64,000 nt of DNA, taken from Rhodobacter sp. (GTDB taxonomy: Bacteria > Pseudomonadota > Alphaproteobacteria > Rhodobacterales > Rhodobacteraceae). Shown here one piece after another: positions 1 to 64,000 of the stretch (position 1 is the first letter of the stretch; each line of letters opens with the position of its first letter). The stretch spans positions 496,001 to 560,000 of the forward strand of contig JAIXUH010000013.1 of the NCBI GenBank assembly GCA_027484145.1, written 5' to 3'. The position numbers were made by a program, and so were the translations under genes. Under the pieces are notes generated by a model, which was given only the letters and a program-made list of their open reading frames with translations, was not told the DNA's origin and ran no database searches.

Positions 1-1
1 A

Positions 2-724
2 TTGGCGGGGTTTGTGCAGCAACATGCGGCAACATTTGCCGAAACGCGGCTGGTGGCCTGCTGCAAGGGTGTTGATTTGGCCTCTCTGAACGGGCCCACC
101 CGCGTGATCGCTGCCGCCTGCCCCGGCGCATCCACGGCCATCCTGACCGGCCCAAGCTTCGCGGCCGATATCGCCCGCGGCCTACCAACGGCGCTGACGC
201 TGGCCTGCAAAGACCCTGACATGGCCGAATCGTTGCAGGCCACGTTGTCCACCCCGGTGCTCCGGCTGTATCGCACAACCGATGTGGTTGGCGCAGAACT
301 GGGCGGCGCCTTGAAAAACGTGATCGCCATCGCCTGTGGTGCCTGCATCGGGCAAGGCATGGGCGACAGTGCCCGCGCCGCCCTGATGACCCGTGGCATG
401 GCAGAGATGATGCGGCTGGCAACAGCCTTGGGCGGTCGGGCCGATACGCTGATGGGCCTGTCCGGCTTTGGCGATCTTGTGCTGACCTGCACGTCAGAAC
501 AATCGCGCAACTTTCGCTTCGGTCTGGCGCTTGGAAGGGGCGAGGGGTTTGACCCCGGGATGACAGTCGAGGGGGCGGCAACGGCCCATGCCGTCGCGCG
601 ACTGGCGCATCAGCGCAAGATTGATCTTCCGATCACACAGATGCTTGCCGGTTTGCTGGAGGGGCGCTCTAGTGTGGCCGAGGCGATTCAGGCGCTGCTG
701 GCGCGGCCGTTGAAACAGGAGTAA
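2..724 (+). CDS. gpsA: Glycerol-3-phosphate dehydrogenase [NAD(P)+], C-terminal part
   Basis: This enzyme reduces dihydroxyacetone phosphate to sn-glycerol 3-phosphate, the backbone precursor of phospholipids, in the cytoplasm. The visible 240 residues include the GPSFA motif, the LKN segment with the catalytic lysine ([13 protein letters not shown]) and the C-terminal signature [12 protein letters not shown] followed by SRNF. The N-terminal Rossmann glycine motif is missing because the gene starts before the window. The TTG at base 2 is therefore probably not the true start. The stop is 3 bp before the next gene, so the two are likely co-transcribed. Confidence 0.93.
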
Positions 725-727
725 CCC

Positions 728-1000
728 ATGCGCGTGGCGCTGTTCTGCAAAGACAAACCCGATGCCCTTGCCATCCGGATCGAAAACCGCCCAGCCCATC
801 TGGCGCATATCGAAGCGACGGGTGTGGTGGAAATGGCCGGCCCCCTGATCAGCCCCGAGGGGCAGATGTGTGGATCGCTGATCATTCTTGACGTCGTGTC
901 ACTGGCCGAAGCACAGGATTGGGCGGCACGCGACCCCTATGCACTGGCCGGGTTGTTCGAGTCTGTCGCCATCTCCGAATGGAAAAAGGTGATCGGCTGA
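728..1000 (+). CDS. YciI family protein
   Basis: A 90-residue protein with the YciI-like fold: an N-terminal strand MRVALFCKDKP, a central GPLISPEGQMCGSLIILD stretch, and the ending DPYALAGLFESVAISEW. The DPY motif near the C-terminus is typical of the family, whose members are small dimeric proteins with a conserved His/Asp pair and mostly unknown function. It lies 3 bp after gpsA and overlaps the next start (TGATG), so the three genes look translationally coupled. I cannot assign a substrate. Confidence 0.8.
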   Translation: MRVALFCKDKPDALAIRIENRPAHLAHIEATGVVEMAGPLISPEGQMCGSLIILDVVSLAEAQDWAARDPYALAGLFESVAISEWKKVIG

Positions 1001-1416
1001 TGCCTTGGCTGTTCAAATCCGAACCAGACACATGGAGTTGGGACCAGCAAGTCTCACGCGGGTCTGCCGGCGAAGAATGGCATGGCATCCGCAACTATCA
1101 GGCGCGCAACAACATGCGGTCGATGAAGGTGGGTGAGTTGGGGTTCTTTTACCACTCTAACATCGGCAAGGAGATTGTCGGCATTGTCGAGGTCAGCCGT
1201 GAAAGCGCGCCTGACAGCACGACCGATGATCCCCGCTGGGATTGTGTTTGCCTGCGCGCCGTGCGGGCACTGGTAAAGCCTGTCAGCCTTGAGGTGTGCA
1301 AGACTGCGCCCGGGTTGGAAAAGATGGTGCTGGTCAACAACTCGCGCCTATCGGTGCAGCCAGTGACAGATGACGAATGGCGCATCATCTGCACGCTGGG
1401 TGGCATTTCCAGCTAA
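1000..1416 (+). CDS. EVE domain-containing protein
   Basis: A 138-residue protein starting MPWLFKSEPDTWSWDQQ. This is the typical N-terminus of stand-alone EVE-domain proteins (thymocyte nuclear protein 1 type), which belong to the PUA-like fold and are thought to bind modified bases in nucleic acid. The later motifs HGIRNYQARNNMR and GELGFFYHSN are also family hallmarks. The reading frame extends upstream, but the ATG at 1000 is chosen because the homology begins exactly there and it overlaps the yciI stop as TGATG. The specific ligand in this organism is unknown. Confidence 0.85.
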   Translation: MPWLFKSEPDTWSWDQQVSRGSAGEEWHGIRNYQARNNMRSMKVGELGFFYHSNIGKEIVGIVEVSRESAPDSTTDDPRWDCVCLRAVRALVKPVSLEVCKTAPGLEKMVLVNNSRLSVQPVTDDEWRIICTLGGISS

Positions 1417-1690
1417 GGGAAAACCACCGGGTTTGCCGTGCACATTGTTGACGCGATCGACGGAGCGAGTCATTTGGCGCAGCGCATCCATGACGATGCA
1501 TCCATCCCAACGGGAAATGGAGGGCCCCGACCCCAACAGGACCCTCCATCCACCCCACGCGCTCCCCTAGCACCGCACGTGTTCCTGAAAAGGGTCCGGG
1601 CATACTGCCCTGTCTTGATCCGAGTATGCCCTATCCAGCCTAGTGGGCAACGGCCAAGTTCCTAAAATTAAAGGCTTATCATAAAGAAAA
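1417..1690. other. Intergenic region with two hairpins
   Basis: No convincing gene is seen here. There are two clear inverted repeats. The first is ATGGAGGGCCC (from 1517) with GGACCCTCCAT (to 1549), 11 bp with one mismatch. The second is GGGCATAC (1598-1605) with GTATGCCC (1624-1631), a perfect 8-bp stem. Neither is followed by a clear T-run on the plus strand, so they are not ordinary terminators for the EVE gene. A small RNA or a processed 3' end are both possible. Confidence 0.4.
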
Positions 1691-1710
1691 CCCCGCGCTG
1701 CTGCGCGGGG
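1682..1710 (-). terminator. Rho-independent terminator of the DUF2853-like gene
   Basis: On the minus strand a perfect 7-bp stem, CCCCGCG / CGCGGGG, with a 6-nt loop is followed directly by TTTTCTTTAT. It lies 21 bp after the stop codon of the minus-strand gene ending at 1732. Confidence 0.85.
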
Positions 1711-1731
1711 CCTTGGGTTGGGCGAAGGGCT

Positions 1732-2073
1732 TTACTTGTAGACGGCTTCCTTGCCGAAATGCTTGACCAGCATGTAGTAGACAACAGCACGGTACTTGTT
1801 CCGCTCGGACCGGCCATAGGTGTCGATGACGGCATTGATCGCTTCCATCAGCTTCGGGCTGTCATCAAGGCCGAGTTTCTTCATCAGGAAATTGGCCTTG
1901 ACGGTCGCAAGCTCTGAGTCATCGGAGCCAGCAACCGTGGCGCTGTCAGCGTTATAGATCGCCGGTCCGCATCCGATTGTCACCTTGGTCAACAGCGCCA
2001 TGTCGGGCACCATCTTGCACTTGTTGGTCAGATCATCCGCGTATTTGGCAATCAGCTCGTCTCGTTTGCTCAT
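1732..2073 (-). CDS. DUF2853 family protein
   Basis: A 113-residue soluble protein beginning MSKRDELIAKYADDLTNKC and ending in a conserved YYMLVKHFGKEAVYK. Sequence and length match the DUF2853 family, which is common in alphaproteobacteria and has no known function. The ATG at 2073 is chosen over an in-frame upstream ATG because AGGGAA lies about 7 bases before it and the upstream residues are not family-like. It is monocistronic, with its own terminator. There are two cysteines and no membrane segment. Confidence 0.75.
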   Translation of the reverse strand: MSKRDELIAKYADDLTNKCKMVPDMALLTKVTIGCGPAIYNADSATVAGSDDSELATVKANFLMKKLGLDDSPKLMEAINAVIDTYGRSERNKYRAVVYYMLVKHFGKEAVYK

Positions 2074-2199
2074 GGCACGTTCCCTGTCAGGCAGACACTG
2101 GTTTTTGAACAACCGCCAACGGTGGCGGTGTGCGCAAACACTAGGCGCAATGAACTGCGCGCTCCAAGGGAAATCTTCCCGGTGCTTTTTCCTGCGCGA

Positions 2200-2763
2200 T
2201 CAGCCGCGCTTGAGGGTCACGATATACTGGTTCGCCATCAGCTTCAGGCTGGCTTTGTCACCAAGATCGGCCAGCATCGCCTCAACCGCTTTACGGACCG
2301 GCGCACCCATCGCCTCGCTTTGCCAATTGAAATCGTCGCCCGAGATGTGGCCGTTGGCTTTTACCTTTTGCAGGCAAAGCCGCAGGTCATTGCCGACAAA
2401 GGGTTCATTGTGGTTTCCGTCGATATAGACCCAGTCCAGCGAACCATCCGCCATCTGCGACAAGGCCGCTTCCGAGGTGGAGCGGTGCACCTTCACACGC
2501 GGGTCATCGCGGAATTTTTCGACGACGGCGTGATACCGCGCCTCCATCAGATGCTCGTTCTTTTTCTTGCCGAATCCAGTGTTGGAAAACTCGGGCATGT
2601 AAAGCCACGGGTCAATCAGGTGCAACTCCTTGGGTTCGCACACATCAAGGATCCGCTGCGAAAATGCGCCTTCCCAAACCCCGATTTCGGCCACGACCGC
2701 GCCTTTGGGCATCGCAGCCAACAGGCGGCCCCGCACCATGTCGCGCTTGCTGACTTCTTCCAT
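2200..2763 (-). CDS. Class I SAM-dependent methyltransferase
   Basis: A 187-residue cytoplasmic protein with a Rossmann methyltransferase core of the Methyltransf_24 type. Motif I is VVAEIGVWEGAFSQRIL (about residues 22-38), followed by an acidic strand end (LHLIDPW) and the motif SLDWVYIDGNHNEPFVGNDL (about 107-126). The ATG at 2763 is preferred because AAGGGG lies upstream; an in-frame ATG at 2841 would sit in the ahcY terminator. It lies downstream of ahcY, which removes the SAH product of methyltransferases, although a terminator separates them. The methyl acceptor cannot be inferred. Confidence 0.75.
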   Translation of the reverse strand: MEEVSKRDMVRGRLLAAMPKGAVVAEIGVWEGAFSQRILDVCEPKELHLIDPWLYMPEFSNTGFGKKKNEHLMEARYHAVVEKFRDDPRVKVHRSTSEAALSQMADGSLDWVYIDGNHNEPFVGNDLRLCLQKVKANGHISGDDFNWQSEAMGAPVRKAVEAMLADLGDKASLKLMANQYIVTLKRG

Positions 2764-2839
2764 GCTTCGCCCCTTTTCCGCGCCTTGATCGGCGGTTGTT
2801 GCTTTGCCTGTCAGATTTGGCGAAATTTTGGCGAACATC

Positions 2840-2876
2840 AAAAAGAAAAAGGCCCGCCCTTTTGCAAGGACGGGCC
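2840..2876 (-). terminator. Rho-independent terminator of ahcY
   Basis: On the minus strand GGCCCGTCC / GGGCGGGCC form a GC-rich stem with one mismatch around a TTGCAAAA loop, followed by TTTTTCTTTTT. It lies 23 bp past the ahcY stop. Confidence 0.85.
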
Positions 2877-2898
2877 AGTGATGCAGTTCTGACTCGGG

Positions 2899-4284
2899 TC
2901 AGTAACGGTAGTGATCGGCCTTGAAGGGGCCATCCACAGCCACGCCGATATAGTCGGCCTGATCCTTGCGCAGTTCGGTCAGTTTCACGCCGATCTTTTT
3001 CAGGTGCAGGCGGGCAACCTTTTCATCCAGTGCCTTGGGCAGGATATAGACGCCGGGCTTGTAGTCCTGGCCCTTTGTCCACAGTTCGATCTGCGCCAGC
3101 ACTTGGTTGGTAAAGGAGGCCGACATCACAAAGGACGGGTGGCCCGTAGCGTTGCCAAGGTTCAGCAGGCGTCCTTCGGACAACAGGATGATGCGGCTGC
3201 CCGAGGGCATCTCGATCATGTCCACCTGTTCCTTGATGTTGGTCCACTTGTGGTTTCGCAGGGCAGCAACCTGAATCTCGTTATCGAAGTGGCCGATGTT
3301 GCCGACGATCGCCATGTCCTTCATCGCGCGGATATGCTCGATGCGGATCACGTCGCGGTTGCCAGTGGTGGTGATGAAGATATCGGCACTGGCGACTTCG
3401 TCTTCGAGCAGCGTCACCTCATAGCCGTCCATCGCGGCCTGCAGGGCGCAGATCGGGTCAACTTCGGTGACCTTCACCCGTGCACCGGCGCCGCGAAGCG
3501 AAGCGGCAGAGCCCTTGCCCACGTCGCCATAGCCACACACAACGGCGACCTTGCCGGCCATCATCGTGTCGGTGGCGCGGCGGATGCCGTCGACCAGCGA
3601 TTCCTTGCAGCCATACTTGTTGTCGAATTTCGACTTGGTGACCGAGTCGTTGACGTTGATCGCCGGGAAGGGCAGTTGGCCCGCCTTGTGCAGTTCATAC
3701 AGACGATGCACGCCGGTGGTGGTTTCTTCGGACACACCCTTGATTGCCGCCTTGGTCTTGGTGAACCAGCCGGGGCTTTCTTTCATGCGCTTGTGGATCT
3801 GCAGCTTGATCACCTCTTCCTCTTCCGAGGCAGGCACAGGGATGATCTCTTCGCCAGCTTCGGCGCGGGCACCAAGCAGAACATACAGCGTGGCGTCGCC
3901 ACCATCATCAAGGATCATGTTCGCGCCTTCGGGGAACATGAAGGATTTGTCGAGGTAGTCCCAATGTTCGGTCAGGGTCTGGCCCTTGACGGCGAAAACC
4001 GGGATACCAGCAGCAGCGATGGCGGCGGCGGCGTGGTCCTGCGTCGAGAAGATGTTGCACGACGCCCAGCGCACATCGGCGCCCAGCGCAACAAGCGTTT
4101 CGATCAGAGCAGCGGTCTGGATCGTCATGTGCAGGCTGCCGACGATGCGCGCGCCCTTCAGAGGCTTTGACTCGCCAAATTCCTCACGGCAGGCCATCAG
4201 GCCCGGCATTTCCGTTTCGGCAATCGTCAGTTCCTTCCGACCAAATTCGGCCAGACCGATGTCTTTCACGATATAGTCAGACAT
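2899..4284 (-). CDS. ahcY: Adenosylhomocysteinase (SAH hydrolase)
   Basis: This enzyme hydrolyses S-adenosylhomocysteine to adenosine and homocysteine, removing the inhibitory product of methyltransferases and feeding the methyl cycle. The 461-residue length is normal for the alphaproteobacterial form with the extra insertion. Visible signatures are [15 protein letters not shown] near the N-terminus, the NAD-binding [20 protein letters not shown] and the C-terminal [23 protein letters not shown] ending in DHYRY. The start at 4284 ([18 protein letters not shown]) is favoured by homology and by GGGAG upstream. In R. capsulatus ahcY also lies near the reg/hvr genes, as here. Confidence 0.98.
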
Positions 4285-4367
4285 GTTCAAGGTTGCTCCC
4301 GGCAAACATCATTGGAGCGGGCCTTAGCATTTCAGTGAAAAGGGGGCAACCTGCGACAAAGGATGTC

Positions 4368-4808
4368 TCAGCTTTGCAAATCCGACGCCGCGATGACCTG
4401 CGCCACATCCTGCTGGCCGTTCCAACCCGTGCCCGACGACACAACACATGTCATGCCATCAGTGCCAAGATGCAGCACAGTCCATGTGCCAAACATATCA
4501 GACGCCCAGAGTTCCAGTTTCATATCAGCAGCTTGAACCCAGTGTTCTCGCAACGATTCCTCGAAATCATGCGAAAGGGTCTGGGTGATCACCTGATGTG
4601 AGTCGCACAGTGGTGCGTCGATCTGGCCGTTGCGTGCGGCAAAGTCCTGCACGGCCAACCCGGTGGTCGCGGGAAAGGCCGCGACATTTGCACTGTTCTG
4701 GCGCGGTGCGCTTTGTTCCGTTGCGTCAATTGCGGCGTTCGTGCTGGCAATGGCGCCAGCATAACCAAGGGCGACCAACGCAAGGGCAAGTGTGGGCAAG
4801 GCGTTCAT
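4368..4808 (-). CDS. Hypothetical exported protein
   Basis: I do not recognise this 146-residue protein. It starts MNALPTLALALVALGYAGAIA, which looks like a Sec signal peptide, with cleavage probably after about residue 20. The mature part carries two cysteines (in APLCDSHQ and GMTCVVSSG) that could form a disulfide, and a small C-terminal domain with WTVLHLGTDGMTC. Two adjacent ATGs exist; the second (4808) has better spacing from GAGGAGG. It is divergent from the HD hydrolase gene and upstream of ahcY on the same strand. Confidence 0.65.
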   Translation of the reverse strand: MNALPTLALALVALGYAGAIASTNAAIDATEQSAPRQNSANVAAFPATTGLAVQDFAARNGQIDAPLCDSHQVITQTLSHDFEESLREHWVQAADMKLELWASDMFGTWTVLHLGTDGMTCVVSSGTGWNGQQDVAQVIAASDLQS

Positions 4809-4953
4809 CATGGCCTCCTCTAAGGCATCGTCAAATGCTACCGTCGGGTCTGCTTTACCAACGCGCGCCGCCACTCGGGGTTCCCTCGGGTACAGGTGCC
4901 GCCCTATAGTGGCTTGGAAGATGCCCTTGGCAGGCAGGCGATGGAGAAGGCGA

Positions 4954-5550
4954 ATGGCGAAACCGGCGCGGGCGTGGCAGCGTATGTTGTCTGGCCGCAG
5001 GCTTGATCTGCTGGATCCGACCCCGGTTGATATCGAGATTGAAGATATTGCCCATGGCCTTGCCTTTGTTGCCCGCTGGAATGGACAAACGCAGGGCGAC
5101 TGGCCTTATTCCGTGGCTGAACATTCTTTGCTGGTCGAAGTGATTTTCAGCCGTCTCAACCCCGGTATTGCGGCGCGCTGGCAACTTGCAGCCTTGCTGC
5201 ACGACGCGCCTGAATATGTGATTGGTGACATGATCTCGCCCGTCAAGGCGGCGGTCGGTCCAGGCTATGGTGCATTGGATGAAAGGCTGACGGCGGCCGT
5301 GCACCTGCGCTTTGGATTGCCCACATCGATTCCCGTGCCGATCAAGAAGGCCATAAAGGCTGCAGACCGCATCTCGGCATGGATGGAGGCCACCGCGATT
5401 GCGGGGTTTTCACAGACAGAAGCAGACCGCCTTTTCGGGCAGCCAGATGCAACGCTGCTGTCTGGGTTGGATATTGTGCTGCGGCCACCCAAAGACGTGC
5501 GGGCCGATTTTGTCAGGCGGCATGCGGCTCTTTTGGCGGCCTGCACCTGA
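4954..5550 (+). CDS. HD-domain phosphohydrolase (YfbR-like)
   Basis: A 198-residue cytoplasmic protein with an HD metal-binding domain. Candidate ligands are His34, His57 (VAEHSLLV), the His83-Asp84 pair in LLHDAPEYVIGD and a later Asp in KAADRISA. The stretch HDAPEYVIGDMISPVK resembles YfbR-type 5'-deoxynucleotidases, so a nucleotide phosphatase role is likely but unproven. The ATG at 4954 follows GGAGAAGG and agrees with where the family begins. The gene converges on hvrA with a strong shared hairpin between them. Confidence 0.75.
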   Translation: MAKPARAWQRMLSGRRLDLLDPTPVDIEIEDIAHGLAFVARWNGQTQGDWPYSVAEHSLLVEVIFSRLNPGIAARWQLAALLHDAPEYVIGDMISPVKAAVGPGYGALDERLTAAVHLRFGLPTSIPVPIKKAIKAADRISAWMEATAIAGFSQTEADRLFGQPDATLLSGLDIVLRPPKDVRADFVRRHAALLAACT

Positions 5551-5584
5551 AAACATGCGGCGCGCCGTTTGGGGCGCGCCGCAT
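5551..5584 (-). terminator. Convergent terminator between the HD hydrolase gene and hvrA
   Basis: A perfect 12-bp inverted repeat, ATGCGGCGCGCC / GGCGCGCCGCAT, with a 6-nt loop lies between two convergent genes. The minus-strand reading (hvrA) is followed by GTTTTC, so it best serves hvrA. It may also stop plus-strand transcription. Confidence 0.75.
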
Positions 5585-5591
5585 CGTTGTA

Positions 5592-5906
5592 TCAGACCAT
5601 CAGGTCTTCAGGTTTACGGCCACTTTTCAGCGCCGCGTCGAACCACCGCGGCTTGCGACCACGGCCAGACCATGTTTCGGCATGGTTGGCCGGATTCGCG
5701 TACTTTGCTGTGGCAGGAGCGCGTTTGCGCGTCGGCGACATGCCGGCCAACTCGGAAAGAGAAAAGCCAAGCTCGCGGGCCTTTTCTTCAAGCTCCGCAA
5801 GAGCTTCCTTTTTCCTGCGGTCTTCAAAAGTCGCAACGGCTTTTCCGACCTGGGACTGGAGTTCCTTCAACTCTTTAAGCGACAGAGCGTTTAGGTTTAT
5901 GTCCAA
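5592..5906 (-). CDS. hvrA: H-NS family nucleoid regulator HvrA
   Basis: A 104-residue H-NS-like DNA-binding protein. The N-terminal half is a coiled-coil-prone oligomerisation segment (LNALSLKELKELQSQV onward). The C-terminal half has the H-NS DNA-binding core YANPANHAETWSGRGRKPRWF. In R. capsulatus HvrA activates photosynthesis genes at low light and affects nitrogen fixation. The start codon appears to be TTG, with AAGGAAG about 7 bases upstream and no in-frame ATG before it. The gene follows regA in the senC-regA-hvrA direction, matching the R. capsulatus arrangement, and ends at a strong terminator. Confidence 0.9.
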   Translation of the reverse strand: MDINLNALSLKELKELQSQVGKAVATFEDRRKKEALAELEEKARELGFSLSELAGMSPTRKRAPATAKYANPANHAETWSGRGRKPRWFDAALKSGRKPEDLMV

Positions 5907-6001
5907 GTCAGTCTTCCTTTTATATGGGTAAAATGTTTCGTGGTGGTCCGCATTGTTTAAGACGGAAAACCAGACGGCACAAGATTACCCAAAAGAACAG
6001 G

Positions 6002-6556
6002 CTATTTTGGGCTGCGTTTTGCCAAAATGCGCTGCAAAGTCCGCCGATGCATCGAAAGACGGCGCGCTGTTTCTGATACGTTCCGGTCACACATCTCATA
6101 GACCCGCTGGATGTGTTCCCACCGTACCCGATCTGCCGACATCGGGTTTTCGGGTGGCGCGGGCATGGCCGCACCCTTTGACAACAAGGCGTTGGTTACA
6201 TCATTGGCGTCTGCGGGTTTGGACAGATAATCGATTGCGCCGAATTTCACGGCTGCAACCGCGGTGGCGATGGCCCCATATCCTGTCAGAACAACAATCC
6301 GGCAATCGGGCCGCCGCTCGCGCAGCGCTTCGACCACATCAAGACCGTTGCCATCTTCAAGCCGCAGGTCAACGACCGCATAGGCGGGCGGGCGCGTGAC
6401 GGCGATGGCCTTGCCCGCAGCAACGCTTTCGGCTGTTTCCGCGATAAACCCCCGGCGTTCCATCGCGCGGGCAAGGCGCTTGACGAAAGGCTCGTCATCA
6501 TCGACCAAAAGCAGGGTCCGGTCCGGCCCCAGATCCGGCAAAACATCATCCGACAT
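6002..6556 (-). CDS. regA: Response regulator RegA/PrrA
   Basis: The DNA-binding response regulator of the global redox system controlling photosynthesis, CO2 fixation, nitrogen fixation and respiratory oxidases in Rhodobacter and relatives. The 184-residue length matches RegA. The receiver domain has the acidic cluster DDDE at 19-22, the phosphoacceptor Asp63 in VVDLRLEDG and a lysine in YLSKPAD. A proline linker (PAPPENP) leads to a C-terminal Fis-type helix-turn-helix, NVSETARRLSMHRRTLQRIL. It lies 54 bp downstream of senC on the same strand, with regB divergent. Confidence 0.97.
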   Translation of the reverse strand: MSDDVLPDLGPDRTLLLVDDDEPFVKRLARAMERRGFIAETAESVAAGKAIAVTRPPAYAVVDLRLEDGNGLDVVEALRERRPDCRIVVLTGYGAIATAVAAVKFGAIDYLSKPADANDVTNALLSKGAAMPAPPENPMSADRVRWEHIQRVYEMCDRNVSETARRLSMHRRTLQRILAKRSPK

Positions 6557-6610
6557 GCGCGTTTCCCTTCAGGCATTTCCCATCAGAGGTAGGCCGTTTG
6601 GGGCCCTTGG

Positions 6611-7243
6611 TCAATTTTGCTGACCCTGCGGCGCATTTGCCATGAAACAGGCCACGCGTTCAGCCATCTTGTCAGCCGTTTCCTCGCGCTTGAAAAAGTC
6701 GGCAAAGCCCGTGCCCGGCAGCATCAGATAAGTGAACGTCGAATGATCCATCAGATAGAATTCGGGGTCGCCTTCCTGTTTGCGGTAGTAGGTCTTATAG
6801 GCCTGCGACGCGGCTTTCACTTGCTCCTCTGATCCGGTCAGGGCGATCATCTTTGGGTGCAGGTTGGCCGCGAAATCGGCAACCACCTCGGGCGTGTCGC
6901 GGGCCGGATCGATCGTGATGAACACGGGCGTTACGTCAAGCCCCTGTTCTTCAAGAATATCCACAGCCTCGGCATTGCGGGCGTTGTCCAGCGGGCAGAC
7001 ATCCGGGCAGAACGTATAGCCGAAATAGACCAGCGCCGGTTTTGCCAGCACCTCCTTTTCCGTCACTTCTGCGCCGGTTCCGTCAACAAGGGTGAAGGGG
7101 CCGCCGATGTCGCCGCCGCCAACCTGACCGGCCCGGCAACCGGCAAAGGCGTCATCCTGACCCTGTGTCAGGATATAGATGGCCGTGCCGCCCAACAGCC
7201 CTACAACAGCAGCAGCAGCCAATGCGGCGTAAGTTCTGGTCAT
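6611..7243 (-). CDS. senC: SCO1/SenC family copper protein
   Basis: A 210-residue membrane-anchored thioredoxin-fold protein that helps deliver copper to the CuA centre of cytochrome oxidase. It has an N-terminal membrane anchor (about residues 5-26), the copper-binding CxxxC motif at Cys79 and Cys83 (FCPDVCP) and the conserved His167 in MDHSTF. The ATG at 7243 follows AGGGGGCG at good spacing. The gene sits between regB (divergent) and regA, as in R. capsulatus and R. sphaeroides (prrC). There it has also been linked to redox signalling. Confidence 0.95.
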   Translation of the reverse strand: MTRTYAALAAAAVVGLLGGTAIYILTQGQDDAFAGCRAGQVGGGDIGGPFTLVDGTGAEVTEKEVLAKPALVYFGYTFCPDVCPLDNARNAEAVDILEEQGLDVTPVFITIDPARDTPEVVADFAANLHPKMIALTGSEEQVKAASQAYKTYYRKQEGDPEFYLMDHSTFTYLMLPGTGFADFFKREETADKMAERVACFMANAPQGQQN

Positions 7244-7332
7244 TGTCGCCCCCTGTGACATGCGCGTGCATTGATCCGCGATGGCGGGGTGCATAACAAT
7301 GGGAAAAATTGTCGCCCGGAAAGAAGGCCCCG

Positions 7333-8721
7333 ATGCTTCCGCCGATCTTCAGCCAATTGTCGCGCGACACGCGAAGCGACTGGGTCCGCCTGCGGACGCT
7401 GATCCTGTTGCGCTGGATGGCGATCATCGGTCAGCTGGCCGCGATCACGGTGGCCTATCGCTACTACGGCATGCAACTGCCGCTTGGGCTTTGCTTTCTG
7501 GCGGTGGGCACGTCAATCATCGCCAACCTGATCTCGATCTTTGTCTTTCCCGAGAACAAACGTCTGACCGAGCTTGAGGCGATGCTGACGCTGCTGTTCG
7601 ATCTGTCGCAGCTTTCCTTCCTGTTGTACCTGACGGGCGGGCTGACCAACCCTTTTGCGCTGCTGATCCTTGCGCCCGTGACGATTTCTGCATCGGCGCT
7701 TGAACTACGGACCACGATCTTTTTGGGGTCGTTGTCCATCTTGCTGGTGACGCTGACATCGTTCGTGCATGTGCCGCTGCGGTTTCAGGATGGCACGGTG
7801 TTGACCGTGCCGATCTTGTTCGAGTTTGGCTTCTGGCTGTCCATCGTGATCGGCATTCTGTTTCTTGGGCTTTATTCGCGCCGGGTTGCCACCGAGATAC
7901 GGTCAATGTCTGATGCGTTGCTGGCCACGCAGATGGCCTTGGCGCGCGAACAAAAGCTGACCGATCTGGGCGGCGTGGTCGCAGCGGCGGCGCATGAACT
8001 GGGCACGCCCTTGGCCACGATCAAGCTGGTTTCAACCGAGATGATGGCGGATCTGGCCGGACAGCCGCATCTTTATGACGATGCCAAGCTGATCCGGGAA
8101 CAGGCCGACCGGTGCCGTGATATTCTGCGGTCCATGGGGCGGGCGGGCAAGGATGACCTGCATATGCGCAATGTGCCGCTTGAAACCCTGCTTCGCGAGG
8201 CGGCAGAGCCACACCAATCGCGGGGTAAACGGCTGTCTTTTGCCGTCTATCCCGGTTCCGGTGGTGAGGAGCGCCAGCCAATTGTGATCCGCCGTCCTGA
8301 GGTTGTGCACGGATTGCGAAACCTTGTGCAGAACGCGGTCGATTTCGCGCGAACTTCGGTCTGGATTGATGGCGAATGGACATCTGACACGGTCACGATC
8401 CGCATCGTTGATGATGGCGAAGGTTACCCGCCGCAGGTGATTGGCCGCATTGGCGACCCGTTCGTGCGAAGCCGCCGTTCCGCACAAGATTTGGCGCGCC
8501 GACCCGAGTATGAAGGGATGGGCCTTGGCCTGTTCATCGCCAAGACGCTGCTGGAACGCACCGGAGCGGAACTGACCTTTGCCAATGCGACGGATCCCTT
8601 TCTGACCCCGAAAGAGCGGCCGGAACGTTGCGGCGCCATTGTCGAGGTGGTTTGGCCTGCTCAGCTTTTGATCGCCAAAGCTGCCCAAGGGTTGGGCGAA
8701 AATCAGCCGATCGAGGTCTGA
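7333..8721 (+). CDS. regB: Redox-sensing histidine kinase RegB/PrrB
   Basis: The membrane sensor kinase partner of RegA. The 462 residues comprise about six transmembrane helices in the first third, then a kinase domain. Key sites are visible: the quinone-site heptapeptide GGLTNPF at 102-108, the phospho-acceptor His221 in AAAHELGTPLA, the redox box with Cys261 (CRDILRSMGRAGKDDLHM) and the ATPase boxes ending GMGLGLFIAKTLLERTGAEL. These match the R. capsulatus residues with a shift of four. The ATG at 7333 after AAGAAGG is preferred over an upstream TTG. The gene is divergent from senC-regA-hvrA. Confidence 0.97.
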   Translation: MLPPIFSQLSRDTRSDWVRLRTLILLRWMAIIGQLAAITVAYRYYGMQLPLGLCFLAVGTSIIANLISIFVFPENKRLTELEAMLTLLFDLSQLSFLLYLTGGLTNPFALLILAPVTISASALELRTTIFLGSLSILLVTLTSFVHVPLRFQDGTVLTVPILFEFGFWLSIVIGILFLGLYSRRVATEIRSMSDALLATQMALAREQKLTDLGGVVAAAAHELGTPLATIKLVSTEMMADLAGQPHLYDDAKLIREQADRCRDILRSMGRAGKDDLHMRNVPLETLLREAAEPHQSRGKRLSFAVYPGSGGEERQPIVIRRPEVVHGLRNLVQNAVDFARTSVWIDGEWTSDTVTIRIVDDGEGYPPQVIGRIGDPFVRSRRSAQDLARRPEYEGMGLGLFIAKTLLERTGAELTFANATDPFLTPKERPERCGAIVEVVWPAQLLIAKAAQGLGENQPIEV

Positions 8722-8770
8722 AACGGCCTTTGTTTGTTTTCATCTGATTTTAACCGAATTCCCGGCTGGG

Positions 8771-8785
8771 TTAACTAGCAATTAA
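8771..8785 (+). promoter_or_regulatory. CtrA-type binding site upstream of the DivL-like gene
   Basis: The sequence TTAA-CTAGCAA-TTAA is an exact full CtrA consensus (TTAA-N7-TTAA), placed 49 bp before the ATG at 8834. A further TTAACC half-site starts at 8750. CtrA is the cell-cycle and gene-transfer-agent regulator of alphaproteobacteria, and DivL acts in its control. Binding is inferred from sequence only. Confidence 0.55.
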
Positions 8786-8833
8786 CCAGATATGCTTTAG
8801 GTTGTAGATATAAGGCTGTATTGGGATAGCCAT

Positions 8834-10411
8834 ATGGATGCGACTCTGACCTACGGGCTCGGTATAGGCTTGACGGCAATCTTTGCAGCCTGCGGTGGGC
8901 TTCTATTGCTTGTCGCGTTTCAGGGGCGCGCGCCGAAGGCAACTCAAAGCATCTTTGATGATCGTCAACGCGGCACACTTTTCCTGTTTGATGGCGAGGC
9001 TTTGGTCGATTGCACCCCCGGCGGGCGGGCGGTGCTGTCGGCATCACCCGCGCCAGGGAACGCCTGGTCAAAGCTGATGGCGCATCTTTCCACAGCCTTT
9101 CCGCAGGTCGAGCAATACCTTGCCCGATTGCCACAAGAGGGGGCAATCACACTTGAGGCGGAAGATGCCGATGGCATGCCCCTTTTGCTGAAGGCAGACC
9201 TGCGCGGCGGTCTGACACGCGTGTCGCTGATCGAACCGGAAACGGCGGGCAGCACCCCCGGCCATGACCCGATGGTTCACCGCGCCATGACCGAAGAGTT
9301 GGGCTTTTTGCGCAGCATCGTCGCGCAGGCACCCGTGCTGGCTTGGCGCGAAAGGTCGGATGGTGCCGTGATCTGGGCCAACGCCCCCTACCTTCTGAAA
9401 GCTGCCGATCTTTTGCCCACCGGGCAAGACCTGCGCTGGCCTTTGCCCCGGCTGTTCGAAAAAACGGCTTCCAATCAAGGGGCTAGCGGGCAACGGCAAA
9501 AGGTTCGCATGCCAGATGGCGCGGTCATGTGGTTTGACCTTGTCAGTATGCCAGATGGCACAGGGCGCAGGGTCTATGCCCTGCCCGCAGATTCGGCGGT
9601 TCAGGCGGAAACCACCCTGCGCGATTTCATGCAAACACTTGCCAAGACCTTTGCCCACCTGCCCATCGGTCTTGCGATCTTTGACAACCATCGGCAGTTG
9701 CAGCTTTTCAATCCTGCTCTGCTTGATCTGACCGGGCTTCCGCCTGATTTCCTTTCGATGCGGCCATCGCTTCTGGCGGTGCTCGATTCGCTGCGCGACC
9801 GCAAGATCGTGCCTGAGCCCAAAGATTACCGCGGCTGGCGCCGGCAGATCATGGATATGGAACGGGCCGCCGCATCGGGCGTGTATGAAGAGACGTGGAA
9901 TCTGCCGGGCGGGCAGACTTATCGTGTCATTGGCCGGCCGCACCCGAACGGGGCGCTAGCGCTGATGATCGAAGACATCTCGACCGAAACCTCGCGCACA
10001 CGGCGCTACCGGGCCGAGCTTGAACTGGGCCAGTCGGTCATCGATTCGATGGATGAGGCGGTGGCCGTGTTTTCGGAAACCGGCGCCTTGGTGATGACGA
10101 ATGCCGCCTATGCCCGCTTGTGGGGGCATGATCCGTCAGACACGCTTTCGACCGGTGGGATCAAGGCCTTGTCCGAGCATTGGCGAACAAGATCGGCACC
10201 GAACGGCCTGTGGGCTGACATTGCCGATTATGTGTCCACCACAGGTGACAGGGCGCGGTGGTCCGGCAGCGCGCGGCTACTGGACGGCCGCATGATCGCC
10301 TGCCGGTTTACGCCACTTGCGGGGGGGGCCACGTTGGTTGGCTTTTCCATTGTCGCGGCCACACCCGATACGCCGCCTGCCTTGCTGAACGCAGAACGTC
10401 GCAGGGCCTGA
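8834..10411 (+). CDS. divL: PAS-domain protein, DivL-like, lacking a kinase domain
   Basis: A 525-residue membrane-anchored signalling protein. It has one N-terminal transmembrane helix (about residues 6-28), a degenerate sensor region, and then two or three PAS-type domains. One begins at FAHLPIGLAIFDNHRQLQLFN (about 273-293), another at SVIDSMDEAVAVFSETGALVMTN (about 398-420). No H-box or HATPase motif is present after the last PAS. A kinase-less PAS protein called DivL controls CtrA in R. capsulatus, and Caulobacter divL also lies near tsaE, so I infer DivL here. The start ATG has only a weak ribosome site. An exact CtrA-type site lies upstream. Confidence 0.7.
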   Translation: MDATLTYGLGIGLTAIFAACGGLLLLVAFQGRAPKATQSIFDDRQRGTLFLFDGEALVDCTPGGRAVLSASPAPGNAWSKLMAHLSTAFPQVEQYLARLPQEGAITLEAEDADGMPLLLKADLRGGLTRVSLIEPETAGSTPGHDPMVHRAMTEELGFLRSIVAQAPVLAWRERSDGAVIWANAPYLLKAADLLPTGQDLRWPLPRLFEKTASNQGASGQRQKVRMPDGAVMWFDLVSMPDGTGRRVYALPADSAVQAETTLRDFMQTLAKTFAHLPIGLAIFDNHRQLQLFNPALLDLTGLPPDFLSMRPSLLAVLDSLRDRKIVPEPKDYRGWRRQIMDMERAAASGVYEETWNLPGGQTYRVIGRPHPNGALALMIEDISTETSRTRRYRAELELGQSVIDSMDEAVAVFSETGALVMTNAAYARLWGHDPSDTLSTGGIKALSEHWRTRSAPNGLWADIADYVSTTGDRARWSGSARLLDGRMIACRFTPLAGGATLVGFSIVAATPDTPPALLNAERRRA

Positions 10412-10456
10412 GAGGTTCAGCTTGCAGCGGCTGACGGTGCCGCTAAAACTTGCCCC

Positions 10457-10933
10457 ATGCCGTCAGCAGACCCCATCAGCATTTACCTGGCCGATGCGGC
10501 ACAGACAGACGCCCTTGGTGCTCTGCTGGCACAGTTCGCCGTCCGGGGCGATGCCTTCCTGCTGAGCGGTCCGATCGGCGCCGGAAAATCCCAACTGTCG
10601 CGCGCGTTTATCCGGGCAAGGCTTGGCCGGATGGAAGATGTGCCGTCGCCGACCTTTACCTTGGTCCAAACCTACGAGGACACGGACGCAGATATTTGGC
10701 ATGCCGATCTTTACCGGCTGTCACATCCGGATGAAGTGACCGAACTGGGTCTGGATGACGCTTTTTCACAGGCAATCTGCCTTGTCGAATGGCCAGACCG
10801 GCTTGGCGGGCTTCTGCCAAAGGACGCGATTGTGCTGAACCTGTCGGCCCATGATGACGGACGCACGGCGCGGATCGACTTTGCCGGTCGGCATGCCTTG
10901 CGCGCCGCATTGCTGGCGTTTGGCCATGACTGA
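10457..10933 (+). CDS. tsaE: tRNA t6A37 biosynthesis ATPase TsaE
   Basis: A small ATPase that works with TsaB and TsaD in making threonylcarbamoyladenosine at position 37 of ANN-decoding tRNAs. The 158-residue length is normal. Visible motifs are Walker A (SGPIGAGKSQLSRAF), the SPTF switch-like segment followed by TLVQTYE, the HADLYRL motif and CLVEWPDRLG. It starts 45 bp after the DivL-like gene and its 3' end overlaps the next gene by 8 bp, so it heads a compact operon running to addA. Confidence 0.95.
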   Translation: MPSADPISIYLADAAQTDALGALLAQFAVRGDAFLLSGPIGAGKSQLSRAFIRARLGRMEDVPSPTFTLVQTYEDTDADIWHADLYRLSHPDEVTELGLDDAFSQAICLVEWPDRLGGLLPKDAIVLNLSAHDDGRTARIDFAGRHALRAALLAFGHD

Positions 10934-11939
10934 CCGGCGCATAGCGTCAGACGCATTCCTGAGCGCCTGTGGCTGGGGCAAGGCCACGCGGCAGTTTCTG
11001 GCGGGTGATGCCTCAGACCGTAGCTATGACCGTGTGACCATGGGCGGAACCTCAGCTGTCTTGATGGATGCGCCACCGGGCACCGGGGATGACCCGGCCG
11101 CCTTTATCGCGATGGCGCAGCATCTGGCCGGGCTTGGCCTGTCACCGCCGCGCATCCTGCACCACGATCTGACCCAAGGCTTCCTGTTGATCGAGGACTT
11201 GGGCGACAATCTCTTTGCGCGCCTTGTGGCCCGCGATGCAGCGATGGAACAGCCCCTTTATGCCGAAGCGACGGATGTTCTGGTCACGCTGCAAGCGCAG
11301 GCTGCCCCTGCCGGGCTTGCGAACCTGTCCGCGGCGGAATGGGCGCAGGCGGCGGCCTTCGCCCTTGACTGGTATGCCTTTGGCATCACGGGCCAACGGC
11401 CACAGGCGGAAACCTTCGTCGGGCATCTGACAGATGCCATGAAGTTGCATGCAGATGGCCCCCGCGTGCTGATCCTGCGGGATTTTCATGCCGAGAACCT
11501 GTTGCTGTTGCCAGACAGGACCGGGGTGGCGCGGGTGGGTCTGCTTGATTTCCAGTTGGGCCAGAACGGTCAGCCAGGGTATGATCTTGTTTCCCTGCTG
11601 CAAGATGCACGGCGCGATGTTTCGCCATCGGTCGAGGCTGAAATGATGGCGCGGTTTGTGGCACGGACAGGGTGGCAAGCCGACCAGTTTGCCGCGCATT
11701 ACGCAGTTCTGGGCGCGCAGCGGGCGCTTCGCATCCTTGGCGTCTTTGCGCGGCTGTGTATGGTGGCGGGCAAGACGCATTACCTCTTGTTGTTGCCGCG
11801 CGTCTGGCAGCAGTTGCAGCGCAACCTGACCCATCCCGCGCTTTCCTCATTGCACGGTGTGTGCGACGTTCTGCTGCCGCCTCCTACCCCGGACGCCCTT
11901 GAAAGGATACGTGCCCAATGCGGCAAACATTCCCGTTGA
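10926..11939 (+). CDS. amgK: Anomeric MurNAc/GlcNAc kinase (AmgK-type phosphotransferase)
   Basis: A 337-residue aminoglycoside-phosphotransferase-fold protein. The catalytic loop is LRDFHAENLLLL and the metal-binding motif is GLLDFQLGQNG. Its immediate pairing with a MurU-type nucleotidyltransferase points to AmgK, which phosphorylates MurNAc at C1 in the recycling route that yields UDP-MurNAc without the de novo MurA/MurB steps (the fosfomycin-tolerance bypass of Pseudomonas). The ATG at 10926 overlaps the tsaE stop by 8 bp; an upstream in-frame ATG lies inside tsaE and lacks homology. Confidence 0.82.
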   Translation: MTDRRIASDAFLSACGWGKATRQFLAGDASDRSYDRVTMGGTSAVLMDAPPGTGDDPAAFIAMAQHLAGLGLSPPRILHHDLTQGFLLIEDLGDNLFARLVARDAAMEQPLYAEATDVLVTLQAQAAPAGLANLSAAEWAQAAAFALDWYAFGITGQRPQAETFVGHLTDAMKLHADGPRVLILRDFHAENLLLLPDRTGVARVGLLDFQLGQNGQPGYDLVSLLQDARRDVSPSVEAEMMARFVARTGWQADQFAAHYAVLGAQRALRILGVFARLCMVAGKTHYLLLLPRVWQQLQRNLTHPALSSLHGVCDVLLPPPTPDALERIRAQCGKHSR

Positions 11940-12616
11940 TGCTGTTTGCCGCAGGATTTGGCAGCCGCATGGGCGCGCTGACCGCAGAACAGCCCAAGCC
12001 ACTGGTTCAGGTGGCCGGTAAGGCACTGATCGACCACGCGCTAGACGTGGCCGACGCGGCTGGCGTGCAGCAACGGGTCGTAAACCTGCACTATCGGGGT
12101 GACCAGTTGGCCGCACATCTGGCAGGGCGCGATGTGGCCCTGTCTTGGGAGCGGGAACAGATCCTGGACACTGGCGGCGGGCTGCGAGCAGCCTTGCCGC
12201 TGCTGGGGGATGGGCCGGTGCTGACGCTGAACACAGATGCGGTGTGGACAGGGGAAAACCCGCTGTCGCAGTTGATGGCGGCGTGGGACGGCGATCAGAT
12301 GGATCTGCTGATGCTGCTGTTGCCAGCCCACAAGGCACGCAGCGCAACAGGGCGTAGCGATTTCGTCATGGAGGACTCGGGGCGGATCGATTGGGCCAAG
12401 GGCCGCGACGGGCACCTGTATCTGGGCGCGCAGATCATTCATCCTCGCATTCTAGCGGATGAGGCAGGTGCCGTGTTTTCTCTGCACACCCCATGGACCC
12501 GCGCCATGCAGGCCGATCGCGCCTTTGGCGTGGTTCATGATGGCGACTGGTGCGATGTTGGCCATCCTGCCGGGATTGCCGAAGCCGAAGCAATGCTGGC
12601 TGCCCATGTTCGCTGA
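11918..12616 (+). CDS. murU: N-acetylmuramate-1-phosphate uridylyltransferase (MurU-type)
   Basis: A 232-residue nucleotidyltransferase. The N-terminal signature is LFAAGFGSRMGALTAEQPKP and the metal-site segment is LTLNTDAVW. It is expected to convert MurNAc-1-phosphate and UTP to UDP-MurNAc, completing the AmgK-MurU recycling route. The ATG at 11918, preceded by AAAGGA, keeps the whole first beta-strand. An alternative ATG at 11939 overlaps the amgK stop but would trim that strand. The 3' end overlaps addB by 11 bp. Related sugar-1-phosphate nucleotidyltransferases cannot be fully excluded. Confidence 0.82.
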   Translation: MRQTFPLMLFAAGFGSRMGALTAEQPKPLVQVAGKALIDHALDVADAAGVQQRVVNLHYRGDQLAAHLAGRDVALSWEREQILDTGGGLRAALPLLGDGPVLTLNTDAVWTGENPLSQLMAAWDGDQMDLLMLLLPAHKARSATGRSDFVMEDSGRIDWAKGRDGHLYLGAQIIHPRILADEAGAVFSLHTPWTRAMQADRAFGVVHDGDWCDVGHPAGIAEAEAMLAAHVR

Positions 12617-15560
12617 TGCTGGCCCGCGGGTTTTTGGCCTTGCGCCGGGTGTGGATTTTCCCGCCGCACTTGTGGCAGGTTTGCGCGAGCGGCTAGCCGG
12701 GCACCCTGCCGAAGCCATGGCGCGGGTGACGCTGTATGTGAACACGACCCGAATGCAGCGGCGCATCACGCAGATCATGTCAGCCGAAGGGGCTACTTTC
12801 CTACCGCGGCTTCGCCTTGTTACCGACCTTGCCTCGGCCTTTCCGGCGCCGGACGTGCCGCCTGCCGTGCCGAAACTGCGCCGGAAACTGCAGCTTTCGG
12901 TACTGGTCTCGGCCCTGCTGGACAAGGTGCCAGACCTTGCGCCGCGATCTGCCATTCATGGCCTGTCAGACAGCCTTTTGGACCTGATGGCCGAAATGCA
13001 GGGCGAAGGTGTGCTGCCGGACCGTGTAGCCAGCCTTGATGTGTCGCAGCATTCGGACCATTGGGCGCGCACGCGTGATTTCCTGACCATCATTGCCCCG
13101 TTTTTCACCATGGATCAGGCCCCTGATGCCGAAGGCCGCCAACGCCTTTTGGCGGGCAGGATCGCGGCGCGCTGGGCTGCTGCACCGCCTCAGGGTCCGG
13201 TGATTGTGGCGGGCTCTACCGGGTCACGCGGGACGACGGCCTTGTTCATGCAGGCGGTGGCCCGTTTGCCGCAGGGGGCCATTGTCCTGCCGGGATATGA
13301 TTTTGACATGCCCGAACAGGTCTGGACCGGGCTGGATGATGCGCTGACATCTGAAGACCACCCACAGTATCGCTTTCGCAAGCTGATGGGATTGCTGGAT
13401 TTTGGCCCGCGGGACATTGAAGAATGGCACGCAACGGCGCCGCCAAGCCCAGCGCGGAACCGCGTGATCTCGCTTGCGCTGCGGCCTGCGCCGGTGACAG
13501 ACCAATGGCTGAGCGAAGGCAGCAAGCTGCAGGATATTCCCCGTGCGCTTGACGGGTTGAGCCTTGTCGAGGCGGCAACCCCGCGGGGTGAAGCCTTGGC
13601 CGTGGCGCTCATCCTGCGCGAAGCTGCCGAACAGGGCCGGACGGCGGCGCTGATTTCGCCCGACAGGACCCTGACGCGGCAGGTGGCGGCAGCATTAGAT
13701 CGCTGGGGCATTCGCCCGGATGACAGCGCCGGGGTTCCGCTTGGCCTGTCGGCACCGGGGCGGTTCCTGCGCCATGTGGTGCGGCTGTTCGGCAGGCCGG
13801 TCACGGCCGATGTTCTGTTGACGGTGCTGAAGCATCCGCTGACCGCATCGGCCATGGCGCGGGGCGCCCACCTGAAACTGACGCGCGATCTGGAATTGAC
13901 CTTGCGCGAAAAGGGGCCGGCCTTTCCGACCGGGGCAGACCTGATTGCATGGGCTGCGGCGCAAAAGGATACGGCGGCTTTGGGATGGGCCACCGCCCTT
14001 GGCGGAGCGATCGATGCCGTATCCGGTCTGGGGCAAGCCACATTTGCGGTACATGTGGAACGCACGCGCACGCTGGCAGAACGTCTGGCGCGGGGTCCAT
14101 CGCCCGAAGGCACGGGCGGATTGTGGGAAAAGGAGGCCGGACGGCAGGCCCTGAGCTTTGTCGAAACCTTGCTGCGCGAGGCCGCGCATGGCGGAACGCT
14201 GACCCCGGCAGAGTTTCGTGACATGTTTGATGGCTTGATCGCCGAAGGAACCGTGCGCGATTCCACCGTGGTGCACCCCGGCGTCATGATCTGGGGCACC
14301 ATCGAAGCGCGCGTTCAGGGGGCCGATCTTGTGGTTCTGGGCGGTCTGAACGATGGGTCATGGCCCAAGCTGCCGCCGCCAGACCCATGGCTGAACCGCA
14401 AGATGCGGCAAGAGGCCGGGCTTTTGCTGCCCGAACGGCGCATCGGCCTGTCGGCCCATGATTTTCAGCAGGCCATCGGGGCGCCGCAGGTGGTCTTGAC
14501 CCGATCCTTGCGCAGTGCAGACGCTGAAACCGTTCCGTCACGCTGGCTGAACCGGCTGCTGAACCTGCTGGACGGGCTGCCCGACCAAGGCGGACGGGTC
14601 GCTCTGGACCAGATGCGCACCCGCGGAAAGATCTGGCTGGACAGGGCACTGGCGATGGACCGCCCACAGCCAAACCCACCGCCCGCGCTTATGCCTGCCC
14701 GGCGGCCAGCCCCGCGGCCACCCGTGGGGGCGCGACCAGAATCGCTGTCGCTGACGCGGGTTGAGGCGCTGATCCGCGACCCCTATGCCATTTATGCCGA
14801 CAAGGTGTTGCGACTGAGGCCCCTGCGCGCCATACGCCCGGCCCCCGATGCGCGCGACCGCGGAACTGTTGTGCATGAGGTACTGGAACGCTTTGTGCGC
14901 GAAAGACCAGAGGGCGAGTTACGACAGGCCGCGCGCGCGCGACTGCTGGCGACCACGGCCCGAGTGCTGGGCGCGCAAGTGCCGTGGCCCGCCGAACGCG
15001 CCTTGTGGATGGCACGGATTGATCGGGCAGCGGACCATTTTTTGGACATCGATTGCCGCGACGGCAGCGAAACGATCCTGACCGAGGGGCGTGGCGAATT
15101 GCCGTTGCCGGGCCTGCGCTTCACACTCTTTGGCACGCCAGACCGGATCGACAGAATGCCCGACGGCACGCTGCACCTGATTGACTATAAAACCGGCGCG
15201 CCGCCAACCAAAGAGCAACAGAAATCCTATGCCAAGCAACTGCACCTTGCCGCCCTGATGGCAGCCGAAGGGGGCTTCAAGGATCTTGGGCCGCAAACCG
15301 TATCGCGCATCACTTATGTCGGGCTGGGATCGGCGGGCAAGGATGAGTCTTCTGAAATCACCGATGATGAACTGGACGGCGTCAGGTCCGGGTTGGCCAA
15401 ACTGATCGGCAGCTATGCGGTGCGTGCACAGGGCTATACCTCGCGCCGTGCCGTGTTCACCGAACGCTTTCCCGGTGACTATGATCACCTTGCCCGCTAT
15501 GGCGAATGGGAAATGACTGATGCGCCCGCACCCGAAGATGTGGGGGATGCCGATGAGTGA
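12606..15560 (+). CDS. addB: Double-strand break repair protein AddB (alphaproteobacterial type)
   Basis: A 984-residue subunit of the AddAB helicase-nuclease that processes broken DNA ends for RecA loading. The C-terminal PD-(D/E)XK nuclease is visible: GTVVHEVLERFV, then LPGLRFTLFGTPDRIDRM, LHLIDYKTG and YAKQLHLAAL. The helicase-like N-terminal part lacks a recognisable Walker A motif. The cysteines that hold an iron-sulfur cluster in Firmicute AddB are not seen; for instance RVEALIRDPYAIY has Asp where a cysteine would be expected. The ATG at 12606 is where homology begins and overlaps murU. The gene overlaps addA by 8 bp. Confidence 0.93.
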   Translation: MFADAGPRVFGLAPGVDFPAALVAGLRERLAGHPAEAMARVTLYVNTTRMQRRITQIMSAEGATFLPRLRLVTDLASAFPAPDVPPAVPKLRRKLQLSVLVSALLDKVPDLAPRSAIHGLSDSLLDLMAEMQGEGVLPDRVASLDVSQHSDHWARTRDFLTIIAPFFTMDQAPDAEGRQRLLAGRIAARWAAAPPQGPVIVAGSTGSRGTTALFMQAVARLPQGAIVLPGYDFDMPEQVWTGLDDALTSEDHPQYRFRKLMGLLDFGPRDIEEWHATAPPSPARNRVISLALRPAPVTDQWLSEGSKLQDIPRALDGLSLVEAATPRGEALAVALILREAAEQGRTAALISPDRTLTRQVAAALDRWGIRPDDSAGVPLGLSAPGRFLRHVVRLFGRPVTADVLLTVLKHPLTASAMARGAHLKLTRDLELTLREKGPAFPTGADLIAWAAAQKDTAALGWATALGGAIDAVSGLGQATFAVHVERTRTLAERLARGPSPEGTGGLWEKEAGRQALSFVETLLREAAHGGTLTPAEFRDMFDGLIAEGTVRDSTVVHPGVMIWGTIEARVQGADLVVLGGLNDGSWPKLPPPDPWLNRKMRQEAGLLLPERRIGLSAHDFQQAIGAPQVVLTRSLRSADAETVPSRWLNRLLNLLDGLPDQGGRVALDQMRTRGKIWLDRALAMDRPQPNPPPALMPARRPAPRPPVGARPESLSLTRVEALIRDPYAIYADKVLRLRPLRAIRPAPDARDRGTVVHEVLERFVRERPEGELRQAARARLLATTARVLGAQVPWPAERALWMARIDRAADHFLDIDCRDGSETILTEGRGELPLPGLRFTLFGTPDRIDRMPDGTLHLIDYKTGAPPTKEQQKSYAKQLHLAALMAAEGGFKDLGPQTVSRITYVGLGSAGKDESSEITDDELDGVRSGLAKLIGSYAVRAQGYTSRRAVFTERFPGDYDHLARYGEWEMTDAPAPEDVGDADE

Positions 15561-18500
15561 TGATGCCACGCGCGCGCAAATCGGCGCCGCCCGCCCCGAT
15601 CTTTCGACATGGCTTTCGGCGAATGCAGGCTCTGGCAAGACCCGCGTGCTGACGGACCGCGTGGCGCGGCTTTTGCTGAACAAGGTCGAGCCGCAGCATA
15701 TTCTGTGTCTGACCTATACCAAGGCCGCAGCGACCGAGATGCAGAACCGCCTGTTCCGCCGCCTTGGCGCTTGGTCAATGAAACCAGACGCGGCCTTGCG
15801 CGCGGATCTGGCCGAACTGGGCGAAGGCGAGGGGCTGACAGATGACCGTCTGGCCCTTGCCCGGCAGTTGTTCGCACGTGCGATCGAAACGCCCGGCGGG
15901 CTGCGGATTCAAACCATCCACAGCTTTTGCGCCACGCTGTTGCGCCGCTATCCGCTGGAGGCCGAGGTTTCCCCCGGCTTTGCCGAAATGGACGACCGCA
16001 CCGCCCGGCAGATGCGCGACGAGATTGTGCAGGATATGGCAGACCGCCTTGCCCCCGACGCGGTGGCAGGGCTGGCGCGGCACTACACGGCCGAAGATTT
16101 TCAGGCCCTGATGGCCGAGATTTGCAGCCGTGCCGATGACTTTGCCGAGCCGCTTTCGCGCGAAGCGGCCTATGTGCGGTTCGGCCTTTCGCCCAATGCC
16201 ACGCCAGACTCTGTTCTAGCCGAAGTGTTTCTTGGCGCCGAGGACGCGCTGATTGGCGCATTGGTGCCTGCCATGCTGGGCAGTGGCATCACGGACCAGA
16301 AGCTTGCGGCGCGTCTGCGTGCAGTCTTGCCCGTGCAGCCGGACCTGCGAACCCTGACGGTGTTCGAAGATATCTTCCTGAGTGGTCCAGGTGCACAAGA
16401 ACCCTTTAAGGCCAAGATTGACAAAGTGCCTGCCAAAGCTGTCCGCTCGTTGGTCGCGGCCATTTTGCCCGCCCTAGAAGACCTGATGCGGCGGGTGGAA
16501 AGTGCAAGGGCGCGTCGGGTGGCGATGGCCTCGGCAGAAAAGACGCTTGCGCTGCATCGCTTTGCCGATCGTTTCCTGCCGCTTTATCGCCAGCGCAAGG
16601 AAGAGCGCGGCCAACTGGACTTTGATGATCTGATTCGCAAGGCAGGGCGGCTGTTGAACGACCCGGCTCTGGCGTCATGGGTGCTGTTCCGGCTGGATGG
16701 CGGCATCGACCATATTCTAGTGGACGAGGCGCAGGATACCTCGCCCCAGCAATGGGCGGTGATCGAGCGGTTGACCGAGGAATTCACCTCCGGTGCTGGG
16801 GTGCATGACCACGCGCGCACCCTTTTTGTGGTGGGGGACAAGAAGCAATCGATCTATTCTTTCCAAGGGGCTGATCTTTCGGCCTTTGATTCCAAGCGCC
16901 TGCATTTCCGCCAGCGGTTCGAGGAAGTGCGCCAGCCGATGCAGGACCGCACGCTGGACTATTCCTTCCGGTCATCGCGCGCGATTCTGGATGCGGTGGA
17001 TGCCACCTTTGGCAATGAATTTCCGGCCGCACTGGGCGATGCGCCACGCCACCTTGCGTTCTTTCCCGATATGCCGGGGCGGGTGGATCTGTGGCCCCTG
17101 ATCCCGCCTGCGGAAAAGACCAAGGATGAAGATGGCTGGAGCCCGGTCGACCTTAAATCTGACAGCCATCATACGGTGGAACTGGCGCGGCAGATCGCGG
17201 GCGAAATTTCACACCTGATTGCCAACGGCACGCAGATCCCGACGGCCAAGGGGCCAAGGCCGGTGCACGCGGGGGATTTTCTGATCCTTGTGCAGCGGCG
17301 GTCTGACCTGTTCGGCGAAATCATCCGCGCCTGCAAAAAGGCTGGCTTGCCGATTGCGGGGGCGGATCGGCTGAAACTGGGGGCGGAACTTGCGGTCAAG
17401 GATCTGACGGCGCTTTTGGCGTTTCTGGCCACGCCCGAGGACAACCTTTCCCTTGCTGCTCTGCTGCGGTCACCGTTATTCGGCTGGTCGGAAGATCAGC
17501 TTTATCGGCTGGCGCATGGGCGCAAAGGGTTTCTGTGGGCGGCCTTGCGCGAGTCTGGCCACACCGACACGCTGCGGATCATCACCGATTTGCGCGATGA
17601 CGCCGATTTCCTGCGCCCCTATGAGATCCTTGAACGGATGCTGACGCGCCACGGTGGGCGCGAACGGTTGCTGACACGCCTTGGCCCCGAGGCCGAAGAC
17701 GGCATTGACGAGTTGCTGACGCAGGCGTTGGCCTATGAGCAAACAGATGTGCCGAGTTTGACCGGCTTTCTGGTCTGGCTGGAAAGCGACGAGGTGGAGG
17801 TGAAGCGCCAACTTGACAGCGAGGGGCACAATATCCGCGTCATGACGGTGCACGGATCGAAAGGGCTTGAGGCGCCGATCGTCATTCTGCCCGATACGGC
17901 AGACCGCAAACCGCAGGACCGGGCCGAGATTTACCGGCTGGATGATGGTGTGCCCGTGTGGAAAACGCCCAGCGCCGAAAGCCACCCCGACGTGTCAGCG
18001 GCAAAGGCCGAGCGGGCCGAGCGGACTGCGCAAGAGAACCTGCGGCTGCTGTATGTGGCGCTGACGCGGGCGCGGTGCTGGCTGATCGTGGCCGGGGCGG
18101 GTGAAGCCAAGACATCCACCAAGGACGGCCCAAAGCCGCGCACGGCGTGGGCGTGGTATCGGCAGGTCGAGGCCGGGTTGAAAGCCATGGGCGCGCGGCC
18201 CTTTGACGATGGCCGCCTGCGCCATGCATTTGGTGACTGGCCGCCGAATGGCAAAACCGAGCCGCCGCTCGTCGAAGGTGTGGATTTGCCCGCCTTTGTG
18301 TGGACTGCGGCACCGCCCCCCGTTGCTTCGCCCGAACCTCTGTCGCCGTCTGACCTTGGCGGCGCCAAGGCCATTTTTGGCGACGGTGACGAGGTCGAGG
18401 TGGCAAAGGCGCGCGGTACGGCATTGCACCATCTGCTGGAACATATGCCCGGGCTTGACCCGTCGGATTGGCCGGGCCTTGCCGTAGGGTGCACCCCCGA

Positions 18501-18891
18501 CGGTCTTGATCCCGCCGCCTTGTTGCAAGAGGCCGCGGGCGTGCTGGCTGCACCGGAACTGGTGGGCCTTTTTGGCCCCGATAGTCTGGCCGAGGTGACG
18601 TTGACCGCTGACCTGCTTGGCCGCCGGATGGTGGGCACGATTGACAGGCTGGTGATCGGGTTGGATCGCATCTGGGCTGTGGATTTCAAATCAAACCGCG
18701 AGGTGCCACCAAGTGCGGCGCAGGTGCCCGAGGGAATCTTGCGGCAAATGGGGGCCTATGCCCAAGCTTTGGCGCAGATTTACCCCGGCCGCCGCATTGA
18801 AACGGCCATTTTGTGGACCAATGGCCCCAAACTGATGCCGCTTGAACCCGATATCGTGACCGCTGCACTGGCACGTGCCACCATACCTTGA
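15553..18891 (+). CDS. addA: Double-strand break repair helicase AddA
   Basis: A 1112-residue UvrD-like superfamily 1 helicase with a C-terminal nuclease. Motif I is [15 protein letters not shown] (residues 23-37), motif II is [15 protein letters not shown], motif III is [16 protein letters not shown], motif V is [13 protein letters not shown] and motif VI is [13 protein letters not shown]. The nuclease has [21 protein letters not shown] and [12 protein letters not shown]. It forms a heterodimer with AddB, encoded immediately upstream with an 8-bp overlap. The start at 15553 ([11 protein letters not shown]) is preferred; ATGs at 15538 and 15547 are in frame. Confidence 0.96.
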
Positions 18892-18950
18892 CGATTCCCC
18901 CGCCGATGCCTAGCTTCGGTGGCCGATATATTCGTTTCAGGAGATATGAA

Positions 18951-19277
18951 ATGGGCGCTGCGACCGTTGCCGTCACCGACGCCACCTTTGATGCCGAAGT
19001 CCGTAACTCGGACGTGCCGGTCGTGGTGGATTTCTGGGCCGAATGGTGCGGCCCGTGCCGCCAGATTGGCCCGGCCTTGGAAGAGCTTGCCGTGGAATAC
19101 GCGGGCAAGGTCAAGATCGTGAAGGTGAATGTGGACGAAAACCCTGACAGCCCGGCGCAACTGGGCGTGCGCGGTATTCCGGCGCTGTTCATGTTCAAGA
19201 ATGGGCAGGTCGTGTCCAACAAGGTTGGCGCGGCCCCCAAGGCGGCTTTGGCGACGTGGATTCAGTCTGCCATCTGA
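18951..19277 (+). CDS. trxA: Thioredoxin
   Basis: A 108-residue thioredoxin, the general cytoplasmic disulfide reductant. The active site WCGPC has Cys33 and Cys36 in [15 protein letters not shown]. The conserved cis-proline motif appears as [16 protein letters not shown]. The start at 18951 follows CAGGAGATATGAA. It lies 59 bp behind addA, so it may be read through from that operon or have its own promoter. A strong terminator follows. trxA after addA is a common Rhodobacter-group arrangement. Confidence 0.97.
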
Positions 19278-19295
19278 CCCTTTGTTTAAAGGATG

Positions 19296-19333
19296 AACAA
19301 GGGCGGTCCCAGCGGCCGCCCTTTTGTTTTTCT
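19296..19333 (+). terminator. Rho-independent terminator after trxA
   Basis: AAGGGCGG (19299-19306) pairs with CCGCCCTT (19316-19323) around a 9-nt loop, followed by TTGTTTTTC. It lies 22 bp after the trxA stop and closes the tsaE-to-trxA run. Confidence 0.85.
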
Positions 19334-19374
19334 GCCGTCCGGCCCATATAGGGGCAAAGCAACGGAGCGTTCGC

Positions 19375-19935
19375 ATGGCCGAAGACAGATTCCCCGGATG
19401 GCACGGCACAACGATTCTTGCCGTGCGGCGCGGTGGCGAGGTTGTTGTTGCCGGTGACGGCCAGGTCAGCGTGGGCCAGACCGTGATGAAGGGCACCGCG
19501 CGCAAGGTACGCCGCCTGTCGCCCGGCGGGCATGATGTGGTCTGCGGCTTTGCCGGATCAACCGCCGATGCCTTTACTCTGCTGGAACGGCTGGAGAAAA
19601 AACTTGAGGCTGCCCCCGGCCAGTTGGCGCGCGCCTGCGTTGATCTGGCCAAGGATTGGCGGATGGACAAATACCTTCGCAACCTTGAGGCCATGCTGAT
19701 CGTGACCGACGGGCGCGAGCTTTACGTAATTACCGGTGCCGGAGATGTGCTGGAACCCGAGCATGACGTGGCGGCCATCGGATCGGGCGGCAACTTTGCC
19801 CTTGCCGCCGCCCGGGGCCTGATGACGACAGACCTGCCCGCCGAGGATGTGGCGCGCAAGGCGATGGCGATTGCGGCCGACATCTGTGTTTACACCAACG
19901 GCAATCTGACCGTGGAACGGGTCAGCGCAAAATGA
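19375..19935 (+). CDS. hslV: ATP-dependent protease proteolytic subunit HslV
   Basis: A 186-residue peptidase that forms the double-ring core of the HslUV (ClpQY) heat-shock protease. The catalytic threonine is expected at Thr12, after a short propeptide ([11 protein letters not shown] then [10 protein letters not shown]), the usual alphaproteobacterial form. Other family signatures are [14 protein letters not shown] and [17 protein letters not shown]. The ATG at 19375 is preceded by GGAG. Unusually, the HslU gene does not follow directly: a membrane-protein gene overlaps by 4 bp and separates them. Confidence 0.97.
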
Positions 19936-20990
19936 TCGAGCCACAGGATTTGCGCGCTGCCGTTCAGCGCGGGATGATCACCGAGGCGCAGGCCGCCGGT
20001 CTGATGGCGATGGCCGCTGCGCGGCGGCAGGCCCGCGACGGAGTCGAGCCCGGCGAAGAGCCCTTTGTTCTGTTCAAGGGGTTCAACGAGGTCTTTATCG
20101 TCATTGGTCTGACCATTCTGTTCACCGGTTGGGTGATCCTGTCCGCCGCCTTTGGGGCCGAGGTTTTTTCCCCAGCCGGGGCCGATACCATTTTGATTGC
20201 CGCCATAACACTCGCCGGGCTGGCCTGGGTGCAGCGGTACTTCACCCTCACACGGCGGATGATCGCACCCAGCATTGCCCTGTCGATCATGGTGGCCATG
20301 ACGGCGGGGGTCATGGGCCTTGCCCTTGCGCAACTGGCCGGTGTGGGTTTGCTGGTCGCCTCGGCGCTGGGTTGGGGCACCGTTTTTGTGGTGATGCTGG
20401 GGCATTACCGCGTGTTCCGCGTGCCATTTGCGGCGGCGATCATCGCAACGGCAGGCTTTGGCACCGTGTGGTCGCTGCTTGCTGCACGGGGTGTTCTGCC
20501 ACCCGATGGCATGACCTTGCTGCACATGTCTTCCGAAGGGCCGATGGCTTTGCTGTCGATCGTCTTTGGTCTGGCCACCTTTGCACTGGCCATGCGGTTC
20601 GATATGTCAGACCCGCACCGCGTATCCACCCGGTCCACAACCGGCTTTTGGCTGCATGTGGTGGCTGCACCGGCGATCGTGAACACGGTGGCCTTGCGGT
20701 TGCTTGATGCGGGCGGCGAAGGGTCAAAGCTGTTGCTGCTGACCTTTCTTTTGTTCATCGCGGCCATTGCCATCGTGATTGACCGTCGGTCTTTTCTGGT
20801 GTCGGGCGTGGTCTATGCGGTTGCGCTGATCTTTTCACTCTTCGATGGGTCTGCCCTTGTGATCGTGTTCCTTGGGTTCGGCCTTGTGTTTCTTGGGGCG
20901 CAGTGGGACCGCCTGCGTTCTGCCCTGATGCGGGCCTTGCCAGAGTTTCCCGGCAAAGACCGCCTTCCCCCCTTTGGGAGCAAAACATGA
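19932..20990 (+). CDS. Polytopic membrane protein between hslV and hslU
   Basis: I do not recognise a functional family; the overall look is DUF2157-like. It is a 352-residue protein with a soluble N-terminus of about 45 residues ([21 protein letters not shown] onward) followed by roughly nine or ten hydrophobic helices, ending in a short basic tail. It overlaps hslV by 4 bp and hslU by 4 bp (ATGA), so all three are almost certainly translated from one message. That context suggests a role in envelope or heat-stress proteolysis, but no catalytic motif is visible to support it. Confidence 0.8.
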
Positions 20991-22285
20991 CCAACCTGAC
21001 CCCGCGCGAGATCGTATCCGAGCTTGACCGCTTCATCATCGGGCAGGCCGATGCCAAGCGGGCCGTGGCCGTGGCGCTGCGCAACCGCTGGCGGCGCAAG
21101 CAGTTGGGCGATGACCTGCGCGATGAGGTTTACCCGAAAAACATTCTGATGATCGGGCCGACCGGCGTGGGCAAGACCGAGATCAGCCGCCGTCTGGCAA
21201 AACTGGCCCGCGCGCCGTTCCTGAAGGTCGAGGCGACGAAATTCACCGAAGTGGGCTATGTCGGCCGCGATGTGGACAGCATCATCCGCGATCTGGTGGA
21301 TGCGGCGATGGTGGATACCCGCACGCGCATGCGTGACGACGTGAAGGCGCGGGCGCAAAAGGCGGCCGAGGACCGCGTGATCGAGGCGCTGGCTGGCAAG
21401 GACGCGCGCGAACAAACGCGCGAAATGTTCCGCCAGAAACTGCGGCGGGGCGAGCTGGACGGCACGCAGATCGAACTGGATATCGCCGAGACCGCAAGCC
21501 CGTTTGCAATGCCGATGGGCGGGCAGGGCATGGAAATGCAGATGCAGGGCCTGCAAGACCTGTTCAAGGCCTTTGGCGGGCGCACGGTCCGCAAAAAGGT
21601 GACCGTGGCCGACAGCTATGAGCTGTTGATCAGCCAAGAGGCTGACAAACTGCTGGATGATGAGGCGGTCAAGGCCGTAGCACTTGAAGCGGTACAGGAA
21701 AATGGCATCGTTTTTCTGGATGAGATCGACAAGATCTGTGCCCGCGCCGATGCACGCGGCGCCGATGTCAGCCGCGAAGGCGTGCAGCGTGACCTGCTTC
21801 CCTTGATCGAAGGCACCACCGTTTCGACCAAATATGGGCCGGTCAAGACCGACCATATCCTGTTCATCGCCAGCGGCGCGTTTCATATTGCCAAACCGTC
21901 GGACCTGTTGCCAGAACTGCAGGGCCGTCTGCCGATCAGGGTCGAGTTGAAGCCGCTGACCGAAGGGGATTTTGTCCGCATCCTGACCGAAACTGACAAT
22001 GCGTTGACGCGCCAATATGCGGCGTTGATGGCAACGGAACAGGTTTCGGTTAGCTTTACCCAAGACGGCATCGCCGCATTGGCGCGCATTGCCGCCGAAG
22101 TGAACGCAAGTGTGGAAAACATTGGTGCGCGGCGGCTTTACACCATTCTGGAACGCGTGTTCGAAGAATTGAGCTTTACTGCGCCCGACCGGTCCGGTGA
22201 TACCGTCACGGTGGATGCTGCCTTTGTTGAAACGAACGTGGGTGCGCTTGCGCGGTCAACCGATTTGTCGCGTTACGTTCTGTAA
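20987..22285 (+). CDS. hslU: ATP-dependent protease ATPase subunit HslU
   Basis: A 432-residue AAA+ unfoldase that feeds substrates to HslV. It starts [20 protein letters not shown] and has Walker [14 protein letters not shown], the pore-loop region [18 protein letters not shown], Walker [11 protein letters not shown] and the C-terminal [18 protein letters not shown] plus the extreme RYVL tail that docks into HslV. The ATG at 20987 overlaps the stop of the membrane-protein gene. No clear terminator follows. Confidence 0.97.
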
Positions 22286-22385
22286 TCACTTTCGGCGGAT
22301 ATGCCCCGTCTGGGCTGATCGCTGCCCTTGACCATGGCGCGGGCTGGGTAAAGGGTCGCGGCATCCATATTGCCGGGAATTTGCC

Positions 22386-23489
22386 GTGGCGCGTGCCCTT
22401 CATGCTTTTCTGATCTTCGTGATGATTGCGTCATGCTCGCCCCGCGGGCAACTTATGGTCATGCCCGAGGCTGTGGATGTGGGGCAGGTGCGCCCGGTGT
22501 TTGTTGGCACCACACGCGGTCGGTCAGAAACCGGCGAATTTGACGGGTCGCGCGTCGATACCATGTCTTTCGGCAGGTATGACATTTCTGTGCCGCCAGA
22601 CCGCAAGGTGGGCGAGATTTCGTGGCCGCCGCGCCGTGGAAAACCCGATCCCAAGACCCAGTTTCTGACGACATCCGCCGTGCGCTACCCAGCGGGCGCT
22701 GCCTTTCGGGCAGATCTTGCAGATGCCCTGCGCCAGAACGGTGGTGAGGCGATTGTCTTCGTGCACGGCTTTAACAACACGTTTTCCGAGGGACTCTACC
22801 GGATCGCCCAGATGGCACATGATCTGGAGTTGCCGGGGGCGGTTGTGCACTACTCCTGGCCATCGGCTGCGCAACCCCTTGGCTATGTCTATGACCGCGA
22901 CTCGGCGCTGTTTGCGCGGGACGGTTTAGAGGAATTGATTGACGAAATTGAACGGGCAGGCGCGCGCCGTGTGGTTCTGGTGGCGCACTCCATGGGCAGC
23001 GCCCTGATGATGGAAACATTGCGCCAGATCGCCATTCGCGGGCGCAGCGGCGTGATGAGCCGGATTGGTGGCGTGGTGCTGATTTCACCAGACATTGATG
23101 TGGACGTCTTTCGGGCGCAGGCCAAAGCCATTCCGCAACTGCCGCAACCCTTTGTCATCTTTTCGTCTGAACGCGACCGCATCCTGAAGCTGTCAGCCCG
23201 CCTGACAGGCCAGAAAGACCGGCTTGGAACATTGACCGATCTGACTCAGGTCGAGAACCTGCCGATTACCTTCCTTGATACAGCCGCATTCAGTGAGGGG
23301 ACGGGTCATTTCAATCTTGGGGATTCACCAAGCCTGCTGCGTCTGCTGGACGGGATTTTGTCGGTTGATGCCGCCCTTGATGCTGACCGCGCCGCAAGAA
23401 CCGGGTTGCTGCCGGGGGCGGTGCTGACGGTGCAGAACGCCACGCAAATCATCCTGCGGCCCGTGGCTGACCTTGGCACCGCCCGCTAG
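22386..23489 (+). CDS. Lipoprotein-type alpha/beta hydrolase (DUF900 family)
   Basis: A 367-residue predicted lipoprotein: the N-terminal hydrophobic segment ends in the lipobox-like IASC with the lipidated cysteine at position 17. The rest is a serine hydrolase of the DUF900 (YP_-type alpha/beta) family. The oxyanion strand is VFVHGFNNTFSEG, the nucleophile elbow is VLVAHSMGSALMM and a later His lies in EGTGHFNLG. The start codon is GTG at 22386. The substrate is unknown. The gene converges on the smr gene with a 4-bp overlap of the stop regions. Confidence 0.8.
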   Translation: MARALHAFLIFVMIASCSPRGQLMVMPEAVDVGQVRPVFVGTTRGRSETGEFDGSRVDTMSFGRYDISVPPDRKVGEISWPPRRGKPDPKTQFLTTSAVRYPAGAAFRADLADALRQNGGEAIVFVHGFNNTFSEGLYRIAQMAHDLELPGAVVHYSWPSAAQPLGYVYDRDSALFARDGLEELIDEIERAGARRVVLVAHSMGSALMMETLRQIAIRGRSGVMSRIGGVVLISPDIDVDVFRAQAKAIPQLPQPFVIFSSERDRILKLSARLTGQKDRLGTLTDLTQVENLPITFLDTAAFSEGTGHFNLGDSPSLLRLLDGILSVDAALDADRAARTGLLPGAVLTVQNATQIILRPVADLGTAR

Positions 23490-24097
23490 CGGCCGCGTCT
23501 GAGGTAGACATAGTAGGCACCTGCGCCGCCATGCTTCAGGTGCGCTTCAGCAACCTGCAGCACCGTCGGGCCCAGCGGCGGCAACCGCAGCCATTGCGGC
23601 ACCTGATGGCGCAGGGCGCCAATACGCTGTGGAATCGGGCCGTGATCGGGCTTTGCCTTGCCCTTTCCGGTGATGACCAGCACCAGCCGCAGGCCTGCCG
23701 AATGGGCGTTCAGAATGAAACGGATCAGCTCCGGGTGCGCTTCGGCAAGTGTCATGCCGTGCAGGTCGATCCGGGCCTCGGGCACCAGTTTGCCACGCGT
23801 CATCCGGCCATAGGCCTTGGCATCCATCTGCACCGGGGCATGGGCAAGGGTTTCAGACAGCGTTGGCGCCAGATTGTGGCCTGTGGCAGCTTTGGCCTTT
23901 TCACCAAGACGAAAGCTCGGCAGGCGGGCAGATACGATGGCCTGTGTTGGCTCTTTCGGGTGAAAGGGGTTTGGCTCTGCCGCCTGTTCGTTGCGGGCCA
24001 GAATGGCCGGGCCATTGGAATGCATCGGTCTGGCAGTACGGGCCACCGACCGCCACAGATCCTCTTCCTCGGGGCGCAGATGTCGGCGGCGGGCCAT
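23486..24097 (-). CDS. Smr domain-containing protein
   Basis: A 203-residue protein with an unstructured N-terminal half and a C-terminal Smr domain. The signature is the LDLHG-like motif ARIDLHGMTLAEAHPELIRF, then LVLVITGKGKAKPDHGPI, and finally AHLKHGGAGAYYVYLRR. Smr domains are small endonuclease or nucleic-acid-binding modules, also found at the end of MutS2, with proposed roles in branched-DNA or stalled-ribosome mRNA cleavage. It follows mltA with the start and stop codons sharing one base, so it is co-translated with mltA and probably tim44. Confidence 0.85.
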   Translation of the reverse strand: MARRRHLRPEEEDLWRSVARTARPMHSNGPAILARNEQAAEPNPFHPKEPTQAIVSARLPSFRLGEKAKAATGHNLAPTLSETLAHAPVQMDAKAYGRMTRGKLVPEARIDLHGMTLAEAHPELIRFILNAHSAGLRLVLVITGKGKAKPDHGPIPQRIGALRHQVPQWLRLPPLGPTVLQVAEAHLKHGGAGAYYVYLRRGR

Positions 24098-25125
24098 CAG
24101 CCACCGTCCGGCAGCATGGCATAGGCACGGTCGATTGGCAAAAGCACGACCATGCGCCCGCCATCCTTGATCCGACCGGCAGCTTCGCCCGCATCAAGAC
24201 CCGTGCCATAAAAGATGTCGGCGCGTTGCGCGCCTTTGATAGCACCACCTGTGTCTTGCGCGATCATCAGTCGGCGCATCGGGCTGATGCCGTCCTTTTC
24301 AATCCAGACGGGCGCACCAAGCGGTGTGAAATCCGGATCAATAGCCACCGACCGCAGCGTGGTGATGGATCGGCCCATGGCCCCGATCGGCCCCAGATCA
24401 GCGGGCAGATCATCCAACTTGCGGAAGAACACGAACGACGGGTTCGAATTCAGAAGCTCTCGGCCTGCCTGCGGGTTGGCGCGGACCCATGCCTTGATAT
24501 CCTGCGCCGACACATCGGCCATGGAATGCGTGCCCCGCGCCAGAAGCGCTTGCCCGATAGACCGATAGGGCTGCCCGTTCTTGCCCCCATAGCCGACGCG
24601 CATCACCTCGCCATCGGGAAGGCGAATGCGGCCGGATCCTTGGACCTGCAGAAAGTAAACCTCGACCGGGTCATCCAGCCAGACCAGTTCCAGCCCGCGG
24701 CCGCGCAACAACCCGCCTTCAATGGCAGATCGCGGGTGCCACACCGCGCCATCCTGCAGTTCCGGGGGTTTGCGATACAAGGGATAGGCATAGCGCGGGG
24801 TGCGCGTCAGCGACCCTTTCAGCTCAGGCTCATAATAGCCGGTGAACAGCGCCGGCGGCGTGCCGATCACCACAGGGCGAAAGAACAACTCAAAGAATTG
24901 CCGCGCCGACAGATCGCTGCCGCCGGCATCGACGGCAAGGTTGCACAGCGGCGTCCAGTCGGGTTCGCGCATCTGCTGGCATGTGACGCGAAACGTATCA
25001 AGCGCTGCGCGGTGGTCATCTTCCGCCCACCGGTCTAGATCGGCAAAAGTCAGGACCTGGGCAGCGGCGGGTATGGCGGCCATCAGCGCGCTTCCAAAGG
25101 CAAAGGCGAGTGTGGCACGGCGCAT
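24097..25125 (-). CDS. mltA: Membrane-bound lytic transglycosylase MltA family
   Basis: A 342-residue exported murein hydrolase that cleaves the MurNAc-GlcNAc bond with formation of 1,6-anhydroMurNAc. It has a Sec signal peptide (about residues 1-22, ending AAA-Q). The 3D/MltA domain carries LFTGYYEPELKGS, FLQVQGSGRIRL and the catalytic-region motif MIAQDTGGAIKGAQRADIFYG. No lipobox cysteine is present, so it is probably periplasmic rather than lipid-anchored as in E. coli. It lies 11 bp after tim44. This cluster flanks the origin in other Rhodobacteraceae. Confidence 0.92.
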   Translation of the reverse strand: MRRATLAFAFGSALMAAIPAAAQVLTFADLDRWAEDDHRAALDTFRVTCQQMREPDWTPLCNLAVDAGGSDLSARQFFELFFRPVVIGTPPALFTGYYEPELKGSLTRTPRYAYPLYRKPPELQDGAVWHPRSAIEGGLLRGRGLELVWLDDPVEVYFLQVQGSGRIRLPDGEVMRVGYGGKNGQPYRSIGQALLARGTHSMADVSAQDIKAWVRANPQAGRELLNSNPSFVFFRKLDDLPADLGPIGAMGRSITTLRSVAIDPDFTPLGAPVWIEKDGISPMRRLMIAQDTGGAIKGAQRADIFYGTGLDAGEAAGRIKDGGRMVVLLPIDRAYAMLPDGG

Positions 25126-25136
25126 TCCCGGCGCTG

Positions 25137-25796
25137 TCAGTCGCCAGTGGCGGATAGCTGCCAGTTCGGGTCTGACGCGCCCATCACGCGGGCATAGGTC
25201 CAGACATCGCGCTGACGCTTCACCTCGGTCGTGCTGCCCTCAACGATTTCGCCCGCCTTGTTGCGGACAACCGAGGTCAGTTCGCCCACATAGCGCACCG
25301 AGATTTCCGCACGTTTTGTGGTGCGGTCAAAGGTCGCCGAATGCAACGCCATTTCCTTAAGGCCGACAAACTTGGCGTCAACCGTCAGACCCTCGGCCTC
25401 ACGCGCGTTGATCGCCTGCGCAAATGCGGCTTCGATCTCATCCTCAAGGAACGGGCGAATCTGGTCCAGTTCGCCGCGCTCAAAGGCCATCAGGATCATC
25501 TCATAGGCGCCGCGTGCCCCTTGCAGGAAGGTGTTCACCGAAAAACCCGGTTCGGCGATTTTCATGGCGGCAAGGGCCTTTGCGGCATCCGACCCATCTG
25601 CGACGTGATCCGTGATGTCACGGTCAGGCCCGCCTTCGATCACTTCGAAGTCGCGTTTGACGCGCGGGCGCAGTTCCTCCAGCGGAACGGGCGGCTTTTC
25701 AAAGCCTTCGCGCGTTCCCAGAACGGAACGAAGTTTCAGGATCAGGAAAATCGCGATCCCGGCAAGAACAAGAAGCTGAATCAGAGAAGAATTCAT
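25137..25796 (-). CDS. Tim44 domain-containing protein
   Basis: A 219-residue protein with one N-terminal transmembrane helix (SLIQLLVLAGIAIFLILKLRS, residues 4-24) and a C-terminal Tim44/TimA domain facing the periplasm or cytoplasm. Tim44 in mitochondria links the import channel to Hsp70; bacterial relatives (TimA) are conserved in alphaproteobacteria, but their role is not settled. The ATG at 25796 precedes the hydrophobic helix; an ATG 11 codons upstream is possible. The gene is divergent from fxsA and near secB. Confidence 0.88.
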   Translation of the reverse strand: MNSSLIQLLVLAGIAIFLILKLRSVLGTREGFEKPPVPLEELRPRVKRDFEVIEGGPDRDITDHVADGSDAAKALAAMKIAEPGFSVNTFLQGARGAYEMILMAFERGELDQIRPFLEDEIEAAFAQAINAREAEGLTVDAKFVGLKEMALHSATFDRTTKRAEISVRYVGELTSVVRNKAGEIVEGSTTEVKRQRDVWTYARVMGASDPNWQLSATGD

Positions 25797-25932
25797 CGAG
25801 AACCTCAGGCTGGCAGATTGTTCCGCCAACGAACGCGGGGGGTTGGTAAGTTGGATTTCAGCACCTTATGTAGGGCGGGGGGGGTGGCCTGTAAACCGCC
25901 CAGCCTGCAAACACCTGTGATGGAGGCCATCC

Positions 25933-26412
25933 ATGTGGCTTTTCGCCCCTCTTCTTGTCCTGCCGCTGATCGAGATTGCACTTTTCGTGCTGGTCGGCGG
26001 CTGGCTGACGCTGCTGCCCACGCTGGCCTTGGTGGTTCTGGCCGCTTTTGCCGGGGTAGGACTGATCCGGTGGCAAGGTATGCGGGCCGTCGCAGACCTT
26101 CGCCGCGACATGGGGCAGATTCGGGACCCTCTTTCCACTGCAGCGCATGGCGCCCTGATTGTGCTGGCAGGGGTCCTGCTGATCATTCCCGGCTTTTTCA
26201 CGGATAGTCTGGCGCTTATCCTGCTGGTTCCCGCGGTTCGACGCGCCTTGATCGGCCGTCTTGGAGCGCGGGTCCAGATGCAGGGCTTTGCCACAAGGCC
26301 GCAGGCCCAGAGCGAGGGTCGCAGGCCCGATGCGAACGTGATTGACGGAGAATTCTTTGAGGTGGAGGAAAACCCGCCACCACGCGGGCCATCAGGCTGG
26401 ACTCGGCATTGA
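25933..26412 (+). CDS. fxsA: FxsA family membrane protein
   Basis: A 159-residue protein with the FxsA pattern: two N-terminal helices (MWLFAPLLVLPLIEIALFVLVG and the following LTLLPTLALVVLAAFAG) and a third region, ALIVLAGVLLIIPGFFTDSLALILL. In E. coli FxsA modulates exclusion of phage T7 by the F plasmid; its normal role is unknown. The C-terminal tail is hydrophilic. It is followed after 59 bp by secB on the same strand. Confidence 0.9.
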   Translation: MWLFAPLLVLPLIEIALFVLVGGWLTLLPTLALVVLAAFAGVGLIRWQGMRAVADLRRDMGQIRDPLSTAAHGALIVLAGVLLIIPGFFTDSLALILLVPAVRRALIGRLGARVQMQGFATRPQAQSEGRRPDANVIDGEFFEVEENPPPRGPSGWTRH

Positions 26413-26471
26413 GGCAGGCCGAGCAACCTGCTAGGAACGCCGCAAAGCGAGTTTTCAGGGAGTTTCCACAG

Positions 26472-26975
26472 ATGGCCGAGGAAAATGGCGCCGCGCCGCA
26501 GGCCCAGCCTCAGATCCGCATGCAGGTTCTGGCGCAGTTCGTCCGCGACTTGTCGTTCGAAAACATGGTTGCCCAGAAAGGTCTGGTCAGCGGAGAGGTT
26601 CAGCCCGACATTCAGGTGCAGGTCAGTCTGGACGCGCGCAAGCGGCCCGTTGACCACCAGTTCGAGGTCATCCAGAAGTTCAAGGTGACATCGAAGAACA
26701 AGGCGACGGGCGATACCCTGTTCCTGCTGGAAGTCGATTACGGAGGAATCTTCCATGTCGAAGGCGTGGCCGACGAACAGCTGCATCCCTTCCTGCTGAT
26801 CGAATGCCCGCGCCTGCTGTTCCCGTTCATCCGGCGCATCATTTCTGACGTGACGCGTGACGGCGGCTTCCCGCCGCTGAACATTGATACGGTCGATTAT
26901 CTCTCGCTGTATCGCCAAGAGATGGCCCGCCGTGCGCAAGCACAGGCGCAAGCACCACAAAGCCAGCCGAACTGA
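26472..26975 (+). CDS. secB: Protein-export chaperone SecB
   Basis: A 167-residue tetrameric chaperone that keeps preproteins unfolded and delivers them to SecA. Core signatures are VRDLSFENM, KFKVTSKNKATGDTLFLLEVDYGG, EGVADEQLHPFLLIECPRLLFPFIRRIISDVTRDGGFPPL and the ending YLSLYRQ. A Gln/Ala-rich tail follows. The ATG at 26472 is chosen from homology, with AGGGAG upstream. A terminator between secB and convergent dnaQ closes the unit. Confidence 0.97.
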   Translation: MAEENGAAPQAQPQIRMQVLAQFVRDLSFENMVAQKGLVSGEVQPDIQVQVSLDARKRPVDHQFEVIQKFKVTSKNKATGDTLFLLEVDYGGIFHVEGVADEQLHPFLLIECPRLLFPFIRRIISDVTRDGGFPPLNIDTVDYLSLYRQEMARRAQAQAQAPQSQPN

Positions 26976-26997
26976 GGCTGTTGACACTTGACCTTTG

Positions 26998-27028
26998 CAG
27001 CCGGTCCGCAGAGGCCGGCTGTTTTCAT
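26998..27028 (+). terminator. Rho-independent terminator after secB
   Basis: CAGCCGG (26998-27004) pairs with CCGGCTG (27015-27021) around a 10-nt loop, followed by TTTTCATT. It lies 22 bp after secB and abuts the stop of convergent dnaQ. Confidence 0.8.
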
Positions 27029-27736
27029 TCAGGTCCGCTTGTTCCAGATCGCAGCTTCGCCCAGCTTGGCCACAAAGGCGTTGTGCGCGGCAGCTTCGTC
27101 TTCGGTCAGGCGAGGGGGCAATGCGACGGTGCGGGGGCGCGGGCGCCATTCACCGGGGCTGGCCAGACCAGCCGCGTCCTTGCGCCCGGATGTGGCAGTT
27201 GCCGACGACAGGGCAAAGTCTGGCTGCCGCCCGCCGACAAGTTCCAGATATACCTCGGCCAGAATCTCGGAATCGAGCAAGGCGCCGTGCTTTTCGCGCA
27301 TGGAATTGTCGATGCCAAAGCGGCGGCACAGGGCATCGAGCGATGCGGGCGAGCCCGGAAAACGGCTGCGCGCGATCATCAGTGTATCAATCGCGCGATC
27401 CGAGGGTAGGCCGGGAAACCCGGCAGACTTTAGCTCATGGTTCAGGAACTTCATATCGAAGGCAGCATTGTGGATGACCAGTTTGGCATCCTGAATGAAG
27501 TCGAGAAAGGCCTGCCCGACATCGCGGAACAGAGGCTTGTCGCGCAGGAAATCATCGCCCAGACCATGTACTTCGAATGCCTCTTTCGGCATCAGGCGCT
27601 GCGGGTTGATGTATTGGTGATAGGTGCGGCCTGTGGGCAGATGGTTGAACAGTTCGACCGCCCCGATTTCGACAATCCGGTGTCCTTCGGAAGGTTCGAA
27701 CCCGGTGGTTTCGGTATCAAGAGCGATTTCACGCAT
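27029..27736 (-). CDS. dnaQ: DNA polymerase III epsilon subunit (proofreading exonuclease)
   Basis: A 235-residue 3'-5' exonuclease that proofreads for the replicative polymerase. ExoI is [11 protein letters not shown] (Asp and Glu metal ligands), ExoII is [16 protein letters not shown] and ExoIII is [17 protein letters not shown]. The C-terminal extension would contact the alpha subunit. The start overlaps the coaE stop by 8 bp; dnaQ is the last gene of the leftward maf-aroE-coaE-dnaQ run that begins at oriC. Confidence 0.96.
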
Positions 27737-28322
27737 GCTGGTTCCGTATATGGGCGATCAGGGCCTGAACATAGGCGCGGGTGCTGTCGATAGACAGGGT
27801 TTCGACAACATGAGTCGCACGCGCCCGTTTTTCGCCGTCTGGCATTTGCCGCGACAGAATCAGTGCAAACTGTTCCTCTGTCATGCCAGGCCGGGCCAGA
27901 ACTCGGGCGCGCTGAACCGAAGGCGGGGCTGTGACCAACAGGGTGGCATCCATCGTCTCTTCGGTGCCCTTTTCGAACAGCAAGGGAATGTCAAAGACGG
28001 CCATATCTGCCGTTACCCCTGCCGCAAACTGCGCGCGGTCGTCCGAGACGAGCGGATGAACTACAGCTTCGATCTGCGCCAAGGCACCGGGCTGTTGCGC
28101 GATCCATGACTTCAGGGCACCACGGTCGATTGCGCCGCCGATTTGTGCTGCGGGGCAGAGTGCGGCAACCGGGGCGACCGCGGCGCCACCTGCGGCATAG
28201 AGCCGATGCACCGCTGCATCAGCATCCCACACAGGGATGCCTTCGGCGGCAAAAAGGGCTGCTGTCGTAGATTTTCCCATGCCGATAGAGCCGGTCAGGC
28301 CAAGACGGAACGGCAGCGTCAT
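27729..28322 (-). CDS. coaE: Dephospho-CoA kinase
   Basis: A 197-residue P-loop kinase that adds the 3'-phosphate in the last step of coenzyme A synthesis. Walker A is [17 protein letters not shown], followed by [12 protein letters not shown] and [11 protein letters not shown], all family hallmarks. Its start overlaps the aroE stop by 4 bp. Confidence 0.96.
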
Positions 28323-29158
28323 GCGCCCAGAACCGCATGGCGCGTGGCGTCATCAACCTCGGGGCGGATACCAAACCAGCGTTCAAACCCCGGTGCGGCC
28401 TGATGCAGCAGCATGCCAAGGCCATCAACCACCGTGCAGCCCATAGCCGCCGCTTCGATCAGAAACTGCGTCATCAGCGGAGCATAGACCAGATCAGTGA
28501 CAACGGCGCGCGGGTTCAGCGCATCAAGCGGCACCCGGAAATCAGGCTTTCCCGTCATGCCAAGCGAAGTGGTGTTCACCACGGTGGCAGCACCGTCCAG
28601 CATATTGGCGGCCTGGACCCATTCGTGCACGATGATCTTTGCGCCAAAATCCGAGCGAAGCGCCTCGGCCCTTGGCCGGGTGCGGTTGGCGATGTGAACT
28701 TCGGGGACACCAACCTCGATCAGGGCGGCGACAACCGCGCGGGCGGCGCCGCCGGCCCCCAAAACCGCTGCTGGACCAGCGGCCGGGTTCCAGAACGGGG
28801 CGCGCTGGCGCAGATTGGCGATAAACCCCGCACCATCGGTATTGTCAGCGTGGATGCGGCCATCCTTGCGAAAGATCAGCGTGTTGGCCGCACCGATCAG
28901 CGCAGCGCGGTCCGTGATGATGTCGGCGATGCCAAGGATCGCCTCCTTGTGCGGAATGGTGATGTTCACACCAACAAAGCCCAGCTTTGGCAAGGTTCCC
29001 AGCACATGAGCCAGATCGGCAGGGGTGACATCCATCGGGATGTAGTGACCCTTGATACCATAGCGACGCAACCAATAGCCGTGCAGCGCGGGAGAGCGGC
29101 TGTGGGCAATCGGATGGCCGATCACACCAGCCAAGGGGATACGGGCAAGTTCGGTCAT
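28319..29158 (-). CDS. aroE: Shikimate dehydrogenase (NADP+)
   Basis: A 279-residue enzyme reducing 3-dehydroshikimate to shikimate in aromatic amino acid synthesis. It shows the substrate-binding [17 protein letters not shown], the catalytic Lys in [11 protein letters not shown], the NADP-binding [14 protein letters not shown] and VNTTSLGM. It overlaps maf upstream (ATGA) and coaE downstream by 4 bp. Confidence 0.97.
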
Positions 29159-29760
29159 GATGGCAGGACACCTCTGTCCGAAAGGTAGCCAAGCAGCGGC
29201 AGAAGAGGAAGGCCAAGAACGGTGAAATAATCGCCATCGATCTGTGAAAAGAGCCGCGCGCCCTCTTCCTCGAGCTTATAGGCGCCAACGCAATGGCGGA
29301 TGCCGTCCCAGTTCCGGCTGACATAAGAGTCGATGTAGTGATCACTGACCTGACGCATGGTCAATCGCACCTCTCCGACATAACGCCACACAGGCTCGCC
29401 CCGATGGTAGAGAACGGCGGCGGACAGGAGTTTGTGGCGCTTTGCGCGCAGGGTTTGCAGATGGTGGCGGGCATCATCCGGTGTTTGCGGTTTCTGCCAG
29501 ACCTGCCCTTCGAAATCGAGCACCTGATCGCAGCCAAGGATGAACGCCTCGGGCAGGCGGTCAAGAACGCGGTCCGAAACTTTACGCGCCTTCATTTCCG
29601 CAAGAGTATCGGCAATATCGCGCGGGCGGGCGCCCTCGGCCTGAAGTGCGGTGAGGATCGTCGTCTCATCGATGCGCGCAGGCTGCGCCTCGACCGCGAC
29701 TCCGGCGGCACGCAGCAGGGAAAGACGGATGTCTGACGCAGAGGCAAGCAGCAAAACCAT
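29155..29760 (-). CDS. maf: Maf-like nucleoside triphosphate pyrophosphatase
   Basis: A 201-residue Maf/YhdE-type pyrophosphatase, a house-cleaning enzyme that hydrolyses non-canonical or excess nucleoside triphosphates. It starts [20 protein letters not shown] and shows [18 protein letters not shown] and [33 protein letters not shown]. The ATG at 29760 matches the family start. It is the first leftward gene beside oriC. Confidence 0.93.
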
Positions 29761-30169
29761 GGCGGACCATTCTGTGGATATGCACTGTTTGTTCACAAAG
29801 GTATATTGGTGGCAAGTCTATCCCGATGCGTGAGGGTGGTGGAGGACGGGCGTTTGTCAAGACGCCCAAGGCGACTATCCACCTGTGGACGCAGACGGCA
29901 GGCTATTGTGGACGATGTCGATTTCTGGCCAAATCGACAGAAAGAGGGGTTAAGTCCGGCAAAAGTTCGCCAATCCTAAGTATCTGATAGAAAATAACCT
30001 TCTGTGTTCTATCCACAGGAAAGGCTACTTCTCCACGGAGTTATCCACCTGCCGTTTCATGTGGACAGATACCGTGGATATCCGATCTTTCCCCCTATCC
30101 ACAGGGTCTACAACATCATTCCTTTTTCTTTCTCTTCTTAATAGAGAGAAGGAAACGGAGGGTGGACTG
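29761..30169. other. oriC: Chromosomal replication origin (oriC)
   Basis: A 409-bp gene-free gap with many DnaA-box-like 9-mers. The closest to TTATCCACA or its complement, one mismatch each, are TGTGGATAT (29773-29781), CTATCCACA (30009-30017), TTATCCACC (30041-30049) and CTATCCACA (30095-30103). Weaker boxes lie at 29875, 29884, 29907, 30029, 30060 and 30073. No box is a perfect match. An AT-rich stretch sits inside. Genes diverge from it on both sides, maf-to-dnaQ left and hemJ-to-parB right, and parAB plus three parS sites are within 9 kb. This matches the origin neighbourhood of Caulobacter and other alphaproteobacteria. Confidence 0.85.
29972..30000. other. AT-rich stretch, candidate DNA unwinding element
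   Basis: 21 of 29 bases are A or T, a strong local dip in a high-GC region. It lies between the left and right groups of DnaA boxes, immediately before the box at 30009. Assignment as the unwinding element is inferred. Confidence 0.5.
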
Positions 30170-30619
30170 ATGACCGATCTGCTGGCTGACTGGTATCCTT
30201 GGGTGAAAGCGCTGCACGTGGTTTCGGTGATTGCCTGGATGGCAGGGCTGTTCTATCTGCCGCGCTTGTTCGTTTACCATGTTGAGGTTGTCGAACGAGG
30301 AAGCGCCACGGACAGCTTGTTTCAGACGATGGAGCGGCGGTTGCTGCGCGCGATCATGAACCCGTCCATGGCGACGACGTGGGTTTTCGGTCTGGCTTTG
30401 GTGATGACGCCCGGGATCGTGGATTGGTCCAGCGTCTGGCCCTGGACGAAAGCGGTGGCTGTGCTGGGGATGACGTGGTTTCATCACTGGCTGGGACTGC
30501 GCCGCAAAGACTTTATGCCTGGCACGAACAGGTTGACCGGCCGACAATACCGAATGATGAACGAGGTTCCGACCTTGCTTATGCTGCTGATCGTGTTTTC
30601 CGTGATCGTGAAGTGGTAG
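30170..30619 (+). CDS. hemJ: Protoporphyrinogen IX oxidase HemJ
   Basis: A 149-residue membrane protein with four transmembrane helices that oxidises protoporphyrinogen IX in heme and (bacterio)chlorophyll synthesis. Family marks are the conserved histidine in VKALHVVSVIAWMAGLFYLPRLFVYH, the RRLLRAIMNPSM segment, HHWLGLRRKDF and RMMNEVPTLLMLLIV. The ATG at 30170 follows a strong GGAGGGTGG. The gene directly adjoins oriC on the rightward side and is followed by rho. Confidence 0.94.
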   Translation: MTDLLADWYPWVKALHVVSVIAWMAGLFYLPRLFVYHVEVVERGSATDSLFQTMERRLLRAIMNPSMATTWVFGLALVMTPGIVDWSSVWPWTKAVAVLGMTWFHHWLGLRRKDFMPGTNRLTGRQYRMMNEVPTLLMLLIVFSVIVKW

Positions 30620-30775
30620 GAACCGCGACTTTTGCCGACGAACAGCGGGCCGGATTGACTTGGACGCCATCTGCGGTGTAGGGACAGTGCTGCGGGACCG
30701 TCCGGTCCACTGCACCTCCCATTTATGACATTGAAGCACATGGCCACTGCGGCAGGTGTGTTTGAGGACGATCTG

Positions 30776-32047
30776 ATGAGCGTTGAACGCCTTAATCTTG
30801 CCGATCTGAAGGCCAAGACACCCGCTGACCTGCTGGCGATGGCAGAGGAGTGGGAAATCGAGAACGCCCCGTCGATGCGTAAGGGCGAGATGATGTTCCA
30901 GATTCTGAAGGAACATGCGGAAGAAGGCTTCGAGATCGGTGGCGATGGCGTTCTGGAGGTGTTGCAGGACGGGTTCGGGTTCCTGAGGTCGCCCTCGGCG
31001 AACTATCTGCCGGGTCCGGACGATATCTATGTCGGGCCTGAGATGATTCGTCAGTTCAGCCTGCGAACGGGCGATTCGATAGAGGGTGTCATTCAGGCGC
31101 CGCGCGAGAACGAGCGATATTTCAGCTTGATCAAGGCCACGAAGATCAACTTTGATGATCCAGAGCGCGCGCGCCACAAGGTGCATTTTGATAACCTGAC
31201 GCCGCTTTATCCGGATGAGCGGCTGAAAATGGAAATCGAGGACCCGACCGTCAAGGACCGGTCTGCCCGGATCATCGACCTGGTTTGCCCGATCGGCAAG
31301 GGTCAGCGCGCCTTGATCGTGGCGCCGCCGCGCACGGGCAAAACCGTGCTGTTGCAAAACATTGCCCATTCTGTGGCGACCAACCACCCGGAATGCTATC
31401 TGATCGTCTTGCTGATTGACGAACGCCCGGAAGAAGTGACCGACATGCAGCGTAGCGTGAAGGGGGAAGTGGTTTCATCGACCTTCGATGAGCCAGCCAC
31501 CCGCCACGTTGCCGTAGCAGAAATGGTGATTGAAAAGGCCAAGCGGCTTGTCGAGCACAAGCGTGATGTCGTCATCTTGCTGGATTCGATCACGCGTCTG
31601 GGCCGGGCCTTCAATACAGTTGTTCCATCCAGTGGCAAGGTTCTGACGGGTGGCGTGGATGCGAACGCACTGCAACGACCCAAGCGGTTTTTCGGGGCGG
31701 CGCGGAACATTGAAGAAGGTGGTTCGCTGACGATTATCGCGACGGCCCTGATCGATACGGGCAGCCGGATGGACGAAGTGATTTTCGAAGAGTTCAAGGG
31801 CACCGGAAACAGCGAGATTGTTCTGGACCGCAAGGTTGCAGACAAGCGGGTGTTCCCGGCCATCGATATTCTCAAATCGGGCACGCGTAAGGAAGATCTG
31901 TTGGTGGAAAAGGTCGATCTGCAAAAGACCTATGTGCTGCGCCGGATTTTGAACCCTATGGGAACGACCGATGCCATCGAGTTCCTGCTGACCAAGTTGA
32001 AACAGACCAAGACAAACGGCGAGTTCTTCGATTCGATGAACACCTGA
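30776..32047 (+). CDS. rho: Transcription termination factor Rho
   Basis: A 423-residue hexameric RNA helicase that ends transcription at Rho-dependent sites. It starts [16 protein letters not shown], then has the RNA-binding cold-shock-like domain ([17 protein letters not shown]), Walker [12 protein letters not shown], the Q-loop and R-loop region, and [11 protein letters not shown]. Length matches Rhodobacter Rho. An in-frame ATG at 30725 exists, but only the one at 30776 has GAGG upstream and family homology. The upstream gap contains an imperfect hairpin (GGACC / GGTCC near 30693-30706) that could affect leader control. Confidence 0.97.
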
Positions 32048-32075
32048 AGCCTGAGAGCAGGCGCAGAGGGGATTT

Positions 32076-33362
32076 ATGGCGGAGACAGTATTCGCATTGG
32101 CCACGGCTCGTGGAAAAGCCGGGGTCGCAGTCGTTCGGATTTCGGGACCTGCCGCGCCAGATGGTCTGCTGGCACTTGGTGTCGCCCTTCCACCACCACG
32201 GCATGCAGCGCTGCGGGTCCTGCAGTGCGATGGCGACGTTCTGGATGAGGCGATCGTCCTTTATTTTCCGAAGGGGCAGAGCTTCACGGGTGAAGATGTT
32301 GTCGAGTTGCAGATGCATGGCAGTGCAGCTGTGTTGAGTGCGGTCGTCAAGGCTTTGGGTCGTGTTGAGGGCTTGCGTCCAGCACTGGCTGGAGAGTTTA
32401 CGCGCAGGGCACTGGAAAACGGCCGGATGGATCTGTCTCAGGTTGAAGCTTTGGCTGACCTGATCGATGCCGAGACAGAAGCCCAGCGGCGGCAAGCACA
32501 GCGTGTATTGTCAGGAGCGCTGCTGGAACGAACAGAATTGTGGCGGCGCGATCTTATCCGCGCGTTGGCGTTGATCGAGGCCAGCATTGATTTCGCCGAT
32601 GAGGATGTTCCGGTGGACGTGACGCCTGAGGTGGGCACCATTCTGGACAGCCTTCTCGCGGCATTCCGAAAGGAATTGGCTGGCGCTCGGGTGGCTGAGC
32701 GAGTTCGGGATGGCTTTGAGGTGGCGATCATTGGGGCGCCAAATTCAGGAAAATCCAGTCTTTTGAATGCCTTGGTTGGTCGCGATGTAGCGATTACATC
32801 GTCTGTGGCTGGAACGACGCGGGATATCATCGAAGTTCGCATGGACTTGGACGGTCTACCGGTGACGTTGCTGGACACTGCAGGATTGCGTGAGACGCAG
32901 GACGAAGTTGAGCAGGTTGGGGTGGAGCGTGCGAGGCGACGAGCGGAGAGGGCCGATGTAAGACTTTGGCTTGTCGCGCCGGAAGACCCGACTCCGGATT
33001 GTGTCGTTGGTCCGGCGGACATGATTGTTGGGTCCAAAGCAGATTTGCAACCGCGTGTTGGAGCAATCTCGAGCCACACTGGCCTGGGTCTGGATCTACT
33101 GCTGGCGGAAATCAGCGCACGGCTTGGAACAATGGCAGCAAACCCGGGTGTGTTGATCAGAGAACGGCAGCGACACGCGCTTTCTTCCGCGACTGCCGCT
33201 TTGGAATCAGCACAAAGGTGGTTATATGACGGCGGTGTCCAAGCCGAACTGATATCGGCAGATGTAAGGTCGGCGATTCAGGCCTTGGAAATGCTGGTTG
33301 GCCGGATTGGGGTAGAGACAGTTCTGGGCGAAATCTTCGCCAGCTTTTGTATCGGGAAATAG
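32076..33362 (+). CDS. mnmE: tRNA modification GTPase MnmE
   Basis: A 428-residue GTPase that with MnmG installs (carboxymethyl)aminomethyl groups at U34 of certain tRNAs. The N-terminal folate-binding domain begins [24 protein letters not shown]. The G domain has [28 protein letters not shown] and LLDTAGLRE. The essential C-terminal CIGK motif is present. Only 1 bp separates it from mnmG, an ideal arrangement for stoichiometric complex formation. Confidence 0.97.
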
Positions 33363-33363
33363 G

Positions 33364-35238
33364 ATGTTTCACGTGAAACAATTCGATGTCATTGTGGTTG
33401 GAGGTGGCCATGCAGGTGCGGAAGCGGCTGCAGCGGCTGCGCGCACAGGTGCAGCGACCGCCTTGATTACGATGAAGGCCGCATCCATTGGTGTCATGTC
33501 CTGCAACCCGGCAATTGGCGGTTTGGGTAAGGGCCATCTTGTTCGTGAGATTGATGCACTGGATGGGGTAATGGGCCGAGCGGCTGATCGTGCCGGCATC
33601 CAGTTTCGATTGCTTAACCGCCGGAAGGGCCCGGCAGTGCAAGGACCACGGACCCAAGCGGACCGAGCATTGTATCGGAATGCTGTTCAAGACTTGCTTT
33701 CCGATCAGAGGGATCTTCATGTGATCGAAGGAGAGGTCGCAGACCTTCTGATTGACGGTGGTCGGTGCGTGGGCGTGACTCTGGCAGACGGCGTAAGCCT
33801 GATGTCGTATTCTGTGATTCTAACTGCCGGGACTTTTCTGAATGGTTTGATGCACATTGGTGACGCGCGCAAAGTGGGTGGGCGCATGGGCGACCCGGCA
33901 TCGAGGCGTCTTGCTGATAGGCTCAATGATATGGGTCTCGCCCATGGACGTCTAAAGACGGGAACGCCCCCTCGTTTGGACGGGCGGACGATAGATTGGC
34001 AGCGACTTGAGCGGCAGTCGGCTGACAGCGATCCCACAATGCTGTCGTTCATGAGTAAGGGACCGCTGGTCCGACAGATCGACTGTGGAATAACGCACAC
34101 CAATGAACGGACGCATGATATCGTTCGGTCCAACCTGCACCGATCGGCCATGTATGGCGGACATATCGAAGGTGTCGGCCCGCGCTATTGCCCATCCATC
34201 GAAGATAAGGTCGTTCGGTTCTCGGACAAAACGAGCCATCAGGTGTTTCTTGAGCCCGAAGGCTTGGACGATCATACAGTTTATCCCAATGGAATCTCAT
34301 CGTCTTTGCCAATTGAGGTCCAGGAGAGATATGTGCGGAGCATTGAGGGCTTGGAGAATGTAGCGATTCTGCAACCTGCTTACGCTATCGAGTATGACTT
34401 TTTTGATCCGCGAAATGTAACAACGTCGCTAGAGTTGCGTTCCTGTCCTGGCCTCTATCTTGCCGGGCAGATCAACGGTACGACGGGGTATGAAGAGGCC
34501 GCTGCGCAAGGATTGGTGGCGGGGTTGGCAGCAGCAATGCGGGCAAAGGGCGAACCGCCGCCGATGTTTGCAAGAACTGACTCCTACATCGGTGTCATGA
34601 TCGACGATCTTACAACGCATGGCGTCACGGAACCGTACCGGATGTTTACGTCGCGGGCAGAGTATCGGCTACACTTGAGGGCAGATAATGCTGACCAGCG
34701 TCTGACGAAGATGGGGATAGAGTTGGGTTGCGTGGGCCAAGACCGTCTGCGCAACTTTGAAACAAAAATGCACAAGCTGGCAGAAGTGCGCGAAGCATTG
34801 ACACGCAAACAGGTGTCACAGAAGGAACTTGTGCACTTTGGCGTGAAAGTGAGCAGCAACGGTCAGACGCGAACCGCGCTAGACGTGATCGGGGGCCTAA
34901 ATCTGGACAGTGAACTGTTGTTTTCGATATTGCCCGAGCTGTCCTTGCTTGATGCAGAGACATTTGAGCAGATCAGAAGAGATTCGATCTATACCAGATA
35001 TCTTGATCGGCAACAGAATGAGGTGGATCGGCTCCGTCGCGATGAGCAGGTGTTGATTCCTTTAGGCCTTGATTTTGCAGCTCTATCTGGCCTGTCGACA
35101 GAGCTTAGAGTCAAACTCACCACAGTGCGCCCTGCGTCTCTTGGGCAGGCTGCTCGTATCGAAGGAATGACGCCCGCAGCGTTGGCATTGATACTGGCGA
35201 ATGTTCGGAAGGCTTCCGGACAACGCGCGGCGGGTTAG
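33364..35238 (+). CDS. mnmG: tRNA uridine-5-carboxymethylaminomethyl modification enzyme MnmG (GidA)
   Basis: A 624-residue FAD enzyme, partner of MnmE. The FAD motif is [40 protein letters not shown] and [21 protein letters not shown] are signature blocks, and the C-terminal helical region ends [18 protein letters not shown]. The first codons overlap a perfect parS palindrome, giving the N-terminus MFHVKQ. The coding sequence looks less GC-rich than genes elsewhere in the window. Confidence 0.98.
33365..33380. other. parS: parS site 1, overlapping the mnmG start
   Basis: TGTTTCACGTGAAACA is a perfect 16-bp palindrome identical to the bacterial parS consensus bound by ParB. It begins at the second base of the mnmG ATG and encodes part of MFHVKQ. 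Confidence 0.92.
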
Positions 35239-35246
35239 GCGGTCGT

Positions 35247-35858
35247 ATGTGGGTTGGACAGCCAATTGTTTCACGTGAAACAGGCCAGCGACTGAGAAGT
35301 TATGCGGACCTGGTCGAAAAATGGAACCCCAGCATCAATCTCGTATCAAGGCAAAGCTTGCTGAATTTGGGCGAACGGCATTTTCGTGACTCGGCTCAGC
35401 TCTACGCCATCCCGGACGTTGCGGTAAATCGCTGGGTTGACTTAGGCAGTGGCGGTGGTTTCCCAGGGATCGTGATTGCCATCCTGGCAACGGAGACCAA
35501 GGGCAGGCCCGAGGTGATTCTCGTTGAGGCGGATGGCAGAAAGGCGGCATTCTTGAGAGAAGTGGCACGAATACTTTCTCTGAATGCGCGGGTTATTCAT
35601 TCGCGAATTGAAGACGTGAAACCTCTCGGCGCGGATGTCATTTCAGCACGAGCGCTCGCACCGCTATCTCAGCTTTGTGCTTTCAGTGCTGTCCATATGC
35701 GCCCGGACGGGATTGGTATCTTCCCAAAGGGCGCACAGTACCAACAAGAGTTCGGTGATGCACAAAGAGAGTGGTCGTTTGATGCAGCGATCGTCCCAAG
35801 CGTCACAGATCCAGAGGCATCCATCCTGTGCTTGAGGAATATCCGCCATGCCGGTTGA
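35247..35858 (+). CDS. rsmG: 16S rRNA (guanine527-N7)-methyltransferase RsmG (GidB)
   Basis: A 203-residue SAM-dependent methyltransferase that makes m7G527 in 16S rRNA; loss gives low-level streptomycin resistance in several bacteria. The SAM motif is WVDLGSGGGFPGIVIAIL and the acidic strand is VILVEADGRKAAFLREVAR. Residues VSRET near the N-terminus are encoded by a parS palindrome. It starts 8 bp after mnmG and overlaps parA by 11 bp. Confidence 0.96.
   Translation: MWVGQPIVSRETGQRLRSYADLVEKWNPSINLVSRQSLLNLGERHFRDSAQLYAIPDVAVNRWVDLGSGGGFPGIVIAILATETKGRPEVILVEADGRKAAFLREVARILSLNARVIHSRIEDVKPLGADVISARALAPLSQLCAFSAVHMRPDGIGIFPKGAQYQQEFGDAQREWSFDAAIVPSVTDPEASILCLRNIRHAG
35267..35282. other. 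parS: parS site 2, inside the rsmG N-terminal coding region
   Basis: TGTTTCACGTGAAACA, identical to the other two sites and a perfect palindrome, lies 20 bp into rsmG. In the rsmG frame it encodes VSRET. Confidence 0.92.
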
Positions 35859-36675
35859 CTTACATGCGAAGGGGCCGAGGGTGATCGCTGTGGCGAACCA
35901 GAAAGGCGGCGTGGGAAAGACAACAACAACGATCAACGTTGCTGCCGGCTTGGCTGAACTCGGCTATAGGGTGCTCGTGGTTGATCTTGACCCTCAGGGG
36001 AATGCGTCAACTGGCCTTGGCGTTGACATAGCGGACAGGGAGCGTACCAGTTATGATCTCTTGCTGGAGCACGCAGCATTGGCTGAACTCGTGCGACCGG
36101 CAAGTGTTCCAAATGTCTGGATTTGTCCGGCAAATTCGGACCTTGCCTCTGCCGATATTGAACTTGTAGCAAACGAGAAGCGGTCGTTCCTGCTCTATGA
36201 TGCGCTTCGAGGACCGCTTTCACAGGCATTGGGCTTTGACTTTATGCTCATCGATTGCCCGCCGTCGCTGTCACTCTTGACCGTCAACGCATTGGTCTCG
36301 GCGCATTCTGTCCTCGTTCCACTTCAAAGCGAGTTCTTCGCCCTTGAGGGCCTCTCGCAACTGATGCTGACAATCCGGGATGTCCGGCATACCGCCAATC
36401 CGGATCTGCGGATCGAAGGAATCGTTGTAACGATGACGGATAGTCGGAACAGGTTGTCGCAGCAGGTCGAGGCCGATGTCCGGTCTACTTTGGGCGAATT
36501 GGTCTTTGCGACGACGATTCCAAGAAATGTGCGCGTATCGGAGGCCCCGTCTTTCGCGCTGCCGGTGTTGGCCTATGACTCCGCCTCAAAGGGTGCCGAG
36601 GCTTATCGGAAACTGGTGATTGAAATTGTAGCGCGTCATCCTGGTCGGGACAAGATAAAGGCAGAGGCATCATAA
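35848..36675 (+). CDS. parA: Chromosome partitioning ATPase ParA
   Basis: A 275-residue deviant-Walker ATPase that moves ParB-parS origin complexes during segregation. The P-loop KGGVGKTT is at residues 19-26, followed by VLVVDLDPQGNASTGLG, DFMLIDCPPSLSLLTVNAL and VTMTDSRNRLSQQV. It overlaps rsmG by 11 bp and is followed one base later by parB. Confidence 0.97.
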   Translation: MPVDLHAKGPRVIAVANQKGGVGKTTTTINVAAGLAELGYRVLVVDLDPQGNASTGLGVDIADRERTSYDLLLEHAALAELVRPASVPNVWICPANSDLASADIELVANEKRSFLLYDALRGPLSQALGFDFMLIDCPPSLSLLTVNALVSAHSVLVPLQSEFFALEGLSQLMLTIRDVRHTANPDLRIEGIVVTMTDSRNRLSQQVEADVRSTLGELVFATTIPRNVRVSEAPSFALPVLAYDSASKGAEAYRKLVIEIVARHPGRDKIKAEAS

Positions 36676-36676
36676 C

Positions 36677-37597
36677 GTGGAAAAGAAACCTGAACGGCGT
36701 GGCCTTGGGCGCGGCCTTTCCGCCTTGATGGCGGATGTAAACCTTTCAAATGCAGCACCAGCTGGAACTGAAGGCCGCGCCGCGACTTCAGAGGCACGGA
36801 TTGCTGTCGAGAAGATCTTCCCAAACCCAAACCAGCCACGGCGTGACTTTGATGCAGAGGCGCTGCAGGAGCTTGCGGCCTCTATCGCTTCAAAAGGGAT
36901 CATCCAGCCGCTCGTCGTTCGGTCGCGATCAACCCCCGGTGAGTACGAGATCGTCGCGGGAGAACGTCGTTGGCGCGCAGCGCAGTTGGCGCAGGTTCAT
37001 GAAGTGCCTGTGGTTGTACGTAGCTTTTCTGATGATGAAGTGCTGGAAATTGCCATAATTGAGAATATCCAGCGCACAGATCTCAATGCTGTGGAGGAGG
37101 CATTGGGATTTCGGCAGCTGATGGATCGGTTCGGCCATACACAAGAGAAACTGGCAGAGGCGTTGGCAAAAAGCCGCAGTCATATCGCCAATACGCTCCG
37201 GCTCTTGTCGCTTCCGGAAGATGTGTTGTCCTTGGTCCGGCATGGAAAGATCAGCGCCGGCCATGCTCGGGCCTTGATTGGTTCTGCTGATCCTTCTGCT
37301 CTGGCCCGTAAGGTAGTCGCAAGCCAGATGTCCGTGCGGGAAGCCGAGAAATTGGCACGCGCGGTCACCACAAAGCCGAAAGCTGGACGTAAATCGGCCG
37401 AAGGTCCAGCGTCAGAAAAGGATGCGGACACCAAAGCCATTGAGGCTGACTTGTCCGCAAACCTTGGGATGATGGTGACGATCAGTCACGGAGCGAGTGG
37501 CGAGGGCGGAACGCTTTCCATTTCCTACCGCGATTTGGACCAACTGGACATGCTTTGCCAGGTGCTGTCGGTCATACCGCGCGATTTCGCGCGCTGA
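36677..37597 (+). CDS. parB: Chromosome partitioning protein ParB
   Basis: A 306-residue CTP-dependent clamp that loads at parS and spreads along DNA. It starts with GTG. The N-terminal KPERRGLGRGLSALM contacts ParA. The CTP-binding GERRWRA box is at residues 95-101, with IENIQRTDLNAVEEA after it. The helix-turn-helix is TQEKLAEALAKSRSHIANTLR. The C-terminal dimerisation domain ends VIPRDFAR. The 3' end overlaps the convergent hemW by 26 bp. Confidence 0.97.
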   Translation: MEKKPERRGLGRGLSALMADVNLSNAAPAGTEGRAATSEARIAVEKIFPNPNQPRRDFDAEALQELAASIASKGIIQPLVVRSRSTPGEYEIVAGERRWRAAQLAQVHEVPVVVRSFSDDEVLEIAIIENIQRTDLNAVEEALGFRQLMDRFGHTQEKLAEALAKSRSHIANTLRLLSLPEDVLSLVRHGKISAGHARALIGSADPSALARKVVASQMSVREAEKLARAVTTKPKAGRKSAEGPASEKDADTKAIEADLSANLGMMVTISHGASGEGGTLSISYRDLDQLDMLCQVLSVIPRDFAR

Positions 37598-38774
37598 TTG
37601 GAGGCACTGTCCAGTCTGGCATCAGTTTCTCGATAACGGCATTCAGGATCAGCTTGCCGCTGGTCGTTGCTACGATCCGATCGTTATGTATCTCGATCAT
37701 GCCGAGACTCGATAGTTCGGAGAGCTCAGCGCTCGGCAGCGGTTGACCAAACAGCTGGGAAAATCTTTTGCCGTCGATGCCCTCGGCCAACCGCAATCCC
37801 ATGACCAAGAACTCGGCCGCCTGATCACGTAGGCTCAGACTGTCGCGCGCAACCTCACCGTTTTGCTCGGTTTGGACTTTCTGAAGCCACAAAAGTGGAA
37901 CCTTTTCCCCAATCGTAGCCACCCTCCGGCCATCTGCGCGAGTTAGCCGGCCATGTGAGCCGGGTCCAATGCCGACGTAGTCCCCGCCGCGCCAATAAAT
38001 GATGTTGTGTCGCGCTTCATGTCCTCGCCTTGCATGGTTGGACACCTCATAAGCCGGCAGCCCAAGGCTTTCACAGACCTGCTGCGTGAGTAGAAACATG
38101 TCCGCTGACGCGTCTTCACCCGGCAGGCCCTTCAGCAGTCCACGCTCAAAACGTTCGCCGAACACGGTATCCGGTTCAATGGTCAATTGGTACAAAGACA
38201 GATGTTCTGCCGCCAGAGAGATCGCAAAACGCAGTTCGGTCTCCCACTCGACCAGAGTTTGATCTTGCCGTGCGTAGATTAGGTCAAAACTTGTACGTTG
38301 AAACACATCCTGCGAAGTAGAAATTGCCTGAATGGCTTCTTCCTTGGAATGCATGCGCCCCAAGCGCCGAAGATCGCTGTCGTTCAGGGCTTGTATGCCA
38401 ATCGACACCCGGTTGACCCCGGCCGCTCGAAAGCTCCGGAACTTCGCTGCCTCGACCGATGTGGGGTTTGCTTCCAGCGTGACCTCAAGATCATTGGCCG
38501 GCGTCCAAAGCGTTGAAGCCCGATCAATGATTGCTTCAACCATGCTTGGCGGCATCAGGGATGGCGTGCCGCCACCAAAGAAAATGCTGGCAAGACGCCG
38601 GTTTGTCGTTTCAGCAGCTGAACGGTCCAGCTCAGCGAGAAATGCGTTGGTCCACGCCTCTGTATCTACCTCGCGCGCTACATGGCTGTTGAAGTCACAA
38701 TAGGGGCATTTGGCCAGACAATAGGGCCAATGCACGTAAAGGCCAAAGCCTGCGTCTTGCCAGCGTTCGGTCAT
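37572..38774 (-). CDS. hemW: Radical SAM heme chaperone HemW
   Basis: A 400-residue radical SAM protein. The 4Fe-4S motif is CLAKCPYCDF with Cys19, Cys23 and Cys26, followed by FFGGGTPSLMPP. The cysteine pattern lacks the extra CxC of true HemN coproporphyrinogen dehydrogenase, so HemW, a heme-binding chaperone that inserts heme into respiratory enzymes, is the better call. It overlaps the end of parB convergently and lies 56 bp after rdgB, with parS site 3 at the boundary. Confidence 0.93.
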   Translation of the reverse strand: MTERWQDAGFGLYVHWPYCLAKCPYCDFNSHVAREVDTEAWTNAFLAELDRSAAETTNRRLASIFFGGGTPSLMPPSMVEAIIDRASTLWTPANDLEVTLEANPTSVEAAKFRSFRAAGVNRVSIGIQALNDSDLRRLGRMHSKEEAIQAISTSQDVFQRTSFDLIYARQDQTLVEWETELRFAISLAAEHLSLYQLTIEPDTVFGERFERGLLKGLPGEDASADMFLLTQQVCESLGLPAYEVSNHARRGHEARHNIIYWRGGDYVGIGPGSHGRLTRADGRRVATIGEKVPLLWLQKVQTEQNGEVARDSLSLRDQAAEFLVMGLRLAEGIDGKRFSQLFGQPLPSAELSELSSLGMIEIHNDRIVATTSGKLILNAVIEKLMPDWTVPPISARNRAV

Positions 38775-38826
38775 GAGAGTGCTTTCCCCTTTGTGCTGTG
38801 ACGCATCTGGCTAAGATTCATCGTGA

Positions 38827-38842
38827 TGTTTCACGTGAAACA
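38827..38842. other. parS: parS site 3, overlapping the rdgB stop
   Basis: TGTTTCACGTGAAACA, a third identical perfect palindrome. On the minus strand it supplies the last codons of rdgB, TGT TTC ACG, and its TGA stop. Confidence 0.92.
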
Positions 38843-39438
38843 GCCGGAAATCAGCTTTCGGAAAGCATCCGCGCGGTGGCTGATCTCGTTCTTCTGCCAG
38901 CGATCCATTTCACCAAATGTGATGCTAAAGCCGTCGGGCTGGAAGATCGGATCATAACCATGCCCCTGCGTCCCGCGCATCGGCCAGACAATCTGGCCCG
39001 GCATTCGCCCCTCAAACACCTCATCTGATCCATCAGGCCAAGCCAAAACCAGCGTGCATCGGAACTCGGCAAGGCGAGGGTACGGAGCGCCAACCGCTTC
39101 CAACTCGGCCCATGTCCGTGTCATGGCTTGCGCGAAGTCGCGGCCAGTTGGTGTTTCTGCCCAATCTGCGGTCCAAACGCCCGGTGCGCCATTCAGGGCC
39201 GCCACACAAACCCCAGAGTCATCTGCAAGCGATGGAAAGCCCGTCCCTTGCGCGGCATGGTGCGCTTTGATCCGCGCGTTGCCGACAAAAGTGCTTTCAG
39301 TCTCCGCTGGCTCAACCAAACCAAACTCCGCAACAGACCGCGTAGCAACCCCGTATGGCCTGATTAGAGCCGATATCTCCTCAAGCTTGCCCGCATTATG
39401 AGTGGCAATGACGAGTGTTTCGCTCGAGAACTTTCGCA

Positions 39439-39439
<1 letters not shown>
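38831..39439 (-). CDS. rdgB: Non-canonical purine NTP pyrophosphatase RdgB/HAM1
   Basis: A 202-residue enzyme that hydrolyses dITP, ITP and XTP to monophosphates and so protects DNA and RNA from deaminated purines. The phosphate-binding THNAGKLEEI, the catalytic LADDSGVCV and the C-terminal QGHGYDPIFQPDGFSITFGEM are all present. The stop codon is formed by a parS palindrome. The start codon shares one base with the rph stop. Confidence 0.96.
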
Positions 39440-40158
<719 letters not shown>

Positions 40159-40221
40159 TGGGTCTTCCTTTCATGGGTCTCGGGTCTGATATGCGCGTGC
40201 GGGCCAAGGATGCAACCCCGA

Positions 40222-40249
40222 TTGACGGTTGCGATCTGCAGCCTAAGCT
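40222..40249 (+). promoter_or_regulatory. Possible promoter of hrcA
   Basis: TTGACG (40222-40227) and TAAGCT (40244-40249) are separated by 16 bp and resemble sigma-70 elements. Transcription would then start near 40256, favouring the hrcA ATG at 40272. No CIRCE-type inverted repeat is visible here. Confidence 0.35.
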
Positions 40250-40271
40250 TCAATTTCTGATGGACCCTCAC

Positions 40272-41342
40272 ATGACCAGCGACGGCGCTAAGATTCTCTC
40301 GGAAATGAACGACCGCTCACGCGAAGTGTTTCGGCGTGTCGTCGAGGGGTATCTGACATCGGGCGATCCCGTCGGTTCCCGCACGCTGACCCGCGCGATG
40401 ACCGAGAAAGTGTCCGCCGCCACTGTCCGCAACGTGATGCAGGATCTGGAGTTTCTGGGCCTGCTCGACAGCCCGCACATTTCTGCGGGCCGCATCCCGA
40501 CCCAGCTTGGCCTGCGGATGTTTGTCGACGGCCTGCTCGAGGTGGGCACCGTCTCGACCGAGGATCGTGAGCGGATCGATGCGACCATGGGTCGGAACGA
40601 CTCGGATGTTGATTCCCTGCTCGATCATGTCGGCGCAGCGCTCAGCGGCATCACGCGCGGCGCAAGCCTTGTGCTGTCGCCCAAACACGAAGCGCCGATC
40701 CGGCATATCGAATTTGTCAGCCTCTCCCCCGAGCGTGCGCTGGTTGTTCTTGTCTTTGCCGATGGCCATGTTGAAAATCGCTTGTTCACCCCCCCACCGG
40801 GCCAAACGCCGTCCTCCATGCGTGAGGCTGCAAATTTCCTCAACGCGCTGGCTGAGGGGAAAACGATCAGCGACCTGCGCCGCACAATCACGCAGGACAT
40901 CACCCGCCGGCGGCAAGAAATTGATTCGCTGGCGCGCGCCTTGGTGGAAAGCGGCGTCGCCCTCTGGGAACATGCAGGCGAGGCGCGAGAGCGCCTGATC
41001 GTGCGTGGTCAATCCAACCTGCTAGAAGGCGCCACCGAAGCCACTGAAATTGACCGCATTCGCAGCCTGTTTGATGATCTGGAGCGCAAGCGTGACATCG
41101 CCGAATTCCTTGATCTGACCGAGACCGGCGAAGGTGTGCGCATTTTTATCGGGTCCGAGAACAAGCTTTTCTCACTTTCGGGTTCCTCTCTGGTGGTCTC
41201 TCCCTATATGAACGCTGATCGAAAGATCATCGGCGCCGTCGGCGTGATCGGACCAACGCGACTCAACTACGGGCGCATTGTTCCGATTGTCGATTACACG
41301 GCGCAGCTGGTCGGTCGGCTGGTGTCTGACCGCGGCAAGTGA
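40272..41342 (+). CDS. hrcA: Heat-inducible transcription repressor HrcA
   Basis: A 356-residue repressor that binds CIRCE elements of heat-shock operons and is kept active by GroEL. The N-terminal winged helix region is NDRSREVFRRVVEGYLTSGDPVGSRTL with SAATVRNVMQDLEFLGLL and HISAGRIPT. The C-terminal GAF-like and IRD regions end IVDYTAQLVGRLVSD. Start candidates are 40272 and 40260; both lack a strong ribosome site, and 40272 best fits the family start. It lies 35 bp before grpE; dnaK and dnaJ are not adjacent. Confidence 0.93.
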   Translation: MTSDGAKILSEMNDRSREVFRRVVEGYLTSGDPVGSRTLTRAMTEKVSAATVRNVMQDLEFLGLLDSPHISAGRIPTQLGLRMFVDGLLEVGTVSTEDRERIDATMGRNDSDVDSLLDHVGAALSGITRGASLVLSPKHEAPIRHIEFVSLSPERALVVLVFADGHVENRLFTPPPGQTPSSMREAANFLNALAEGKTISDLRRTITQDITRRRQEIDSLARALVESGVALWEHAGEARERLIVRGQSNLLEGATEATEIDRIRSLFDDLERKRDIAEFLDLTETGEGVRIFIGSENKLFSLSGSSLVVSPYMNADRKIIGAVGVIGPTRLNYGRIVPIVDYTAQLVGRLVSDRGK

Positions 41343-41377
41343 TGTTCAAGGCCGGACAAAAGACAAGGAAGACGAAG

Positions 41378-41908
41378 ATGGCGCAGGAACAACCGATTCC
41401 GGAAGGGGTTGAATTGGATGGAGTCGAGGACTTTATCGATGCAGCAGAGCTTGAGGCACTGAAGGCAGAACGCGACGAAATGCGCGACCGCTACATGCGC
41501 GCTTTGGCTGATGCCGAAAATTCGCGCAAGCGGGCGGACCGCGATCGGCGCGAGGCAGAGCAATATGGCAGCACACGTCTGGCCCGCGATCTGTTGCCCG
41601 TGTTCGACAATCTCAGCCGTGCTCTCGAGTCGGCAACCGACGAAACCCGCGCGCAGGCTGCCGCCCTGATCGAGGGTGTTGAGTTGACGTTGCGCGAACT
41701 GACCAACGTGATGACAAAGCATGGCGTCACGCCGATCAGTCCCGTTGCGGGCGATATGTTTGATGCCCAGTTGCATCAGGCGATGTTCGAAGCACCGGTG
41801 CCGGGCACTAAGGCTGGCCAGATCATTCAGGTGATGACCCAAGGCTTCATGTTGCACGACCGGCTTCTGCGCCCTGCTCAAGTGGGTGTATCGTCCACGC
41901 CCGGCTGA
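41378..41908 (+). CDS. grpE: Nucleotide exchange factor GrpE
   Basis: A 176-residue DnaK cochaperone that releases ADP. The N-terminal half is a long helix with coiled-coil character (ELEALKAERDEMRDRYMRAL), followed by ENSRKRADRDRREAE, and the C-terminal beta domain has PVAGDMFDAQLHQAMFEAPV and ending VMTQGFMLHDRLLRPAQVGV. The ATG at 41378 follows AAGGAAG. Co-transcription with hrcA is likely. Confidence 0.96.
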   Translation: MAQEQPIPEGVELDGVEDFIDAAELEALKAERDEMRDRYMRALADAENSRKRADRDRREAEQYGSTRLARDLLPVFDNLSRALESATDETRAQAAALIEGVELTLRELTNVMTKHGVTPISPVAGDMFDAQLHQAMFEAPVPGTKAGQIIQVMTQGFMLHDRLLRPAQVGVSSTPG

Positions 41909-42013
41909 ACCCTGCGCAAAAGAGCCGGGCCAGTGCCAGATGTGCAACGGTCCGGCCCATCTGAGCGATCGCTTTGCTCGGCACTCCGCCAGACACACCT
42001 CATATTGCGCGGG

Positions 42014-42892
42014 TCAGCGCTGAAATGTCATTGGCAAGGTAAAGCCGTGGCTGTCATCAGCCAGCCCCTTCGGCGCTGCAGGAAATCTGCCCGCGGCCTT
42101 CACGGCCTTGACAGCCGCCGTGTCCAAAGCAGCATTTCCTGACGAAGAGGTGACGGTGACACTTTTCAGCGCGCCCGACGCTGCTACTGTCAGCCGTACT
42201 GTTACGGTGCCAGAGGCGCCCTTGGCCGCTTTGGGATAGGTTTTCCGCCGCTCGATCTTCGACCGGATGGATGCGCCCCACTCCGCTTTCAACGCCTTTG
42301 CCTTGGCCTTTGACACCGTGCCAGCTTTGGCCGAACCACCTTCGCCAGCCGATGCGCCACCGCCCGCTCCCGCAGCTTTCTGCGCCACGGCACCCCCGGC
42401 CGCGGGTGCGGCTACCTTTTTCTTGGGCGTTGAAGGCTTCGACTCTGTCTTGGTGGGTTTGGCCTTTGCACTTGTCTTAGGTTCCGGCTTGGGTTCTTCC
42501 GGGGCCGGGCTCGTCTTTGGTTTCGGCGATTCTTGCAGGCGCGGCACTGTGATGTCAGCCTTGGCGGGCGCGTCAATCTGGGCCGGCAATTCAGGCAGCG
42601 CAGTCTCAGGCGCGACGGGCGCTGTATCCTGGGCAAAACTGATGTCGGGCAAAGCATCTGGCACAGCCAATGGCATGGCGATGTCGGCCACGGCGTCCAG
42701 AGTCGGTGGCGGTGCATCCCAAATCGCCACCAGATCGCTGAACTGCCCGTCTGACGCCACGATGGTGGTCGCTTGCTCGCCCCCGGCCCCTGATGCAGCC
42801 GCCCCGGCAAGGTCGGGCAGTGCCGCAAAGCCGCCAATGTGCAACCCGGCTGCGATGAAAACCGCCATGCTGGCCTGCACCCGGCTGCTCAT
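42014..42892 (-). CDS. tonB: TonB-like energy transducer
   Basis: A 292-residue protein with one N-terminal membrane anchor (about residues 8-26), a long Pro/Lys/Ala-rich periplasmic linker and a C-terminal TonB domain (YPKAAKGASGTVTVRLTV onward, ending FTLPMTFQR). It transmits proton-motive energy from ExbB-ExbD to outer-membrane receptors. It is the last gene of the exbB-exbD-exbD-tonB set, overlapping the second exbD by 4 bp. No receptor gene is next to it, so the substrate is unknown. Confidence 0.88.
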   Translation of the reverse strand: MSSRVQASMAVFIAAGLHIGGFAALPDLAGAAASGAGGEQATTIVASDGQFSDLVAIWDAPPPTLDAVADIAMPLAVPDALPDISFAQDTAPVAPETALPELPAQIDAPAKADITVPRLQESPKPKTSPAPEEPKPEPKTSAKAKPTKTESKPSTPKKKVAAPAAGGAVAQKAAGAGGGASAGEGGSAKAGTVSKAKAKALKAEWGASIRSKIERRKTYPKAAKGASGTVTVRLTVAASGALKSVTVTSSSGNAALDTAAVKAVKAAGRFPAAPKGLADDSHGFTLPMTFQR

Positions 42893-43311
42893 TCTGGCAC
42901 GACGGGCAGGGCAACCAGCTCGACATTTGCAAAACCTGCTGCCGCAAACTGGGGCAACAGGCCTGCAAGCCGTGCCGCGGGCATGGTTGCATCGGCACGA
43001 ACCGACAGGCGTGGCGGGGTTTGGTCACAGGCGACGGTGCGGCAATGCGCTGCACGCGCTGCCGTTAGCGCCAAAAGCGCCGCATCGTCGCGCAGGTCAG
43101 CGTAACTGACCTGCCCATCCGGGGCGACGAACACACTAAAGTCGCCCATTGCCTCCGCTTCGGCCAGACTGCTTGGAAGGGAGACTGCGAAGGGTTCCGG
43201 CGCTGTCAGTCTGGCCGAGATCAGAAAAAAGATCAGCAACAAGAACACGACGTTGATCATGGGCAGAATGTTTTCATCGGGCTTGCGGCGGGGCGGTTCA
43301 GAAAAGTTCAT
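42889..43311 (-). CDS. exbD: ExbD/TolR family protein, second copy
   Basis: A 140-residue biopolymer transport protein: short cytoplasmic N-terminus, a single helix with the conserved Asn in place of the usual Asp (ENILPMINVVFLLLIFFLIS) and a periplasmic domain. The Asp of the LTPLIDVVF-type motif carries protons in ExbD; here the equivalent position reads MINVVF, so this copy may be structural. The ATG at 43311 lies 4 bp after the first exbD. It contains cysteines AAHCRTVACDQ that could pair. Confidence 0.85.
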   Translation of the reverse strand: MNFSEPPRRKPDENILPMINVVFLLLIFFLISARLTAPEPFAVSLPSSLAEAEAMGDFSVFVAPDGQVSYADLRDDAALLALTAARAAHCRTVACDQTPPRLSVRADATMPAARLAGLLPQFAAAGFANVELVALPVVPE

Positions 43312-43315
43312 GGCG

Positions 43316-43693
43316 CTACTCCACCAGAACCAACCGTGTAAAGCCTGCGGCAGACAACTGATCCATGACCGCCAGCAGCTTTTGCAGATCCGCTGTGCTG
43401 CGGGCCCGCAGGATAATGGCATCATCCGGGCGCGCCATCAGCGGCGCAAGCGTTGCCGCGAGCGCCTCAACCTCAAGCTGTACGCCGTTCAGCGACACGC
43501 CACCCGGTGCCACATCCACCAACCGGGGTGGCCCGCTATAGGTGCCGCCTGCCCCGGCGGCCGTCACGGGCACGGCGCGCTCGATCCCAAAGCGCGACGC
43601 CAGCATGAAGAAAATCAACAGCAGGAACACAACGTCAATCATTGGCGTCAGGTTCGGCTTTCGCCGCGCGCGATCGGTACCAAAGCGTATCAT
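43316..43693 (-). CDS. exbD: ExbD/TolR family protein, first copy
   Basis: A 125-residue ExbD. The N-terminal segment RKPNLTPMIDVVFLLLIFFMLAS has the conserved Asp of the proton path. The periplasmic domain (AGGTYSGPPRLVDVAPGGV onward) ends in the usual ADLQKLLAVMDQLSAAGFTRLVLV. It overlaps exbB upstream by 4 bp. Confidence 0.92.
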   Translation of the reverse strand: MIRFGTDRARRKPNLTPMIDVVFLLLIFFMLASRFGIERAVPVTAAGAGGTYSGPPRLVDVAPGGVSLNGVQLEVEALAATLAPLMARPDDAIILRARSTADLQKLLAVMDQLSAAGFTRLVLVE

Positions 43694-44382
43694 TCGGCGG
43701 CCTGCCGCAGGGTCTGGTCCGGTCGCGCGCCCTGCAGGATGCGCGTTGCGGCATCCTCCATGTCATGGCGCAGGCCGTCGATTACGCTTTCGAACCACGT
43801 CAAGGCAATGGATGCCGGAATCGCGACAGCCATGCCGGCGGCTGTTGTCAACAGAGCCTCCCATATACCACCGGCCAGGGTGGCCGGGTCGGCCCGCGCT
43901 CCTGCGTCTTGCAGGGCCTGAAACGCGGCGATCATGCCTGTCACGGTTCCCAGCAGACCCAGCAGCGGCCCGATGGTCGAGGCAAGCTCAAGCCCCCGCA
44001 GACCAGCCCGCGCCTGGGCCAGCAAGGCCCGCGCAACGCGGCTGGTTTCAGCTTCGGCGGCGTCGCTGTCCAGCGCGGGGTTCAGCGCGGCTGACATTGC
44101 GGTATGGGCCAGTTGTGCGCGGATGGACCGCCGCCGTGCCAGCATTGCCACGGCCTCGGCCGTCTTGCCCGCGGCCCACAGGTCCAGCGCCCGGCGGGTA
44201 TGTCGTCCACCAGACCATGCACCACAGGCCATCAGCCGCATGATCTTCCACAGAATCAGCGCAAGCGTCATCAGGGAAAGCACAGCAATGGCCCACATGG
44301 CAGACCCGCCCATGTCGATGAAGGCAAGGAGTCGCAACACGGCATCCTGCAGCGGGGCGAGCTTGGCAAAGAGCGAATCCAT
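43690..44382 (-). CDS. exbB: MotA/TolQ/ExbB proton channel family protein
   Basis: A 230-residue inner-membrane protein with three transmembrane helices, around MWAIAVLSLMTLALILWKI, the LASTIGPLLGLLGTVTGMI block and WEALLTTAAGMAVAIPASIAL. These are hallmark ExbB/TolQ segments. It forms a pentameric proton channel with ExbD. The ATG at 44382 has GAGGGACAGG at good spacing; an ATG at 44409 is in frame. It heads the exbBDD-tonB set. Confidence 0.92.
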   Translation of the reverse strand: MDSLFAKLAPLQDAVLRLLAFIDMGGSAMWAIAVLSLMTLALILWKIMRLMACGAWSGGRHTRRALDLWAAGKTAEAVAMLARRRSIRAQLAHTAMSAALNPALDSDAAEAETSRVARALLAQARAGLRGLELASTIGPLLGLLGTVTGMIAAFQALQDAGARADPATLAGGIWEALLTTAAGMAVAIPASIALTWFESVIDGLRHDMEDAATRILQGARPDQTLRQAAE

Positions 44383-44651
44383 AAAGCCTGTCCCTCGTTC
44401 AGCGTTCATCTTTCGAACCCCATACCTCAGGCGTTGTCAACGGACCGCCTGTTTTGCGACCACGCATGATCCAAGGGCGATAGGTTGCCGCAAATGGCGT
44501 CTCTGTTTGCCAGTTTCTGCTGCGCAGGCGTTTACACAGGGGCGCTGGATAGCACTGATGCGGCGAAAGAGTGCGGCTTGCGGTTGCCGGATGACCTGAT
44601 ACCAGATCAGCCGCCACAAGCGGCACTTCACGCATGCAAAAGGTTTGCGCC

Positions 44652-46094
44652 ATGTTGAACGATCCCTCCCTGCTGACTGGCCTTGCTTATGTGAACGGCG
44701 TCTGGGAACAGGCACCCGCTATGTTTGCCGTGACCAACCCCGCGACGGGTGACGTTCTGGCTGATGTTGCCGATCTGGGCGCGGACGACGCTATCCGGGC
44801 CATTGACGCGGCCCATGCCGCGCAACCGGCCTGGGCCGCGCTGACCGGAAAGGAACGGGCCGCCTTGCTGCGCCGCTGGCATGACCTGATCCTTGCCAAC
44901 AGCGATGATCTGGCCCGAATCCTGACCAGCGAAAACGGCAAACCACTGGCCGAAGCCAAGGGCGAAATCGCCTATGGTGCAAGCTACATCGAATGGTTCG
45001 CCGAAGAGGCCAAGCGCATCTATGGCGATGTCATACCCGGCCATCAGCGCGGCAAACGGATTGTCGTTCTGAAACAACCTGTTGGCGTTGTTGCGGCGAT
45101 CACGCCATGGAACTTTCCCAACGCCATGATTGCCCGAAAGCTGGCACCGGCTTTGGCCGCAGGCTGCACGGTCGTGGCGCGGCCTTCGGAACTGACGCCG
45201 CTGTCAACGCTTGCGCTTGCCGTTCTGGCCGACCGGGCGGGCTTTCCGCCCGGCGTGATCAACGTGGTGCCCGGACTGGATGCTGCGGGTGTGGGTGCAG
45301 CGTTCTGCGTCAGTGAAAAGGTGGCCAAGATCACCTTTACCGGGTCCACCCGCGTGGGAAAGATCCTGATGCGGCAAGGGGCCGACACCATCAAGAAACT
45401 GTCGCTTGAGCTTGGCGGCAACGCGCCGTTCATCGTGTTTGACGACGCCGATGTTGATGCTGCCGTAGAAGGTGCGATGGTGGCAAAGTTCCGCAACGCG
45501 GGTCAGACCTGCGTCTGTGCCAACCGTCTTTATGTGCAGGCGGGTGTATATGACGAATTCTGCACCAAACTTGCAAAGCGGGTGGCAGAGTTGACCGTTG
45601 GCAATGGTCTGAGCGAACCCGTGGCCATCGGCCCGCTGATCAACACGGCCGCTTTGGCCAAAGTCGAAGACCATCTGGCCGACGCCATCGCCCTTGGCGC
45701 GCGGGTGGCAACGGGCGGGGCCCGCCATGCCAAGGGCGGAACTTACTTTCAGCCCACCGTGCTGACCGAAATGACCGCCGCGATGAGGGTCAGCCGCGAA
45801 GAGACTTTCGGCCCCCTTGCCCCCGTATTCCGGTTCGAGACCGAGGATCAGGCTATCGCCCTTGCCAATGACACGGAATTTGGTCTGGCCGGATACTTCT
45901 ATGCCCGCGATCTGTCGCGGGTGTGGCGCGTGGCCGAACGGCTGGAGGTCGGCATGGTTGGGATCAACACGGGCCTGATCTCAACCGAAGTCGCGCCCTT
46001 TGGTGGTATCAAGCAATCTGGTCTGGGCCGTGAAGGTTCAAAATACGGGATCGAGGATTATCTGGAGGTCAAGTATCTGTGCTTTTCGGTCTGA
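44652..46094 (+). CDS. gabD: NAD(P)-dependent succinate-semialdehyde dehydrogenase
   Basis: A 480-residue aldehyde dehydrogenase that oxidises succinate semialdehyde to succinate, usually the last step of the GABA shunt. The catalytic glutamate is Glu253 (LSLELGGNAP) and the nucleophile is Cys287 in GQTCVCANRLYV. A second cysteine, Cys289, follows; the same pair occurs in GabD and in the redox loop of human SSADH. The cofactor motif is FTGSTRVGKIL. An upstream in-frame ATG at 44634 lacks a ribosome site. No transaminase gene adjoins. Confidence 0.92.
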   Translation: MLNDPSLLTGLAYVNGVWEQAPAMFAVTNPATGDVLADVADLGADDAIRAIDAAHAAQPAWAALTGKERAALLRRWHDLILANSDDLARILTSENGKPLAEAKGEIAYGASYIEWFAEEAKRIYGDVIPGHQRGKRIVVLKQPVGVVAAITPWNFPNAMIARKLAPALAAGCTVVARPSELTPLSTLALAVLADRAGFPPGVINVVPGLDAAGVGAAFCVSEKVAKITFTGSTRVGKILMRQGADTIKKLSLELGGNAPFIVFDDADVDAAVEGAMVAKFRNAGQTCVCANRLYVQAGVYDEFCTKLAKRVAELTVGNGLSEPVAIGPLINTAALAKVEDHLADAIALGARVATGGARHAKGGTYFQPTVLTEMTAAMRVSREETFGPLAPVFRFETEDQAIALANDTEFGLAGYFYARDLSRVWRVAERLEVGMVGINTGLISTEVAPFGGIKQSGLGREGSKYGIEDYLEVKYLCFSV

Positions 46095-46131
46095 CGCGTT
46101 CCATGTGCTGCATTCTGGCGGTGTGAGCGCT

Positions 46132-48765
46132 TTAGGGCGTCAGCATCTGCTTTAGCTCGTAAACGGCCCGAAGCGCATCCATGGGCGTCATTTCATCGGG
46201 GCGCAGGGTGCGCAGAAAGGCCTCGGCAGCCGACGCTTTGGCGGCAACCTTGGCGGGTGGCGCGGCGGGTGCAGCCCGAAACAGCGGCAGATCATCCACA
46301 AGTGCCGCCTGCTTGCCGCCCTCGCGCTCACCCTTTTCCAAGGCCTCCAGCACGACCTTGGCACGTTCGACCACCGGGGTCGGCAAACCAGCAAGTCGCG
46401 CAACCTGCACGCCATAGCTGCGGTCTGCTGCACCTTTGCGAACCTCGTGCAGAAAGATCACGTCGCCTTCCCATTCCTTCACCGTCACCGTGGCGTTTTC
46501 CACCCCGGCCAGCTTGCCGGCCAGCGCCGTCATCTCATGGTAATGGGTGGCAAACAGGGCGCGGCAGCGGTTGACGGCGTGCAGATGTTCCAGTGTAGCC
46601 CAAGCGATGGACAATCCGTCATAAGTAGCGGTCCCTCGCCCGATCTCGTCCAAAATCACCAGTGCCCGGTCATCGGCCTGATTCAGAATGGCGGCGGTCT
46701 CTACCATTTCGACCATAAAGGTGGATCGCCCGCGGGCAAGGTCATCTGATGCGCCAACCCGGCTGAACAATTGCCGCACCAGCCCGATGTGGGCGGCTGA
46801 GGCAGGCACAAAGCTGCCGGCCTGTGCCAACAGCGCAATCAGCGCGTTTTGGCGCAGAAAGGTGGATTTGCCCGCCATGTTCGGCCCGGTCAGCAGCCAG
46901 ATCGCTGGCGTGCCACTTTCGGTCAGCGCACAATCATTGGCCACAAACGGGCCAGCCCCCTGGCGGCGTAAGGCACGTTCCACCACAGGGTGACGGCCGC
47001 CCCGCACCACAAAGGCATGGCTGTCATCCACCACGGGTTCGGCCCAGTCTTCTGCCGTGGCCAGATCGGCAAAGGCGCACGTCACATCGACCTCTGCCAG
47101 CGCCCGTGCTGCGGCACCGATCGGGCCAGCATGATCCAGAACCGCCTGCCGCAAGGCCTCAAAATGGTGCTTCTCGATCTCAAGCGCGTGGTTGCCGGCA
47201 TTCAGGATGCGGGTTTCAATCTCGCTCAGCGGCAGCGTGGTAAACCGCACCTGCCCCGCCGTTGTCTGCCGGTGAATAAAGGTATCGGGCATGGCCCGCA
47301 TAGTGGCTTCATGTGTGGTAGTGGTTTCGATGAAGTATCCCAGCACGTTGTTATGCTTGATCTTCAGGCTGCCAATGCCCGTCAGTGCCACATAGTCGGC
47401 CTGCATCCGGCCAATCACGCCACGCCCCTCGTCGCGCAGGTTGCGAGTCTCGTCCAACTCGCCATCAAATCCTATCGCGATGAACCCCCCGTCGCGGGCC
47501 ATCAGCGGTGGTTCTGCCACCAGTGCCGACTCCAACAGGTCAATCAGCGCGTCATGGCCCAGCAAGGCCGTTGCCGACTGCGACAGCGCCATGGGCATGG
47601 CGGCCAATTGCGCCTGCATCGCCGCGGCCTGCTCCAACCCCGACCGGATCGCAGCCAGATCCCGCGGGCCGCCCCGGTCCAGCGCCAACCGCGACAGCGC
47701 CCTGTCCATATCGGGCACCCGGCGCAAGGCATCGCGCAGGGCTGATCGTTCGGCCCCATGATCGACCATGAATCGCACCGCCTCAAGCCGGGCATGGATC
47801 AGCGCAAGATCGCAGGATGGGGCGGACAGGCGGCGCTCCAGCAACCGTGCGCCGCCGGCAGTTACCGTTCTGTCAACAGCAGCGATCAGCGATCCCTCGC
47901 GCCCACCAGACAGGGCCTGCGTCAGTTCAAGGTTGCGGCGGGTAGCGGCATCGATCTGCAGGGTGCCTCCGGGACTTTCTTTCACCGGCGGGCGAAGCAG
48001 CGGCAGTTTTCCGCGCTGCGTCAGATCCAGATAATCAACCAAGGCCCCCATGGCCGACACTTCGGCCCGGTCAAAACTCCCAAACGCATCCAGCGACCCT
48101 ACGGCAAACAGGGCGCACAGACGCTTCTCGGCGCTGGTCGAATCAAAGCTGCCCCGCGACAGCGAGGTCAGCGCGCCGCCCATATCCTGCACGATGGGCG
48201 CGACCTCACGCTCGCGTAGGTCAGAAATCAAAACCTCGCGCGGGGCCAGCCGCGCCAGTTCCGGCGCAAGCCGCACCAGCGGGCAGGACACCACGCGAAA
48301 CTCTCCGGTCGAGATATCGGCCCATGCCAGCGCGCCGTCATCGCGCACCTCGGACCACGCCGCCAGAAAGTTATGCCGTCGCGCTTCAAGCAAGCTGTCC
48401 TCGGTCAGGGTGCCGGGCGTCACAAGGCGGACGACATCGCGCTTGACCACAGATTTTGACCCGCGCTTTTTTGCCTCGGCCGGATCTTCCAACTGCTCGG
48501 CGATGGCCACGCGAAAGCCTTTGCGGATCAGCGTCAGCAGATAGCCTTCGGCCGCATGCACGGGCACGCCGCACATCGGGATCGGTTCGCCCTGATGAAA
48601 CCCGCGCTTGGTCAGTGCGATGTCCAAAGCCTCGGCTGCGGCAACGGCATCGTCAAAGAACATCTCGTAAAAGTCGCCCATCCGGTAGAACAGCAAGGCG
48701 CCATCGTTGGCCCGCTTGATCTCCAGATACTGCGCCATCATCGGCGTGACGGTTTCGTCGTTCAC
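46132..48765 (-). CDS. mutS: DNA mismatch repair protein MutS
   Basis: An 877-residue mismatch-recognition ATPase. The N-terminal mismatch-binding motif is FYRMGDFYEMFFDDA. The ATPase domain has Walker A LLTGPNMAGKSTFLRQ, Walker B LVILDEIGRGTATYDGLSIAWA and the conserved LFATHYHEMTAL. The C-terminal tail ends in helices for tetramerisation (MDALRAVYELKQML). The start is GTG at 48765 with GGAGAGA upstream. The gene is divergent from maeB; mutL is not adjacent. Confidence 0.97.
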   Translation of the reverse strand: MNDETVTPMMAQYLEIKRANDGALLFYRMGDFYEMFFDDAVAAAEALDIALTKRGFHQGEPIPMCGVPVHAAEGYLLTLIRKGFRVAIAEQLEDPAEAKKRGSKSVVKRDVVRLVTPGTLTEDSLLEARRHNFLAAWSEVRDDGALAWADISTGEFRVVSCPLVRLAPELARLAPREVLISDLREREVAPIVQDMGGALTSLSRGSFDSTSAEKRLCALFAVGSLDAFGSFDRAEVSAMGALVDYLDLTQRGKLPLLRPPVKESPGGTLQIDAATRRNLELTQALSGGREGSLIAAVDRTVTAGGARLLERRLSAPSCDLALIHARLEAVRFMVDHGAERSALRDALRRVPDMDRALSRLALDRGGPRDLAAIRSGLEQAAAMQAQLAAMPMALSQSATALLGHDALIDLLESALVAEPPLMARDGGFIAIGFDGELDETRNLRDEGRGVIGRMQADYVALTGIGSLKIKHNNVLGYFIETTTTHEATMRAMPDTFIHRQTTAGQVRFTTLPLSEIETRILNAGNHALEIEKHHFEALRQAVLDHAGPIGAAARALAEVDVTCAFADLATAEDWAEPVVDDSHAFVVRGGRHPVVERALRRQGAGPFVANDCALTESGTPAIWLLTGPNMAGKSTFLRQNALIALLAQAGSFVPASAAHIGLVRQLFSRVGASDDLARGRSTFMVEMVETAAILNQADDRALVILDEIGRGTATYDGLSIAWATLEHLHAVNRCRALFATHYHEMTALAGKLAGVENATVTVKEWEGDVIFLHEVRKGAADRSYGVQVARLAGLPTPVVERAKVVLEALEKGEREGGKQAALVDDLPLFRAAPAAPPAKVAAKASAAEAFLRTLRPDEMTPMDALRAVYELKQMLTP

Positions 48766-48909
48766 CAGTCTCTCTCCATGTCGCGTGTGACCCTACAAAA
48801 GCCACACCCGCAGCGAAAGCCCTTCTGGCCCTGCAAGGCCACAGTCGCATTGCCCCGCACCGGGTGGCCCGTTATGCAAGGGGCCGAACCCTTTAGGAAC
48901 ATATGGCCC

Positions 48910-51168
48910 ATGTCCTCGAAGAACCGCGTCACGCCTGAAGAGGCGCTTGCCTATCATCTGGAACCCCGCCCCGGAAAATATGACATCGTCCCGTCTACGC
49001 CCATGGCTACGCAGCGCGATCTGTCGCTGGCCTATTCGCCGGGCGTTGCAGTGCCAGTGCAGGCCATCGCAGATAACCCCGCGCTGGCCTATGACTACAC
49101 GGTCAAAGGCAACATGGTGGCCGTCATTTCGAACGGCACGGCCATTCTGGGCCTTGGCAACCTTGGCGCGCTGGCATCCAAGCCCGTGATGGAAGGCAAG
49201 GCCGTGCTGTTCAAGCGGTTTGCCGATGTGAACGCCATCGACATCGAACTTGATACCGAGGACCCGGAGGAGATCATCAAGGCCGTGTCCTTGATGGGCC
49301 CCACCTTTGGCGGCATCAACCTTGAGGACATCAAGGCACCGGAATGCTTCATCATCGAACAGCGGCTGAAAGAGATCATGGACATTCCGGTGTTCCATGA
49401 CGACCAGCATGGCACGGCCGTGATCTGTGCTGCCGGCCTGATTAACGCACTGGAGATTTCGGGAAAGAAGATCGGCGATGTGCGGATTGTTCTGAACGGC
49501 GCTGGGGCGGCAGGGATTGCCTGCCTTGAACTGCTCAAATCCATGGGCGCAAAGCATGACAACTGCATCATGTGCGACACCAAGGGCGTGATCTATCAGG
49601 GCCGCACCGAAGGCATGAACCAGTGGAAATCGGCCCACGCTGCGAACACCACGCTCCGCACATTGGAAGAGGCGATGAAGGGCGCGGATGTGTTCCTTGG
49701 CGTTTCGGCCAAGGGCGCGGTGACACAGCAAATGGTGTCTGACATGGCCGAAAACCCGGTCATCTTTGCCATGGCGAACCCAGACCCGGAAATCACTCCC
49801 GAAGAAGCCCACGCCGTGCGGGCCGATGCCATTGTGGCGACTGGCCGGTCTGATTATCCCAATCAGGTGAACAACGTCCTGGGCTTTCCCTACCTGTTCC
49901 GGGGTGCGCTGGACATTCATGCCCGCGCCATCAACGATGAGATGAAGATTGCCTGCGCCAAGGCGCTTGCCGCCCTTGCCCGCGAAGACGTGCCGGATGA
50001 GGTCGCCATGGCCTACGGGCGCAAGCTCTCCTTTGGGCGGGACTATATCATTCCCACTCCATTCGACCCGCGTCTGATTTATGTGATCCCCCCTGCGGTT
50101 GCCAAAGCGGGTATGGATACCGGTGTGGCGCGGCGGCCGATCATTGACCTTAAGGCCTATGAACAGACCCTGAAGTCGCGGATGGACCCGACGGCCAGCA
50201 TCCTTCAGGGCATCCATGCACGGGCCCGTCAGGCGCAGGCCCGGATGATCTTTGCCGAAGGCGATGATCCCCGCGTGTTGCGCGCCGCCGTCGCCTATCA
50301 GCGCGCTGGGCTGGGCAAGGCACTTGTTGTGGGCCGCGAACCGGACGTGCGCGAAAAGCTGGAGCAGGCCGGTCTGGCCGATGCCGTGCGAGAGTTGGAG
50401 GTGGTGAATGCCGCCAATTCGCGCCACTTGGAGACCTATAAGGATTTTCTCTATGCCCGACTGCAACGCAGCGGCAGCGACCGGCAGGATGTCCACCGCC
50501 TTGCTGCGCGCGATCGCCACGTTTTTGCATCACTGATGCTGCAGCATGGTCATGGCGATGGTCTGGTGACCGGCGTCACCCGCAAATCTGCGCATGTGCT
50601 TAGCCTGATCAACAACGTCTTTGATGCCAAGGCCTCCGATGGCGCAGTCGGCGTGACGGCCCTGTTGCACAAGGGGCGCATCGTTCTGATTGCAGATACC
50701 TTGGTGCAGGAATGGCCGGAACCCGAAGACCTGGCGACCATCGCCATACGTTCGGCCGGTGTTGCGCGGTCGCTTGGATTGGAACCGCGCGTGGCCTTTG
50801 TCAGCTTTTCCACCTTTGGCTATCCGGTGTCAGAGCGGGCAACAAAGATGCATCAGGCCCCTGTGGTTCTGGACAGGATGGGGGTGGATTTCGAGTACGA
50901 GGGCGAAATGACCGTCGATGTCGCCCTGAACCCGGATCAGATGAAGAGTTATCCCTTCTGTCGTCTGACCGGCCCTGCCAATATCCTTGTAGTACCGGCG
51001 CGGCACTCGGCGTCGATCTCGGTCAAGCTGATGCAGGAAATGGCGGGGGCCACAGTCATTGGCCCGATCTTGACTGGCGTGAAAAAGCCGATTCAGATTT
51101 GTTCGACCAATGCCACGGTGAACGACATCCTGAACATGGCCGTCATGGCTGCCTGCAAGATCGGCTAA
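48910..51168 (+). CDS. maeB: NADP-dependent malic enzyme with C-terminal phosphotransacetylase-like domain
   Basis: A 752-residue fusion protein. The N-terminal half is malic enzyme (oxidative decarboxylation of malate to pyruvate), with YSPGVAVPV, ISNGTAILGLGNLGALASKPVMEGKAVLFK, DDQHGTAVI and the NADP motif NGAGAAGIACLELL. The C-terminal part (from about residue 430) resembles phosphate acetyltransferase and acts as a regulatory, acetyl-CoA-sensing region in E. coli MaeB. Length and layout match the family. The ATG at 48910 follows AGGAAC. A terminator separates it from convergent msrA. Confidence 0.96.
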   Translation: MSSKNRVTPEEALAYHLEPRPGKYDIVPSTPMATQRDLSLAYSPGVAVPVQAIADNPALAYDYTVKGNMVAVISNGTAILGLGNLGALASKPVMEGKAVLFKRFADVNAIDIELDTEDPEEIIKAVSLMGPTFGGINLEDIKAPECFIIEQRLKEIMDIPVFHDDQHGTAVICAAGLINALEISGKKIGDVRIVLNGAGAAGIACLELLKSMGAKHDNCIMCDTKGVIYQGRTEGMNQWKSAHAANTTLRTLEEAMKGADVFLGVSAKGAVTQQMVSDMAENPVIFAMANPDPEITPEEAHAVRADAIVATGRSDYPNQVNNVLGFPYLFRGALDIHARAINDEMKIACAKALAALAREDVPDEVAMAYGRKLSFGRDYIIPTPFDPRLIYVIPPAVAKAGMDTGVARRPIIDLKAYEQTLKSRMDPTASILQGIHARARQAQARMIFAEGDDPRVLRAAVAYQRAGLGKALVVGREPDVREKLEQAGLADAVRELEVVNAANSRHLETYKDFLYARLQRSGSDRQDVHRLAARDRHVFASLMLQHGHGDGLVTGVTRKSAHVLSLINNVFDAKASDGAVGVTALLHKGRIVLIADTLVQEWPEPEDLATIAIRSAGVARSLGLEPRVAFVSFSTFGYPVSERATKMHQAPVVLDRMGVDFEYEGEMTVDVALNPDQMKSYPFCRLTGPANILVVPARHSASISVKLMQEMAGATVIGPILTGVKKPIQICSTNATVNDILNMAVMAACKIG

Positions 51169-51187
51169 GGCGAACGGCTTGGAAAAT

Positions 51188-51216
51188 AAAGGGGCGCCCG
51201 GCGGGGCGCCCTTTTA
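51188..51216. terminator. Bidirectional terminator between maeB and msrA
   Basis: AAAGGGGCGCC (51188-51198) pairs with GGCGCCCTTT (51205-51214) with one bulged G. The plus-strand copy is followed by TTATC and the minus-strand copy by TTTATTTTCC. It lies between two convergent genes. Confidence 0.8.
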
Positions 51217-51852
51217 TCATTTCACAAAGGCCGCTTCGCTGCCCCACAATTCCTTGACCCGCTGATCGCGGCCACAGGATTCGCGATAGAACTTGTAGGC
51301 GTTCGACTGCTTCTTCGGCCCGGCGCGCGTCAGGATGATGTTGCTGCCCTTGTAATAGTCCTGATGATAATCCTCGGCGATCCAGAACTTCTTGGCCGAC
51401 AAGATGGGCGTCACAACCTTTTGGCCAAGGACCTGCTCTGCCTCGGCCACCGCTGCTGTCGCTGCTGCCTTTTGGGCCTTGTCAGACACGAAGATTGCCG
51501 TGCGATAGGCCTTGCCTCTGTCGCAGAACTGGCCGCCCGCGTCTGTCACATCAACTGACCGCAGGAACTTCGCCATGATTTCGGCATAGCTGATCCGCGC
51601 CGGGTCAAATGTGATCTCGACCGCCTCATAGTGCCCTTCGTGGTTCTTGTAGGTTGGGTTCGCACTTGACCCGCCCGTATAGCCCGAGACGACCGATTTC
51701 ACCCCCGGCACTTTCTCAAAATCGGATTCGACGCACCAAAAGCACCCGCCGGCCACAATGGCCTTTTCCGTTGCCGCGTGTGCCGTTCCGCCCAGCAGGG
51801 CAACCAGCACAATGACCACGATTCCCGCCCATGCCGTCAAATATCGGAACAT
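51217..51852 (-). CDS. msrA: Exported peptide-methionine (S)-S-oxide reductase MsrA
   Basis: A 211-residue methionine sulfoxide reductase. The catalytic Cys37 is in AGGCFWC, followed by VSGYTGGSSANPTY, HYEAVEITFDP and KAYRTAIF. A recycling cysteine pair appears possible with the C-terminal RESCGRDQ. Residues 1-26 form a clear Sec signal peptide (about MFRYLTAWAGIVVIVLVALL, ending AHA), so this form acts in the periplasm, unlike the common cytoplasmic MsrA. The start at 51852 follows AAGGAGAA. It converges on maeB. Confidence 0.93.
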   Translation of the reverse strand: MFRYLTAWAGIVVIVLVALLGGTAHAATEKAIVAGGCFWCVESDFEKVPGVKSVVSGYTGGSSANPTYKNHEGHYEAVEITFDPARISYAEIMAKFLRSVDVTDAGGQFCDRGKAYRTAIFVSDKAQKAAATAAVAEAEQVLGQKVVTPILSAKKFWIAEDYHQDYYKGSNIILTRAGPKKQSNAYKFYRESCGRDQRVKELWGSEAAFVK

Positions 51853-52003
51853 GTTGTTCTCCTTTTCTCTTCGCTGCCCAAGATCACAGGTCGGCTGTTT
51901 TCGTCCAATCACCCCGACGTGACCTCACGCCATGGTGAGGCCACCCCTTTCCCTTCGCTGTGACCCGGCATAGCGTTACAGCACGACAAAAAAGGTGCCG
52001 CGC

Positions 52004-52903
52004 ATGACAGACCACGTTTCCACCCATCAGGCTGAAGAAGATGCCCGCAACGAAGCCATCCTGATCTGGGTCAACGGCACGCTTGCGCCAAAGGCACAGG
52101 CGGTGGTGTCTGTCTATGACTCAGGCTTTATGCTGGGCGATGGCGTGTGGGAAGGCATTCGCCTTTACAACGGGCGTTGGACGTTCCTGGACGAACACAT
52201 CGACCGTCTGTTCGAGGCTGCAAAGGCGATCGACATTGATATTGGCATGACGCGGGAACAGGTCATCTCGGCCGTGTTAGACACACAAAAGGCCAATGGG
52301 ATGGTCACTGATGCCCATGCCCGCCTGATGGTGACGCGGGGCGTCAAGACCCGGCCCTTCCAGCACCCCAAACTGTCGCAACGCGGACCGACCATGGTTA
52401 TCATCATGGAGCACAGCCGCCAGAAATTGCCGCGCCCGATCCGCCTTGCCACGGTGCCCCATTTGCGCGGCCTGCCGATGACCCAAGACCCAAAGCTGAA
52501 CAGCCATTCCAAACTGAACTGCATCCTAGCCTGCATCGCCGCGGAAAAGGCGGGCGCGGATGAGGCGCTGATGCTGGACGTGCACGGCTTTGTGAACACG
52601 ACCAACGCCTGTAACTTCTTTATCGTGCGAAAGGGGCAGGTCTGGACCAGCACGGGCGACTATTGCATGAACGGAATCACACGCCAAAAGGTGATCGACC
52701 TGTGCCGCGCCAACGACATCCCGGTGTTTGAGCGGAACTTCAGCCTTGTCGACACCTATTCCGCCGACGAAGCCTTTCTGACTGGAACCTTCGGCGCACA
52801 AACTCCGGTCGGGATGATCGACGGCCGAGTGATCGGGACCGGGCAGATGGGGCCGATGACGGAAAGGTTGCGCGGGCTTTACAAGACACTGGTGGGTGCA
52901 TGA
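52004..52903 (+). CDS. Class IV (D-amino acid/branched-chain type) aminotransferase
   Basis: A 299-residue PLP enzyme of fold type IV. It shows VSVYDSGFMLGDGVWEGIRLYNG, the likely PLP lysine at Lys170 (LNSHSKLN), EALMLDVHGFVNTTNACNFF and the ending EAFLTGTFGAQTPVGMIDGRVIG. D-amino acid, branched-chain and aminodeoxychorismate members share this fold, and I cannot choose the substrate. The ATG at 52004 follows AAAGG; a GTG three codons upstream is possible. It overlaps the sulfotransferase-like gene by 4 bp, which argues for a joint role. Confidence 0.88.
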   Translation: MTDHVSTHQAEEDARNEAILIWVNGTLAPKAQAVVSVYDSGFMLGDGVWEGIRLYNGRWTFLDEHIDRLFEAAKAIDIDIGMTREQVISAVLDTQKANGMVTDAHARLMVTRGVKTRPFQHPKLSQRGPTMVIIMEHSRQKLPRPIRLATVPHLRGLPMTQDPKLNSHSKLNCILACIAAEKAGADEALMLDVHGFVNTTNACNFFIVRKGQVWTSTGDYCMNGITRQKVIDLCRANDIPVFERNFSLVDTYSADEAFLTGTFGAQTPVGMIDGRVIGTGQMGPMTERLRGLYKTLVGA

Positions 52904-53631
52904 CACCGGACCCTAAGCGCATTGCCATGTGGTCAGGCCCGCGAAACCTGTCGACGGCCATGATGTATGCTTTCGCCGCGAGAGGTGATTGCGCGGTGTG
53001 GGACGAACCATTCTATGCCGCTTACCTTTCCGCAACGGGTATTGTTCACCCGATGAACGACGCCGTCATTGCGGCAGGCCTGACTGATCCGAACAAGGTG
53101 GCCGAGGCTTGTTTAGGCTCTGTTCCAGCACAAAAGACACTATTCTACCAGAAACACATGACCCTGCACATGATCCCGTCGTTTGACCGGGGGTTCATGC
53201 GTGGCTTGACGAATGTGTTCCTGATCCGCCATCCGGCGCGGGTCGTCGCCAGCTATGCGAAAAAGCGCGAGGCACCCACCTTGATGGACATCGGGTTCGT
53301 CCAGCAGGCCGAGTTGTTCGATCAGGTCGCCGATTGGCTTGGCACGGCGCCCGTGGTCGTGGACAGTGCCGATATCCGCGCTGAACCGCAGCAGTCTCTG
53401 ACACGGCTTTGTGTGGCGCTGGGCATTGCCTTTGTGCCTGACATGTTGCGCTGGCCTGCAGGCCCCAAACCGTATGACGGTGTCTGGGCGCCGCATTGGT
53501 ATAATGCCGTGCATGCGTCGACCGGGTTTGATGAACCCGAGGGCCCGCTGCCCAAACTCTCGCCAGAATTTGCCGATCTGTCTGATCAGGCCATGCCCTA
53601 TTATGAGCGGCTGGCAGGCTATCGTTTGTAG
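52900..53631 (+). CDS. Sulfotransferase-like P-loop protein
   Basis: A 243-residue protein with a sulfotransferase-type fold. The phosphosulfate-binding P-loop is WSGPRNLSTAMMYAF (residues 11-25) and the 3'-phosphate region is FLIRHPARVVASYAKKRE (107-124). It lacks a signal peptide. The P-loop reads GPRNLST rather than the usual GxxRSGTT, so PAPS use is not certain. In plants a similar sulfotransferase-like domain is fused to a class IV aminotransferase, and here the two are adjacent overlapping genes. The acceptor is unknown. Confidence 0.78.
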   Translation: MTPDPKRIAMWSGPRNLSTAMMYAFAARGDCAVWDEPFYAAYLSATGIVHPMNDAVIAAGLTDPNKVAEACLGSVPAQKTLFYQKHMTLHMIPSFDRGFMRGLTNVFLIRHPARVVASYAKKREAPTLMDIGFVQQAELFDQVADWLGTAPVVVDSADIRAEPQQSLTRLCVALGIAFVPDMLRWPAGPKPYDGVWAPHWYNAVHASTGFDEPEGPLPKLSPEFADLSDQAMPYYERLAGYRL

Positions 53632-53708
53632 GGCAACCATGTCATCGGCAGGCTTGCTGCAGGCCATGGGTTGCAGCATCCTGCAGGCGTGAAAAAGGGG
53701 GATCGTGC

Positions 53709-54893
53709 ATGTCGAAAGCGCAGGACAGGCTAGCTGCAACCTACGGGGCAGCGGCCAATGCCAAGGTGTCTGATCTTGCCGCATTGGTGGGAAAGGTGGT
53801 CAATCTGGCCGATTGGCCCTTTGCCAGTGATGTGCAAAAGAACGTCCTCATTTATGACTGCACCGCGTTGCGCCCCTTGCTGGACGACGCAGAACAGCGC
53901 CGCGCCATCATGGCCGAATGGTCGGATGCCATGTTGCAGGGGCCGGGTGTCCTGGTTCTGCAAGGGGCCGAGACGGACCATGCGATGATTGATCAGGCGT
54001 CGGATTTGTTCTTTGATCTGATCGAGGAACAAAATCGCTCTGGTACGGGGGGCGGTGACCACTTTGCCAAGCCGGGCGCGAATGACAGGCTGTGGAACAG
54101 TCTTGAAAAGCACTGCCTTGCCAACCCAAAGAATTTTGCGCGCTACTACGGTAACCCGTTTCTGGCGGCCATTTCCGAGGCGTGGCTTGGCCCCAACTAT
54201 CAGATGACGGCGCAGTTGAATGTGGTCAATCCGGGGGGCGCAGCGCAATCACCGCACCGCGACTACCACCTTGGGTTTCAGTCGGCAGCGGATATCGAAC
54301 GCTTTCCCATGCATGTGCAGGTGTTTTCGCCGTTTCTGACCCTGCAAGGCGCGATAGCCCATGTCGATGCACCGATCGAAACCGGGCCAACTTTGCTGCT
54401 TCCGTTCAGCCAGTTGTGGCCCGAAGGCTATCTGGCGATGGGCCGAGATGATGTGCGCGAACTTTTTGCCAGCCACCATGTGCAACTGCCGTTGTCGAAG
54501 GGTGATATGCTGTTCTTCTCTCCGGCGCTGCTGCACGCGGCAGGAACGAACCGATCGGCAAATGTCCGGCGGATGGTGAACCTGTTTCAGGTGTCGTCCG
54601 CTTATGGCCGGGCCATGGAAACGGTGGATCGCACCCGCATGGTCAAGGCGCTGTATCCGGCTTTGGTGGAAGGTCAGAAAACAGGCAGCCTGACGCCGGA
54701 TCAGATTGCCAACGCCATTGCAGCATCGGCCGAAGGCTATGCCTTTCCAACCAACCTTGACCGTGACCCGCCCATCGGCGGCATGGCGCCAAAGTCGCAG
54801 GCCCGTGTCGTGGCCGAGGCGGTTGCCGCGAATCTGACGTCGATGGACCTGTTCGCCACGCTGGATGCCATGACAGAAAAACGTCTATCCTAG
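53709..54893 (+). CDS. Phytanoyl-CoA dioxygenase (PhyH) family protein
   Basis: A 394-residue non-heme Fe(II)/2-oxoglutarate dioxygenase. The metal triad is visible as His183-x-Asp185 (SPHRDYHLGF) and the distal His276 (LLHAAGTNRSANVRRM), with Arg287 or Arg288 a candidate for 2-oxoglutarate binding. The family hydroxylates diverse substrates, from fatty acyl-CoA to ectoine and quaternary amines. It lies 77 bp after the sulfotransferase-like gene on the same strand. A 7-bp hairpin, TGCTGCA / TGCAGCA (53655-53678), without a T-run sits in that gap. The substrate is unknown. Confidence 0.85.
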   Translation: MSKAQDRLAATYGAAANAKVSDLAALVGKVVNLADWPFASDVQKNVLIYDCTALRPLLDDAEQRRAIMAEWSDAMLQGPGVLVLQGAETDHAMIDQASDLFFDLIEEQNRSGTGGGDHFAKPGANDRLWNSLEKHCLANPKNFARYYGNPFLAAISEAWLGPNYQMTAQLNVVNPGGAAQSPHRDYHLGFQSAADIERFPMHVQVFSPFLTLQGAIAHVDAPIETGPTLLLPFSQLWPEGYLAMGRDDVRELFASHHVQLPLSKGDMLFFSPALLHAAGTNRSANVRRMVNLFQVSSAYGRAMETVDRTRMVKALYPALVEGQKTGSLTPDQIANAIAASAEGYAFPTNLDRDPPIGGMAPKSQARVVAEAVAANLTSMDLFATLDAMTEKRLS

Positions 54894-55174
54894 CCCAGCA
54901 ACTTCGAAAGGCTAAGGGCAACAGATGGGTTGCCGGACAGTTTCAGCTTGCCCGTTGCTATCGCAACCATCGGGTTCAGCTTGCCCTTGAGCAGGCTGAC
55001 CAGATGCTCTTCGGACAGGCGCAGCGTGCAGTCGGTCTCACGGTCCAAGGTCGTGGCGGTGCCATCGGCCAGAACGATCACGCCAGAGTCGCCGCAATCA
55101 AACTTCAGGCTGCCGGAAAAGCCCTTTTGCTGCACGGCCTGCCGAATGTTTGCTGCTATTGATTCCAGTGCCAT
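54890..55174 (-). CDS. SCP2 sterol-binding domain protein
   Basis: A 94-residue stand-alone SCP-2 domain, a small lipid or acyl-CoA carrier fold. It has the pattern FDCGDSGVIVLADGTATTLDRETDCTLRLSEEHLVSLLKGKLNP, then MVAIATGKLKLSGN and VALSLSKLLG. The ATG at 55174 is preceded by a G-rich run. It is convergent with the PhyH gene, sharing 4 bp at their ends, and the argG terminator lies before its start. It may bind a hydrophobic ligand; the partner is unknown. Confidence 0.88.
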   Translation of the reverse strand: MALESIAANIRQAVQQKGFSGSLKFDCGDSGVIVLADGTATTLDRETDCTLRLSEEHLVSLLKGKLNPMVAIATGKLKLSGNPSVALSLSKLLG

Positions 55175-55239
55175 TGTGCCCCCCCACCCTGCGATGAGCA
55201 CCCTATGGTATCGAAAACATCGCGCAAGTCTGTAGTGGC

Positions 55240-55282
55240 GTAAAATGAAAAAGGCCCACAGCTTTTTCAGGCTGCGGGCCAT
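55240..55282 (-). terminator. Rho-independent terminator of argG
   Basis: GGCCCaCAGC (55253-55262) and GCTGcGGGCC (55271-55280) form a 10-bp stem with one mismatch around an 8-nt loop. The minus-strand side is followed by TTTTTCATTTTAC. It lies 23 bp after the argG stop. Confidence 0.85.
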
Positions 55283-55304
55283 ATTTTTCATCACGACGGG
55301 GTCT

Positions 55305-56537
55305 TTAGCCCTTTTTCGCCACCCGCGCGTTTCGCGTTGCGATCAGCTTCAGGCGCAGGGCGTTCAGCCGGATGAACCCTGCGGCATCTTTCTGGTCATA
55401 GGCGCCGGCATCTTCTTCAAAGGTCACATGCTTTTCGCTGTAAAGCGAATGGTCTGACCAGCGCGCCACGGTGCGGACCATGCCCTTGTAAAGCTTCAGC
55501 TTTACAGTGCCCGTCACGTGTTCTTGGCTCTTGTCGATCAGGGCTTGCAGCATCTCGCGCTCGGGGCTGAACCAAAAGCCGTTGTAAATCAACTCGGCAT
55601 AGCGCGGCATGATGCTGTCCTTGAGGTGGCCTGCGCCCGCATCCAGCGTGATCTGCTCGATGCCACGATGCGCCTCAAGCAGGATCGTGCCGCCGGGGGT
55701 CTCATAGACCCCGCGCGACTTCATGCCCACGAAGCGGTTTTCGACCAGATCCAGCCGTCCCACCCCATGCGCGCCGCCGATTTCGTTCAGGCGGGTGAGG
55801 ATCGTGGCTGGCGAAAGATGCTCACCGTTGATCGAAACAGCATCACCCTTTTCGAACCCGATCTCGATGAACTCGGGCGTGTTGGGTGCGTCTTCCGGGT
55901 TTACCGTGCGCTGATAGACATAATCGGGGGCCTCATCGCCCGGATTTTCCAGCGCCTTGCCTTCGGATGAGGTATGCAGCAGGTTTGCGTCCACGCTGAA
56001 CGGGGCCTCGCCACGCTTGTCCTTGGCGATCGGAATCTGGTTCGCCTCGGCGAATTCCAGCAGTTTGGTGCGGCTGGTCAGATCCCATTCCCGCCACGGC
56101 GCGATCACCTTGATCGACGGGTCAAGCGCATAGGCCGACAGTTCAAACCGGACCTGATCATTGCCCTTGCCGGTGGCCCCATGCGCCACGGCATCGGCGC
56201 CGGTTTCATGCGCGATCCGCACCAGATGCTGCGAAATCAGCGGCCGCGCGATCGAGGTGCCCAAAAGATACAGCCCCTCATACAGGGCATTGGCGCGGAA
56301 CATCGGGAACACAAAGTCACGCACGAATTCTTCGCGGACATCGACAATGTGGATGTTCTCTGGCGCGATGCCCAACAAGATCGCCTTTTGCCGTGCCGGC
56401 TCCAGCTCCTCGCCCTGACCCAGATCGGCGGTAAAGGTCACCACCTCGCAGCCATATTCGGTCTGCAGCCACTTCAGGATGATCGAGGTATCGAGTCCGC
56501 CAGAGTAGGCAAGGACAACTTTCTTGGGCTTGAACAT
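55305..56537 (-). CDS. argG: Argininosuccinate synthase
   Basis: A 410-residue enzyme condensing citrulline and aspartate with ATP to argininosuccinate, the penultimate step of arginine synthesis. The ATP pyrophosphatase P-loop is [35 protein letters not shown] and [20 protein letters not shown] follow. It is divergent from ilvA and ends at its own terminator. Confidence 0.98.
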
Positions 56538-56684
56538 CGCACGCTCCCTTTGGGATTTCGGGCGGGATTAAAGACAATTTGCACGAAGGGCAAGAAAGCC
56601 TTCGTATCAGATACAATTCGCACTGCTTGCCAAAGCCTGTGCATTGCGCCAAGGGGGGAAAACGGCTTGCGCCATGGGGCAAAC

Positions 56685-57932
56685 ATGACAGATTTCGCTG
56701 ATCTTTCCCGCCTGACGACCGACGCGCTGCGCGACCTGTTCGAGCCGACGCCGCTGCAGCGGAATGATCACCTGTCGCAACGCTATGACGCCGAAATCTG
56801 GCTGAAACGCGAAGATCTGTCACCGGTCCGGTCCTACAAGCTGCGCGGGGCCTTTACGGCGATGCGCAAGGTGCGGGAACAGCAACCGGGGCAGGGTCAT
56901 TTCGTTTGCGCCAGTGCGGGCAACCACGCGCAAGGGGTGGCCTATGCCTGCCGTCACTTCGGTGTGCAGGGCACCATTTTCATGCCCGTGACGACGCCCC
57001 AGCAAAAGATCGACAAGACCCGGATGTTTGGCGCACAGCATGTGCAGATTGTGCTGACGGGTGATTACTTTGACCAGACCCTGACCGCCGCCAAGGCCTT
57101 TTGCGCGGAACAGGCGGCCTGTTTCCTGTCGCCCTTTGATGACCCTGACGTCATTTTGGGGCAATCGTCTGTTGCCGTCGAGATTCTGGATCAGCTTGGG
57201 TCTGCGCCGGATATCGTCATTCTGCCGGTTGGCGGGGGCGGGCTTTCCTCGGGCGTGACAGCCTATCTGCGCGAGGTAGCGCCACAGGTCAGCTATCGCT
57301 TTGTGGAACCCTTGGGTGGGGCTTCCTTGGCCGCGGCCCTGCAAGCGGGCAAGCCCGAGACGTTGCGCGAAGTGAACAGCTTTGTCGACGGGGCCGCGGT
57401 GGCGCGCATCGGCGAGAACAATTTTCGCATGCTCAGTTGGGTCAATCCGGCTGATGTGCTCAAGGCCCCTGAGGACCGCATCTGCGTGACGATGATTGAG
57501 ATGCTGAATGTCGAGGGCATCGTTCTGGAACCGGCAGGGGCGTTGTCGGTTGATGTGCTGCCCGAACTGGCCGACCAGATTCGCGGCAAGACGGTGGTCT
57601 GCGTTACGTCGGGTGGGAACTTCGATTTCGAACGCCTGCCCGAGGTCAAGGAACGCGCGCAGCGCTTTGCCGGGCTGAAGAAGTATTTCATCCTGCGGAT
57701 GCCGCAGCGCCCTGGTGCCTTGCGCGATTTTCTGGAAATGCTGGGCCCAGAAGATGACATTGCCCGCTTTGAATATCTGAAGAAATCAGCCCGCAACTTT
57801 GGCTCTGTGCTGATAGGCATCGAAACCAAGCGGCCCGAGAACTTTACAACTTTGTTCGGGCATCTGGAACGGGCGGCATTCCCTTATCGCGATATCACGA
57901 ACGACGGTATCTTGTCCGAGTTCCTGATCTAG
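56685..57932 (+). CDS. ilvA: Threonine ammonia-lyase (threonine deaminase), short form
   Basis: A 415-residue PLP enzyme making 2-oxobutanoate, the first step of isoleucine synthesis. The PLP lysine is Lys52 (RSYKLRGAF), with SAGNHAQGVAYAC and the PLP-phosphate glycine loop PVGGGGLSSG. A C-terminal ACT-like domain (YFILRMPQRPGALRDFLEML onward) probably senses isoleucine or valine. This single-ACT form is shorter than E. coli IlvA. The ATG at 56685 is where homology begins. Its stop overlaps the convergent Hpt gene by 4 bp. Confidence 0.94.
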   Translation: MTDFADLSRLTTDALRDLFEPTPLQRNDHLSQRYDAEIWLKREDLSPVRSYKLRGAFTAMRKVREQQPGQGHFVCASAGNHAQGVAYACRHFGVQGTIFMPVTTPQQKIDKTRMFGAQHVQIVLTGDYFDQTLTAAKAFCAEQAACFLSPFDDPDVILGQSSVAVEILDQLGSAPDIVILPVGGGGLSSGVTAYLREVAPQVSYRFVEPLGGASLAAALQAGKPETLREVNSFVDGAAVARIGENNFRMLSWVNPADVLKAPEDRICVTMIEMLNVEGIVLEPAGALSVDVLPELADQIRGKTVVCVTSGGNFDFERLPEVKERAQRFAGLKKYFILRMPQRPGALRDFLEMLGPEDDIARFEYLKKSARNFGSVLIGIETKRPENFTTLFGHLERAAFPYRDITNDGILSEFLI

Positions 57933-58258
57933 GCGGCAGCCGTTTCGGCAATTTTGACCAGAAACACGGACCGGGATTGCTGATAGATGTCAACCACCTG
58001 ATCCATCGCGATATCCGTCAGCCCAGCCGCCGCGCGACGCTCGCCCTGCTGACAGACATGCGCCAGATCGCTGAAGCCAAGGTTCAGCGCACTACCTTTC
58101 AGAAAGTGCAGATCGCTTTCCATGGCTTTTGCGGTGGGTGCGTCGAAAAGACGACCAACCACTTCGTCCGCCTCTTCAAGAAACAACGTCACCACTTCGG
58201 TAAAGTCATCGGGGCCAATCTCATCCCGAAGATCTTCAACCCTGTTCCAATCAATCAT
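57929..58258 (-). CDS. Hpt domain phosphotransfer protein
   Basis: A 109-residue single-domain histidine phosphotransfer protein. The phospho-acceptor is His51 in LHFLKGSALNLGF, with preceding FLEEADEVVGRL and following CQQGERRAA, the normal Hpt helix pattern. It lies 179 bp from, and divergent to, the receiver-phosphatase gene at 58438, so the two probably form a phosphorelay: this protein could phosphorylate Asp71 of that receiver. The kinase feeding it is not in the window. Confidence 0.88.
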   Translation of the reverse strand: MIDWNRVEDLRDEIGPDDFTEVVTLFLEEADEVVGRLFDAPTAKAMESDLHFLKGSALNLGFSDLAHVCQQGERRAAAGLTDIAMDQVVDIYQQSRSVFLVKIAETAAA

Positions 58259-58437
58259 CAGCTTGCCTTTCCCGCACCCAGCCCTTGGATAACCACGCTG
58301 TCAGTATGGGGAAAAGTGCACTTAAGGCCCGGTAAGCCAGACGTGGCGGAATATGGGCATCTTGGCGCAAGTTTAGCTTTTACCAAGGCTTAACGCCCAG
58401 CGGTGCATCTGATCGCCAATATGGGACACGGGGTCAG

Positions 58438-59715
58438 ATGGCAACTTCGGGATCAACAGCGCTGGAAAGCTATGGCAGCGGCCAGCCGCAGCCACCCTTG
58501 CGCGTGCTAGTGGTGGACGACTCAAAGGCGCAGCGCAGGATTTTGTCGATGTCATTGTCACGCTGGGGCTATCGGGTGACCGAGGCTGCTTCGGGTGAAG
58601 AGGCATTGTTGATCTGCGCCACGGACAGCTTTGACATTATCCTGTCGGACTGGATGATGGACGGCATTTCGGGGCTGGAGTTTTGTGCCGCATTCCGGGG
58701 ATTGGCGTCAGACACCTATGCCTATTTCATCTTGCTCACCTCCAAATCCGAAACCGCAGAAATTGCTCATGGGCTGGAAGCAGGGGCAGATGACTTTCTC
58801 ACCAAACCCGTATCCGCCGATGAATTGCGGGCCCGGTTGCGTGCGGGAGAGCGTATCGTCGGCATGCAGCAGGAACTGGTGCAGAAAAATCGCCTGCTTC
58901 GGTCGGCGTTCACCGAATTGCAGCGGGCGCAAGACCTGATCGACCGCGATCTGATCGAGGCGCGCAAGCTGCAGCAAACCCTGCTGCGCGACCGCGCCCG
59001 TGATTGGGGGCGTGGGGCCGCGCGCCTGTTTTTGCGGCCATCCGGGCATGTCGGTGGCGATCTGGCCGGCTTCTTTGACATCGATGCCAATCGTGTGGCC
59101 CTATACTCCGTTGATGTATCGGGCCACGGGGTGGCCTCGGCCATGATGACCGCGCGGTTGGCGGGGTATCTGTCGGGCGCGGCGCCCGACCAGAACCTTG
59201 CCCTGTGCCGGCACCCCGATGGGCGGATCGATTCATTTCCCCCCGAAACCGTGGCAGCGCGCTTTAACCACGCCATGCTGGAAGACCTGCGTGTAGACCA
59301 GTATTTCACCATGGTTTTTGTCGAAATCAACCTGTCGACCGGGCAGCTTTCGCTGGTTCAGGCGGGCCATCCCTATCCAGTGATCCTGCGCCGGGATGGG
59401 CGGATTGACCGTCTGGGTGCGGGTGGGCTGCCGATTGGGCTGGTGCCCGATGCCGCGCATGATCGGGTCACAGGCCAGCTTTATGCTGGTGACCGGCTGT
59501 TCCTGCTGTCTGATGGGGTGACGGAATGCCCGTCGCCCACGGGTGACCCTTTGGGCGAAGACGGGCTTGAAGCGATCCTGTACCGAAACCGCAGGCTAGA
59601 CAGCCCCGCCCTGCTGGATGCTCTGATCTGGGATCTGTCGCACTTCATGGGGTCAGAAGATTTTCCCGATGATGTATCCGGGCTGTTGTTCGATTATCGC
59701 GGCGGCGAAAGCTGA
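58438..59715 (+). CDS. rbaY: Receiver-PP2C phosphatase (RsbU/RbaY-like)
   Basis: A 425-residue protein with an N-terminal receiver domain and a C-terminal SpoIIE/PP2C serine phosphatase. The receiver has the acidic pair Asp27-Asp28 and phospho-acceptor Asp71 (DIILSDWMMDG), with the conserved Lys in FLTKPVS. The phosphatase has GHVGGDLAGFFDI, SVDVSGHGVASAMM, LLSDGVTECP and DDVSGLLF. R. capsulatus RbaY has this design and controls an anti-sigma partner switch affecting gene-transfer-agent production. The RbaV/RbaW partners are not in this window, so the symbol is tentative. Confidence 0.85.
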   Translation: MATSGSTALESYGSGQPQPPLRVLVVDDSKAQRRILSMSLSRWGYRVTEAASGEEALLICATDSFDIILSDWMMDGISGLEFCAAFRGLASDTYAYFILLTSKSETAEIAHGLEAGADDFLTKPVSADELRARLRAGERIVGMQQELVQKNRLLRSAFTELQRAQDLIDRDLIEARKLQQTLLRDRARDWGRGAARLFLRPSGHVGGDLAGFFDIDANRVALYSVDVSGHGVASAMMTARLAGYLSGAAPDQNLALCRHPDGRIDSFPPETVAARFNHAMLEDLRVDQYFTMVFVEINLSTGQLSLVQAGHPYPVILRRDGRIDRLGAGGLPIGLVPDAAHDRVTGQLYAGDRLFLLSDGVTECPSPTGDPLGEDGLEAILYRNRRLDSPALLDALIWDLSHFMGSEDFPDDVSGLLFDYRGGES

Positions 59716-60149
59716 GCCATCAGGGCGCGCGCCAGAAAATCCCGATCCCCGTCATTGGCCAGATGGTGCAGCCCCGCTTCGGCGCGCATCCAGACAGCGG
59801 TATGCCCTGCCTCACGTGGCGGACTGATCTTTCGCACGGGTCTGGCCAGATAGATGGTGCAGATCTTTTCGGCCCATTTGTCGTATTCGGGCATATAGCA
59901 GAACCGCCGATAGGCCCCCATGCGCAGCAAGACCTCGATCTTCCAGCCAGTTTCTTCAAACACTTCACGGTGCAACGCGGCCACCGGATGTTCGCCCGGA
60001 TCAATGCCGCCACCTGGCAACTGGAACTCGGGCGTCGGGGCCTGTTGGTGCGTGGTCAGCAGATCATCACCGCGCAGCAACACGGCATAAACACCCGGAC
60101 GGGGCCGATACCGTTGACCTTGCCTCACGGCTTCACCATATCTGCGCAT
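59694..60149 (-). CDS. Nudix hydrolase
   Basis: A 151-residue Nudix-fold hydrolase of nucleoside-diphosphate-linked compounds. The Nudix box is GGGIDPGEHPVAALHREVFEETGW, matching GX5EX7REUXEEXGU with the metal-binding glutamates in place. The N-terminus (RPRPGVYAVLLRGDDLL) has the usual first beta-strand. Its 3' end overlaps the end of the phosphatase gene by 22 bp in convergent fashion. The substrate cannot be read from the sequence. Confidence 0.9.
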   Translation of the reverse strand: MRRYGEAVRQGQRYRPRPGVYAVLLRGDDLLTTHQQAPTPEFQLPGGGIDPGEHPVAALHREVFEETGWKIEVLLRMGAYRRFCYMPEYDKWAEKICTIYLARPVRKISPPREAGHTAVWMRAEAGLHHLANDGDRDFLARALMAQLSPPR

Positions 60150-60228
60150 CCGTTCCGCCCCCTTGGCCCAAAGGTTGCCCTAACTATATAGGCACGGTAT
60201 GCCAAGGCTGACGCCGCAAGGAAACCCC

Positions 60229-61215
60229 ATGACCTCTGGTTCTCAAATCGCCTGGGACGATACTGTCCTACCGTTTCAACTTGACCGTTCCGATGTGCGC
60301 GGTCGTGTCGCGCGCCTTGATGGTGTGTTGGACAATGTGTTGAAGCAGCACCACTATCCCGCCTCGATCGAGGCGCTGGTTGCCGAAGCCACGTTGCTGA
60401 CGGCGCTGATTGGCCATGCCGTCAAGTTGCGATGGAAACTGTCTCTGCAGATTCGCGGCAACGGCCCGGCCCGGCTGATTGCGACCGACTATTATGGCCC
60501 GCAAGAAGACGGCGCGCCCGCCCGTATCCGCGCCTATGCCAGCTTTGACGCCGACCGTCTGGATGAAACGGTCGATCCGTTCAGCATGATCGGCAGCGGC
60601 TATTTCGCGGTGATGCTGGACCAAGGCGCCGGGATGCAGCCCTATCAGGGCTTTACGCCCATTGCCGGCGGGTCGTTGTCCTCATGCGCCGAGACGTATT
60701 TTGCGCAGTCGGAACAGCTTCCCACACGCTTTGCCGTGACCTTTGGCAAAAGCGCGGAACCGGGCCGCGCCGCGCGGTGGCGGGCGGGCGGCATCATGCT
60801 GCAGCACATGCCGCAGGCGGGAATGAGCGTGGCAGCCGAGGGTGGATCCGGTGAAGGCGGTCTGCTGACGCATTCTGACATCCTGTCGGGTGACGCGGGC
60901 GAGAACTGGACCCGCGCCAATGTGCTTTTGAACACGGTTGAGGAGATGGAGTTGATCGGGCCCACCGTCACGCCATCTGATCTGTTGATCCGACTGTTCC
61001 ATGAAGAAGAACCGCGCGTGTTCGACTCACAGCCCGTCCGCTTTGGCTGTTCCTGTTCGGCGGACAAGGTTCGCAACACCATGTCGATCTATTCGCAGCG
61101 CGACATCGAAAAGATGACCACACCCGAAGGTCTGGTGACGGCAGATTGTCAGTTCTGCGGCGCGCATTATGAGTTGGACCCCGCGACGTTGGGCTTTGAG
61201 GGCAAGAATGGATGA
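60229..61215 (+). CDS. hslO: Redox-regulated chaperone Hsp33
   Basis: A 328-residue holdase activated by oxidation. The four zinc-binding cysteines occur as GCSCS and CQFC near the C-terminus, the CxC-CxxC switch. The N-terminal domain has the family look (DDTVLPFQLDRSDVRGRVARL, HAVKLRWKLSLQIRGNGPARL). The ATG at 60229 follows AAGGAA; an in-frame ATG ten codons upstream is less likely. It overlaps the next gene by 8 bp. Confidence 0.94.
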   Translation: MTSGSQIAWDDTVLPFQLDRSDVRGRVARLDGVLDNVLKQHHYPASIEALVAEATLLTALIGHAVKLRWKLSLQIRGNGPARLIATDYYGPQEDGAPARIRAYASFDADRLDETVDPFSMIGSGYFAVMLDQGAGMQPYQGFTPIAGGSLSSCAETYFAQSEQLPTRFAVTFGKSAEPGRAARWRAGGIMLQHMPQAGMSVAAEGGSGEGGLLTHSDILSGDAGENWTRANVLLNTVEEMELIGPTVTPSDLLIRLFHEEEPRVFDSQPVRFGCSCSADKVRNTMSIYSQRDIEKMTTPEGLVTADCQFCGAHYELDPATLGFEGKNG

Positions 61216-61801
61216 CGTGACCCGCCTGCGGGATGCGCTGTTGCGGCCCGCAGGCGAATCATCTGATTTTGATCTGAACCCCGCCATCCGGCTCAAGCCG
61301 GATCGGGTTTTGCGGCCGGCGGCGGTTCTGGTGGCGATCTGGCTGCGCCCGCAGGGCCCGCAACTGCTGCTGACCAAACGCGCATCTCATCTGAAACATC
61401 ATCCGGGGCAGATTGCCTTTCCGGGCGGCAAGGTTGATGCGACCGATACCTCGGCGCAAGCGGCCGCGCTGCGCGAAGCGCAGGAAGAAGTGGGTCTGCC
61501 ACCCGACCGGGTCGATGTGCTGGGCGCGCTTCCCTCGCATGAAACAGTCACAGGCTTTTCGGTTACGCCATTCGTGGGTCTGGTGCAGGGAGAGTTCACC
61601 CCAAGGCCCGAGGCGGGCGAGGTGGAAGAGGTGTTCACCGTGCCCTTGGCGCATGTGTTGAACCCGGATCGTTATGTGATTGAACGGCGTCTGTGGATGG
61701 GGCAATGGCGCCGCTACTATGCGGTGCCCTATGGCCCCTATTACATCTGGGGCGCCACGGCGCGCATTCTGCGCAAATTGGCCCAGCAGGCGCAGGCATG
61801 A
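61208..61801 (+). CDS. CoA pyrophosphatase-type Nudix hydrolase
   Basis: A 197-residue Nudix hydrolase of the NudL/coenzyme A pyrophosphatase group. The preceding UPF0035-type signature is LLTKRASHLKHHPGQIAFPGGK, and the Nudix box is GGKVDATDTSAQAAALREAQEEVGL. Members cleave CoA to 4'-phosphopantetheine and ADP and can clear oxidised CoA. The ATG at 61208 follows GAGGGCAAG and overlaps hslO. It overlaps cca by 4 bp. Confidence 0.88.
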   Translation: MDDVTRLRDALLRPAGESSDFDLNPAIRLKPDRVLRPAAVLVAIWLRPQGPQLLLTKRASHLKHHPGQIAFPGGKVDATDTSAQAAALREAQEEVGLPPDRVDVLGALPSHETVTGFSVTPFVGLVQGEFTPRPEAGEVEEVFTVPLAHVLNPDRYVIERRLWMGQWRRYYAVPYGPYYIWGATARILRKLAQQAQA

Positions 61802-62940
61802 AGATCGGCGGCGCTTGGATGGCGCACCCCGGCACCCAAGGTCTGTGTGCGGCGCTTGAAACGGCGGGTCACCGGGCATTGTTCGTGGGTGGCTGCGTGC
61901 GCAACTCCGTGATCGGCGCGCCGGTGGCGGATGTGGACATCGCCACCGACGCCACACCGCAGAACGTGACTAACATTGCTGAAACGGCAGGCTTCCGGGT
62001 TATCCCGACGGGGATCGACCATGGCACCGTGACCGTGATCGCCGATGGTCGTCCGCATGAAGTGACGACATTTCGCCGCGACGTGCAGACCGACGGGCGC
62101 CACGCCGTGGTGGCTTTCTCGACAGATATTGCCGAAGATGCCTCCCGCCGCGATTTCACGATGAATGCCCTTTATGCGGATCGCTTGGGGCGGGTGGTTG
62201 ACCCGCTATCAGGTCTTCCCGACCTTCTGGCGCGGCGGGTGCGTTTTGTGGGCGATGCAGAGGCGCGCATCCGGGAAGATTACCTTCGCATCCTGCGGTT
62301 CTTTCGGTTCCATGCCTATTATGGTGATCCGGAACAGGGCATTGATGATGAAGGTCTGGCTGCATGTGCCGCCAATCTGGCGGGTTTGGGGGCGCTTTCG
62401 GCGGAACGAGTGGGGGCGGAATTTCGCAAACTTCTGAATGCGCCCGATCCGGCCCCGGCGGTTTGGTCGATGGCTGCGGCGGGTGTTCTGGCCCTTGTCC
62501 TGCCGGGAAGCGATCTGCAGGCACTCGCCCCTTTGGTTCATCTTGAGGCTTCCACGCCGCCCCGCTGGCAACGCCGCCTTGCCGTCATTGGCGGGGATCA
62601 AGTGGCCAGTCGCCTCCGGCTGTCACGCGCGGAAAGCAACGAAATCAGCCTTGTTCGTGACGCCATCGCCTCGGCACTGACGCCTGCCGCGCTGGGGTTT
62701 CTGCATGGCGAGCAGATCGCGCAGGATGCCATTCTGGCGCGTGCAGCCGTGTTTGGGGTGACGCCCCCTGAAAACTGGCGAACCGATGTGCGGCGGGGGG
62801 CCGAAGCAATATGCCCGGTGACGGCATCAGACCTGATGCCGGGATTGCAGGGCCCTTCCCTTGGGTTGCGTCTGAAAGAGATCGAAGCTGCGTGGCTGGC
62901 CAGTGATCTGATGCTTTCGCGGGATGAACTTTTGGCGTAG
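61798..62940 (+). CDS. cca: CCA tRNA nucleotidyltransferase / poly(A) polymerase family
   Basis: A 380-residue class II nucleotidyltransferase. The N-terminal catalytic motif is ALFVGGCVRNSVIG with the metal aspartates in VADVDIATDATP, then RRDFTMNALYADR and the RNA-binding segment RIREDYLRILRFFRFHAYYG. Alphaproteobacterial members of this length add or repair the CCA end of tRNAs. The ATG at 61798 overlaps the Nudix gene stop by 4 bp. Confidence 0.92.
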   Translation: MKIGGAWMAHPGTQGLCAALETAGHRALFVGGCVRNSVIGAPVADVDIATDATPQNVTNIAETAGFRVIPTGIDHGTVTVIADGRPHEVTTFRRDVQTDGRHAVVAFSTDIAEDASRRDFTMNALYADRLGRVVDPLSGLPDLLARRVRFVGDAEARIREDYLRILRFFRFHAYYGDPEQGIDDEGLAACAANLAGLGALSAERVGAEFRKLLNAPDPAPAVWSMAAAGVLALVLPGSDLQALAPLVHLEASTPPRWQRRLAVIGGDQVASRLRLSRAESNEISLVRDAIASALTPAALGFLHGEQIAQDAILARAAVFGVTPPENWRTDVRRGAEAICPVTASDLMPGLQGPSLGLRLKEIEAAWLASDLMLSRDELLA

Positions 62941-62987
62941 CGGTTTCCCTTTGCTTGCTTTGGGTTTATATCCTGCAGGCATCCCGC

Positions 62988-64000
62988 ATGAGGCGCTCAG
63001 CCGTGTTTTCCTTTTTCGAAGGCCTCGTCGACCCCTATGGTCCTTACGAGCAGACCGATACGCCGCCGCGGCGGCTTTGGCCGTTTCTGCAGCAATACAT
63101 CCGCCCATTCCGGCGGGTGTTTGCGGCGACGGCTTGCCTTTCGGTGCTTTCGGCCTTCGCTGACGTTGCGCTGATCTGGTATGTCGGGCGGTTGGTTGAC
63201 CTTTTGGCGCAGACCGGCCCTGCCGAGGTATGGGCCAACTATGGCACGGAAATCATTGGCGTTGCGCTGGCCGTGCTGATCCTGCGCCCGATTCTGTTGG
63301 TGGCAAACGTGGCCTTGCTGCACAACACGATCCTGCCCAACTTTGGCACGATGATCCGTTGGCGTGCCCATGCCCATGTGATCCGCCAGCCTGTCGGCTG
63401 GTTCGAGTCTGATTTCGCGGGCCGAATCTCGAACCGCATCATGCAGACCCCGCCCGCTGCAGGCGATGCAGTGTTCCAGACCTTTGACGCCATGGCCTTT
63501 GCCAGTGTGACGGTGGTCGGTGCCGGAATCATGCTGGCGGAGGCTGACCCAAGGCTTTTGCTGCCATTGGTGATCTGGTTCGTGCTGTATGCCGCCTTGG
63601 TGCGGTGGACAGTGCAGCGGGCTGGGCCTGCATCAAAGGCCAGCTCGGATGCGCGGTCTGCCGTGACGGGCCGGGTGGTGGATGCCTATACAAACATCCA
63701 TTCGGTAAAGCTGTTCGCCCAGAACGATATCGAGATGGCCTATGCCAAGGAATCGATCGAGCTTGCGCGCGAGACGTTCAAGCAAGAAATGCGGATCGTC
63801 ACCAAGATGGATCTGGCTTTGACCATCCTGAACGGGTTCCTGATTGTTTCGGTCACCGGCTGGGCCTTGCTGCTGTGGTATCAGGGGGCGGCAACCGTGG
63901 GCACTGTGGCGGCGGAATCGGCGCTGGTGCTGCGGCTGAACAACATGACCTACTGGATCATGTGGGCCTTTACCTCGCTCGTGCAGGCGCTTGGCGTGGT
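62988..64000 (+). CDS. ABC exporter, N-terminal transmembrane part (cut by window end)
   Basis: An open frame of at least 337 codons runs off the right edge. It begins MRRSAVFSFFEGLVDPYGPYEQTD and then has a type-1 ABC transmembrane domain: a first helix at FAATACLSVLSAFADVALIWYVG, a helix at GTEIIGVALAVLILRPILLVANV, and further helices at SVTVVGAGIML, LLLPLVIWFVLYAAL and IMWAFTSLVQALGV. SVKLFAQNDIEMAYAKE is the typical coupling-helix region. The nucleotide-binding domain would follow outside the window. The substrate is unknown; multidrug or lipid-exporter type is most likely. Confidence 0.88.
   Translation, partial: MRRSAVFSFFEGLVDPYGPYEQTDTPPRRLWPFLQQYIRPFRRVFAATACLSVLSAFADVALIWYVGRLVDLLAQTGPAEVWANYGTEIIGVALAVLILRPILLVANVALLHNTILPNFGTMIRWRAHAHVIRQPVGWFESDFAGRISNRIMQTPPAAGDAVFQTFDAMAFASVTVVGAGIMLAEADPRLLLPLVIWFVLYAALVRWTVQRAGPASKASSDARSAVTGRVVDAYTNIHSVKLFAQNDIEMAYAKESIELARETFKQEMRIVTKMDLALTILNGFLIVSVTGWALLLWYQGAATVGTVAAESALVLRLNNMTYWIMWAFTSLVQALGV

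Follow-up and report, generated by a model that had tools for sequence, protein, structure and literature searches.

The locus raises the question of how one DNA word can mark a chromosomal centromere and at the same time form part of three genes. In the 64,000 nucleotides of Rhodobacter sp. DNA that were analysed (the window), the 16-letter word TGTTTCACGTGAAACA occurs exactly three times (33365-33380, 35267-35282 and 38827-38842), as reported in a preliminary description of this DNA, which had named the copies three identical perfect parS palindromes. No further match with up to three mismatches was found anywhere in the window, and shuffled versions gave a mean of 0.14 matches, with three reached in 0 of 100 shuffles. 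Throughout the assembly (4,966,842 bases, 39 contigs) these three are the only exact copies, the runners-up having three mismatches; all exact copies are thus clustered in 5.5 kb around parA-parB, and all fit the 16-bp parS consensus exactly. The word would appear to serve as the start of one protein, as five residues of a second and as the stop of a third. At a probability of about 80%, we favour the reading that the palindromes are the chromosomal parS centromere, read by the neighbouring ParB and merged with gene signals in three different ways.

Genes, sites and samples

The features referred to are as follows.

29773-30103, no strand: possible replication origin, DnaA-box words near the divergent maf-hemJ start regions, weak statistics
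32076-33362, plus strand: mnmE (NF003661), directly upstream of mnmG, stop TAG at 33360-33362
33361-33364, plus strand: AGGA, proposed Shine-Dalgarno of mnmG, immediately adjoining parS and sharing bases with the mnmE stop (from sequence, upstream base counts and spacing)
33364-35238, plus strand: mnmG reading frame of the preliminary description, 624 residues from ATG 33364 (TIGR00136)
33365-33380, no strand: parS site 1, exact, covering the spacer of the mnmG ribosome-binding site, the proposed start codon and the codons after it
33373-33375, plus strand: GTG at the centre of parS, proposed as the actual start of mnmG (from conservation, spacing and position relative to FDV)
33373 onwards, plus strand: proposed MnmG protein with GTG start, 621 residues, M-K-Q-F-D-V...
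35247-35858, plus strand: rsmG, 16S rRNA methyltransferase (TIGR00138)
35267-35282, no strand: parS site 2, exact, encoding V-S-R-E-T, rsmG codons 8-12
35848-36675, plus strand: parA, matching P-loop ATPase families (best ParA_partition, below cut-off), adjoining parB
36677-37597, plus strand: parB, chromosomal ParB (TIGR00180; match to 6t1f; parS-type specificity residues)
38827-38842, no strand: parS site 3, exact, encoding on the minus strand the last RdgB residues Cys-Phe-Thr and the TGA stop
38831-39439, minus strand: rdgB, non-canonical purine NTP pyrophosphatase (NF011397, TIGR00042, both below curated cut-offs)

NCBIfam cut-offs were passed by MnmE, MnmG, RsmG, RNase PH, HemW (TIGR00539) and the ParB domain (TIGR00180). 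RdgB remained below them (160.7 of 234 bits for NF011397, 143.8 of 145.35 for TIGR00042), and ParA matched many P-loop ATPase families, ParA_partition best, with none above cut-off among the 25 matches listed. Four of the ten one-mismatch DnaA-box words in the window lie at 29.77-30.10 kb, about 3.3 kb from site 1; ten words against 5.9 expected is weakly above chance, being reached by 6 of 100 shuffles, and the possible origin at 29773-30103 was placed using the DnaA-box word and the typical gene order. ParB aligns with the ParB structure 6t1f over residues 6-255 (E 1.6e-68) and keeps R173, T179, G201 and a serine at 184 (alignment to 6t1f, numbering hand-counted from the paper's letters). 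Its specificity residues are of the parS type and not of the Noc type; in the excerpted text of PMC7383237, R173 and G201 are described as absolutely conserved in ParB and positions 179 and 184 as variable.

Relatives were compared in several samples. An exact site was present in 192 of 196 order-level genomes, and exactly two in 158, mostly about 1.9 kb apart where places were listed. The Rhodobacterales set consisted of the window, genomes of its order and the similarity-picked named loci L001-L035 and L037; L036, titled Rhodospirillaceae, was counted with the other alphaproteobacteria and thus outside the 112 rsmG loci of this set. For most genera of the order a single locus was taken, and three-site genomes were included in addition. 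The class sample comprised 80 of 237 new genomes, mostly one per family code, with G388 added on purpose; 70 of them gave MnmG, of which 59 were taken. L035 has no rsmG, and L271, L277, L278 and L302 gave none and lie outside the 57 rsmG loci of other families. The duplicates L183, L187, L195 and L205 were dropped from the rsmG, rdgB, mid-gene, upstream-base and Shine-Dalgarno counts, and L170, L213 and L222 were omitted from the mnmG tree, their identical mnmG stretches, from the same genome places, being represented by L143, L111 and L134. The distant loci L038-L080 (n = 43, titles mostly Gammaproteobacteria) entered only a whole-locus scan for parS-like words. What the computation shows is where the sites lie, how far they are conserved, how they are constrained codon by codon, how they are spaced and how they are lost.

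Site 1 and the start of mnmG

In the preliminary description MnmG began with MFHVKQ. Its readings of the other two gene ends, VSRET in RsmG and the stop of rdgB, are correct as sequence, whereas MFHVKQ is probably not the N-terminus of MnmG; the true start is most likely GTG 33373-33375 in the parS core. All 135 distinct mnmG loci retain this GTG; because the set was made to take in every one of the 24 genomes with none or one exact site, rates of variants in it are inflated. The core GTG stands three codons before F-D-V in 68 loci, and among 60 loci from other alphaproteobacteria the nearest in-frame start lies most commonly at that distance (19 ATG, 4 GTG); against this, a distance of four to five codons is also common (65 of the 135). 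Of 113 loci, 97 have a run of at least four bases matching AGGAGG at a distance of 6-11 nt from the core GTG, and 16 have none. Measured from the outer codon, the same run falls at -3 to +2 nt. The spacing at site 1 is right for the core GTG only, which combines a Shine-Dalgarno at a workable distance with conservation as a start codon among relatives. For comparison, 194 of 367 control starts (a crude set of tblastn matches to starts of window open reading frames) had such a run, 174 of these at 4-10 nt.

Initiation at ATG 33364, which would make MFHVKQ a real, jointly constrained N-terminus with parS merely tolerated at variable termini, agrees with a reading frame open from 33364, with the gap-free alignment of the solved MnmG/GidA structure 3cp2 from residue 1 (MFHVKQ against MFYPDP) and with an ATG, GTG or TTG at the outer position in 120 of the 135 loci. 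We nevertheless regard it as improbable: a mere 18 of these 120 codons are ATG, against 306 of the 367 control starts; the T of the supposed start, parS position 1, is the most variable base of the site, changed in 13 of 135 loci where position 16 is changed in 0; the Shine-Dalgarno run lies on or beside the codon; and 14 loci have the core GTG as sole usual start, lacking any in-frame ATG, GTG or TTG between the upstream stop and the core. On the mnmG tree, the presence of such a codon upstream of the core GTG changed at least 13 times. Natural variants of the outer codon include GCG.

Dual starts, giving two MnmG forms three residues apart, or a choice between them that depends on lineage, would be possible where both codons stand in frame, as they do in the 120 loci. 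The spacing of the outer codon is ill-suited to the conserved Shine-Dalgarno run, a problem that re-initiation from mnmE could bypass, and the remaining loci limit use of the outer start to particular lineages at most; we consider this arrangement doubtful, if less so than initiation at the outer codon alone. Initiation at the core GTG would correct a likely misreading of the start site of a conserved gene. Site 1 would then be a clean system, in which mutating its first half should affect ParB binding and the spacing for initiation and leave the protein sequence as it is.

Outside the Rhodobacterales set, 50 of the 60 mnmG loci carry the site (up to two mismatches) no more than 400 nt upstream of FDV; the distance exceeds 20 nt in 47 of the 50. 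Of 54 site-1 sites in the 60 loci, 51 lie past the point where the mnmE match ends. In three loci of other families, L257, L288 and L297, the site stands in frame close to FDV and may also overlap the start. The overlap with the start may thus have arisen by closing of the mnmE-mnmG gap, where most other sampled alphaproteobacteria keep site 1.

Sites 2 and 3 in rsmG and rdgB

In rsmG, the site is in frame with at most one mismatch in 110 of 112 loci of the Rhodobacterales set, and with at most two in 49 of 57 loci from other alphaproteobacterial families. Its spread over the class makes site 2 an old centromere site of the Alphaproteobacteria. In all 160 in-frame rsmG sites, the third codon bases at parS positions 4, 7, 10 and 13 are the same; over the 25 codons that follow the site in the 110 loci, third bases are 31-70% conserved, the Trp codon excepted. 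That VSRET, FHVK and CFT are peptides with a function of their own, the DNA match being incidental, would agree with the invariance of VSRET in the 110 loci that keep the site. This protein-driven origin was rejected, and we give it next to no weight: core synonymous bases never change, and the nine loci without the palindrome are also without VSRET, the peptide being lost wherever the palindrome is lost. The rsmG of locus L274 keeps an exact in-frame parS 48 nt upstream, the usual place reading VADQT, and the family profile matches do not extend to any of the three peptides. Since the core bases are fixed and the peptide goes with the palindrome, it is the DNA that dictates VSRET.

The refuting condition named in the preliminary description, a palindrome that drifts in relatives as the amino acids stay, was looked for and not seen: what drift there is falls almost entirely on the outer wobble bases, and no lineage among 169 rsmG loci had VSRET with scrambled synonymous codons. 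The interpretation given there is supported in part: these are parS-type sites under a strong constraint at the DNA level. Its suggestion that parS may be tolerated in variable termini is supported in that all three parS-encoded stretches fall outside the matched part of the family profiles, which begin at MnmG residue 7 (TIGR00136) and RsmG residue 17 (TIGR00138) and stop at RdgB residue 197 of 202 (TIGR00042). The PDB matches of RsmG all begin after VSRET, from residue 14 on, and gave it no structural placement. The idea that parS regularly lies at gene ends was rejected, as exact or one-mismatch sites also occur mid-gene in the coaE, mnmG and rsmG of relatives.

The rdgB end carries the palindrome (up to two mismatches) in 14 of 108 loci, and in 14 of these 14 the TGA of the palindrome is the stop, as in the window (TGA 38833-38831, minus strand, inside site 3). 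This distribution, for the most part within the window's clade, marks site 3 as gained later. It probably formed on a pre-existing ...Cys-Phe-x-stop end of rdgB, an idea that fits about half of the 94 loci without the palindrome: 51 end in Cys-Phe-x and 43 do not. The three sites accordingly differ in age, with site 2 class-wide, site 1 present at the mnmG start throughout the Rhodobacterales set and site 3 mostly at clade level.

Proposed function and relation to known systems

In the favoured reading, the Shine-Dalgarno of mnmG would end at the parS edge and TGTTTCAC would act as its spacer; the central GTG would be the start codon from which mnmG is translated, and AAA-CA the codons after it. 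Site 2, long held at one rsmG codon in Alphaproteobacteria, would force VSRET there, and site 3 would now provide the last codons and the stop of rdgB. ParB would load at all three sites and slide over the operon.

A more far-reaching proposal, which we put forward tentatively and think unlikely, is that the Rhodobacteraceae centromere is itself a translation-control element. Here parS would form an mRNA hairpin at the mnmG start, with the start codon at the loop and the Shine-Dalgarno in or beside the stem, so that mnmG translation would depend on ribosomes arriving from mnmE; loading and sliding of ParB over the operon would link expression of tRNA modification and parAB to segregation, and the constraint from ParB would lock mnmG to a GTG start family-wide. 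Site 1 of the window folded no better than shuffles (z 0.17 and -0.49); five relatives gave z of -1.50 to -3.80, and some look unusual.

The locus offers a centromere site that has held its place at a single codon of a single gene through much of a bacterial class, and another that appears to have merged with a start codon family-wide; natural variants allow constraint on the DNA to be told from constraint on the protein. The question of why certain chromosomal parS sites resist deletion is touched as well.

That parS lies inside coding sequence is already known: the Caulobacter crescentus sites are described in PMC5815017 as located in genes that are essential or carry a high fitness cost. 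Chromosomal ParABS of C. crescentus and Hyphomonas neptunium resembles the present system in its 16-bp consensus, its place beside parAB and its few clustered sites, near the origin there and near a possible origin here, with parS as translation start or stop not described in the portions of text available from PMC5815017 and PMC6650430. In H. neptunium, TGTTTCACGTGAAACA is bound by purified ParB, and the two parS sites are given there only as upstream of parAB (PMC6650430, in part). In Rhodobacter sphaeroides, a bacterium of the group in which the window is placed by its relatives, ParB1 makes origin foci via parS (ParB1-OriC1; PMC6315104); site anatomy, treated here, is absent from the part of that text examined, whereas gidA and gidB occur once each elsewhere in the paper, which may thus have noted the parS-gidAB neighbourhood. 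Titles and abstract beginnings among the matches listed (e.g. best 25 of 277 and 25 of 289), a scope outside which the main parS survey falls, describe neither parS as a start codon nor VSRET in RsmG. Dual-use coding DNA is familiar from protein-binding sites within coding sequence and from start/stop overlaps, and has in common with the present locus that a single DNA word serves both protein coding and protein binding. Unlike in those cases, the binding site here would be a centromere, used in all three frames, as start, as interior codons and as stop.

Palindromes and genes in the window

As the preliminary description had it, three identical perfect palindromes were found in the window, as exact copies of TGTTTCACGTGAAACA:

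33365, in mnmG, plus-strand gene (site 1)
35267, in rsmG, plus-strand gene (site 2)
38827, in rdgB, minus-strand gene (site 3)

No further words resembling it at up to three mismatches were detected in the window, and no further exact copy in the whole assembly; three copies were reached in 0 of 100 shuffles of the window. The gene order is mnmE, mnmG, rsmG, parA and parB on the plus strand, followed after parB by hemW, rdgB and rph on the minus strand, with RdgB and ParA called at scores under the curated NCBIfam cut-offs. Residues 6-255 of the window ParB align with the ParB of 6t1f, with Arg173, Thr179 and Gly201 retained and Ser at position 184; an excerpt of PMC7383237 describes positions 173 and 201 as absolutely conserved in ParB, and 179 and 184 as variable. 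Ten DnaA-box words with one mismatch were located, four of them within 29773-30103. This group flanks the divergent starts of maf and hemJ, some 3.3 kb away from site 1, and is a possible replication origin, on weak statistics.

The palindrome can be read as (N)TG-TTT-CAC-GTG-AAA-CA, (NN)T-GTT-TCA-CGT-GAA-ACA or TGT-TTC-ACG-TGA, and all three frames are in use in the window, in mnmG, rsmG and rdgB, respectively; direct reading bears out that the palindrome encodes VSRET in rsmG and the stop of rdgB (Cys-Phe-Thr-stop). By analogy to the known ParABS mechanism, ParB would most likely load at all three sites, slide across the operon and present it to ParA, the coding overlap of parS being a presumable by-product of the compact region. 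Putative extra effects are ParB feedback on its own operon and hairpin formation in the mRNA where mnmG starts, both possible. Folding of this hairpin gave z 0.17 and -0.49 for the window, which is not unusually stable, and z -1.50 to -3.80 for five relatives, in which stability is higher.

The probable mnmG start at site 1

Two starts were considered for mnmG: the outer codon, an NTG whose TG opens the palindrome (ATG at 33364), which yields the MFHVKQ of the preliminary description and of a longest-ORF reading, and the core GTG at 33373-33375 in mid-palindrome. In the Rhodobacterales set (the window, genomes of its order and similar named loci), the region reads, with variations, from the mnmE stop through AGGAG directly into TGTTTCAC-GTG-AAA-CA. 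Of 113 loci, 97 have an AGGAGG run of at least 4 matches 6-11 nt upstream of the core GTG (at 7 nt in 73 loci); in the other 16 none was found. The same runs lie at -3 to +2 nt relative to the outer codon, so that a start there would put the Shine-Dalgarno on or beside the start codon; in a crude control set of 367 starts of neighbouring genes, 194 have such a run, 174 of these at 4-10 nt.

The core GTG is retained in 135/135 distinct loci. The outer codon is GTG in 91, ATG in 18, TTG in 11, GCG in 7, GGG in 4, CTG in 2, and ACG and AGG in one each. As the sample takes in the 24 genomes chosen for having at most one exact site, its variant frequencies are not natural frequencies. The most variable palindrome base is the T in the middle of the supposed outer start (13 loci), with no changes at its mirror base, and 14 of the 135 loci have no in-frame ATG, GTG or TTG from the upstream stop to the core GTG; presence or absence of these codons at the outer position requires at least 13 changes on the mnmG tree. 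The 22 base changes of site 1, counted as loci and not as events, are split 20 to 2 between first and second half, as expected if coding is confined to the second. In 60 loci of other alphaproteobacterial families, the nearest in-frame mnmG start is most often 3 codons before F-D-V (19 ATG, 4 GTG); the core GTG precedes F-D-V by 3 codons in 68 and by 4-5 codons in 65 of the 135 loci. Shine-Dalgarno spacing, invariance of the core, variability of the outer codon and distance to F-D-V together place the mnmG start most likely at GTG 33373-33375. MnmG matches with one internal stop were also seen (TGA in genomes G231 and G233, TAG in G202 and G294), possibly through stop-codon reassignment, sequence error or a broken gene.

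Of the 60 loci from other families, 50 have the palindrome (up to two mismatches) no more than 400 nt upstream of the FDV codon, and for 47 of them the distance exceeds 20 nt; 51 of 54 such upstream sites fall past the end of the mnmE match. Closure of the mnmE-mnmG gap in Rhodobacterales may have brought parS flush with the Shine-Dalgarno and its GTG into use as start. In three loci of other families (L257, L288, L297) the palindrome is likewise in frame, 17 nt ahead of the FDV position; these may be parallel cases, with candidate start codons.

Sites 2 and 3 in rsmG and rdgB

For site 2, the rsmG alignment comprised 112 Rhodobacterales-set loci and 57 loci of other alphaproteobacteria, the latter for the most part a single locus per family code. 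The in-frame VSRET palindrome is present with at most one mismatch in 110/112 of the former, and an in-frame palindrome with at most two in 49/57 of the latter (48 at the usual place, L274 shifted), including L270 and L290 with VSHET. In all 160 in-frame sites with up to three mismatches, the four core synonymous bases are unchanged; changes occur at positions 1 (8) and 16 (17), both third codon positions, and at positions 5 (1) and 9 (2). Over the next 25 codons in the 110 Rhodobacterales-set loci, conservation of the third base is 31-70%, apart from the Trp codon. None of the nine loci that lost the palindrome (L013, L240, L036, L265, L269, L297, L298, L303, L309) encodes VSRET, and the three-mismatch site of L308 encodes VPRET. 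L274 has an exact in-frame parS 48 nt upstream of the usual codons, which read VADQT, the centromere having moved within the same gene. Site 2 is old; the fixed core bases, the loss of VSRET wherever the palindrome is gone and the shift in L274 argue that it is DNA-driven, and that the centromere dictates the peptide and not the peptide the centromere; the expectation that the palindrome fixes this terminus in relatives thus held.

At the rdgB end, the palindrome was found with at most two mismatches in 14 of 108 loci read to the stop (exact in 7, one mismatch in 3, two in 4), its TGA being the rdgB stop in 14/14. These proteins end in Cys-Phe-Thr (11), Cys-Phe-Ala (2) or Arg-Phe-Thr (1). As 51 of the 94 palindrome-free rdgB also end in Cys-Phe-x (43 end otherwise), site 3 may have been built on a pre-existing C-F-x-stop; L009 and L215 (CFA, two mismatches) appear to be either intermediates or copies in decay. 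In the mnmG phylogeny, site 3 occupies 11 of 19 tips below the carriers' common ancestor; two further tips stand for duplicates that have it (L143 for L170, L111 for L213), and one carrier, L222 (represented by L134), is placed apart. Judged by this distribution, site 3 is later than site 2.

Other placements and known systems

The proposed confinement of parS to gene ends does not extend to relatives, which have mid-gene sites in coaE (L022, L028; with one mismatch L008, L023) and mnmG (L244) and a second position in rsmG (L013, L017, L029, L196, L204, L240). Two genomes belonging to the same genus have their third exact parS immediately after parB and not at rdgB (L175, +4228; L176, +4229 from the mnmG start). 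By these placements, a site near a gene end is one solution among several.

Some genomes are rich in exact parS words: G374 has 18 (L312, L331, L335-L337; eight within ~7 kb of parB, others scattered along the contig), G365 13 and G199 9. G388 (L311, L325-L330, L332-L334), an alphaproteobacterial genome of 1.8 Mb with one ParB match found, has 78 on at least 11 contigs. Degenerate copies stand next to the exact ones, there are arrays of a 37-base period, and the palindrome has the appearance of a dispersed repeat in this genome.

That parS can be embedded in coding sequence is already known, e.g. from Caulobacter, whose parS cluster resembles the window in having sites inside genes; the excerpt of PMC5815017 places them in essential or high-fitness-cost genes and reports that ablation was not achievable. 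Among the literature matches and excerpts listed, no account was found of parS as a start codon family-wide or of a parS codon position common to much of a class. We therefore rate the arrangement as a variant of a known phenomenon, new, relative to these matches, in the family-wide start codon and in the codon position shared over much of the class.
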